Source: a virus
Length of the DNA stretch: 35,391 nt
Reading direction: 5' to 3' (one strand)
IMG/VR virus record: IMGVR_UViG_3300031963_000485
Coordinates: 1-35,391 of that record
The notes under the pieces were generated by a model. The model saw only the letters and a program-made list of their open reading frames with translations, was not told the DNA's origin and searched no databases. Of this stretch, positions 1 through 35,391 are shown piece by piece. The position numbers were made by a program, and so were the translations under genes. Within the stretch, counting starts at the first letter, position 1. Every line of letters starts with the position of its first letter.

Positions 1-428
1 GTCAAAGGACAAGCCCCTCGATTAGTGCTCCAAGTATCCACCCATTTCCATTTGGCAAAACGGCGCACATCAAACAACAAGAGCCAATTTCCTCGGGTTG
101 ATTGAAAACGAAGGTGAGCGTGCTTTAACGCCGCATTAATTTGGGGGGCATCTTTTCTAATGTATATCCAATTTCCCACCATCCCCATAGTACACAACAG
201 TTTCTTTTGGTGGGAAACTTCTAACGAACCCCCCACTTGCTCTAAGGTCAGCATCAACTCTTTACCTCTCGCTTGGGCAGATAAAGTAAAGACCCCTCCT
301 TGGAAGGGGTCATCCTCTGTGTTTACTTTGGTCACCGTAGATTTTTTCATGCGATTGAAAAAACTTTCTTTTTGTTGGACGTAATTAATAAACTCCGCCA
401 TTATTTTGACTTCGGATAATTCGGGCAT
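1..428 (-). CDS. Fpg/Nei-family DNA glycosylase (N-terminal part, cut by window edge)
   Basis: The gene starts at ATG 428 and runs off the left edge, so only about 142 residues are visible. The protein opens MPELSEVKIM, the Fpg/Nei signature MPELPEV in which Pro2 is the Schiff-base nucleophile and Glu3 the catalytic acid. Further family marks are ARGKELML (the conserved Lys of the GK-L-L element), a GMVGNW stretch matching the GMxGxW turn, and FDVRRFAKW matching the DPRRFG lesion-side segment. It should excise oxidised bases and nick abasic sites in phage DNA. The C-terminal zinc finger, if present, lies outside the window. Its ATG shares one base with the TAA stop of the upstream exonuclease gene (TAATG), so the two are probably translationally coupled. 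Assignment to Fpg versus Nei is open. Confidence 0.9.
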   Translation of the reverse strand, partial: MPELSEVKIMAEFINYVQQKESFFNRMKKSTVTKVNTEDDPFQGGVFTLSAQARGKELMLTLEQVGGSLEVSHQKKLLCTMGMVGNWIYIRKDAPQINAALKHAHLRFQSTRGNWLLLFDVRRFAKWKWVDTWSTNRGACPL

Positions 429-1105
429 TATAACTTAGACATTTTTTTGAGTAATTCAATCATAGTGGAGACATCTTTCTCACAATATTTGGTGATTCGC
501 TCTACATGACCTCTCCAATATTCCATATGGACTTGGCTACCACAAATATCATCTTTAGGGGTGGGGATACCCATGGCATAAGCCGCCTCCTCAAAAGAAC
601 AAGGGTGTGCCGAGCCGTTTCTCCACATTTCTCGCAAATCCAATACTTTCATATCCCAAGGTTTTTTCTCAAAGGTATCCAAAATAGACGGGATACTAAA
701 ACCATGAACCAATAATTTTCGATTAATCCAAGGGATGTCGAATTGTTTAACATTCCAACCAATCGGAATCATATCTCGCTCGCTCGCCTTGGCAAATAAT
801 TGATAGATTAGGGGCATCATATCGGCTTCCCTTTCGTGGCTGATAGTTTTGACGGTCATTACCCCATCTCGATACACCCCATAAGAAAGGCAAACTATGC
901 GACCAAATTCGGGATGGATAGCGGCTTTTGCCACATAGGAATTGGGGAGAGATAAATCTTCTTTTTGTAGATACATTTCCCATTTCTTCTGCCAAATACC
1001 CACACCTAAGGGGTCTTGTTTTTGGAAATCCTCATAGTCTTTGTATTGACCAGCGGTTTCGATGTCGAAGAACAACAGTTTGTCAAATCTTTGAGCGGTG
1101 ACCAT
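428..1105 (-). CDS. PolB-like 3'-5' exonuclease (DEDDy fold)
   Basis: A 225-residue DnaQ-like exonuclease of the type related to the proofreading domain of family-B polymerases. Exo I is LLFFDIETAG (D14, E16). Exo II is IGWNVKQFDIPWI (N118, D123). Exo III is YCEKD (Y207, D211), the DEDDy form. It should remove nucleotides from 3' ends using two metal ions, in repair or replication. Start chosen at ATG 1105 (MVTAQRFDKL): it follows an A/T-rich leader and a promoter-like sequence, whereas the longer frame back to 1162 would run through that promoter. It is the first gene of a unit with the downstream Fpg/Nei glycosylase, suggesting a small DNA-repair operon. No polymerase domain is attached. 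Confidence 0.85.
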   Translation of the reverse strand: MVTAQRFDKLLFFDIETAGQYKDYEDFQKQDPLGVGIWQKKWEMYLQKEDLSLPNSYVAKAAIHPEFGRIVCLSYGVYRDGVMTVKTISHEREADMMPLIYQLFAKASERDMIPIGWNVKQFDIPWINRKLLVHGFSIPSILDTFEKKPWDMKVLDLREMWRNGSAHPCSFEEAAYAMGIPTPKDDICGSQVHMEYWRGHVERITKYCEKDVSTMIELLKKMSKL

Positions 1106-1148
1106 ATAGATTAATTTAAAAAAGTGAAAAATACTTAGGATTACAGTG

Positions 1149-1179
1149 CGAATATAGTACAAAAAGGCGAAATTCGCAA
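1149..1179 (-). promoter_or_regulatory. Bacteroidota-type promoter for the exonuclease/glycosylase pair
   Basis: On the minus strand TTG (1177-1179) is followed after 20 nt by TATATTCG (1149-1156), close to the Bacteroidota sigma-ABfr consensus TTTG / about 19-21 nt / TAnnTTTG. The element ends 43 nt before ATG 1105. Suggests recognition by unmodified host RNA polymerase. Confidence 0.55.
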
Positions 1180-1207
1180 GAATAAATAGGTTTTTTTTGA
1201 TTTATTT

Positions 1208-1528
1208 TTACAAGCTCGATTTGGGTAGAGCCTTAAAGTGAAATGTGGCATCCCAATAACGGTCGTCATCAAACTCTACCTCATAATCTTCAAAGTACAC
1301 TATTTCAAATTGATACTCGGTAGTTTTTTGATTGGCTTCTTGTACGGCTGTTAGTAAGGCATCCCTTTGACTCGGTGACCAATATTGAAGATAGGGTGTT
1401 TTTAAGTAGTGACACTCGAAACCCTCATCCCCACCATGTGCAGCACCCCCCAAGTTTTTGGGGAGGGTGCGAGTATATTGACACAAAATCTGCAAATCGG
1501 GGTGTTGTTCATCAAGAGTAAATTTCAT
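1208..1528 (-). CDS. Hypothetical protein, 106 aa
   Basis: Not recognised. The product is 106 residues, acidic and aromatic, with a central block (IVYFEDYEVEFDDDRYWDA) that looks like beta strands and no membrane segment or signal peptide. Start ATG 1528 is preceded by an A-tract (AAAAAAATAAT), the leader type seen before many genes here. Codon use, with Gly GGG and Pro CCC, matches the phage's own genes rather than the AT-rich island that begins at 1648. A 119-nt spacer separates it from that island; nothing clear is visible in the spacer. Confidence 0.7.
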   Translation of the reverse strand: MKFTLDEQHPDLQILCQYTRTLPKNLGGAAHGGDEGFECHYLKTPYLQYWSPSQRDALLTAVQEANQKTTEYQFEIVYFEDYEVEFDDDRYWDATFHFKALPKSSL

Positions 1529-1647
1529 ATTATTTTTTTAGAGGGTTTTTAATTAGGCATCTCGGGGTGATTTAAGCAAATTCAATGAACGCTCAGAATC
1601 TCAAACGGATTGAATATTTTATAATCCGACTTTCACAAACATTTATG

Positions 1648-1968
1648 TTATACCACATTTGACCAATTCTCACAATCTTCCATTAGTTCAATCTGACCAT
1701 TCCCTTGTTCTATTATTTTATTCAGAATCCCTAATCCGTAGGATGTTGATGTTCCATATCCCATTTTATGACACTTATAGCAACTTCCACTAAATCCAAT
1801 AAAATAATAGTAATCATCATCTTGTTCAACTTTTTCGATTCCAGAGTTCAACTTCCATCTGTCACCATCTAAATAACCACCAGCCCAAGTCCCAAAAACT
1901 TTATAGTAATTGTTCGGTAGTTTTAATATCACCCATCTTTCAGGTGCTTCACTTATATTTCTTTTCAT
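1648..1968 (-). CDS. Hypothetical protein, cassette-like gene, 106 aa
   Basis: Function not recognised. Start placed at ATG 1968 (MKRNISEAPERW), after an AT-rich leader; the upstream extension would begin inside the attC-like spacer. The protein has a run of aromatic beta-strand-like segments (WVILKLPNNYYKVFGTWAGG, DDYYYFIGFSGS) and a CYKCHKMGYG segment with a CxxC that could bind metal. I recall similar stand-alone proteins in Bacteroidota chromosomes (from memory, not searched). It is the last ORF of an AT-rich, same-strand array (1648-3998), consistent with a mobile gene cassette. Its stop codon overlaps a GTATAAC word that also occurs in the upstream spacer. Confidence 0.65.
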   Translation of the reverse strand: MKRNISEAPERWVILKLPNNYYKVFGTWAGGYLDGDRWKLNSGIEKVEQDDDYYYFIGFSGSCYKCHKMGYGTSTSYGLGILNKIIEQGNGQIELMEDCENWSNVV

Positions 1969-1988
1969 AATTTTTTGTTTAAAAACGT

Positions 1989-2083
1989 GGTATAACAAGG
2001 TGTATAATAAAGTTTGCTATCAAGTTCAGTGGTAATTTGAAAGTTCATCTAAGCAAACCTTCTCATACACCCAATCGTTAGGC
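1989..2083 (-). repeat. attC-like inverted-repeat spacer (site D)
   Basis: On the minus strand, just after the stop of the 144-aa gene, the spacer reads GCCTAAC (2077-2083), GGTGTAT (2065-2071), GTTTGC (2053-2058), a 35-nt loop, GCAAAC (2012-2017), ATACACC (1999-2005), GTTATAC (1990-1996). The inner boxes pair exactly and have equal 6-nt gaps on both arms. GCCTAAC fits the integron R'' core RYYYAAC exactly; GTTATAC fits GTTRRRY with one mismatch. This is the nested two-box architecture of attC sites, but recombination activity is inferred only. Confidence 0.5.
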
Positions 2084-2089
2084 GAAACC

Positions 2090-2524
2090 CTATGAGAGCT
2101 CCGTAGCAAGTCCATCATCTATCAGTTTAAAAATGTCAGCGTGGATAGAATAAAGGTGTTCCATAATTCCTTGAACTTGCAACAATGACAATACGGGTCT
2201 CATCCCCGTTCGTATCCAAGCCTTTGCATCTTCAACAGCGAAAATATTGTCTTTGTAAGTTGCTCTGTGCTTTTCAATATCCCTAATGAATAAACCAATA
2301 GGTATCAATTCTTCATTTGATAGTTTTGAAAGTGGCTTTAGTATAGGTTTAAAGCAATTTACTTGAACGCTTTGGCTATGGATAACGTGGTTTAATCCAA
2401 CTATCGTATTGGTATAAGATTGACATTCCCAATCAATAATCCTTTCTTTACCAAAGTCGTCAATCGCTTTTAATTGAAAGGGTAGATACCCTGCTAGATG
2501 TTTTAATTCTAATTTATTTTCCAT
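2090..2524 (-). CDS. Hypothetical protein, 144 aa (common phage/Bacteroidota type)
   Basis: Function unknown. The N-terminus MENKLELKHLAGYLPFQLKA and a C-terminal helix ending in LIDDGLATELS resemble, from memory, a family of unassigned proteins frequent in Bacteroidota phages and prophages, in which ELKHLAPYLPY opens the protein and PILRPLSDL sits in the middle (here PILKPLSKLS). No catalytic motif, Cys cluster or membrane segment is visible. ATG 2524 lies 5 nt after the stop of the 103-aa gene, so the two form a pair. The gene is followed on its strand by attC-like site D. Confidence 0.7.
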   Translation of the reverse strand: MENKLELKHLAGYLPFQLKAIDDFGKERIIDWECQSYTNTIVGLNHVIHSQSVQVNCFKPILKPLSKLSNEELIPIGLFIRDIEKHRATYKDNIFAVEDAKAWIRTGMRPVLSLLQVQGIMEHLYSIHADIFKLIDDGLATELS

Positions 2525-2529
2525 TGTTT

Positions 2530-2841
2530 TTATATTTTTTTGTTACCGAACTCTTTTTTTCTTCGCTCATCCGAATATTTATTTTTAGATAGACTTTCTA
2601 TTAAATCACCTTCAACCTTAATTATATTCAAATTAGATATATCCTTTTCTCCTAAAATATCATAAAATCTACCATCTATTTTTGTCCAAACATGATTGCC
2701 ATCATAATATGCTTCTGCACCTATATAAATAGTTTTTAAAATTTCATAAAACTGATAACAATTACCCGTTCTATAAATTGCAATTGATGCGCCGAATGAT
2801 TCTCTAATAGATTTTATGACCTTAAGAATTTGTTTATCCAT
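2530..2841 (-). CDS. Hypothetical protein with C-H-D pattern, 103 aa
   Basis: Start ATG 2841 (MDKQILKVIKSIRESFG) is preferred over an in-frame upstream start because a promoter-like TAAATTTG and TATATTTAG lie just upstream. The core reads GNCYQFYEILK, then NHVWTKIDGRFYDILGE: an Asn-Cys at the start of a helix (C28), His50 and Asp61 on following strands. From memory this NC...H...YYDI pattern recurs in small phage and bacterial proteins and is reminiscent of papain-like or NlpC-like folds, but no enzymatic role is established. It has no signal peptide. It is the first gene of a pair with the 144-aa gene 5 nt downstream. Confidence 0.65.
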   Translation of the reverse strand: MDKQILKVIKSIRESFGASIAIYRTGNCYQFYEILKTIYIGAEAYYDGNHVWTKIDGRFYDILGEKDISNLNIIKVEGDLIESLSKNKYSDERRKKEFGNKKI

Positions 2842-2948
2842 AAATTTAACTAAATATAACAACAAATTTAAGAAATGAATTTTGAATTGTCTATTTTTTA
2901 AGGAAAAGATTTACTTCCCATATTCGCAACCGCTATAAGACATAAAAA

Positions 2949-3086
2949 TTATGGTGAGGGAAAAAAGTACATCAATAGAAACATAAAAATTCCTATTGAA
3001 ATACCACCAATCCACATACCATGTTTTAACCCTTCTGAATATTTAGAATCCAAAAGTTCTTGTAATTTTTCTTTTCTTGTCTTCAT
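2949..3086 (-). CDS. Small membrane protein, 45 aa
   Basis: A short ORF from ATG 3086 to TAA 2949. It opens with a charged amphipathic stretch (MKTRKEKLQELLDSKYSEG) followed by one hydrophobic segment, MWIGGISIGIFMFLLMYFF, long enough to span a membrane, and stops with PSP. Function unknown; a phage- or cassette-borne membrane microprotein, holin-like peptide or toxin component are all possible. It lies 37 nt downstream of attC-like site C and in the same orientation as the other cassette ORFs. The leader before ATG is AT-rich (GATAAAAATT). Confidence 0.5.
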   Translation of the reverse strand: MKTRKEKLQELLDSKYSEGLKHGMWIGGISIGIFMFLLMYFFPSP

Positions 3087-3122
3087 AATTTTTATCGGTT
3101 AAATATCATCAATTCTTCGTAT

Positions 3123-3154
3123 TACCAACGGTATAATCAATTGGTACGTTAGGT
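3123..3154 (-). repeat. Short attC-like hairpin (site C)
   Basis: Directly after the stop of the 87-aa gene, the minus strand reads ACCTAAC (3148-3154), an exact RYYYAAC core, then TACCAA (3141-3146), a 12-nt loop and TTGGTA (3123-3128). It shares the CCTAACG core with site D. It is shorter than a usual attC and the distal GTT box is poor, so it may be degenerate. Confidence 0.35.
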
Positions 3155-3160
3155 GCAAGG

Positions 3161-3424
3161 CTACAAAACTACTTCGATTTCAATTCCACACTCTTTTATA
3201 TCCCTAATGTCTACTTCATCGTTACCGCCATTCAAAAATAATCTTGAATATCTAACAGAATCAATTACACCATATTTTACAGTATAATTTCCTCTATGTG
3301 GGTCAACATAAGTTACAAAGCATATTTTTTTACCTATATTCTTTCTTATATTTTCTCTTGAAGGGTAAAATTTTTCATATCCTTTTTCGTATTTTTCATT
3401 TTCAAAATCTAACAAATAAGCCAT
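3161..3424 (-). CDS. Hypothetical protein, cassette-like gene, 87 aa
   Basis: Not recognised. Start placed at ATG 3424 (MAYLLDFENEKYEKGYEKFY); the longer frame to 3514 would translate through the hairpin of site B. The protein is lysine- and tyrosine-rich at the N-terminus, followed by a beta-strand-like core (KKICFVTYVDPHRGNYTVKY, GVIDSVRYSRLFLNG) suggesting a small SH3-like or OB-like barrel. No membrane segment. It is flanked by spacer hairpins on both sides (sites B and C) and is AT-rich compared with the phage core. Confidence 0.6.
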   Translation of the reverse strand: MAYLLDFENEKYEKGYEKFYPSRENIRKNIGKKICFVTYVDPHRGNYTVKYGVIDSVRYSRLFLNGGNDEVDIRDIKECGIEIEVVL

Positions 3425-3463
3425 AGTTTTCAAATTAAATTTAGTGCTGATGAGCCGCCCAGC

Positions 3464-3525
3464 ACATAACAGCGGTTTGGTAAGAATGATGGTTTTGTGG
3501 TGAAAACACACCACCTCGTTTAGCT
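3464..3525 (-). repeat. attC-like spacer with hairpin (site B)
   Basis: On the minus strand GCTAAAC (3519-3525) opens the spacer, a perfect GTGGTG / CACCAC hairpin with 6-nt loop (3498-3515) follows, and GTTATGT (3464-3470) closes it. The word CAGCACATA here (3460-3468) recurs in site A (3761-3769). The hairpin could instead act as a terminator, but no T-tract follows it on the minus strand. Confidence 0.4.
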
Positions 3526-3533
3526 ACAAAACA

Positions 3534-3728
3534 TTATGCTGTGAAACCAGACTTAGCGAGGGCATCATCAACCATATCAAAAATCCTTTCGGGGATATGG
3601 GCGGTCATATGTTTTCTAACCTCAATCAAAGTTTTAGCAAGTAACTCGATAGTTTCTTTTTGTGCTTTATCACAAATAAAATCGTATTCTGCACTTTCTA
3701 TTGTTTTTGTGAATGTTCCTTTTGTCAT
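3534..3728 (-). CDS. Hypothetical protein, 64 aa
   Basis: Unrecognised helical protein. The sequence from ATG 3728 (MTKGTFTKTIESAEYDFICD) to a C-terminal FTA is predicted by eye to be two or three amphipathic helices (QKETIELLAKTLIEV, RIFDMVDDALAKSG). One Cys, no membrane segment. It lies between attC-like sites A and B in the same-strand array. The shadow ORF on the opposite strand at 3541-3777 was discounted because this frame has the ordinary composition of a soluble protein. Confidence 0.55.
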   Translation of the reverse strand: MTKGTFTKTIESAEYDFICDKAQKETIELLAKTLIEVRKHMTAHIPERIFDMVDDALAKSGFTA

Positions 3729-3760
3729 TTTAATTAAGATTTATGAAGCGCAGTCCCCAA

Positions 3761-3822
3761 CAGCACATAGGCAATAGTTGCTATAAACTCAAACGCATTA
3801 GTTATTTTATACACCCAACCGT
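3761..3822 (-). repeat. attC-like spacer (site A)
   Basis: The plus-strand word ATACACCCAACCGT (3809-3822) matches ATACACCCAATCGT in site D (2065-2078) at 13 of 14 positions, and CAGCACATA (3761-3769) matches site B. The intervening sequence has an imperfect palindrome around ATAGGCAATAGTTGCTAT. The outer AAC/GTT boxes are degenerate. The shared words between otherwise unrelated spacers are the main evidence for a site family. Confidence 0.35.
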
Positions 3823-3827
3823 CCTTT

Positions 3828-3998
3828 TTAAGACAGCACCCATTTTAGATTTTCTATATCAGATTCATACATTGAAATTTGACGCTTGATTTTATCAGAC
3901 ATGAAAACGCTAATAGGTAGGGTAAGTTCCTTTTTTAGCCCAACAATTGTTTGTTCAAGCTTGTCAATTTGTTCTTGTATTTCGTTGCTGGTTTTCAT
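3828..3998 (-). CDS. Small coiled-coil-like protein, 56 aa
   Basis: ORF from ATG 3998 to TAA 3828. The product opens MKTSNEIQEQIDKLEQTIVG and continues with a helical KIKRQISMYESDIENLKWVL segment, a heptad-like pattern suggesting a helical hairpin or coiled coil. Function unknown. A perfect Bacteroidota -7 element (TATATTTG) lies 20 nt upstream, so it may be the first gene transcribed in the 1648-3998 island. It is followed by attC-like site A. Confidence 0.55.
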   Translation of the reverse strand: MKTSNEIQEQIDKLEQTIVGLKKELTLPISVFMSDKIKRQISMYESDIENLKWVLS

Positions 3999-4017
3999 CT
4001 TATTTTTAATTTGTTCA

Positions 4018-4025
4018 CAAATATA
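4018..4025 (-). promoter_or_regulatory. Bacteroidota -7 element upstream of the cassette island
   Basis: Minus-strand TATATTTG exactly fits TAnnTTTG. No TTTG is found at the usual 19-21 nt upstream distance, so strength is uncertain. The position is right for transcribing the whole 1648-3998 array. The rest of the 175-nt gap to 4173 is A/T homopolymer-rich and on the plus strand holds a weaker TAACTTTAG (4104-4112) that could serve the 95-aa gene. Confidence 0.4.
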
Positions 4026-4173
4026 ATAAAAAAAATGAAAATAGTGAAAAAAAAATCAAACTTTTTAAAACCTTTTTTATCTTTTATGCATAAAAAGAAT
4101 AGGTAACTTTAGGGAGGGTAAAATTTCTTTAAGTACTTAGACCTTTTTTTCTTTTTTTTAAAAAACTTAAATT

Positions 4174-4461
4174 ATGAAAGAGCTTTCTTTAAACGGCTTA
4201 ACACCAACCCCCGATTCGTACCAACCCAATTTTAATCCTAAAGATTTACCTTGGGTGGGCTGCGAACAAGGAGTACAAATCTTTGAAGCCGCTTATGTTT
4301 TTAAAAGACTATCCCCCATGTTGAGTCCCACGGGTAAAGAGGAGATGATTCCTGCTGAGGTGGTGGTGTGTCGACAATGTGGTAAAGTACCTTCCTTTAT
4401 TACGGATAAGATTGCGGATTTTCCCCAAGAGCTAAAATCTACTTGTGGTAGTGGAAAGTAA
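4174..4461 (+). CDS. Hypothetical protein with CxxC, 95 aa
   Basis: The product begins MKELSLNGLTPTPDSYQPNF and carries VVVCRQCGKVPSFITDKI near residue 75 with a further Cys close to the C-terminus (KSTCGSGK). The CxxC plus a lone distal Cys could be a partial zinc ribbon, but four ligands are not clearly present. Function unknown. Start ATG 4174 follows an AAAAAACTTAAATT leader. It overlaps the SET-domain gene downstream, indicating co-translation. This is one of only four plus-strand genes in the window. Confidence 0.7.
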   Translation: MKELSLNGLTPTPDSYQPNFNPKDLPWVGCEQGVQIFEAAYVFKRLSPMLSPTGKEEMIPAEVVVCRQCGKVPSFITDKIADFPQELKSTCGSGK

Positions 4462-4879
4462 ACCTTTTATTGACCCCCGATTAGAACTTCAGTGGATTTC
4501 GGAAATTCAAGGTTGGGGGGTTTTTACAACTGAGGATTTACCCCCTAACCTTATTATTGAAAGGTCACCCTTGATTCTTTTTCCCGAAAAGATTGTGGAT
4601 ATGACTTATTGGATGTTACAAGCTGAGGGTATCCGAAGCGAATCCTTTATGTTAGACCGTTACATGATTCGTTGGGGGGATTCTTCGGCAATCCCTTTGG
4701 GGTGGTGTGGCTTATACAACCACTCGGATACCAATAACGTTACTTTCCAAGCCCATTATGAGGCTACATTAATGGAAATACGCACCCTTCGACCAATTGC
4801 TCGGGGTGCGCAGTGTTTAGTTAGCTATGGCTCGGAATGGTTTCAAGCCAAGGGTTATATTACTAAGGTAGACTTTTGA
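4445..4879 (+). CDS. SET-domain protein lysine methyltransferase
   Basis: A minimal SET domain of about 144 residues. GWGVFTTEDLPPN (residues 23-35) is the first SET motif, which helps bind S-adenosylmethionine. LYNHSDTNN (90-98) carries the NHS core that contacts cofactor and substrate. GAQCLVSYGSEWF (121-133) matches the GEEL-x-x-x-Y element with Tyr128. There are no pre-SET or post-SET cysteine clusters, as is usual for viral and bacterial forms. It should transfer methyl groups to lysine on a protein target, host or phage, that cannot be named. The start is a GTG at 4445 or 4451, inside the preceding gene. Its 3' end overlaps the convergent phoH gene by 17 nt. Confidence 0.85.
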   Translation: MVVESKPFIDPRLELQWISEIQGWGVFTTEDLPPNLIIERSPLILFPEKIVDMTYWMLQAEGIRSESFMLDRYMIRWGDSSAIPLGWCGLYNHSDTNNVTFQAHYEATLMEIRTLRPIARGAQCLVSYGSEWFQAKGYITKVDF

Positions 4880-5582
4880 TGTGATTTAGAATTTTTCGAA
4901 CTATCGGATTACGGACGCTATCATCTTCGGTGAATGTCACTACTCCAATCTCGGGGAAGTCTTGGAAGGTGTTTATCAACCAACCCAAACCACTATCGGT
5001 TTTTTTCTTGAGGTCGATTTGGTCACCATCCCCCATCAAAATAAGTTTGGAGCGGTCGCCGATACGGGTAAGTATCGTGATTAGGTGCTCTTTTTTTAAG
5101 TTTTGTACCTCATCTACAATAATAAAACTATCATCAATCGAGCGACCTCGGATGAAAGCTAACGGGACTACTTCAATTAAGTCGGCTTTTTCTAATTCTA
5201 TGGTGAGGGGTTTGCCGATGATTTTGTAAAAGTTATCCATAAAAGAGAGCATAACTGGTTCCATCTTCTCTTTAACCGTTCCTTTCAAGAAGCCTATTTC
5301 TTCCCCATCTAAGACGGTAACGCTTTTGGCGACAATTATTTTTTGGTAAGAGCCCTTGGCTAACATAGTTAGTGCCTCGGCACAAGCTACGTAGGTTTTG
5401 CCCGTACCTGCGGGTCCAGCACACACGGTGATTTCTTTTGCCCGAATAGAATCTATCAATTCTTTTTGGGTTTCGGTTTTACATTTCAGTTTCACGGAAA
5501 TCTTGTTCCGAAGTTGTTGGGAGGGAAGGAGTATATCCATGTCAAAATCCTCCATTGGGTTTTCTTTTTTTCTGCGAGCCAT
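4863..5582 (-). CDS. phoH: PhoH-like ATPase
   Basis: A 239-residue PhoH-family P-loop protein. Walker A is CAGPAGTGKTYVA (residues 54-66), Walker B is FIIVDEVQNL (153-162), and a GDGDQID sensor segment follows (184-190). The N-terminal 30 residues are a basic, charged extension (MARRKKENPMEDFD). PhoH proteins are ATPases related to RNA helicases and are very common in marine phages; RNA remodelling or a link to phosphate starvation has been proposed, but the phage role is not settled. It is the last gene of the leftward tail operon, 41 nt after the 635-aa structural gene, preceded by an A-tract leader (TTTAAAAAAACTCG). Confidence 0.93.
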   Translation of the reverse strand: MARRKKENPMEDFDMDILLPSQQLRNKISVKLKCKTETQKELIDSIRAKEITVCAGPAGTGKTYVACAEALTMLAKGSYQKIIVAKSVTVLDGEEIGFLKGTVKEKMEPVMLSFMDNFYKIIGKPLTIELEKADLIEVVPLAFIRGRSIDDSFIIVDEVQNLKKEHLITILTRIGDRSKLILMGDGDQIDLKKKTDSGLGWLINTFQDFPEIGVVTFTEDDSVRNPIVRKILNHIKSLP

Positions 5583-5623
5583 ATAACGAGTTTTTTTAAA
5601 GTGAAGAGTTTAAATCTGATTAA

Positions 5624-7522
5624 TTATCGGAGGTTTTTCGTGTAAATTTCGGGACTCCAACCCGTAGCTATTTTTTGAGCCTCATCCAAAACACTAGCCA
5701 CACTAATAGCCATTTCCTTATTGAACAGCCAATTGTTGTTTGTGGATTGTTCCCATATCGGGTCGAGGTGTAATTGTGCCCGAGGGTCGACTTCCCCTAC
5801 CCGAGCCCGTGTTTTGGTGGTGTATCCGACCCCATTACCCGAGATGTCCAAAAATCCATTACCCCCACTAGTTGCCTCATTGTTAAATTCTATAAATTTA
5901 TTCGTGATGTTGGTTATGTAGGTGTTTCCAGGAAAAAAGGCGGAACTGATATAACACCCAAGGAAACCATTAGATAGGTATTGATTGGGGGGTAGCTCTA
6001 TTTTGTTCAAACCCAAGGTGGCGTTTATGGGTAGGCTAGTTAAAGATACCCTTTGAATTCCATTATGGATTCGAAGCGTGCTGTTCAAAACCGTAGTGTT
6101 CCAAATTAACGGAATGCTGACACTAATACCACTATTCTCAGCATAATCAAAAAACACATTAAATAAATTGCTGCCTACTTGGGTTACGGTGGATACTTTG
6201 TAATGTCCAAAAGCAATCGCAGGCAACCCCTCTATGTAGGCGGATTCCATCGGAATGGGGTAGCCCCAATAAGGGTATGTGCGTAGGCTTCGGATTAACA
6301 TATCATTAGTGCCCACACTAATACCCACCACCTCATATTCGTGAATGGGTAAGCTTCCATCAAAACTATATGGGTTGGCTAAAAAAAGAGCCCCTTGTCC
6401 CTCACCAATTAGTTCAATTCTTCGGGGGTGTGTGAAATCCAAACCCGCATCGATGATTTGAATCGTACTGACATCGGTGGTCTGAACATCGACTATGGGT
6501 CTCAATTGACCTTGAAAATTGATTTGATTCCCATAAGTTGGGATGTATTGATAATTCGGTGGGTTCGTGGAGCTAATATCTCGAATTTGAACTATATGTC
6601 TTTTAGCTTTTTGACTCTTATCTTGCCAAAAAAGTTTAGATTCGTGGGTAAAGGGTTGATAGGCAAAAGTGATGTTCTGCGGAGGTTGGTTTTCTGCGTT
6701 TTCGCTTGATTCCGATATTTGGCGTGTCCAATAGAAAATACTAGTATTCGGTTTAACTTGGAGGGGGTCACCATCTACGATAGTAGTGGTTAACTGATAA
6801 TAGTACACATAACTATCAGTTAGCGTGGCGGTCGCCGTAGTGCCCCCCGATATATTTGTGCCCACTACGGGGTTGGTTAAGGGAATGACCTCATTATCAA
6901 AAATGTCAACTACTCGAAAACGTAAATCTAAGGGGTGTGTGCCGACAGTAGCTAACCACACCCGAATCAGCGACCCGAAACCAATATTGGCAGGGATGGC
7001 AACCTCACTCGGTCCAGAAATCGAGGTCATGACTGTTACCCCATCGACCGAAATACTCACCAAACCCCCACCCCAATAAGTATTACCCACCGAACTCAGA
7101 ATAATTTTATATCCTTGTTGTATTTGTGTGTCGGTATAGGCAGTGACGGAAACCTTATTGATAAAACCTTTGACCCAATCGTGCCCTTGTCCCCCAATAA
7201 CAAAATTGTCATTGGGCTTGAGTAAATTAGAGCCAAAAAAACCTGGGTTTGTTCCCCCGATAAGCTCAACATCATAACCTATATCAATGGTGTAATTATA
7301 CAATTTGGTAGCATCGTAACTGATTTTTATCGGGGTGATGGCATTAATAGGGGCGGAGTAGCTTATTGAGTACCCGTCATCGGAAGATATTTCCGAAGTC
7401 GCTATAACGCCTTGGTTGGATTCATTGGGTGGATTTCCATCTTCTATGGCTACCGAGCGTTGGGCTTGGGCTTGATATCTTTGAAATATGGCGGGGGTGT
7501 TTGGGGTTTGATTTTTATTCAT
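5624..7522 (-). CDS. Virion structural protein, probable distal baseplate/tail component, 632 aa
   Basis: A long beta-rich protein rich in Thr, Ser, Asn and Gly and without membrane segments. Start chosen at ATG 7522 (MNKNQTPNTPAIFQRYQAQA), whose ATGAATAA overlaps the stop of the giant upstream gene by 8 nt; a TTG at 7531 is the only alternative. Segments such as VYYYQLTTTIVDGDPLQVKP and FYWTRQISESSENAEN look like stacked Ig or fibronectin-like domains. The C-terminal 100 residues are a more globular, charged region (DPIWEQSTNNNWLFNKEMAI). Position after the gp25, gp6 and gp7-like genes suggests a role like T4 gp8-gp10 or a fibre-attachment protein, but I see no diagnostic motif. Confidence 0.7.
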   Translation of the reverse strand: MNKNQTPNTPAIFQRYQAQAQRSVAIEDGNPPNESNQGVIATSEISSDDGYSISYSAPINAITPIKISYDATKLYNYTIDIGYDVELIGGTNPGFFGSNLLKPNDNFVIGGQGHDWVKGFINKVSVTAYTDTQIQQGYKIILSSVGNTYWGGGLVSISVDGVTVMTSISGPSEVAIPANIGFGSLIRVWLATVGTHPLDLRFRVVDIFDNEVIPLTNPVVGTNISGGTTATATLTDSYVYYYQLTTTIVDGDPLQVKPNTSIFYWTRQISESSENAENQPPQNITFAYQPFTHESKLFWQDKSQKAKRHIVQIRDISSTNPPNYQYIPTYGNQINFQGQLRPIVDVQTTDVSTIQIIDAGLDFTHPRRIELIGEGQGALFLANPYSFDGSLPIHEYEVVGISVGTNDMLIRSLRTYPYWGYPIPMESAYIEGLPAIAFGHYKVSTVTQVGSNLFNVFFDYAENSGISVSIPLIWNTTVLNSTLRIHNGIQRVSLTSLPINATLGLNKIELPPNQYLSNGFLGCYISSAFFPGNTYITNITNKFIEFNNEATSGGNGFLDISGNGVGYTTKTRARVGEVDPRAQLHLDPIWEQSTNNNWLFNKEMAISVASVLDEAQKIATGWSPEIYTKNLR

Positions 7523-10500
7523 ATGCCTCAATAAAATCCTCTTTTTTCGTTCTTTTTTGGTTTCCGTTACTATCGGTGATTTCTAATTCTATCGTATAGA
7601 AACCCGTGGTGGATAGTGTCCATAAAATATTAGGGTCGGTAGTTTCCACCAAAATTTTACCTTGGTTGGATACTTTCCACAAGTATTGGGTTTTGCCCGC
7701 AATCTGACTCGCATCCGCACTAAGTAAAACGACACTACCCGTAGGTATTTTGGTCGGGTAGATACCTATGTTGGTATCTTCCCAACGCATCGCCCCACCT
7801 AATCCGCTTTCGTAAGGAAGACGATTGGCATCTATCTCGGCGACCGACACATTATCAAAATTAGGGGGTGTCGGTGAGGGTGGGTTGGGGGTGAATTGAT
7901 ATAATGGTGGTATTTGAGCTGCGGGATACCAACCGCCAGGTAAACTTAGGGGGTTGATACCGTTGTACTGATAGATTTGATAAAAGCGATTCCAAATAAG
8001 ATAATCAGACACCCCGTTCAAGAAACCTCCGACCTTACCTATACCATACCCAAATTGGGAGGCGGTGTTTTTGAGGGGGTAGGTGTGTCCAATACTAGAA
8101 CTAATCGGGTGTAGGGGGTCTTGGAACTCCACATTGTTTTGTCCTATCAGCCAACCCAATTGGTCGATACTTGGAGTTTTTGCCCAAGCACCCAATCGGA
8201 ATGCCCCATCATTCGCCATCCAAAAATGAGGTAGTAATTGGTTTTGACTCCACCATTCAATACTAAAGGTACTGTTGACCGAAGTTACGGTGGGGGCAAT
8301 AGAAAGTTTGATTTGACGCACATGACCACCCGAGATGAATAATTCCAAAACAGTGGCGGGGGCAGATGGGGCTGAGGGTAAACCTAACCCCGTGATGATT
8401 TCCCCGACATAAATATCTTGAGCAAGCAAGCCTTGAATATTCTGAATATAAATATTTCCATTTTGTATATCCCCCGTAAATGTGATTTTTTTAGGTAGGG
8501 GGTTGTTCATTGTGATAATCGGCAAAGCGACCGTATTGATAGTGGCAGCGGAATCGAACCAATCCGCAACTAACACATCGGAAGCGGCGACTGGAAAAGT
8601 TGGGGTCGCCACATCATAGATTTGATTGGGGAAGTTGTAGGTATCGATTTTTCCATAAAGATACCCCGAACCCGTACTACCCGATGAGATGAAATAATCA
8701 AATCGAGATAAACCTGGGTTATCGGTTTCCTTTAATTCATATAAAGCTTGTGACCATTTTTCTGCTTCATTCATACCCCCGACAATTCCTTGAAAGAGAA
8801 ATTGTGGGTCGTTGTTGAATTGGATACCCCCATTTTGGTCAACTAAGGTGATTTGGAAATTACACATTAACCTTTCTTGTAAATCCAAAGAGTCCCAAGT
8901 ATGAGAGCAAGATTCCACCCAAGTAGAGCTTCGATAATTTTCCCAAGTTTGGACTAATGTACCTAAGCGATTTTCGGCGAAATCTTCATCAAAGCTTCTT
9001 TGTCCTAATCGATAAGAGGTGGTGGTGCGGTACAGTTCGAAATTAGTATCATCGACCGTAATTAAAGTCCCTAACCCATTTCTCCAAGTTCCGACATTGG
9101 TTACATAGATGGTATAATCCCCCGAGACTATTCCGTGGTCGTAAAACCACCCCGTGTCGGACAAGGTAAAATCACCCGAAGGGGCAGAAATAAACGAACC
9201 ACTCGCAGGGTACATATTGAAATCCATGTAGATTTCGGCATTGCCACTTTGATTTGACCCCAAATAAGTACGCACGGGAAAAATTTCATATTCATACTCC
9301 AACCAAATGATAGCCCCTTGGGCGTACCAATTAAGTAATTCTGTATTGAGACCCGAAAGAGAGCCCCCATCTAGGGTGACCAAATCTATAACGTAAATAC
9401 CATTAACGGAGGATAGTGGGGTTATGGTGGATACGGTAATTATAATGTCATCTACCCCCGTTGTGCCTCCGATGAGTGCACCATCGATAGTTAAGGTGTC
9501 CCCAACTAAGTAATCTACACCACCCGACGATAGAGAGAAAGATGTGACAAGCCCACCCGAGACCGAAACATTAAAAGTGGCACTTGACCCACCCCCCGTG
9601 GTGGTAGTGGGTACACCTATATACCCGAAGTTGGCTGGAAACAAACCCGCTGCCACGGTCGACCAAGTAAAGGTTGTTACCGCACCTGCGGTGACGCTAC
9701 TCCAAATATCGTAGGGGTGACCCGAGGTACTCGAGTCTAAATAAGCGTGGGTGCTGCGCAATCTTTGATTGTACACTAAAGCCCCATTTAGTTCCACGAA
9801 TAATTGAAGGGTAGAAAAACCAGGTCGAATTTCACTCACGGGGTTGGCGGGTTGGCAGCCAATACCCAAAACTCCCGTGGGGTCATTATCTACGATGTAT
9901 AATTTACCAATATGGTCGTTTATCAAAGGGTCGGTGGAGGAACTAGGCTCGATGACCCAAGTACTCAAACTTGAGTTGCTATTCCAAACTAAATTTCCAT
10001 TGGAGATTCCCGAGCCTCGGTATTTATAAATTTGACTGATTTCCCCACCTTTGTAGTAGATGTTATCTGACCCCACACTCGGTAGGGTGATATAATTAGG
10101 GTCGGAAACATAGTTATCTTTACCCGAAATAGGAATTCGTCTTCTCTTCGGGGTGTCATCCGAGCCAAAAACTCGTATCCATTCTCCCGCCTTGATTCCC
10201 GTAGGGTTCGTGATGGGGTCGTAGATTCTATTTCCCGATACGGCGACCGTGCCCGCTATCTCTCGGAGCACACTCCAAGTGGGGGCAGAGTTTCGGAAAG
10301 CGGAAGGTGGGGTGTTAACTAAATCTATGGTCGTAAACCCAGGGACGGTATAATCGGAAGCCAATACCTCTAATTGATAAATCACCCCACTCCTACGAAT
10401 GAAAATCCAATCGTTGGGATTAATGGTGGGTTCAATTTGCGGATAGGCTCTTTGATTTAAAATTTGAATTCGAGGTACGGGTGATGAGGGTGTAGTGTTG

Positions 10501-13500
10501 GGGTCTCGATACCATAGGATAGGACCCTCCGTGTTATCTTCTGCCGAAACTTGTACAATTTCAAAATCAATAGTGGGTGGGAAATGGTATTCATTCACCG
10601 CCGATAAATTACCTAATTCTAAGGTTTCCCAATTAACTTGGGCATCTTCCCAATTCGTGTCATTAAAGACGGGGTTGACCCAACGACCCGTGGCACTATT
10701 CCAATCATATCGGATACCCTCAAAAGGTGTGGGGGCTAATTGAGTACGGGAAGGTTCAAATTCGGGCAACGGTTCTTGGAACGTGTCGTTCCAAGTAGCG
10801 ATACAATTAGTATTATATCGAGCAGCGTGCGCAAAAGTGGCTTCGGGTAGAAACACCTCCACCCAATTAGTTTTGATTTCATTGATGAAATTATTATCCG
10901 TATCATAAACAACCAACTCTAAGGTGTATTTTCCCGTATAGGGTACAAAAACAGTAGTGTTGATTAAACTATCAATTGTGCCTATGCCACTTTGGTAGTT
11001 GAAAATATTAGTGGGGTTTTCGGGCTCGGATAGAGTTACCCTCCATTCCATTTGATAGAAATCTCCTCGACCTAATTCATCCCAAGTGTACAGTGTTCCT
11101 ACGTGACCGCCATTAACCGCTATGTTAGGCGCAGTAGTGTAATTAACACCGTTTGTTGCGACCGCCACACCTTGGTGGATTTGGATAGTGTCACCAGGAT
11201 TGATGGTGGTGGTAATGGGGTTGCCCGATATATCGGTTAGGGTAATCTCACTGAAAGGTTGGTTCACCAAATTAATGATAGTTCCCACGGGGATGCCCGC
11301 ACCTAAAACTATTTTATTTGCGGATATCGCCCCGAGACCACCCAAGGGTAGGGCGGGCGATAAGGTTAGTAAATCCCCCGTTCCTAAAGAATTGGATACG
11401 GCAGAAACGGTAAACTCTAAAATTTTTAATTCACCTCCCAATAGTTCGGATAATCCCGATGCCCCAAAACCATCACCCCCACTTACGGTTAAGGTTGGGG
11501 CGTAGCGATAACCCGAACCTGGGCTCAAAATTTCAATAGCTAAGAGTTGTCCCGACCCACTCGGTAGGGGGTCAACCCAACCTTTGAGTACCGCATCACT
11601 CCCACCACCCAAATCAATCCATCGATAGGGCACTTCATCCCAAGTAATGTCAAAATTGGTGGATAAATTGATAGGAGCACCCACGGCTATGTTAGGGGCA
11701 TCAATATAAGGTTCTAACCGAGCACCATCATTAAAATAAATGACGGGATTGCCAGGGTAGGTTCGAGTTTCCAATTCGGCAGTCACCCCGCCTATGTTGG
11801 GGGTAAATACCACGGTGGGTAAAGTTCCGTATTTTAAACCCAAATCATATAAAGAGATGCTTTCGGCTTCAAAAGGGATATCGGAAGCAGCTACGGTGAA
11901 ACCCGTGGCATTGGGGGTGACGTATTGACCGCCCACGGGTCGCAGAACGTTGGCTTGATAGAAAGTAGGGGGGAGTGCGGTGTAATTATTACCTTGGTTT
12001 GTTCCCGATATGATACCAAAATTTTGTACTTCCCCATTCAAGCCCACTAAATTAACAGTGATGCGAATCGGGTTATCGTAAGCACCCCCCGCTAAAGTGA
12101 TGATATCCCCCGACTGATACCCCACTCCCGTGAAGGACATGGGGGAGAGGATTCCGATGGCAGAGGCTTTGACTTTCACGATACCACGAGCCGCTTGTTC
12201 GGCTTGACCTAAAAAAGAAACCGAGGGGATGACCCCAAAATATGCCCCACCTGGGTTCGTGATATACGCCCTCAGAATATCATACCGAGCCGTATATTTA
12301 TTTATAGGGTCGTAGTATGGGGGTGAAATAAGGTTGGCGGAAGCATCAAAAGGTCGGATGTCAATAATAGGCTGCCGACGAGTATCTACCTTAAAATCAA
12401 TTTGACGAGTTAAATCAATGGTCAGTTCGCTCGACTGGTCATTCCAAGAATTAACCGCATATCTTTCATAATACACCCCCTCGCCCGTGATGTCCACAAT
12501 TCGGGTATTGAGCGGGAGGAATTTTTCTCGCAAATATCGTTTGAGGGCAAATAGTTTGATGAGCACCTCTTCATTGGTATAGGCAAAGGCATCCTCGGTT
12601 TCGGGAATACCAAAATTATCAAAATCCCCATTATCTCGAACAATATCATAGTATAAGCCAAAAAGATTAGTTTTACGATAATGCTTGCTCGGTAACAGTG
12701 TAATAGCATCACTATTTTTCCCCTTGTCTTTTAATTGAAAGGGTACTTGCATTTGCCGATACTTCCCAAAATACTCATCTTCTTGATTAACGTTTAACCA
12801 ATATTCTTTGATGCGAATATCAAAATACCCAAACCAATTAATAATATTGACTAAGCCTTTATATGAACCCACATACGGCCAGATATCCTCGCCTTGGAGT
12901 AACATTTCTTTTCTTTTCTTGTTGAGCAGTAACCAATCGGGCAGAGCCTCATTGACATCACTATCTCGCAAAATTAGTTCTTGTTCTTCGGTCACATCTC
13001 GACCAAAATTTTCCAACAACAAACCCAACCTCTCATCTTCGGCAACCACTTCCCCATCATACAAATTGGTCAATAGGGTTCTCTTGGTGGGAAAGGTGAT
13101 GTCGGAAATAGTCATAGTTGCCGTATACACCCCCTCATAGTCGGCTTGAAGCCCAATGTTTAATTGGAGGGCTTCCTTTTCCAAACGACCATATACAGTT
13201 CGGATATATTTCCCATTTCCCGTAGTGGGGATAAGGTCGGGTATGGCAGCCAAACTAGCGTTGGAGAGTGTAAAATAAACCACACTTTGTTTAACAATAG
13301 AGGGGTAATCCTCATTGTAATTAATATCAAATAAAAAATATTCGGGGTCGCTACCCGACTCAAAAGCCACTTCGAAAATAGGAATTACCGAGTAACGAAG
13401 AGTGGAGGTGGTCGTCGCCGAGATATTAACCGTGGTGGTGAAAAAAATGTGCGTGGGGGTGGTTAGGGTAACCGTATGTTCCCCGTCCAAAGGGGTAGTG

Positions 13501-14306
13501 GTGATGGTATCAAAGATGCGAATGGTATTACCCGTTCGAATATTGTGGGGGGTATAAGCAGTTAAAACTACACTCCCCGTAACTACCGAATCTTCCGATA
13601 GGGTAATTAAATTATATTTGGTATCAATGCTCCTAATTTGAGTTCCTTGCGTAATACCTGGACCTAAAACAAACATCCCTACGGTGAGCTGTGCCAACAC
13701 CGAGGGGTTGATGGCGGCTAGGGTGTTTTTATTTCCCGCATAAATCGTACCCGCAATAGAAATAGTTTCTATTTTTAAGGAGGCGGATGTACCATTTGCA
13801 CTATACTCCACCACGGGATACGGACCGTACTCCTCAATCCGAGGGAGCACATACTCTAAACCTCCGTTACTGTTCAATACCTCCTCTAAAATAAAAATAT
13901 GGTCGGTAGTTATCAAGCCCGTAGATACGGGTTCTAAATATTTTTGATTGAGGTAATACTCGGAGGGATAGATGAAATTGCCATTTTCGGGACTGCTTGG
14001 GATAGTGAACCCTATAATTTCCCCATTACCCCCAAAACTAAGGTCGCTTGGTTGGGTATTCCAAACCAAGCCGTTAGCTATATTGAAAAAACTTAGATAG
14101 GTGGATAGGGGGTTGTAATCTACCCCCGTGGTTTGAATTTCCACGTAATCAATCACCCCAGATAAATTGGCAAAGGCACTTATTTGTGCTCCGAACCCAA
14201 CCCCACCCTCGGCTTGTACAACACTTACTATGATAGCTTGTGTTTTGCTAGGATTGAAGTTTAACCCCGCTTTATCGAAAAAATTTAATCTGTTAGTAAA
14301 TAGCAT
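7515..14306 (-). CDS. Giant baseplate wedge protein, gp7-like, 2263 aa
   Basis: The largest gene in the window. The first 60 residues and positions near 690, 730, 930, 1055 and later repeat a G-x-x-Y-x-x-x-P pattern with Gly-rich ends (PGSGYRYAPTLTVSGGDG, TNGVNYTTAPNIAVNGG), typical of beta modules in phage tail proteins. Residues about 430-620 form a charged, helical core (DWLLLNKKRKEMLLQGEDIW, YKGLVNIINWFGYFDIRIKE), which resembles the wedge-forming part of gp7 or P2 gpI-type proteins. Several PKD/Ig-like domains follow; the last (about 2185-2263) has SADASQIAGKTQYLWKVSNQ and FYTIELEITDSNG. Gene order after gp25 and gp6 supports gp7. T4 gp7 is about 1030 residues, so this version is about twice as long. 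ATG shares one base with the upstream TGA. Confidence 0.75.
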   Translation of the reverse strand: MLFTNRLNFFDKAGLNFNPSKTQAIIVSVVQAEGGVGFGAQISAFANLSGVIDYVEIQTTGVDYNPLSTYLSFFNIANGLVWNTQPSDLSFGGNGEIIGFTIPSSPENGNFIYPSEYYLNQKYLEPVSTGLITTDHIFILEEVLNSNGGLEYVLPRIEEYGPYPVVEYSANGTSASLKIETISIAGTIYAGNKNTLAAINPSVLAQLTVGMFVLGPGITQGTQIRSIDTKYNLITLSEDSVVTGSVVLTAYTPHNIRTGNTIRIFDTITTTPLDGEHTVTLTTPTHIFFTTTVNISATTTSTLRYSVIPIFEVAFESGSDPEYFLFDINYNEDYPSIVKQSVVYFTLSNASLAAIPDLIPTTGNGKYIRTVYGRLEKEALQLNIGLQADYEGVYTATMTISDITFPTKRTLLTNLYDGEVVAEDERLGLLLENFGRDVTEEQELILRDSDVNEALPDWLLLNKKRKEMLLQGEDIWPYVGSYKGLVNIINWFGYFDIRIKEYWLNVNQEDEYFGKYRQMQVPFQLKDKGKNSDAITLLPSKHYRKTNLFGLYYDIVRDNGDFDNFGIPETEDAFAYTNEEVLIKLFALKRYLREKFLPLNTRIVDITGEGVYYERYAVNSWNDQSSELTIDLTRQIDFKVDTRRQPIIDIRPFDASANLISPPYYDPINKYTARYDILRAYITNPGGAYFGVIPSVSFLGQAEQAARGIVKVKASAIGILSPMSFTGVGYQSGDIITLAGGAYDNPIRITVNLVGLNGEVQNFGIISGTNQGNNYTALPPTFYQANVLRPVGGQYVTPNATGFTVAASDIPFEAESISLYDLGLKYGTLPTVVFTPNIGGVTAELETRTYPGNPVIYFNDGARLEPYIDAPNIAVGAPINLSTNFDITWDEVPYRWIDLGGGSDAVLKGWVDPLPSGSGQLLAIEILSPGSGYRYAPTLTVSGGDGFGASGLSELLGGELKILEFTVSAVSNSLGTGDLLTLSPALPLGGLGAISANKIVLGAGIPVGTIINLVNQPFSEITLTDISGNPITTTINPGDTIQIHQGVAVATNGVNYTTAPNIAVNGGHVGTLYTWDELGRGDFYQMEWRVTLSEPENPTNIFNYQSGIGTIDSLINTTVFVPYTGKYTLELVVYDTDNNFINEIKTNWVEVFLPEATFAHAARYNTNCIATWNDTFQEPLPEFEPSRTQLAPTPFEGIRYDWNSATGRWVNPVFNDTNWEDAQVNWETLELGNLSAVNEYHFPPTIDFEIVQVSAEDNTEGPILWYRDPNTTPSSPVPRIQILNQRAYPQIEPTINPNDWIFIRRSGVIYQLEVLASDYTVPGFTTIDLVNTPPSAFRNSAPTWSVLREIAGTVAVSGNRIYDPITNPTGIKAGEWIRVFGSDDTPKRRRIPISGKDNYVSDPNYITLPSVGSDNIYYKGGEISQIYKYRGSGISNGNLVWNSNSSLSTWVIEPSSSTDPLINDHIGKLYIVDNDPTGVLGIGCQPANPVSEIRPGFSTLQLFVELNGALVYNQRLRSTHAYLDSSTSGHPYDIWSSVTAGAVTTFTWSTVAAGLFPANFGYIGVPTTTTGGGSSATFNVSVSGGLVTSFSLSSGGVDYLVGDTLTIDGALIGGTTGVDDIIITVSTITPLSSVNGIYVIDLVTLDGGSLSGLNTELLNWYAQGAIIWLEYEYEIFPVRTYLGSNQSGNAEIYMDFNMYPASGSFISAPSGDFTLSDTGWFYDHGIVSGDYTIYVTNVGTWRNGLGTLITVDDTNFELYRTTTSYRLGQRSFDEDFAENRLGTLVQTWENYRSSTWVESCSHTWDSLDLQERLMCNFQITLVDQNGGIQFNNDPQFLFQGIVGGMNEAEKWSQALYELKETDNPGLSRFDYFISSGSTGSGYLYGKIDTYNFPNQIYDVATPTFPVAASDVLVADWFDSAATINTVALPIITMNNPLPKKITFTGDIQNGNIYIQNIQGLLAQDIYVGEIITGLGLPSAPSAPATVLELFISGGHVRQIKLSIAPTVTSVNSTFSIEWWSQNQLLPHFWMANDGAFRLGAWAKTPSIDQLGWLIGQNNVEFQDPLHPISSSIGHTYPLKNTASQFGYGIGKVGGFLNGVSDYLIWNRFYQIYQYNGINPLSLPGGWYPAAQIPPLYQFTPNPPSPTPPNFDNVSVAEIDANRLPYESGLGGAMRWEDTNIGIYPTKIPTGSVVLLSADASQIAGKTQYLWKVSNQGKILVETTDPNILWTLSTTGFYTIELEITDSNGNQKRTKKEDFIEAYE

Positions 14307-14572
14307 CAGTTCAAATATTTATAGTTCTTATCGACGGTGTAATTAACCGATTTTTTGATTTGAGAAACATAGTCCATTATGTATACAATAAATTTTTGCA
14401 TTTCTGTCAAAATCTCTTTGCGCTTACTGTCATTCAACAAGTAAGGACTTAAGGTTTTATTAAAGACATTGTTTCTCCAATCATAGCCAATATTTTTCAA
14501 CTCATCGAATTGATGTTTGGTAACTTCTCGATAATTTTCTCGGGTTAAATAACGCCCTTCCCTTTGTGCCAT
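14306..14572 (-). CDS. Small helical structural-module protein, 88 aa
   Basis: Unrecognised. The product is charged and helical with many aromatic residues (ENYREVTKHQFDELKNIGYD, MQKFIVYIMDYVSQIKKSVN). No signal peptide or membrane segment. It starts 21 nt downstream of a GATATATA late-promoter motif with an A-tract leader (CAAAAAAAACACTTTCAC) and its TGA overlaps the ATG of the giant gene by one base, so it is probably co-translated with that protein. A role as assembly chaperone or small wedge partner is plausible from position only. Confidence 0.75.
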   Translation of the reverse strand: MAQREGRYLTRENYREVTKHQFDELKNIGYDWRNNVFNKTLSPYLLNDSKRKEILTEMQKFIVYIMDYVSQIKKSVNYTVDKNYKYLN

Positions 14573-14593
14573 GTGAAAGTGTTTTTTTTGTTG

Positions 14594-14601
14594 TATATAT
14601 C
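14594..14601 (-). promoter_or_regulatory. Late-promoter motif GATATATA
   Basis: Exact GATATATA on the minus strand (context TTTTGATATATACAAC), 21 nt before ATG 14572. One of five identical octamers, all in front of minus-strand units. Proposed to be the phage equivalent of the T4 late TATAAATA element; it would drive the 88-aa, 2263-aa, 635-aa and phoH genes. Confidence 0.55.
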
Positions 14602-14647
14602 AAAAGTCTTCTTGCACTATTAGCCCTTGGGTACTCTTTTGATAAGA

Positions 14648-14899
14648 TTAGTCTTGACCGAAAGGTATGTTGGCAAGTTGTTGGGCAAAATCTCGAAACG
14701 CATCTTCCATAGGTTTTACCGACATTCGTTTGAATTTATCGGCAAATTGGTCGAATAATAAAAACATTTGATTGTTGTCCAATTTGCTAATATCTGACCA
14801 TAGCGAATTGACCACTGACATATTGAGACCCTCGTGGAGGGTTTCGGGGTTCTGAGTTTCACTCACAAAACTTTCAAAAGTGTTAAGATATTTTTTCAT
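14648..14899 (-). CDS. Small protein with capsid-targeting-like N-terminal tag, 83 aa
   Basis: The first residues, MKKYLNTFESFVSETQNP, match the x-[YF]-x-[ES]-[FY]-[LVI]-x-E tag pattern found on several proteins here. A second possible cleavage site, TLHE before GLN, follows about ten residues later. The rest is an amphipathic helical protein (NSLWSDISKLDNNQMFLLFD, MEDAFRDFAQQLANIPF). Function unknown. It lies directly downstream of the gp6-like gene. It could be a head internal protein or small structural component; no enzymatic motif is visible. Confidence 0.7.
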   Translation of the reverse strand: MKKYLNTFESFVSETQNPETLHEGLNMSVVNSLWSDISKLDNNQMFLLFDQFADKFKRMSVKPMEDAFRDFAQQLANIPFGQD

Positions 14900-14927
14900 A
14901 GTTTGGGGTTTATTTTAGGATTATCCA

Positions 14928-16622
14928 TTAAGAATTTTTGACTTGGTCGATATTGATTCGGTGGATACTTAAATTTAGGTTATCGTTGGTGTCCTTACCA
15001 AAGGCGATGTTGACACTACCAGGTTTTCCTTGTTCTACGGTATCATAGTAAATATACCCGTTCCGAGTTTCCCAACCTCCACGAATGAGCGCATACTCAC
15101 CTCGACCAATAACGATATCCCCAAAAACATCAATTCCCTTATCGGGTAGGTTCGCATTGTTTGGGTCTTTTTTAAAGGCTTCGTTTTCTTCGGAAACAAA
15201 CCATACATTAACGCTATCCACACCCTCTACAGTTTCAATAACCGAAATGATGTCTGATTTGGGGATGCGGTCTCTTCGACGGTTCTTTAAGAAATAATCA
15301 CTCGATTTTGATACAACGGACTGCCTAATAGTATCTTTACTATAACCCTCAATGGCTATAATATTAACATTCATGACATATCTTTTTACGATTGGGTCTA
15401 AGATTTTGATTTCTGTGCCCATAATTTTTTGTCCGCTTTGTTCCACGTAATCATAAATTTTTTCCTTTTCATCATTGGTCAATAAAAACAATTGAACTGG
15501 AACCGAAAAGTAATCGGCACTTGCGGGTTTTCTTTTATTGACATCGGGAATGAGAAATAAGTAAACCACATTATCATCGGTAACATCATCGTCATTTAAT
15601 GAACTAAAGGCATCAATAACTGAAAATATGTTGAATTTTTCTAAAAAATAAACATAAGAGTCCGCATTAGCCAAGACAAAGGCTTTGGAAGTTTTGGGTG
15701 CTAATATTTTGGTTAAGGCGATAGGTTCGGGGTCAGAACCGAATAAAATGGGTTTAAACACCGAGATGTCAATTGCCTCATTGGCATCCACGGGTGTCCC
15801 AATGGTATCGTATAAACTTTCGGCAAAGGTAAAGCTAGCGGCTTCGGAATCAAAAATGTTCCCCCCATTACCACTTGTAGAAATATACTCAATTTGGATA
15901 GTCGCCCCCAATTCTGGTATTTGACCAAAATAAATGTTTCCAAAATATAAATCCAAACCCCCGTTGATACCCGTTTTAACAATACATCCTTTAGCATTAT
16001 AGGGAATGTCGTATAAACTCTCGTAAATTTTCCATTGGTCGCCGTTAACATAAACTTTGACGTTGAAATTATCAATCAACGCCCCCCTTTTACCGTTAAA
16101 ATTAAAAGATTGGAGTGCATCCCCACCTCCCGTAACTTTTTGTGTTTCAATAACCCCTTGAACTACTCGGAGTTCTATCGAATTTTTTCCAATCAGATTC
16201 ATCCTAGTTTCCTCCCCATCCATATCAATGATATAACTGAGGTTGTTGGTGTTATTGATTAGTCGAGTGTGTTTAGGGATTATGATGGTATTCCCATAAA
16301 TATTGAGCGGGTTGCCATTGTATGTGAGTTTGACTGACCCCGTAGCCGAAATCGCCCGAGTGGGGTTGTGACCTGCGATACGAGCCCAATTTCGAATAGA
16401 TACATCTCGAGTAGAGGTGTAAATATTTAATTCAGTGATACTATCTTCAATATAGTAGAAAATTAGTTTTCCTAAATCGATAAGGACTTGTAGAATTTGA
16501 CCATAAGCCGAAGCGGGGGTGAAAACCTCACCCACTTGAAGGAATTTACTAGTCAAGTACTCACGAGCATCGTAGTACATTTGACCAAAGCGAATTCTAT
16601 TATATTTGAAAATATTGGGCAC
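14928..16622 (-). CDS. Baseplate wedge protein, gp6 / baseplate J-like
   Basis: A 564-residue protein of the baseplate J/gp6 family. The N-terminus has the helical ILQVLIDLGKLIFYYIEDSI segment and TSTRDVSIRNWARIAGHNPT typical of the dimerising N-terminal arm. The middle (TGSVKLTYNGNPLNIYGNTI, then HTRLINNTNNLSYIIDMDGE) has the beta-strand order of J-like proteins. The C-terminal part (VKRYVMNVNIIAIEGYSKDT, RDRIPKSDIISVIETVEGVD, SVNVWF) matches the conserved J domain, including VESVxGVxxV-like spacing. Such proteins form the inner wedge ring around the hub. The start is GTG 16622, after an A-tract (TTAAAAAAAATTAGTCCC); there is no ATG nearby. It sits 14 nt after the gp25-like gene. Confidence 0.85.
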   Translation of the reverse strand: MPNIFKYNRIRFGQMYYDAREYLTSKFLQVGEVFTPASAYGQILQVLIDLGKLIFYYIEDSITELNIYTSTRDVSIRNWARIAGHNPTRAISATGSVKLTYNGNPLNIYGNTIIIPKHTRLINNTNNLSYIIDMDGEETRMNLIGKNSIELRVVQGVIETQKVTGGGDALQSFNFNGKRGALIDNFNVKVYVNGDQWKIYESLYDIPYNAKGCIVKTGINGGLDLYFGNIYFGQIPELGATIQIEYISTSGNGGNIFDSEAASFTFAESLYDTIGTPVDANEAIDISVFKPILFGSDPEPIALTKILAPKTSKAFVLANADSYVYFLEKFNIFSVIDAFSSLNDDDVTDDNVVYLFLIPDVNKRKPASADYFSVPVQLFLLTNDEKEKIYDYVEQSGQKIMGTEIKILDPIVKRYVMNVNIIAIEGYSKDTIRQSVVSKSSDYFLKNRRRDRIPKSDIISVIETVEGVDSVNVWFVSEENEAFKKDPNNANLPDKGIDVFGDIVIGRGEYALIRGGWETRNGYIYYDTVEQGKPGSVNIAFGKDTNDNLNLSIHRINIDQVKNS

Positions 16623-16636
16623 GGGACTAATTTTTT

Positions 16637-16999
16637 TTAACGAACAACTACACCGAGCTGTCTAACATCATCTATGTATATATCTAAATAAGCTAAATCT
16701 CGAACCGAGCCAGGCACAAAGGTTACTTGCATTCGGATATTGTACGTACTAGCTTCGGGGATGTAACGAGAAATTTGAGCATTGAATGCTGTTTCCAAAT
16801 CTTTATTATTGAAATTTAATTGAAATAATCTTCGCTCCAAATCCAAACCTAAACGAGGCTCGCCCAAGATATCACCTGGGGTCGTAAAAATTATCATTCT
16901 AATTTTGGTCAACGCCGCTTCCAAACTAGAATTTGTTTCTAATTGTTCGTAAGTATAATTGGGGTCTTGAAAATTGCGACAATATAATTCTTTTAGCAC
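16637..16999 (-). CDS. Baseplate wedge protein gp25-like (GPW/gp25 family)
   Basis: A 120-residue protein containing FTTPGDILGEPRLGLDLERR, the most conserved segment of the GPW/gp25 family, including the EPRxGLxL signature. Family members form the inner wedge core with gp6 and gp53 and help control sheath assembly. The protein ends with strands of an alpha/beta sandwich (VRDLAYLDIYIDD). The start is GTG 16999; an in-frame TAA lies 24 nt upstream and no ATG intervenes. The gene is separated by about 100 nt from the upstream structural gene; that gap contains a TATATATAC promoter-like variant. Confidence 0.93.
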   Translation of the reverse strand: MLKELYCRNFQDPNYTYEQLETNSSLEAALTKIRMIIFTTPGDILGEPRLGLDLERRLFQLNFNNKDLETAFNAQISRYIPEASTYNIRMQVTFVPGSVRDLAYLDIYIDDVRQLGVVVR

Positions 17000-17090
17000 T
17001 TTATGTGTATTTTTAGTTCTTAATTACAACCAGCATCGGTTACTTATTTTTTATTGATATAGATACAACATTGAATATTTTGTATTAGTG

Positions 17091-17098
17091 TATATATA
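17091..17098 (-). promoter_or_regulatory. Late-promoter-like variant TATATATA
   Basis: Minus-strand context GTTATATATACAC resembles the TGATATATACAAC site at 14594-14601 but lacks the G. It overlaps the spacer after the 243-aa gene and lies 92 nt before GTG 16999, farther than the other copies. It may give extra transcription of gp25-gp6. Confidence 0.3.
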
Positions 17099-17100
17099 AC

Positions 17101-17832
17101 TCACCTATAAATCATAAACCAATCGGGAACATTCTCCTCATCAATCTTGGTTTTGAGCATTTCAATTTCTTCCTTTCCCTCATCTTTCAGCATATCCCCA
17201 TTAACAGCGATACCACCTGGGAGGTTAAAAGTAAAAAACCCCAAAATTCGACCCAGGGAAATTTTGGCTTCCGCCGTCACCCATCTTTGGAAATTCCAAT
17301 CATCGTATAGTTTGGTTTCCTCTATTTTAACATAGGTTTGGAGGAATAGATTTTTTTTGGGGTCTCGACCTAATATCTTAAGTCGATGTGTATTGGTATT
17401 GAAATCATAAGAAACTCGTTCTAATATAAAGGCTTTGGTTAAATCCCAATAAGAATACTGAGCAGTTCGTAAAACCAAATCATCGGAAGCAAAGGGGGCT
17501 AAATATATCTCCGCTGCTAATAGCCTATTATCGGAAAAATCTCGGTCGATAGTTCCTAAGCGTCCGCCACCCGAAATTTCTTTACATTCAAAGACACTGA
17601 TAACACAATCGGGGAGTAAGATACTGCGAGTCCTTTTAAACTCGGGGTCGGAAAACCATTTCTTTTCAATCACGTAATATTGGGTCTCCACCGAATATTG
17701 ATAGTTAATGTAGAACCAATTCAAGGCTTGGTTGATTACCCTTTCAATTTCTTGGGGTGGGACAGAGTAGGGGAGTGCGCCACTACCCGTAATTTCGTCA
17801 TTAACTAATTGAATTAACTCACTTCGGGTCAT
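17101..17832 (-). CDS. Virion structural protein, possible neck/connector, 243 aa
   Basis: A soluble, well-conserved-looking protein. It opens with a helical region (TRSELIQLVNDEITGSGALP) followed by SVPPQEIERVINQALNWFYI, NYQYSVETQYYVI and ILLPDCVISVFECKEI. From memory, this arrangement (IPxxEIxRIIxxALxxFYxNY, then LPxCVxSVxxxR) is shared with unassigned virion proteins in large Bacteroidota and marine T4-like phages. Role unproven; a neck, head-completion or tail-terminator position is possible. It is the first gene after a GATATATA promoter and a strong terminator, and precedes gp25. The leader contains a small CCCC/GGGG hairpin and an A-tract (GAAAAAAATC). Confidence 0.65.
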   Translation of the reverse strand: MTRSELIQLVNDEITGSGALPYSVPPQEIERVINQALNWFYINYQYSVETQYYVIEKKWFSDPEFKRTRSILLPDCVISVFECKEISGGGRLGTIDRDFSDNRLLAAEIYLAPFASDDLVLRTAQYSYWDLTKAFILERVSYDFNTNTHRLKILGRDPKKNLFLQTYVKIEETKLYDDWNFQRWVTAEAKISLGRILGFFTFNLPGGIAVNGDMLKDEGKEEIEMLKTKIDEENVPDWFMIYR

Positions 17833-17874
17833 ATCGGAAAGATTTTTTTCACCCCTATGAATTGGGGGTTTTCT

Positions 17875-17882
17875 TATATATC
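17875..17882 (-). promoter_or_regulatory. Late-promoter motif GATATATA
   Basis: Minus-strand TTTTAGATATATAAGAAAAC, 42 nt before ATG 17832 and immediately downstream of the terminator at 17892-17921. It would restart transcription for the 243-aa, gp25, gp6 and 83-aa genes. Confidence 0.55.
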
Positions 17883-17891
17883 TAAAAGAAG

Positions 17892-17921
17892 AACCCCAAA
17901 GACCAAAAAGTCTTGGGGGTT
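17892..17921 (-). terminator. Rho-independent terminator
   Basis: Twelve-base arms, AACCCCCAAGAC and GTCTTTGGGGTT on the minus strand, pair at 11 of 12 positions around a 6-nt TTTTTG loop and are followed by CTTCTTTT. It ends the ART-containing unit before the next late promoter. Read on the plus strand the stem is followed by GTTATTTATT, so it could be bidirectional. Confidence 0.75.
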
Positions 17922-17979
17922 GTTATTTATTGAGGATGTAAACATCTTGATTTATTTTTTCCACCACACAGATATATTA

Positions 17980-18555
17980 CTAGTATGGGTCGTATTCAAT
18001 TCCCCCAATCGTTATATGCTCATCACTAAATAGCACATAATCATTCGAATCTTTAGCTATATTACGTTTTAATCCATCTACACCATTTTTGAGTAAAAAT
18101 AAAGATGCTTTTTTATCACCACCTAAAATCCTTGATAAAGTATTATAGAATAGCCACCCCACATAAGAGAATTCAACAACTTCGTCAGATTTTTTATTAT
18201 GTCCGCCTAATGCTTCTACAACTTTATTAACTATGTCCTCTTGAACTGGATTCCTCGTATCTATCAAAATATATCCTTTTTTGTCTTTAAAAAGATTTAC
18301 TTTATATAGATATTCGCCATATTCTTTATCTGGTATAAAGTTGCTAAAATAAATACCCCAACCACTTAACTGTCTATTCTTATTATTACTAACTTTTGAT
18401 ATATCAAATTTATCAAATTTAATCGGACTTCTATGGTAAGCTGTTATTCCTTCTTTAATAGAATCGAATTTTGAATTAAGTAGTAAAGTTTGTTCATTCA
18501 AATATTCACGCATAGTAGTTGCTATGAATTTGTGTGGTTTTTTATCTTGTCCCAT
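17980..18555 (-). CDS. ADP-ribosyltransferase-like protein with N-terminal tag
   Basis: A 191-residue protein. After the tag KFIATTMREYLNEQ (residues 9-22) comes AYHRSPIKFDKFDISK (39-54) and QLSGWGIYFSN (62-72). This matches the HGSP..F..FD and GWGLYF motifs of ADP-ribosyltransferases of the ART-PolyVal type, where His and Tyr cradle NAD+. The third catalytic region is probably YVLFSDEHITI (173-183), with Glu in the expected C-terminal position. Such enzymes modify host proteins; T4 Alt and Mod act on RNA polymerase, but the target here is unknown. The N-terminal tag is nearly identical to that of the neighbouring 204-aa protein. Codon use is AT-rich with few GGG/CCC codons, suggesting acquisition. 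A terminator follows 59 nt downstream. Confidence 0.7.
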   Translation of the reverse strand: MGQDKKPHKFIATTMREYLNEQTLLLNSKFDSIKEGITAYHRSPIKFDKFDISKVSNNKNRQLSGWGIYFSNFIPDKEYGEYLYKVNLFKDKKGYILIDTRNPVQEDIVNKVVEALGGHNKKSDEVVEFSYVGWLFYNTLSRILGGDKKASLFLLKNGVDGLKRNIAKDSNDYVLFSDEHITIGGIEYDPY

Positions 18556-18596
18556 ATTATAAAAACGTTCTTTTTTATTTGTTGTCGCCCAAAAAA

Positions 18597-19211
18597 TTAT
18601 ATAACATCATATGTTATGTCTTTTAATTCATTAGTTTCGTCATTTAGTTCGTATATGAATCTAACATCATCCAATGTTACATTTCTAACGGAAAACCCTA
18701 AACCCACATCACCGAGTTGAGAATTAATTGTAAAATCACCAATTTCGTAGGCAAACCCTTGCGTTTCCAATCTTTCAACCATGTTTAGGTTTAAAAATTC
18801 TTTCTCAATGGCATTAATACCAATAACATACAAACCCCCTTTATAGCGACCACTTTTTTTCACTTTCAATCCCCACTCAATAACCTCACTTCTTGAGCCA
18901 CCAAAGGAAGCACCGAAATATTTTTCTGGTGGGACACTATACTCACCGCCTATTATTTTTTTCGTTTTTAATATTATATTAAATTCCTTTTCATCAACAA
19001 TCCTCCATAAAAAGGTGGTTGTTAAAAACGTACCAACACCAATATTTCTAAACAAGCTAAATTTATTTCTTAAATAAATCGCCTCTTTAAAATTATCTTC
19101 AGTAATTTCGATGGGCGTTTCTTTGAAATCGTAAATACTATCTTTCGAAATCTTCTGCTCATTCAAATACTCATGTATGGTAGTTGCTATATAATCGAAA
19201 GAGGGTTTCAT
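18597..19211 (-). CDS. Tagged cargo protein, possibly a second ART-fold effector, 204 aa
   Basis: The N-terminus DYIATTIHEYLNEQ repeats the tag of the downstream ART-like protein; the shared 13-residue block differs mainly at conservative positions and the coding DNA is alike too. After it comes FLWRIVDEKEFNIILKTKKI, then FGASFGGSRSEVIEWGLKVK and YKGGLYVIGINA. LWR...E...I, followed by a Gly/Ser-rich segment with a W and a Tyr-led strand, is a layout seen in divergent ADP-ribosyltransferase and KptA-like folds, but the match is weak and the catalytic Glu is not obvious. Alternative: unrelated head protein. The ATG follows an A-tract leader (TAAAAAAAACAAACTAG), 14 nt after the 129-aa gene. AT-rich composition. 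Confidence 0.6.
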   Translation of the reverse strand: MKPSFDYIATTIHEYLNEQKISKDSIYDFKETPIEITEDNFKEAIYLRNKFSLFRNIGVGTFLTTTFLWRIVDEKEFNIILKTKKIIGGEYSVPPEKYFGASFGGSRSEVIEWGLKVKKSGRYKGGLYVIGINAIEKEFLNLNMVERLETQGFAYEIGDFTINSQLGDVGLGFSVRNVTLDDVRFIYELNDETNELKDITYDVI

Positions 19212-19225
19212 CTAGTTTGTTTTTT

Positions 19226-19615
19226 TTACTGACCGCAGTAACGTTCCAACTCGGCTTGGATTTTTTGATTATTCATGCCCTTAAGGCTGATGCCCGTGAT
19301 AGTTTGGAATATCTCTTGACTAATCGATTGGTCGTAACGGATTTTTTTCACCAAAGCCGCACAATTTTTCTGTTCAATTTCTTGTACTGTTTTGGACATA
19401 TTATTGATGAACATCTCTTTTTGTTTCTGTAGGTATTCCTCCCAAGTATCCGCTATGTGAGAAAATACACCCTCATCAAAACGCTTTTTATCGTACTCTT
19501 GGTAACCAAAATAATCCTTTCGGTTGTACTTGTCAAATAAATCTCCAAGAAATCTATTCATGTTACCCGCTACGCCTTCATTAAGAAAAGACTGATAATT
19601 TTTGATTGGTTGCAT
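19226..19615 (-). CDS. Tagged small protein, 129 aa
   Basis: First gene of the cargo unit. The N-terminus MQPIKNYQSFLNEGVAGNM closely resembles the leader I recall for T4 IPIII (MKTYQEFIAEA): Y-Q-[ES]-F-[IL]-x-E-[AG]. The remaining 110 residues are highly charged and helical (HIADTWEEYLQKQKEMFINN, SKTVQEIEQKNCAALVKK), with no enzyme motif, membrane segment or Cys cluster. This fits a small, basic or acidic internal head protein. The leader contains TAAAAAAAACAGAACAAT just before ATG, and a Bacteroidota-type promoter lies upstream at 19638-19670. Function inferred from tag and context only. Confidence 0.65.
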   Translation of the reverse strand: MQPIKNYQSFLNEGVAGNMNRFLGDLFDKYNRKDYFGYQEYDKKRFDEGVFSHIADTWEEYLQKQKEMFINNMSKTVQEIEQKNCAALVKKIRYDQSISQEIFQTITGISLKGMNNQKIQAELERYCGQ

Positions 19616-19637
19616 ATTGTTCTGTTTTTTTTACAAT

Positions 19638-19670
19638 GTAAATATAGCTAATTCGGCTGATAAAACCAAA
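19638..19670 (-). promoter_or_regulatory. Bacteroidota-type promoter for the cargo unit
   Basis: Minus-strand TTTG (19667-19670), 20-nt spacer, TATATTTAC (19638-19646): a good fit to TTTG / N19-21 / TAnnTTTG except the last base. It lies 23 nt before ATG 19615 and right after the amidoligase stop. It differs from the GATATATA late motif, so the cargo unit may be host-transcribed. Confidence 0.6.
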
Positions 19671-19679
19671 TTTTAGGGT

Positions 19680-21110
19680 CTATTTCTCCTTTTTATTTTC
19701 TTTCTTTTCGCCTTTTTTGTCTTTCTGAGTTTGGCGGTCACTATCCCCATCTTCCGTGTTCGCATCGGGGGTGTTTGTACTTTTACTAACCAAGACCGTT
19801 TCTTTGGATATCTTGGCTAATTTTCCAATTTCCCCATTTCGAATTACCCCACCTTTCATCTCGCAGTTAATAATCATATTTTTATTCTCTACGTAACAAT
19901 CATCTAAGGTATTGGAGGCGTGTAGGATACATTCTGTGACTTTAGAGCCCGTGATGCGATTGTTTTTTAAAAACTCACATCTAAAAAATCGAGAATTTTT
20001 AATTTTACAGTTATAAAACCAACAATGGTCTATCACCCCCTCTAATTCGCACTCCAAAAATTCGACATTTTCCACTTTGCAGTTGGTTATCTTAGCCGAT
20101 TGGATTTGATGTCGAGCCATTTCGGTGTCGTAATTATACAGACCTTTCCGAAGCCCACCAGTATTAATTAATTTAAATAAGGTATCTCGGATATTTCCCC
20201 AATAAGCTTCTAATAATTCACCATCATTTTTTAAATCTACGGATATTTTGATATCGGGAAAAATAGATTTAAAAACCTCGTATTTAACAAAGCCTCGATA
20301 ATTACGGCTGTTCGCATCGGTCATTTTTTTAAAGTCGGAGATTTCGAGTTCGGTCAATCCCTCCGAATTTAAAGTTTCGTAGAGGTGTGCCACGAAATAC
20401 TCCAAGATTTCTAAAATCTTTTTGGTTTTGCGCTCATAACCTTCCCCACCAAGGTAGCGGTATTCTAAATACCCCTTGTGTAATTTAGTGAAATTAACCC
20501 CGTAATATTTTTCTTCGTTGGGAAAATTAAGTATGGAGTTGCCATAATTAACCAACGTGGGGTTGTAAAAGAGGATATCATTAAAACCAATCTGTTTGAT
20601 ACTTCGAGCATAAACATTATCCTTACGGTCGGGGAATTTATCATAAACCTTGTTTTCATCAAAGGATAAGATAAATTTCGTCATGGGTAACGATGTGATT
20701 TGGTGACGGGTGGGGAGTTTTTTATTATCAATATTGATATTTAAATGAATCGCACAACGGTTGTTAGTATACCCGTTGTTGGTTATCCACTCCAACATTT
20801 TAATAATCACGTTTCGGCTTTCTTTATAACTGAGCGTGCCCGTCACCAATTCTCGCATTTTCTTTCCCCCCGAGTAATCCAATTCCAATTTGAAAACGGA
20901 ATCGGTAGGTTTGACTGAGGAGTGGTAGGTTAATTTTTCATCATCCAATCCTTTAATGACCATAGGAACAACTATTCGCTTCCCAAGAAATTTTCCGATA
21001 CTGCGGGCAATATCTACCCCGTTCTCAATTTCGGAGAAAAATTCAAATTCAACCCCCACTACGGTGGCATCTAAAATTTCTTCGGATGTATAGTTTTTCT
21101 TAATGCGCAT
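19680..21110 (-). CDS. Amidoligase-like (ATP-grasp-related) protein with beta-helix tail
   Basis: A 476-residue protein with two parts. Residues about 15-300 resemble the phage amidoligase family of the COOH-NH2 ligase fold: GVEFEF (19-24) is the GxExE metal-binding start, ELDYSGGKKMRELVTG (76-91) and IHLNINID (121-128) are later conserved elements. The enzymes join carboxyl and amine groups using ATP; substrate unknown, perhaps peptidoglycan peptides or a protein tail. Residues about 335-430 form a Cys-rich ladder (ITNCKVENVEFLECELEG, FYNCKIKNSRFFRCEF) with about ten-residue spacing, which looks like a pentapeptide-type right-handed beta-helix. The last 35 residues are Lys/Glu/Asp-rich and disordered. 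This combination is unusual. Stop overlaps no downstream gene. Confidence 0.75.
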   Translation of the reverse strand: MRIKKNYTSEEILDATVVGVEFEFFSEIENGVDIARSIGKFLGKRIVVPMVIKGLDDEKLTYHSSVKPTDSVFKLELDYSGGKKMRELVTGTLSYKESRNVIIKMLEWITNNGYTNNRCAIHLNINIDNKKLPTRHQITSLPMTKFILSFDENKVYDKFPDRKDNVYARSIKQIGFNDILFYNPTLVNYGNSILNFPNEEKYYGVNFTKLHKGYLEYRYLGGEGYERKTKKILEILEYFVAHLYETLNSEGLTELEISDFKKMTDANSRNYRGFVKYEVFKSIFPDIKISVDLKNDGELLEAYWGNIRDTLFKLINTGGLRKGLYNYDTEMARHQIQSAKITNCKVENVEFLECELEGVIDHCWFYNCKIKNSRFFRCEFLKNNRITGSKVTECILHASNTLDDCYVENKNMIINCEMKGGVIRNGEIGKLAKISKETVLVSKSTNTPDANTEDGDSDRQTQKDKKGEKKENKKEK

Positions 21111-21124
21111 TTCGGTTAGTTGTG

Positions 21125-22339
21125 TTATTTACTATCGGCAAATTTCAAATGGAGGCGGTTATTATTAGTGATGTAACCAATTTTAACCTCAATATTTTCC
21201 CCCACATTCAGTTTCCCTTGTTTTTTAGTTTTCAGTTCTTTCCCTGGGATAATACCAATCATATTATCATTCAACCGAACCGTTACCCCAAAAGGTTTTA
21301 CGTTAATAACCTCCCCATTAATCACCTCATCTAAACGAGATTTGTGGTAGTCCTCTAATTCTTTCCTCTGTTGGGCGGGGTCGATGCTAGTCAAAATGAT
21401 TTTCTTGTCATAAGATATTTCTTGAATCCAAAAAGTGATGGTATCACCCGCTCGATAGCCACGGTTATGAAAACGTTCCGTGTCAGCTTCCGACATTTTT
21501 GAAGTGTGGAGTAAACCCGTGAAAATGTCATCAAACTCGACAAAGACTCCAAATTTAGTCGCCCCCGTGACCGTACCCGTATATTGAGCACCCACCCCAA
21601 GCTCGTTGGTTTTTTGTGGGAGTACGGTTTTGACATATCTCTTGTATGAGAATACAAAGGTATCGCTCCCCTCTAAATAATCTTCCACCATGAGCGGAAT
21701 GGTTTTGCCAATCATTTCGTCAAAATTACGTACGATATTGGCGGCGGCTAGAGAGCCAGGTAAAAATCCAATCACCCCTTGCACGTTGACAAAGAATCCC
21801 CCTTGGTTTTTTTCCAAGATAGTTCCAAAATAAGCCGATGTTGGGTTGGTAATTTGTTCGTAAAACTCATCTTTAGTTTTGAGGATTTGACCTTTAGTAA
21901 TAGAACCTTTAAGATAGGGTTTGACTTGCTCGACTACTAAGTAGCACTTGTTTGCTAAAAATTCTTCTTTACCCTCGGGATTGCTAACAAAATCTAAGAA
22001 ATCAGTATAGTGCTTAAAGCCTATGCTTTCGATAAAGCTTCGCTCGCTTGCCATTTCGGTAATACATTCAAAGCCACCTTTCAAGACAAAATTAACCTCA
22101 CTACCTCGAACATGGACGATGTCGGTTATAAGGAAAGCTTCACCTACTAAGGGTTCTCCATTGGGCATATCTATTTTTAAGAGTTCCTCATAGTAAGCAA
22201 GGGCATAATCGGCATGATTATACACATTATCTTTATAACGGGAGAGAATAGCCGCATTGGGTATTTTTTTTCTTCGAGCAGTTTCAGCATCTAAATAATC
22301 CCAATCGAAATCATTGGCTGAGGTGGAATTCAAATTCAT
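21125..22339 (-). CDS. S1-domain RNA-binding protein
   Basis: A 404-residue protein with three recognisable S1/OB-fold repeats and a possible degenerate first one. The clearest are GAQYTGTVTGATKFGVFVEF (start of repeat near 250) continuing to GLLHTSKMS, and GEVINVKPFGVTVRLNDNMI (near 345) with GIIPGKELK. An earlier repeat has AYFGTILEKNQGGFFVNVQG, VIGFLPGSL. The order and length resemble a shortened ribosomal protein S1, which binds A/U-rich mRNA leaders and helps initiation. No RNase or polynucleotide phosphorylase domain is attached. It follows a GATATATA motif by 39 nt, with an A-tract leader (TTAAAAAAAACAAAC). It may alter translation in the host; see findings. Confidence 0.85.
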   Translation of the reverse strand: MNLNSTSANDFDWDYLDAETARRKKIPNAAILSRYKDNVYNHADYALAYYEELLKIDMPNGEPLVGEAFLITDIVHVRGSEVNFVLKGGFECITEMASERSFIESIGFKHYTDFLDFVSNPEGKEEFLANKCYLVVEQVKPYLKGSITKGQILKTKDEFYEQITNPTSAYFGTILEKNQGGFFVNVQGVIGFLPGSLAAANIVRNFDEMIGKTIPLMVEDYLEGSDTFVFSYKRYVKTVLPQKTNELGVGAQYTGTVTGATKFGVFVEFDDIFTGLLHTSKMSEADTERFHNRGYRAGDTITFWIQEISYDKKIILTSIDPAQQRKELEDYHKSRLDEVINGEVINVKPFGVTVRLNDNMIGIIPGKELKTKKQGKLNVGENIEVKIGYITNNNRLHLKFADSK

Positions 22340-22378
22340 GTTTGTTTTTTTTAAAGTGTAAAAATAAAAGTGTCTTTT

Positions 22379-22386
22379 TATATATC
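22379..22386 (-). promoter_or_regulatory. Late-promoter motif GATATATA
   Basis: Minus-strand AATGATATATAAAAAGACAC, 39 nt before ATG 22339, following the stop of the 158-aa gene at 22396. It would drive the S1-domain gene and the amidoligase gene. Confidence 0.55.
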
Positions 22387-22395
22387 ATTTTTAAA

Positions 22396-22872
22396 TTAAC
22401 TGATATTGGCGGGAGATGAGGAAGTGGTGGTTGCTCCCGTGGTCGGACCTGCGGGGCTCACCCCAGCGGTTAATTGACCCGCAGGGGTAATAATCGTGGC
22501 GGATTTTACAAAAGCATCCACATTATTGGCTACCGCCGCTGCAATAGCGGGCACAATCTGTTCCGCCATCCAATCAACCATAGCCTCAGTAAGGGCGTTG
22601 GCTAATTCATTTGCCGTCACCTTTTGGATAAGAGCCTCGGAACTCGCCGCCGCCGCCCCGCCAGCGTCATATTCCAAACTTAAAATAGAAGCCGTTTTCA
22701 GTTTTATAGATTTGTAGGCTTGGTCTAAATTTTTACTTCCCGAAAGCGCACCGCTTAAAACTCCACCATCGAGTTTTTTTCTCAGCGAATCTTTGACCTT
22801 TGGGTCTAATAATAATTTTTGTTTTAGGTTGGTTTCAATACCCGTGCGAAGCACTTCTTTGACTAATGGCAT
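22396..22872 (-). CDS. Hub-module protein, Ala/Thr-rich, 158 aa
   Basis: Unrecognised. Basic helical N-terminus (MPLVKEVLRTGIETNLKQKL), a Ser/Ala/Gly-rich middle (DAGGAAAASSEALIQKV), a helical segment with many Ala (EQIVPAIAAAVANNVDAF) and a flexible Ser/Thr/Pro C-terminus. No membrane segment long and hydrophobic enough is clear, though the Ala-rich helix could associate with one. It lies 14 nt after the spike gene and before the late promoter, so a role in the tail tip, or as chaperone or capping protein, is plausible. Leader: TTTAAAAAAATAATCTATT. Confidence 0.65.
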   Translation of the reverse strand: MPLVKEVLRTGIETNLKQKLLLDPKVKDSLRKKLDGGVLSGALSGSKNLDQAYKSIKLKTASILSLEYDAGGAAAASSEALIQKVTANELANALTEAMVDWMAEQIVPAIAAAVANNVDAFVKSATIITPAGQLTAGVSPAGPTTGATTTSSSPANIS

Positions 22873-22886
22873 AATAGATTATTTTT

Positions 22887-23642
22887 TTAAAGGGTTTTAA
22901 CGACGGGAGATGCTCCTCGACCGCTTAAATGTATTTGTGGCTGCATTGGAACAACGGGTGGTGAGGTGGGTGCGCCTAAATTACCAAGATGAGTGTGTGA
23001 GTTGAAAAGAGTTAGGAAACTATCCCCCAAGACTAATTTTTCGGCAGCTCCCGCCCCTAACTCAATAGTTTCCGTGTGGTCGATGGTAACATTAGGGGCG
23101 GTTACCGTCACCCTTTCTCGTGCCACAATATTGATTTGCGGACCGATTAGCTCAATGATACTATCCGTACCAGCGTGTTCAATCGTAATACTCGAATCGG
23201 GGTTAATAATGATTTGGGAATTTTTGTGAAAAATATTAAGCCCCTTCCCTGGGGTGTAAAAAATCTTCATTTCCTCATCCACATCATAAGCCAAGACGTG
23301 GGAATTGATATAAGTGTCGCCTATTTCCGCTTTCACCTCGGGATTAACTGATTGGATAGCGGTATACTCGGCAGCCATCAAATCCCCCTCAGCGAATTGG
23401 ACTCGAACATAAGTTCCCAATTTGGGAACACTAATGTCGGCATACCCCCCATTCTCACCGCCCGCAAACATTTTGCGCCCAAAGGGCTGTGCCCACGGTA
23501 TGGATTCGGGGGCGATGTCATCCCCATCAAATAACCCAAAAACTTTAATTTTACACCGACCCTCTTGTTCGGGGTCGTTATTATCTACAATCTCCCCAAT
23601 GAATATTTTACCCATCAAGTCTTCTTTGTTCAATCCTGCCAT
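22887..23642 (-). CDS. Baseplate spike protein, gp5/gpV-like, without lysozyme domain
   Basis: A 251-residue central spike protein. Residues about 10-100 form an OB-fold like that of gp5/gpV (GKIFIGEIVDNNDPEQEGRC, KIKVFGLF, LGTYVRVQFAEGD). Residues 135-205 are a repetitive beta-strand region (IIINPDSSITIEHAG, NVTIDHTETIELG) suited to a trimeric beta-helix needle. The C-terminal part has FNSHTHLGNLGAPTSPPVVP, with the H-x-H pair (216/218) that in P2-like spikes holds an iron ion near the tip. T4 gp5 has a lysozyme domain between OB fold and needle; none is here. Placed between the tube-initiator-like protein gene and the 158-aa gene, in the usual hub order. Confidence 0.88.
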   Translation of the reverse strand: MAGLNKEDLMGKIFIGEIVDNNDPEQEGRCKIKVFGLFDGDDIAPESIPWAQPFGRKMFAGGENGGYADISVPKLGTYVRVQFAEGDLMAAEYTAIQSVNPEVKAEIGDTYINSHVLAYDVDEEMKIFYTPGKGLNIFHKNSQIIINPDSSITIEHAGTDSIIELIGPQINIVARERVTVTAPNVTIDHTETIELGAGAAEKLVLGDSFLTLFNSHTHLGNLGAPTSPPVVPMQPQIHLSGRGASPVVKTL

Positions 23643-23643
23643 A

Positions 23644-25776
23644 TTATTCTAAAATTGTTTTTCCTAAATTATCGGCTATGATGTTGGTCTCTGTCCCCGA
23701 AAAATTAACATTCTTTTCAATATTGGTATTGATTGTTGGGGCTAACAAATCAACTTGTTCGTTATCTGCTGTTGTGGTAGTCGGAGCTATTAGGCTCACC
23801 TTATCTAACCCTACATTTCCTTTAGGGGGTTCATTAAACTCAACGGTGGATAGTTTAGATTGGGTACTTTCGGGGGCTTCCAAATTGACTTTCGCTGTTT
23901 CTAAAACAGCCTTTGGTGGACTAACCAAGTCGATGCTGCTTTCTATTGGTGTGCCTTCAAAATTACTCTCTAACTCAACCTTTGAATCGGGTGAGGGTTT
24001 TATAGGAAAGCTTAATAGCTTGACCTTAGTATCCGAAGTGGTATTCACGGGTGGCTCTTCGAGGGTCACCGAGGTTTCGATATCGTTACTGATACTTGGG
24101 GCTATTAATTCTACTTTACCACTTGCGGTACTTGAGGATTCTGCGGAGGTTAATTCCACCTTTTCGGGTACTGTATCTGAGGAAACGGGACTAGTTAACT
24201 CCACTTTAGGTGCTTGGAGTGAGTTTTCGGTGGGTGTGCCACTTAACTGAATATTTGAGGGTAGACCAACATTTTTAGTGGGGGCTACAAATAAAACCCT
24301 ATCTAAATTCCCTTGTAAGGACGACCCATTATTTTCCAACACTAAACGAACCGAGTCGAGACTGTTGTTTTTATTTGGGGCGTTTAATACGACAGCATCC
24401 CCACTCATAGGGGGTGTTTGGGTGCTATTTAGGCTAATGTTTCCTAAATTAGTTCTTTGCAGGTTTTCGGAGGCAATGGTATTAATGATGGTTTCGATAG
24501 ATTGGTTTTCTAAATCTGTCCCCACCACGGCATTAGCTAACACCTCTACCGACCCTATGGTGTCCTTTACTAATTCTATTTCCGCCCCCGTTAATTGGAT
24601 ATTGGAGGCGAGGGAATCGGCTATTGGGCTCGCCACCCCCGCATTGGATAACAGACTGCGAGCGGCGGCTCCAGGGTTATTGATAGCACTTTGTAGGGCA
24701 TTGATAGCGTTACTAGCGGAGAAGCCATAGACATTCCCCAAAAGAAGTTTATTGGCGGCATTTCGAGCCACATTTTCTGCGGCATTGATTAAATACTGCG
24801 CCCCACCAAGAGCCGAAAAATAATCACTGAAACTCCTCAATACCTTATCCCCACCATCACTTGCAAATGAACTATCCCTAAAGGATTTGCCTCGCTCGAA
24901 AGCATATTTGGTATCTTGTAAGTAAGCCCCCAATAGACCATATTTATTGATTTCTCGAACTGCACCAACTTTTACTTTAAATTTGACTGAGGCGGGTGTA
25001 CCGTCGGCAAAACGATTTAAATTAGCCAAATATCCCACATCATCGGAAAATGGGTCTATTTCACAATACTCACATCTAAAGGTGTGGAATGTCCCCAAGT
25101 TGTAAGGACCGAGCAAACCAGGTCGTTGCATAGTTCTTATTTCCGCTATGACAATATCCATCATAAAGTATCTCTGACAATCGGGAGCTGCCCATCGGTG
25201 ATAGGTGGCATCCCAAATAGATTTACGATACAAATCTAATATATAGGTCATCTTTAAATCAATGGTTTCTAAACATTCAAAAGTCAGAACCACATCCTTG
25301 GTGCGAAAATTATTACTAGGGTTGATTTTCCACAAGCTATCCACCCCCGATATTTTTTGAATCATCCAAGGGGTTTTTTTGAATATTTTAATAAACCCCG
25401 CTTGGAATTCTTCCATCATTTTAGCCCTATAATGTTCATTTCTTCTCCTAAAATAACCAATCACCGAATCTGATTGTTGCTGTTGGGCTTGTTCACTTGT
25501 ACTCAGATTATCGGGTATTAAAAGACCTTGGGGTAAATAATCCCTATTGTAGTTATCATTAGCCCCCAAAATAGCCAAATCGGGTTGTAGGTACACCCAA
25601 AACCCTAAGTAAGTGGGGTCTTCATTTTCTATCCACTTATCAACCCCCGAGGATACACCTACCCCAAGACCATTCTCTGATAAGCTAATGTCTATGTTGA
25701 GGTTTTTAAACGGACTAGGGTTGAATTGTCCATTTCCGTTTAAGAAATTTTTCGTTATGGAGTCAGTTTTATTCAT
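23644..25776 (-). CDS. Tail-tube-initiator-like baseplate protein with fifteen-residue repeats
   Basis: A 710-residue protein. Residues about 100-290 resemble the tube/tube-initiator fold (T4 gp48, gp54, gp19): RRRNEHYRAKMMEEFQAGFI, then PWMIQKISGVDSLWKINP, KDVVLTFECLETIDLKMTYI and LDLYRKSIWDATYHRW. Residues about 310-445 are an Ala/Asn-rich linker. Residues 446-703 consist of strict fifteen-residue repeats with consensus [K/S]-V-x-L-x-x-P (KVELTSPVSSDTVPE, KVELIAPSISNDIET, KVSLIAPTTTTADNE). A tube-end protein should cap the hub and start polymerisation of the tube; the repeat tail may be a scaffold, length or flexible ruler, or exterior decoration. Stop is 1 nt before the spike gene's start. 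No homologous repeat domain comes to mind. Confidence 0.72.
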   Translation of the reverse strand: MNKTDSITKNFLNGNGQFNPSPFKNLNIDISLSENGLGVGVSSGVDKWIENEDPTYLGFWVYLQPDLAILGANDNYNRDYLPQGLLIPDNLSTSEQAQQQQSDSVIGYFRRRNEHYRAKMMEEFQAGFIKIFKKTPWMIQKISGVDSLWKINPSNNFRTKDVVLTFECLETIDLKMTYILDLYRKSIWDATYHRWAAPDCQRYFMMDIVIAEIRTMQRPGLLGPYNLGTFHTFRCEYCEIDPFSDDVGYLANLNRFADGTPASVKFKVKVGAVREINKYGLLGAYLQDTKYAFERGKSFRDSSFASDGGDKVLRSFSDYFSALGGAQYLINAAENVARNAANKLLLGNVYGFSASNAINALQSAINNPGAAARSLLSNAGVASPIADSLASNIQLTGAEIELVKDTIGSVEVLANAVVGTDLENQSIETIINTIASENLQRTNLGNISLNSTQTPPMSGDAVVLNAPNKNNSLDSVRLVLENNGSSLQGNLDRVLFVAPTKNVGLPSNIQLSGTPTENSLQAPKVELTSPVSSDTVPEKVELTSAESSSTASGKVELIAPSISNDIETSVTLEEPPVNTTSDTKVKLLSFPIKPSPDSKVELESNFEGTPIESSIDLVSPPKAVLETAKVNLEAPESTQSKLSTVEFNEPPKGNVGLDKVSLIAPTTTTADNEQVDLLAPTINTNIEKNVNFSGTETNIIADNLGKTILE
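23668..24441 (-). repeat. Forty-five-base / fifteen-residue tandem repeats within the tail protein
   Basis: Residues 446-703 of the 710-aa protein. Twelve consecutive units (residues 524-703) are exactly fifteen residues; the earlier five are 14-18 residues. Consensus [KST]-[VI]-x-[LF]-x-x-P-x8. The repeats are conserved at protein level and not as identical DNA, indicating an old, functionally maintained array. The long open frames on the opposite strand here are by-products of this low-complexity coding. Confidence 0.85.
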
Positions 25777-25789
25777 TTAATTAGTTATT

Positions 25790-27340
25790 TTAGTTGGTGA
25801 ACGAAGGCTCTTCGTTCGGAGGACCACCAGGAACAGGCCACTCTCTTCGAGTTAATTTGAATGATTGAGTCATCCCTGGCTCGGGTGTTTTTTTATTTGG
25901 GCTGTTGGAAAAGTCTGTTGATTTTGGGGTCATGCTATAGGTGAATTTCATCCCGTCAACCATGTAATACCCACTGTAAAACTGGTCCATAGCGGCTACG
26001 GTTTCCGACTTGGGTTTTTGTTGGTCATCGGGGGTGGCATCCAAACTTCTTTTAGCATTATCGGATTGGGTGTGTAATACCACAGGTAATCGTTCCCCCC
26101 TATAAATATTTGGATTCCAACGCTCTATATCCACCTCAATAAATAATTTTTCCAATTCGGAATTATTTCGGGCATTCCAAATCTCCGAATATAAGTATTT
26201 ATCGTGGACATCTCGATATTGAATCCCTCTCCAAAAATAACGATTTTGAGTTTCCCACCATTTTTCTTTGGATGTCCCATCTGCCGCCTTAATGGTGGAG
26301 CGACCCTTCAAGAGGATTTTTTTCTCCTCCGCACCTGGGGTCGTAATCGGGTCAACGAAAATTTCCCAAGGCTGCCCCGAAGCTTGGTCAAAAAATTGGA
26401 CATAACTTTTATATCCCCAATCCTTAACCACGTCTAACGAATTGTTTTCGACTCGGTACTGTTTAATATACATATTCGTCCCCTTGAAGTTATCCATATC
26501 GGATAAAAGTTTGGCTGATTGGGCTTGGTTTCTCTCCTCTTGATTCGAGTCACTCAAAAAATTCTTGAACGCCGAGGTATCCACAATGGCGGCATCAATC
26601 GAACCATCACTATCAATTTGGTTATTCACATTAATGAAGTTCAAATGATAATAAACATCGATAAAACAAGAAAAGAAACTCGACTCATCTTTCCAAGCGT
26701 GCTTCACTATTTTTTGAATGTATTTTTGGTAGGTGTCATTCGGATTAATCCAAATTTGTTCGTCATCGGTAAAATTTTCATTGGTAGCAAACCCAAGATT
26801 TAAGTCTTGGCATATCGTCTGCAAGACATCGAAACTAGTACCCGTATAGGCTTTTTTATTTTCATCTAACATCCGAGGGATAAACAAATCCCCATAAATT
26901 TCCAATGAACCCCCCATACCCTCTCTAGTCCCTTTTCCACCATTGACCGAAGTGACGATATAGTCATTTCGGATGGGTTTGAACACATCATTCTTGGCTC
27001 GAATAAAGATGGAAACGATATCCCCATCCTTGGGAATCCCGCTCGATTTAAAGGCGGCACTATTAGTCAACACCACCTTTAAATAAAGTTTAGGTAAAAA
27101 ACCCGTGGCATCTATTTGCACCTTATTCATTTCTTGTTGATTAAAGGTGTATGAATTGATAGTGATTTGTGGATAATCTGTACCCACCTCTAAATGGTAC
27201 TGCCGCCCCGTTTTTTTATCTTGGAGATTTTCGGGTAATTTTTCACTTGTGCCCGTGTAGGCATCTTCGAATATCATATCATCCAACTCAATAGTGGGCG
27301 ATATGATAGAGCGGATAATACTTTTTTCCTCTTGTGGCAT
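25790..27340 (-). CDS. Baseplate hub protein, gp27 / late-control-D-like
   Basis: A 516-residue hub protein. The N-terminal half opens with ITINSYTFNQQEMNKVQIDA, then PKLYLKVVLTNSAAFK, GDIVSIFIRAKND and DYIVTSVNGGKG, the beta-barrel pattern of gp27/gpD-type hub proteins. The helical insertion FDVLQTICQDLNLGFATN followed by NPNDTYQKYIQKIVKHAW is the typical linker between the two barrels. The C-terminal part is rich in aromatic strands (YFWRGIQYRDVHDKYLYSEI) and ends in a Pro-rich tail. Hub trimers join the wedges, spike and tube. Genes for spike and tube-initiator-like protein lie directly downstream. ATG shares one base with the stop of the LysM/gp53-like gene. Confidence 0.8.
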   Translation of the reverse strand: MPQEEKSIIRSIISPTIELDDMIFEDAYTGTSEKLPENLQDKKTGRQYHLEVGTDYPQITINSYTFNQQEMNKVQIDATGFLPKLYLKVVLTNSAAFKSSGIPKDGDIVSIFIRAKNDVFKPIRNDYIVTSVNGGKGTREGMGGSLEIYGDLFIPRMLDENKKAYTGTSFDVLQTICQDLNLGFATNENFTDDEQIWINPNDTYQKYIQKIVKHAWKDESSFFSCFIDVYYHLNFINVNNQIDSDGSIDAAIVDTSAFKNFLSDSNQEERNQAQSAKLLSDMDNFKGTNMYIKQYRVENNSLDVVKDWGYKSYVQFFDQASGQPWEIFVDPITTPGAEEKKILLKGRSTIKAADGTSKEKWWETQNRYFWRGIQYRDVHDKYLYSEIWNARNNSELEKLFIEVDIERWNPNIYRGERLPVVLHTQSDNAKRSLDATPDDQQKPKSETVAAMDQFYSGYYMVDGMKFTYSMTPKSTDFSNSPNKKTPEPGMTQSFKLTRREWPVPGGPPNEEPSFTN

Positions 27341-27951
27341 TATTTTTTACCATTTTTTACTAAACGAGCAATAAAATCACTTTTGCTGATGGAATCCCCG
27401 ACCTCGGTGATACTCTTCGAGACGTTCGGTCCGAAGTAAATCTTCCCACCCTTGATTTCAATTTCTTTGTCCCCAAAAGCTGCATAGTTGGGTGGTAGGT
27501 TGGTACTATCCACCTTGACTCCTTGTTTTTTTCTTTTCTCAAACTCTTTGAGTTTGGGGTCAATTTTTGATTTCTTTTCGGGAGATAGGTACTGCTCTCG
27601 AACATCATTTTTTGCTGATAGGTTCGTTCCGCTGTTACGCATATTTTTAGAGGTACTGTACGGCTCGAACATTACAAAAATATCATCTTTATCAATAGCC
27701 AAGGGGTTACTGATACCATTAAATTTTAATAGCATTTCCATATAATCATCCACTACCACATACATATCTATGGTTACTAAATCGGGGCGCATCACATTGG
27801 AATCGGGAACAAAGTAATAACTGATACCAATCGGTCCAGAGTCCCCTTGGGTGTAGTTAATATCCTTTTCCAAGAAATCGATAAAGGAGTTTCCTTGTTT
27901 ATCGGTGATAACCTTTTTGGTTTCTTGGGTCGCATTAAAAATGAACGGCAT
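27340..27951 (-). CDS. Baseplate wedge protein with LysM-like region, gp53-like
   Basis: A 203-residue protein. Residues 58-97 (LVTIDMYVVVDDYMEMLLKF, NGISNPLAIDKDDIFVMFE) match the LysM-like pattern Y-x-v-x-DD-x-l-x-x-l-L-x-x-NGI-x-NP-x-x-l-x-x-GD found in tail proteins such as P2 gpX and T4 gp53; FNGISNP is the hallmark. In tail proteins this module binds other wedge subunits rather than peptidoglycan. The C-terminal half is lysine-rich and probably extended (PEKKSKIDPKLKEFEKRKKQ). The N-terminus has a strand segment with GPIGISYYFVPDSN. It fits gp53 by position before the hub, though the length is similar and not diagnostic. Confidence 0.7.
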   Translation of the reverse strand: MPFIFNATQETKKVITDKQGNSFIDFLEKDINYTQGDSGPIGISYYFVPDSNVMRPDLVTIDMYVVVDDYMEMLLKFNGISNPLAIDKDDIFVMFEPYSTSKNMRNSGTNLSAKNDVREQYLSPEKKSKIDPKLKEFEKRKKQGVKVDSTNLPPNYAAFGDKEIEIKGGKIYFGPNVSKSITEVGDSISKSDFIARLVKNGKK

Positions 27952-27966
27952 AGTTTAGTATCTTTT

Positions 27967-30246
27967 TTATTTATTCGAATTACTTTTGGTGTCGGGTTTT
28001 TTATCCCCATCCGATTTGGCAAAACCGTGATTGTAAATAGCCACCGCCGAGTTGTACACGGGGGATAAAGCCTTGCCCGCACTGCTCGAAATTCTGTCTA
28101 TTTGAGTTGGGTCACCTAACAATGGGTTTTTGTATTTTCCCGAAGGAACTTTCTGTGAGTTGTATTGTTTGGTGTTTTTGTAGTAACTTTCATCCTTTTT
28201 GGTGTCGTGGATTGCCGAAGAATCGATATCCAAACCACTTTGTAGACCAGGTGGTACGGAGTATAATCGACCACTACCTTTATTAAACATGGATTCGATT
28301 GCCGTTTTGTCTCGGGGCATTCCGTGTTTTAGGGTAACTGTGGCTTTGATTTCTGTCGGAAAGTCATCAGGACCGAGTTCATCACTAAACTCAATCTTAA
28401 TCCCATCGCAAATTAAATTCCCCACCATCATCATGGGGTTCATAGGATTCCCCACAGTTATGTGCCATTCTCCGATAGGTTCACCAGTGAGGATGGAGCG
28501 GAGTTGGTGCGTACTAACCTTACCTCGGGTAGAATTTAATTTCATAGCGGCAGAAGCCCCACCTGCGGCAACACTTTTCAATCCTTCAATCGGGTCATCT
28601 AGAATTTTATTGAATAAATCCGTTAGATTGTTTTTAGCATCGGTTACTTGGGACATTACGGCATCGAAAAATTTGGCGGGGTTGCCCTCAATCCAAGCTT
28701 GTTTCCCCGCATCCCCACCTAAAAATGGAGATAAGCTACCGTGATTACCATTGGGCATCATACGGTTTTCCCCACCCCAAAACGGAGCGGTGTTGAAAGT
28801 TAAAATCATTAGATTACCAATAATATCTAACATCACCGCTTTACTATTAACCCCCCCGATACTTCGAGCCACATATTCAAATTGTAGGGTGATAGAGTGG
28901 GTAAACTCAATCCCCCTTTCTCGACCCATGGTACTATCAATTACGGTCACAGGACCGTAAATTTTATTGGCATACGGACCGTTGTTATACGGGTCGGGCG
29001 GCACAACGGGTTCGGGCTTGTCTCGTGCGCCCTCTACTCCCGATTGCCCAAAACCAATGGCACGAGCCAAATTCGGAAAGGGTGAACTTGCGTCGGCGGG
29101 TGAGCCGTTCGGGGTAATTTCCCAAACATCGGCTTTAAATTCTTTCCATTTGAGCTTGGCTTCTATCGGTCCGAGAATCGAAGATATTTTATTGCCCGTA
29201 TCCTCACCTAAATAAGTGACAGCGTGCGCTACCGAGGCTAATTTATCCCCCTTGCCCGAATTTTTATAATTTTGGTCTTCCCCACTAGTGACGTTATCAA
29301 TCACGGGTCGAGTGTATCGACGGAGGGTGACCATATAATTGAGGGGGATTTTCTTAAACCACTTACAAAAAACAAAATCTTGGTAGCGATATGGGAATTT
29401 TTTGTTATCATCCTTTTGAGACCAAAAAATCAAATCATTTACCGTCAATTCTTGCGTGGTACTTACGGGTGTGTTATCATCTTGTAGTTTATCAAATTGG
29501 GCGGTGTTGTCATACCACCTTTTTTGCCCCTCACGGTCAACTAACACCTTTAGGGAATCGCTCTTATTACTTGCCCCGCCACTCGCAATAAAATTGATAT
29601 ATGAGTTATTGGACATTAAAGAGGGTACGCCCCTAAATTCACTCAAACCCGAACCATACCAATAGTCGGCTTGGGATAGATTTTTATCTTGAACATTTAG
29701 CAATTTTTTATCCCCTGTTGGGGTTGCCCCAGCTTGGGGGGTGGCATCCGCTGCTGATTTATTGATGACAAAACCATCCACGAGTGGGGCGATATCATTG
29801 GGGTCGGCAGAATAAGAATAAACCACTCGAACATCATTCGGGTTTTCACTAGTGTTAGTGATAAAAATCAATCGTTTATCGAAAGGTTGAGTATCGTCTA
29901 AAATAGGGGCATTGTTGTTGGCATCTTGAGTGTTAGTGCTACCGCTCGCATTCAATTCATTGGACGAACCACCTCTCGGTGGATATACGGCATTGAATCC
30001 AAATCTTGCTTCAAGTGCCGCTCTACCACCCTCCAATACTTGGGGGACGCCACTCGGTCCAGCAAAGGTGATATCTTGATAGACTATAAAAATTGGTGTT
30101 TCGAGTATTATTGCCACTAAGTACGGCGGGTTGGTCGGACCACCTTGTGGGTTTCCTGGCTCTATAACTTGGTTTGGGTTATTGAAACTGAAACCTGCAT
30201 TGGCGGCTTCCTCCGCAAGGGCACCAGTTGGGACACTTATTGCCAT
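27967..30246 (-). CDS. Large tail-tube-associated / baseplate protein, 759 aa
   Basis: First gene of the hub operon. Residues about 20-130 contain a beta-rich N-terminus (PPYLVAIILETPIFIVYQDI) and low-complexity Asn/Ser/Thr segments. A central part has FVFCKWFKKIPLNYMVTLRR and GIEFTHSITLQFEYVARSIG. The C-terminal third has GEWHITVGNPMNPMMMVGNL and ICDGIKIEFSDELGPDDFPT, EIKATVTLKHGMPRDK, a well-structured strand series that I associate (from memory) with tube-fold tail proteins in Bacteroidota myoviruses. The end is lysine- and serine-rich and probably disordered. A role at the tube/baseplate junction (gp48-like) or as an internal tape-associated component fits. It starts 23 nt after a GATATATA motif. 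Confidence 0.65.
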   Translation of the reverse strand: MAISVPTGALAEEAANAGFSFNNPNQVIEPGNPQGGPTNPPYLVAIILETPIFIVYQDITFAGPSGVPQVLEGGRAALEARFGFNAVYPPRGGSSNELNASGSTNTQDANNNAPILDDTQPFDKRLIFITNTSENPNDVRVVYSYSADPNDIAPLVDGFVINKSAADATPQAGATPTGDKKLLNVQDKNLSQADYWYGSGLSEFRGVPSLMSNNSYINFIASGGASNKSDSLKVLVDREGQKRWYDNTAQFDKLQDDNTPVSTTQELTVNDLIFWSQKDDNKKFPYRYQDFVFCKWFKKIPLNYMVTLRRYTRPVIDNVTSGEDQNYKNSGKGDKLASVAHAVTYLGEDTGNKISSILGPIEAKLKWKEFKADVWEITPNGSPADASSPFPNLARAIGFGQSGVEGARDKPEPVVPPDPYNNGPYANKIYGPVTVIDSTMGRERGIEFTHSITLQFEYVARSIGGVNSKAVMLDIIGNLMILTFNTAPFWGGENRMMPNGNHGSLSPFLGGDAGKQAWIEGNPAKFFDAVMSQVTDAKNNLTDLFNKILDDPIEGLKSVAAGGASAAMKLNSTRGKVSTHQLRSILTGEPIGEWHITVGNPMNPMMMVGNLICDGIKIEFSDELGPDDFPTEIKATVTLKHGMPRDKTAIESMFNKGSGRLYSVPPGLQSGLDIDSSAIHDTKKDESYYKNTKQYNSQKVPSGKYKNPLLGDPTQIDRISSSAGKALSPVYNSAVAIYNHGFAKSDGDKKPDTKSNSNK

Positions 30247-30268
30247 ATTGTAAATTCTCTTTTAAATA

Positions 30269-30276
30269 TATATATC
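30269..30276 (-). promoter_or_regulatory. Late-promoter motif GATATATA
   Basis: Minus-strand CTCTGATATATATATTTAAAAG, with the motif 22 nt before ATG 30246, the same distance as at the 14594 and 34126 copies. It would drive the hub operon from the 759-aa gene to the 158-aa gene. Confidence 0.55.
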
Positions 30277-30281
30277 AGAGA

Positions 30282-30293
30282 ACATTATAATGT
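30282..30293. promoter_or_regulatory. Perfect 12-bp palindrome between divergent genes
   Basis: ACATTATAATGT is a perfect palindrome beside the late-promoter motif and between the divergent 759-aa and 102-aa genes. It could be an operator for a dimeric regulator. No repressor is identifiable in the window, and AT-rich palindromes of this size can occur by chance. Confidence 0.3.
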
Positions 30294-30323
30294 CCATATT
30301 TTCTAAAAATAACTTTTCTAAAA

Positions 30324-30632
30324 ATGTCAAAGATTTTAAAATTTTCGGATTTCGAGAGTCGAAATCTCCAAGAAGAAGAGGAGGGTAAATCTTATTTACA
30401 GAAACTCCAAAATATTTCCCAACAAACCGAGAAACTAATGGAGTTGATTTCGGATAACGAGGAGTTAGAGGCTTGGGTGCAAGACAAAATTACGATTGCG
30501 GAACATAACATAGAGGCAATACTTGGTTATTACCAATCGAGCAAAAAAGGGGGTACTGATATGCCCTTAGAACCTAACCCAAACAACCCCGAACTTAAGA
30601 AACCTACTAAACCTTTGTTTGACCGCAAATGA
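30324..30632 (+). CDS. Tagged small helical protein, 102 aa
   Basis: The N-terminus MSKILKFSDFESRNLQEEEE has the F-x-x-F then LQE tag type seen on other proteins here. The remainder, LQNISQQTEKLMELISDNEE, LEAWVQDKITIAEHNIEAIL, is a helical segment seen, from memory, in small virion-associated proteins of T4-like marine phages (the LEAWVQDKI-AEHNI core). The C-terminus is Pro/Asn-rich and unstructured. It precedes the CapA-like gene with a 4-nt ATGA overlap, so the two are co-translated. Start ATG 30324 is the second of two tandem TTTTCTAAAAAT leader repeats. Confidence 0.7.
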   Translation: MSKILKFSDFESRNLQEEEEGKSYLQKLQNISQQTEKLMELISDNEELEAWVQDKITIAEHNIEAILGYYQSSKKGGTDMPLEPNPNNPELKKPTKPLFDRK

Positions 30633-31705
30633 AAACACCCACCTTTTCCGATTTCAACAATCGGAGTATCAAAATAGCTATTTTGGGGGAATTGATGTGT
30701 GAGCGAGGGGCGGTTAATTCAGTTATTAATGGCGACCCGTTCAAATATATTTCCCCCTTTTTACAATCACATGATTATGTGGTGGGGCAGTTGGAAACCA
30801 CCTTATCGGGATTAACCTCTAATTATCCGAGGTTTTCGAGCGGGGATTATTTTGCCGAGTATTTAAGCCACCAAGTAGATTTTTTATTCACCGCAAATAA
30901 CCATTCTTTTGATTGGGGGGTGGATGGGGTCTATCACACCATAGACACCTTAAAACAATATGGGATTTCGCAAATAGGGGTGCATAAAAAAAATAAAAAA
31001 CCCCACTACAAGGGGGTGAATGTTCGAGATTTTAGCTTATCTTTTTTAAATTACACACAATTTATCAACCATGGGACGAAAAAAAACCCTCAACACCAAG
31101 ATGATGTTTTCCAAGAGTCTGCTGATTCCGCCGACGCAAGGGGAGTCATCTCCTTTTACGAAGAATCCAGCGTTAAAAAAGAAATTAATCTTGCGAAAAA
31201 GGGATGCGATGTCATCCTTGCTGCAATCCATCTCGCAAATCAAAGGCGCAATGGGAGTGTCCGAGAACTCTCCCGAAAATCAACCTCCGAACAAAGAGGA
31301 ATCTTAGAAAAGATGTGCGCTTCGGGGGCGGATATTGTTTTGGGTGGACACCCACACTATTTTCAAGGGGGTCGCCAACAAGGCAAACAACTAATGGTTT
31401 GGTCTTTGGGGAGTTTTTTCACTTTGATGGAGCACCCCGATTACGAAAACAATTCGGGTTGTGTGCTTAGTGTGCGATATGATTCTTATCTAAACCCAAC
31501 GTACACCTTTTTGCCCGTAGCAACGGTGTATAATACCCAAGACCATTTTTATTATGTCCTCCCTATCGCCCCGTTGGCTCAAGGTTTCTACTCCTTTGTT
31601 TCCGAGCAGAAAAGATATGCATTACTTCAAGAGCTTTCTCAAATAAGAGAAACTTTAAGGGAGAACAGTTTAGTTGAGGAAATAATCCCGATTAGCCTCA
31701 TCTGA
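30629..31705 (+). CDS. CapA-family metallophosphatase-like protein
   Basis: A 358-residue protein of the CapA/PgsA-like metallophosphatase fold. Motif I is ILGELMCERG (residues 18-27), where the usual GD is GE. Motif II is GQLETTLSG (53-61), motif III is ANNHSFDWG (89-97), a histidine strand has AAIHLANQ (197-204), and GGHPHYFQG (238-246) is the strong GHHPH-like signature, followed by SLGSFF (258-263). CapA proteins act in poly-gamma-glutamate or exopolysaccharide handling; in a phage the target may be a capsule or cell-surface polymer, but the activity is not known. The N-terminus MKTPTFSDFNN is tag-like, with no signal peptide. The start overlaps the previous gene by 4 nt; the 3' end overlaps the convergent gene by 36 nt. 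Confidence 0.82.
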   Translation: MKTPTFSDFNNRSIKIAILGELMCERGAVNSVINGDPFKYISPFLQSHDYVVGQLETTLSGLTSNYPRFSSGDYFAEYLSHQVDFLFTANNHSFDWGVDGVYHTIDTLKQYGISQIGVHKKNKKPHYKGVNVRDFSLSFLNYTQFINHGTKKNPQHQDDVFQESADSADARGVISFYEESSVKKEINLAKKGCDVILAAIHLANQRRNGSVRELSRKSTSEQRGILEKMCASGADIVLGGHPHYFQGGRQQGKQLMVWSLGSFFTLMEHPDYENNSGCVLSVRYDSYLNPTYTFLPVATVYNTQDHFYYVLPIAPLAQGFYSFVSEQKRYALLQELSQIRETLRENSLVEEIIPISLI

Positions 31706-32122
31706 GGCGATTTCCGAGGGAAAGGCTTGGCATTCTATGATATGAACCTTTCGTAACACGGGATAGAAAATAACTCCGTCAAACAACTCATAGTATTCCT
31801 CCATCTTGTCTCTTTCGGTGAGTAGGAGGATATCTCTAACGGTTTCTACACTCGAGCAAAAATGAATCAACTCTCGAATTTTTAAATCATCTAAATTAGG
31901 GTTGGAATAAATAATCCCGTAAACTTTTTTACGAGTAGCTCCTTTTTTAATTTGGTTTTGGATTTCTCGATTGATTAAAAATTTAGCACAATCATCCAAG
32001 TTTTCGGGGTCATAACCCAACCCTTTAATAATGTCTTCAACGGAAAGTAAAATATATTTTCGGAGATTTAGAAACGCCTTTTTTACTTTTTCTTTGTTAT
32101 CAAATGTAATGTATAAATTCAC
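31670..32122 (-). CDS. Hypothetical protein, 150 aa
   Basis: Not recognised. GTG 32122 is chosen because it lies 4 nt after the stop of the upstream gene; the longer frame to 32206 would overlap that gene by 80 nt. The protein begins VNLYITFDNKEKVKKAFLNL and has alternating charged helices and short strands (KKVYGIIYSNPNLDDLKIRE, VRDILLLTERDKMEEYYELF). The strand GVIFYPVLRKVHIIECQ near the end is the most hydrophobic part. No Walker motif, Cys cluster or membrane segment. Last gene of the leftward operon beginning at 34103; convergent with and overlapping the CapA-like gene. Confidence 0.65.
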   Translation of the reverse strand: MNLYITFDNKEKVKKAFLNLRKYILLSVEDIIKGLGYDPENLDDCAKFLINREIQNQIKKGATRKKVYGIIYSNPNLDDLKIRELIHFCSSVETVRDILLLTERDKMEEYYELFDGVIFYPVLRKVHIIECQAFPSEIASDEANRDYFLN

Positions 32123-32126
32123 AATC

Positions 32127-32438
32127 TTACTTGTTTTTTTTCTGGGCAATCCTTGCCTCTCTTTCTTCGTGCTTGGCTTGTATAGAAGCGAGCATTTTTT
32201 GGGCATCCTCTTCGGATGTTCCTGATGCGATTAGATTTTGAAGGATTTTAGCAGAATTTTCAGCAGCCGATTGTTCTAAAGCGTGGTAGCGTTCTTGAGT
32301 ATTTCTTAAGTGGATTTCTCGTCCCATTTCCCGTTTCCGTTTTTGGACTTCTTTTCTTTCAGCGGGGGACATCTTTTTGAGGTCGTTTAATAGACCTAAT
32401 TCTTTTTCGATTTTTCTTCTTTGTTTTCGGTTATACAT
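32127..32438 (-). CDS. Charged coiled-coil-like protein, 103 aa
   Basis: A very highly charged protein of continuous helix character: MYNRKQRRKIEKELGLLNDL, KKMSPAERKEVQKRKREMGR, then AEDAQKMLASI-like segments and a basic tail ending KKNK. Many Lys, Arg and Glu residues without hydrophobic core or catalytic motif suggest an RNA- or protein-binding coiled coil, or a scaffold-like factor. Function unknown. It overlaps the Nudix gene by 8 nt (ATGTATAA) and precedes the 150-aa gene by 4 nt, so the three are tightly co-translated. Confidence 0.7.
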   Translation of the reverse strand: MYNRKQRRKIEKELGLLNDLKKMSPAERKEVQKRKREMGREIHLRNTQERYHALEQSAAENSAKILQNLIASGTSEEDAQKMLASIQAKHEEREARIAQKKNK

Positions 32439-32985
32439 GGTCTAAAGTTTTTGCATACATGAAATTAAATAATCTTAAAAAGGCGGAGAGTAGAAGACCA
32501 TCATCAGAGGCAATTCCTTTGCTGACATCTAACATAATTAATTTACTTTTTTCTTCTTGGTCGCTACCGTCACCCGAGGCTTTTCCTTGCTCTAAACGAG
32601 AAACGTCGCAAGCAAAAACGGGCACTAATCGGTCGCTGTCCTTGTATGGGAAAATACCCCCCAAAAACAACCAACGGTCGTTTTCATCCTCTTTGACCTC
32701 AAATCCACCCTCTTCTTTGAGTTCTCGTCTTGCTGTATAGAGCAAACTATCATCTTCATATTCGATAGTGCCCGTAATGAGGGTTTCGGCAGAGTTGTTA
32801 GGTCTTAGGGGGTTGTATTCTTGAAGCACCCCTATCTCTTTGACCATACCATTGTTGTCCGTTTTGTACGGTAGTACCGCCACCGATAATTTTTTCATTC
32901 GGATGCCGACCATACCATCAATATTAACCACGGAAAACCCCGAGTGGTCAAATAATATTTCAGTCTTCAATTGATTCGATTCCAT
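32431..32985 (-). CDS. Nudix hydrolase
   Basis: A 184-residue Nudix hydrolase. The Nudix box is GTIEYEDDSLLYTARRELKE (residues 72-91) continuing EGGF: the REL-KEEGGF catalytic core is complete, while the upstream Glu of GX5E is replaced by Asp and the spacing is one residue longer. Such enzymes cleave nucleoside diphosphates linked to another group, such as oxidised nucleotides, ADP-ribose, NAD or capped RNA; the substrate cannot be told here. The N-terminal part (SVAVLPYKTDNNGMVKEIGV) is the usual mixed strand region. Presence with Fpg/Nei and ART-like genes raises the chance of a link to NAD or oxidised-base metabolism, but that is conjecture. Overlaps both neighbours. Confidence 0.85.
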   Translation of the reverse strand: MESNQLKTEILFDHSGFSVVNIDGMVGIRMKKLSVAVLPYKTDNNGMVKEIGVLQEYNPLRPNNSAETLITGTIEYEDDSLLYTARRELKEEGGFEVKEDENDRWLFLGGIFPYKDSDRLVPVFACDVSRLEQGKASGDGSDQEEKSKLIMLDVSKGIASDDGLLLSAFLRLFNFMYAKTLDHV

Positions 32986-33553
32986 TTTTTTTGTATTTCT
33001 TTTGAATTGTTTTTTTATCGGGTTCTAACACAGCTAACCAAATTTGTTGGGAAATTTGTTGCCTCAAATCTTCTATATTGATGGTTTGGGCGATGTAATC
33101 CAAAACTTGAGTTTCCCCATCGGGGTAAGTTTCCGCCAATACCGACATCAAATTAGGGGGTGGTGATTCCACTAACAAAGAGATGTTGATAGACATTCGA
33201 GTTTTTTTACTATCCTTTAAAATTTGATGGATAGGAGAATCGAGAACTTTAGGTTTCTCGGTTTCTTGGGGGTTGTATTGTATATCGGGGGTGGTTTTTT
33301 TAATAGGGGCTTGGGGTGTGGTTGCTATTTTAGGGGGTTGGGTCGGATTAGATATGGGCTGCACCACCTCGATGACCCATTCCCCGATGAGTTGGTCGTT
33401 GACTCGTGAGCCATCCTTAAAGAGGAGGAATTTCATGTCCAAATAATCATCATAAATACTTTCACCTACCCACTCCACGGTTTTGCCCGTATTGTCACCT
33501 TTAATCCATTGAAACCACTTGGTTTCGGTTGCTTGTAGAGGGTTGTCTAACAT
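32960..33553 (-). CDS. Hypothetical phage protein, 197 aa
   Basis: Start at ATG 33553 (MLDNPLQATETKWFQWIKGD) is preferred; the long frame to 33811 would overlap a well-formed upstream gene. The protein opens with WFQWIKGDNTGKTVEWVGES and DMKFLLFKDGSRVNDQLIGE, a small beta-domain I have seen (from memory) in several T4-like phages. The middle is a Pro/Thr/Gln-rich linker (PTQPPKIATTPQAPIKKTTP). The C-terminal half (MSINISLLVESPPPNLMSVL, DLRQQISQQIWLAVLEP) looks like a second folded domain. No enzymatic motif. Its end overlaps the Nudix gene by 26 nt. Confidence 0.68.
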   Translation of the reverse strand: MLDNPLQATETKWFQWIKGDNTGKTVEWVGESIYDDYLDMKFLLFKDGSRVNDQLIGEWVIEVVQPISNPTQPPKIATTPQAPIKKTTPDIQYNPQETEKPKVLDSPIHQILKDSKKTRMSINISLLVESPPPNLMSVLAETYPDGETQVLDYIAQTINIEDLRQQISQQIWLAVLEPDKKTIQKKYKKNGIESIED

Positions 33554-33566
33554 AAGATTTTGTTTT

Positions 33567-33893
33567 TCAGAGTTCGATAAAATTTTTGTATTGTTCGTGG
33601 TATTCTCGCATCCACCCCTCTGGGTGACCCGAAAAAAACCACCCCAAGTAGTCGGTGCGAAAAGTTTCCAAAATAGTTTTGATATAATCATCATATTTGC
33701 CATTAGAGTCTTGAAGAACTTGATGATATAAGGCACTGAACGTATGAGTTGTACCTTTGATGCGCCAATAGAAAACCAAAACTTGATTGATTTGCTCGTA
33801 GCCGTATTCAATCGTGAGCGGTTTCCATTTGGGGATATCTAAAGAAAATTCACTCCGAGCAATCAAAGTCGAAAAGTCTTTAATAAAGGGCAT
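33567..33893 (-). CDS. Hypothetical protein, 108 aa
   Basis: Unrecognised, aromatic-rich. It begins MPFIKDFSTLIARSEFSLDI and contains YGYEQINQVLVFYWRIKGTT, HTFSALYHQVLQDSNGKYDD and DYLGWFFSGHPEGWMREYHE. The pattern suggests a compact alpha/beta fold with many Trp/Tyr. No Walker, metal or Cys motif. It lies 7 nt after the 67-aa gene and 13 nt before the 197-aa gene in the operon from the 34126 promoter. Start ATG 33893 is the first in frame. Confidence 0.68.
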   Translation of the reverse strand: MPFIKDFSTLIARSEFSLDIPKWKPLTIEYGYEQINQVLVFYWRIKGTTHTFSALYHQVLQDSNGKYDDYIKTILETFRTDYLGWFFSGHPEGWMREYHEQYKNFIEL

Positions 33894-33899
33894 GATAAA

Positions 33900-34103
33900 T
33901 TAGTTTATGTTAATATTCTTTTTGTTCATTTCCCCCTCCAAAGTTTGGAGCATTAGTTCGATAATTTTCGACCGCTCTTCCCCGTGGGTTTCGGCTAAAA
34001 TTTCTAAATCTTGTCGATGCATTTGGATAGCCACAATGGATTCCTCCCCGTTGAGGAGTTGGACTACTACGCTATCCCAGTCGGAATATTTTTTATTTGC
34101 CAT
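33900..34103 (-). CDS. Small helical protein, 67 aa
   Basis: First gene of the operon after the 34126 late-promoter motif (23 nt from motif to ATG). The product MANKKYSDWDSVVVQLLNGE, followed by EESIVAIQMHRQDLEILAET and a helical region with KIIELMLQTLEGEMNKKNIN, has no membrane segment or motif. Possibly an RNA- or protein-binding helical factor. Function unknown. Confidence 0.65.
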   Translation of the reverse strand: MANKKYSDWDSVVVQLLNGEESIVAIQMHRQDLEILAETHGEERSKIIELMLQTLEGEMNKKNININ

Positions 34104-34125
34104 AATAATGTGTTTAGGTTCTTTT

Positions 34126-34133
34126 TATATATC
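34126..34133 (-). promoter_or_regulatory. Late-promoter motif GATATATA
   Basis: Minus-strand TCAGATATATAAAAAGAACC, 22 nt before ATG 34103, the same spacing as at 30269. It would drive the leftward operon of 67-, 108-, 197-aa, Nudix, 103- and 150-aa genes. Confidence 0.55.
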
Positions 34134-34189
34134 TGAACTTTATATGCGGTCTCTTTGGATAAGTTTTGTGGAACATGAGACCCCCATTC

Positions 34190-35391
34190 TTAAAAAAGAT
34201 TATGTAAGTTTGAAAATTCCCCATTGATGAAGTTGATGTGTTGGGCTCGACCATCGGTGTGGATAATAACGTGAGATTGTAACCAACTACTCGCCCCTTT
34301 ATTATACCCCACTCGGAGTTTGGTGGATGTGCCCACTGAGAGTGCCCCGTCTTTCCTCCCTGGGCTATGGTAATGACCCACCACAATTTTTGTGTTCAAT
34401 TGTCGAAATTGCATCAGCGACCCTCGACTGCCATTCGACCCCATATCCCCATGTTGCCCTAATTCCCATTCTTTCACCTTATATGAGGAACTGCGGTGGA
34501 GGGTAATATAGTTGGGGTATTTTTCATTAATAATGGCGGGGATAATACCCTTGACGTTATAGGGGTCTGTTTCGTACTGCCCCAACAATAAATCACTAAA
34601 GCGCATATAAAGCTTGGAATTTTTAAAGGTGGGTTGTTTTTTCCAATCTTCATTTTTCAACCAACGGTCTAAAAAATCATCGTGGTTGCTGCGCACAATA
34701 ACAACATTTTCGAAGTCTTGAAATTTACCCAATCCATCGAGCATTCCTTGGATTTCTTTGGATAAATCATTCAAGCCTAAAATCTCTTTACCATACTGCA
34801 CAAAGGGGTCTTTCAATTCGTGATGGCTAATAGAACTCCCATCAAAAACATCATGCAGCACCACATGGCTCGGTCGCAAATCTTGGAGTAAATCAAGGGT
34901 GGATTGGAGTACCTCCTCATCGTGGTGTCCGTAGTGCAAGTCACCCAAAACAATAGCCTCTATTTGTTTAATTCGGCGTACTGAGCCATCAATGACTCGG
35001 AAATATAAATCACTGAATGAGCCGCTTTCATCATCGGCGGTAACTTGACGAACAAAAAAGGTATCCTCATCTTTAATTTCCACTATCACAAAACCAAAAG
35101 TGTGGTGGAAATCCCCCTTTTTGCCCGATTTGGAGTCGGTGTAATTTTTCATGGTCACCGAACCCGTAGTAAGCATCATTTTAGGTTTATTGTGTTCCAA
35201 AACGGGAATCATTTCCATGTGTACTTTAGGACTACCAAAAATACAAGAGTTGATTCCGCTGAGGGCTTGGAGACCCGTCATTGGGTTTACTGCCGTGGGT
35301 TGGATTTTAATATCCGAGAGGATAGACACATATTTATGAATATCGTGGCGGTTGGCATCCAAATAAGGCACTACTAAGCCGTCCCAAGTTT
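34190..35391 (-). CDS. T5 A1-like metallophosphoesterase (5' part cut by window edge)
   Basis: The reading frame is open to the right edge (…TWDGLVVPYLDANRHD), so the true start lies outside. The conserved region has VNPMTGLQALSGINS, YTDSKSGKKGDFHHT and FGFVIVEIKDED, similar (from memory) to the phage T5 pre-early A1 protein. It is followed by a calcineurin-like phosphoesterase core: VLGDLHYGHHD (GD-x-H), HDVFDG, VRSNHDD (N-H-D), GQHGD and VVGHYHSPG (G-H-x-H). In T5, A1 takes part in host DNA degradation and in the second step of DNA transfer. Here it could act on host DNA or process replication intermediates. It ends 57 nt before the 34126 promoter. Confidence 0.85.
   Translation of the reverse strand, partial: TWDGLVVPYLDANRHDIHKYVSILSDIKIQPTAVNPMTGLQALSGINSCIFGSPKVHMEMIPVLEHNKPKMMLTTGSVTMKNYTDSKSGKKGDFHHTFGFVIVEIKDEDTFFVRQVTADDESGSFSDLYFRVIDGSVRRIKQIEAIVLGDLHYGHHDEEVLQSTLDLLQDLRPSHVVLHDVFDGSSISHHELKDPFVQYGKEILGLNDLSKEIQGMLDGLGKFQDFENVVIVRSNHDDFLDRWLKNEDWKKQPTFKNSKLYMRFSDLLLGQYETDPYNVKGIIPAIINEKYPNYITLHRSSSYKVKEWELGQHGDMGSNGSRGSLMQFRQLNTKIVVGHYHSPGRKDGALSVGTSTKLRVGYNKGASSWLQSHVIIHTDGRAQHINFINGEFSNLHNLF

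Follow-up and report, generated by a model that had tools for sequence, protein, structure and literature searches.

What a SET-domain protein does for a phage, and whether its place beside the gene for the PhoH ATPase bears on that role, is the question raised by this locus. SET enzymes have mostly been studied as histone modifiers and, to our knowledge, their roles in bacteria and phages are largely open. The window analyzed here, meaning the whole stretch of DNA, is a linear virus record from IMG/VR, 35,391 bases long and perhaps a fragment, with baseplate and head–tail genes; a frame at 34190–35371 on the minus strand very strongly matches phrog_1745, a DNA transfer protein (E 1.5e-125). 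The features on which the argument turns are these:

4174–4461, plus strand: zinc-ribbon-like small protein (ZnR), 95 residues, first of a two-gene unit (conserved cysteines, predicted model)
4445–4879, plus strand: single-domain SET protein, 144 residues, GTG start (PF00856 above cut-off, AlphaFold model, matches to Set7 and vSET)
4511–4525, plus strand: GWGVF, SET SAM-binding motif, residues 23–27 (G23, G25 and F27 invariant in alignment A4)
4718–4726, plus strand: NHS, SET SAM-binding motif, residues 92–94 (N92 and H93 invariant in A4)
4823–4831, plus strand: SYG with the presumed catalytic Tyr128 (gapless alignment to vSET Y105; Y128 invariant in A4)
4863–5582, minus strand: PhoH ATPase, convergent with SET, with the basic N-terminal tail MARRKK (PF02562)

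An earlier note on this DNA had read a complete SET domain with the motifs GWGVF, NHS and GAQCLVSYG at 4445–4879, and the frame, the profile match and the fold matches bear this reading out. PF00856 covers residues 23–129 from end to end of the profile (positions 1–105 of 105; 34.8 bits against a cut-off of 22.4, E 2.3e-8). No further Pfam match appears at E ≤ 1, and the 144-residue protein has no pre-SET or post-SET modules. GAQCLVSYG corresponds to residues 121–129, its last base being nucleotide 4831. We take GxG and NH(S) to be the SAM-binding motifs and the motif-IV tyrosine to be likewise required in a SET domain; all three are present (residues 23–25, 92–94 and 128). The protein matches no PHROGs family at E ≤ 1, and its single NCBIfam match lies well under that family's cut-off. 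Against PDB chains, phmmer retrieved Set7 (1.9e-6), the PBCV-1 protein vSET (2.8e-6) and a Plasmodium SET protein (5.5e-5). Residues 69–140 align in that search to vSET 46–117 with zero gaps, pairing Y128 with Y105, Y73 with Y50 and N92-H93 with N69-H70, which we take to be active-site positions of the SET domain in both proteins.

The AlphaFold2 model, built with 28 aligned relatives as input, has a pLDDT of 91.4 and a pTM of 0.82. Its top PDB match by VIA-align is Schizosaccharomyces pombe Set7 (Z 15.0, rmsd 2.7, 114 residues), with vSET (Z 13.6, rmsd 2.0, 104 residues) and the Plasmodium protein (Z 13.3, rmsd 2.3, 104 residues) also matching, and the lower-ranked matches listed are SET enzymes as well. 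The model contains a helix at residues 48–60; near residues 48–67, the window's group is longer than most other aligned phage SETs. Judged by sequence and model, the window protein is a minimal SET domain with apparently intact SAM-site and tyrosine residues and is very likely a protein-lysine methyltransferase.

The earlier note also called SET domains uncommon in phages, which holds for GenBank and less so for metagenomic phages. The window SET matches only two GenBank phage records, both of a 735-kb uncultured phage, and five SET queries (the window protein, L002, L047, L025 and L103) together match 8 of 50,697 at E ≤ 0.01. Stenotrophomonas phages account for six of these eight, at weak E-values; they were missed by the window SET and retrieved only with L025 and, for Yut2, L103. 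Because a protein of Stenotrophomonas phage Moby is already annotated as SET domain-containing, and ORF62 of phage Ps15 is called a SET domain protein in the accessible portion of its report (PMC9025141), the mere occurrence of a SET gene in a phage has precedent. A pattern scan of IMG/VR yielded 78 loci on contigs not individually confirmed as phage.

Broken catalytic residues in relatives, which the earlier note had named as grounds for doubt, are the exception. Among 80 SET frames (the 78 IMG/VR loci, the window and the 735-kb phage, LR756501), NH is kept in 73, counting L021 and L023, which read NHA; it is absent from six (L038, L039, L062 and L083–L085) and cut off in L089. The GxG pattern matches in 69 of the 80 and differs in nine (eight HRWG and, in L056, GKWG), with L079 and L080 cut off. 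The 28 phage SETs of A4 share invariant G23, G25, F27, Y73, G86, N92, H93, N98 and Y128. A catalytically dead SET fold, retained as a binding or assembly protein, would fit the six relatives without NH and the nine that differ at GxG, but the window SET has every motif, Y128 and W132 are invariant in the nine aligned SETs (A7) from loci sharing the window's gene arrangement (the cassette described below), and NH is present in all 15 further SETs examined from this and a second, operon-like arrangement; one cassette SET, L321, misses the GxG pattern. We consider a dead fold very improbable. Silent changes also appear to outnumber replacement changes in the SET gene: dN/dS ranges from 0.04 to 0.36 in the 13 of 16 pairs for which it was computable, values that are indicative because dS is saturated in three pairs, lies at 1–2 in several others, including window pairs, and is near or above saturation in the window's clade.

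Several of the more distant loci have features of their own. The SET-like proteins without NH in L062 (4353–6538) and L038 (2683–4939) lie ~5 kb from a ZnR gene and among frames of one family, a member of which in L062 matches 2OG-Fe(II) oxygenases. The SET gene of L057 (3–7828) is flanked by frames corresponding to the front and back parts of one large family, phrog_358, as though it had inserted within, or next to, a gene that is split. At L025 (4962–8927), one of a group of records reaching 321 kb, an SNF2-type helicase and a 515-residue frame that has both domains of Fe/Mn superoxide dismutase come after SET.

In the window, ZnR and SET lie on the plus strand and PhoH on the minus strand, with 17-nt overlaps at both joints. 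That SET adjoins PhoH, as the earlier note had it, is thus plain from the overlapping 3′ ends; of its proposed co-translation of SET with the 95-residue protein, the frame overlap is observed and co-translation itself is a reading of that overlap. A scan of 3800–5100 gave five promoter sites against 3.3 expected and found no terminator in that interval. The window PhoH scores 210.2 bits against a PF02562 cut-off of 27 and has relatives in 3,692 of the 50,697 GenBank phage records. PhoH proteins are described as RNA helicases in the accessible part of a review (PMC7824862).

This gene order recurs. Among ZnR-selected IMG/VR loci (80 kept of 531), 12 have SET beside ZnR and all 12 also have PhoH; the remaining 68 have neither gene in the flank (≤3 kb, less at contig ends). 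Among PhoH-selected loci (80 kept of at least 381), 18 have the order PhoH, SET, ZnR with SET converging on PhoH, two have SET only and 60 lack both, with a contig end close by in five of the 60; none of these 80 has ZnR without SET. Some contigs turn up in both scans, and near-copies occur among the loci; Fisher values, which take no account of relatedness or near-copies, were set aside. Identity to the window SET is 36–63% among cassette SETs, and together these form one clade with support of 100/100 in two trees and 100/99 in a third. The conserved ZnR–SET / PhoH cassette is a new finding of this work. Its details vary: at L289, a 248-residue frame separates SET from ZnR, and at L013, genes for a DnaQ-like exonuclease and an Fpg/Nei-like glycosylase adjoin the cassette, families that recur in L014–L016 and, farther off, in the window. 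In L173 (3209–4065; on one contig with L259), and likewise in L174, ZnR and PhoH are separated by two SET genes in tandem; the first groups near the window SET and the second with L015, L016 and L176, with moderate support, as if an old duplication had been sorted differently.

SET beside PhoH comes or goes at least six times on the best PhoH tree (60 rows), with four contrasts on supported branches. ZnR tracks SET in the same direction in three of the four and shows no difference in the other, which is not significant (P = 0.25). The tree used 60 of the 80 rows, leaving out identical rows and six near contig ends (L261, L276, L304, L311, L291 and L287), five of which belong to the 60 loci with neither SET nor ZnR. 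PhoH stands without SET in 43 of the 60 distinct rows (flank up to ~3.5 kb), so it works without SET.

A second arrangement places SET directly behind PhoH on the same strand. It occurs in L308 and L316, with no ZnR nearby or elsewhere in the record. Their sister phages L322 and L320 have PhoH genes 83% identical to those of L308 and L316, respectively, and are 80% identical over ~3.1 kb downstream; what they lack is the SET gene, a stretch of ~370 bases. SET thus appears to have been cleanly gained or lost behind the PhoH stop codon, a comparison that rests on PhoH and its downstream side because no alignment is obtained upstream of PhoH. The L308 and L316 SETs are 24–26% identical to the window SET and group with L070, not with the cassette (81/62). 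The AU test does not reject placing the cassette and operon SETs together in one clade (P = 0.366), so independence of the two arrangements is not assured.

Elsewhere, SET and PhoH are mostly apart. PhoH scores above cut-off in 16 of 50 SET-bearing records (50 of 79 SET loci examined), four of them cassette contigs. Of the other 12, LR756501 has SET ~0.5 kb from a convergent PhoH and is the only one within 1 kb; the distance is 3.8 kb in L072, ~12 kb in L071 and at least 33 kb in the other nine, seven of which are near-copies. Conversely, SET was found in 14 of 39 PhoH-chosen records (39 of 80 PhoH loci searched). In three of these (behind L307, L323 and L327), it lies 18–34 kb from PhoH, and two cassette records (behind L257 and L289) also contain a further SET at a distance.

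SET genes also occur in cellular genomes. A genome-contig scan kept 80 of 91 matches (79 loci) at 23–37% identity over the matched segment, many in Bacteroidota and others in Gammaproteobacteria, Planctomycetota and elsewhere; in a set of 148 genomes sampled from Bacteroidota, the phylum of Neolewinella aurantiaca (G058), 76 have PF00856. Five gammaproteobacterial or myxobacterial SETs (L103, L115, L121, L128 and L137) end, as judged by eye from partial sequence, in a hydrophobic, membrane-anchor-like tail. A two-origin reading of the phage SETs, suggested by FastTree, was dropped since a single phage clade is not rejected (AU P = 0.284; support of 86/8 in another sample). The SET trees left out the diverged L038, L062, L083 and L084, which have no NH, the truncated L079, L080 and L089, and any identical rows; subsets picked by hand (71, 64 and 59 rows) went into the later trees.

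The earlier note suggested the 95-residue protein as a partner or substrate of SET. ZnR has one CxxC (C66-x-x-C69), and C30, S51, P52, G54, C66 and C69 are invariant in 29 aligned relatives. Its AlphaFold2 model (pLDDT 83.2) matches no PDB fold at E ≤ 0.001, and in PHROGs, the ZnR proteins of the window, L013, L015, L011, L003 and L012 give weak matches or none. This putative zinc-ribbon family is widespread in phages. In Microcystis phage Mel-JY01, a relative sits between two clamp-loader genes, and in other SET-bearing records, ZnR is distant from SET, for example by ~243 kb in a 317-kb record. No lysine restricted to cassette ZnRs was seen by eye. Because SET is absent from the flank of 68 of 80 ZnR loci, we set aside ZnR as a dedicated substrate or partner.

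PhoH itself offers few lysines that track SET. A comparison of 18 SET-bearing with 43 SET-less PhoHs revealed no SET-linked lysine in the core, and the only lysine column with a frequency gap above 0.35 lies in the tail (0.44 versus 0.09). K86-S87, invariant in eight cassette PhoHs and absent from six others, was considered as a mark of SET and rejected: KS is scored at 52 of the 60 SET-less PhoH loci, so it marks a wider PhoH lineage. At residues 86–91, a large phage lineage reads KSVT or alike, and the six other PhoHs have TP or RP. Short basic N-terminal tails (MARTKNKAK, MAARKTKQATK and MARRKK are examples) occur in SET-bearing and SET-less phages alike, and the first 15 residues of PhoH are identical in L308, which has SET, and L322, which does not. 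The tail is a plausible methyl acceptor, and we put it no higher.

A host target was a further possibility raised by the earlier note, which named ribosomal or nucleoid proteins and a counter-defense or takeover step. The host is likely a member of Bacteroidota, since a 516-residue window protein (25790–27340) matches 25 phage records (15 Prevotella, six uncultured, three Tenacibaculum and one Flavobacterium) and the accessible part of the huge-phage paper predicts Bacteroidetes hosts for Lak phages and for phages larger than 634 kb (PMC7162821). A takeover or counter-defense enzyme that methylates a nucleoid protein such as the H1-like Hc1 would agree with a review, available in part, in which cpnSET of Chlamydia pneumoniae methylates Hc1; in the same text, NUE of Chlamydia trachomatis did not (PMC3980110). 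Hc1 is encoded in 86 of the 148 genomes of the Neolewinella phylum, which would make it available in hosts of the kind suggested by the 516-residue protein, but co-occurrence has the opposite sign: Hc1 is present in 25 of 76 SET-bearing genomes against 61 of 72 SET-less ones (both, 25; SET only, 51; Hc1 only, 61; neither, 11), counts compiled from two genome lists and uncorrected for phylogeny. HU was found in none of 29 SET phage records, many of which are fragments. SET and ZnR match no PADLOC model at E ≤ 0.01, though this says little on counter-defense because the library covers defense systems. We do not favor Hc1 as the target, and we regard a takeover or counter-defense enzyme of this kind as quite unlikely.

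The choice lies mainly between a target connected to PhoH and one that is not. Our tentative preference, which we hold at somewhat short of an even chance, is an active protein-lysine methyltransferase of large tailed phages that acts with PhoH. SET and PhoH would then serve one RNA-linked process, in which SET may methylate a component of a PhoH complex, the basic N-terminal tail of PhoH being the most accessible candidate; alternatively, the target could be an RNA- or ribosome-bound protein on which PhoH works. The most specific version, in which SET methylates the basic, lysine-bearing, histone-tail-like tail of PhoH, with ZnR as an adaptor, and so switches PhoH binding to RNA or the ribosome during infection, is unlikely as it stands. 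It is only a little less probable than our preferred reading that the enzyme is an active lysine methyltransferase with a virion or host target unrelated to PhoH, the adjacency being inherited in one lineage or produced by a hot spot; the 3′ side of PhoH could be such an insertion hot spot. Such a target would suit phage SETs that adjoin other genes (an SNF2 helicase, a virion structural gene in L041 and small hypothetical genes in Moby), the mostly large distances from PhoH outside the cassette and the PhoH core without a SET-linked lysine. It sits less well with the recurrence of PhoH–SET adjacency in the opposite orientation and with a different SET lineage, with the SET near PhoH in LR756501 and with the joint occurrence of ZnR, SET and PhoH in the cassette. 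We regard the PhoH–SET link as moderately supported.

PhoH is very common in phages, with little known about what it does during infection, and the SET cassette narrows the suspects to PhoH, ZnR and their RNA or ribosome partners. The fixed placement of SET beside PhoH points to a possible use of protein methylation by phages in handling RNA. If the link to PhoH is real, protein-lysine methylation would be a layer of phage control and PhoH would gain a regulator; methylation of the PhoH tail, if true, would amount to a counterpart, internal to the phage, of the marking of histone tails. In the literature available to us in part on phage SET proteins, lysine methylation, jumbo or huge phages and PhoH, we found no treatment of phage SET function, and the phage SET and PhoH literature, searched as two separate topics, yielded no report of a PhoH–SET link. 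The accessible portions of the huge-phage paper (PMC7162821) and of a jumbo-phage overview each gave no matches for SET domain.

Among known systems, the top structural match of the window SET is S. pombe Set7 (5h6z; Z 15.0 over 114 residues), a eukaryotic histone methyltransferase by its PDB title, with 24% identity. PBCV-1 vSET (A612L) shares with the window protein a single SET domain without pre-SET or post-SET modules, and its SYG tyrosine is aligned (Z 13.6). The PDB molecule name gives vSET, a chlorovirus enzyme, as a histone H3K27 methyltransferase. Unlike this algal-virus protein, the window SET belongs to a phage, adjoins PhoH and would meet no histones in a bacterial host. Many small SETs of Bacteroidota and other bacteria have the same minimal architecture, on chromosomal or MAG contigs and at 23–37% identity to the window SET over the matched segment. 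The Stenotrophomonas phages Moby and Ps15 (ORF62) are large phages that likewise have an annotated small SET protein, and the gene context in Moby differs from that in the window. The 735-kb phage LR756501 resembles the window in having a phage SET close to a convergent PhoH (~0.5 kb), but its SET belongs to another group of phage SETs and no ZnR was found in its record.
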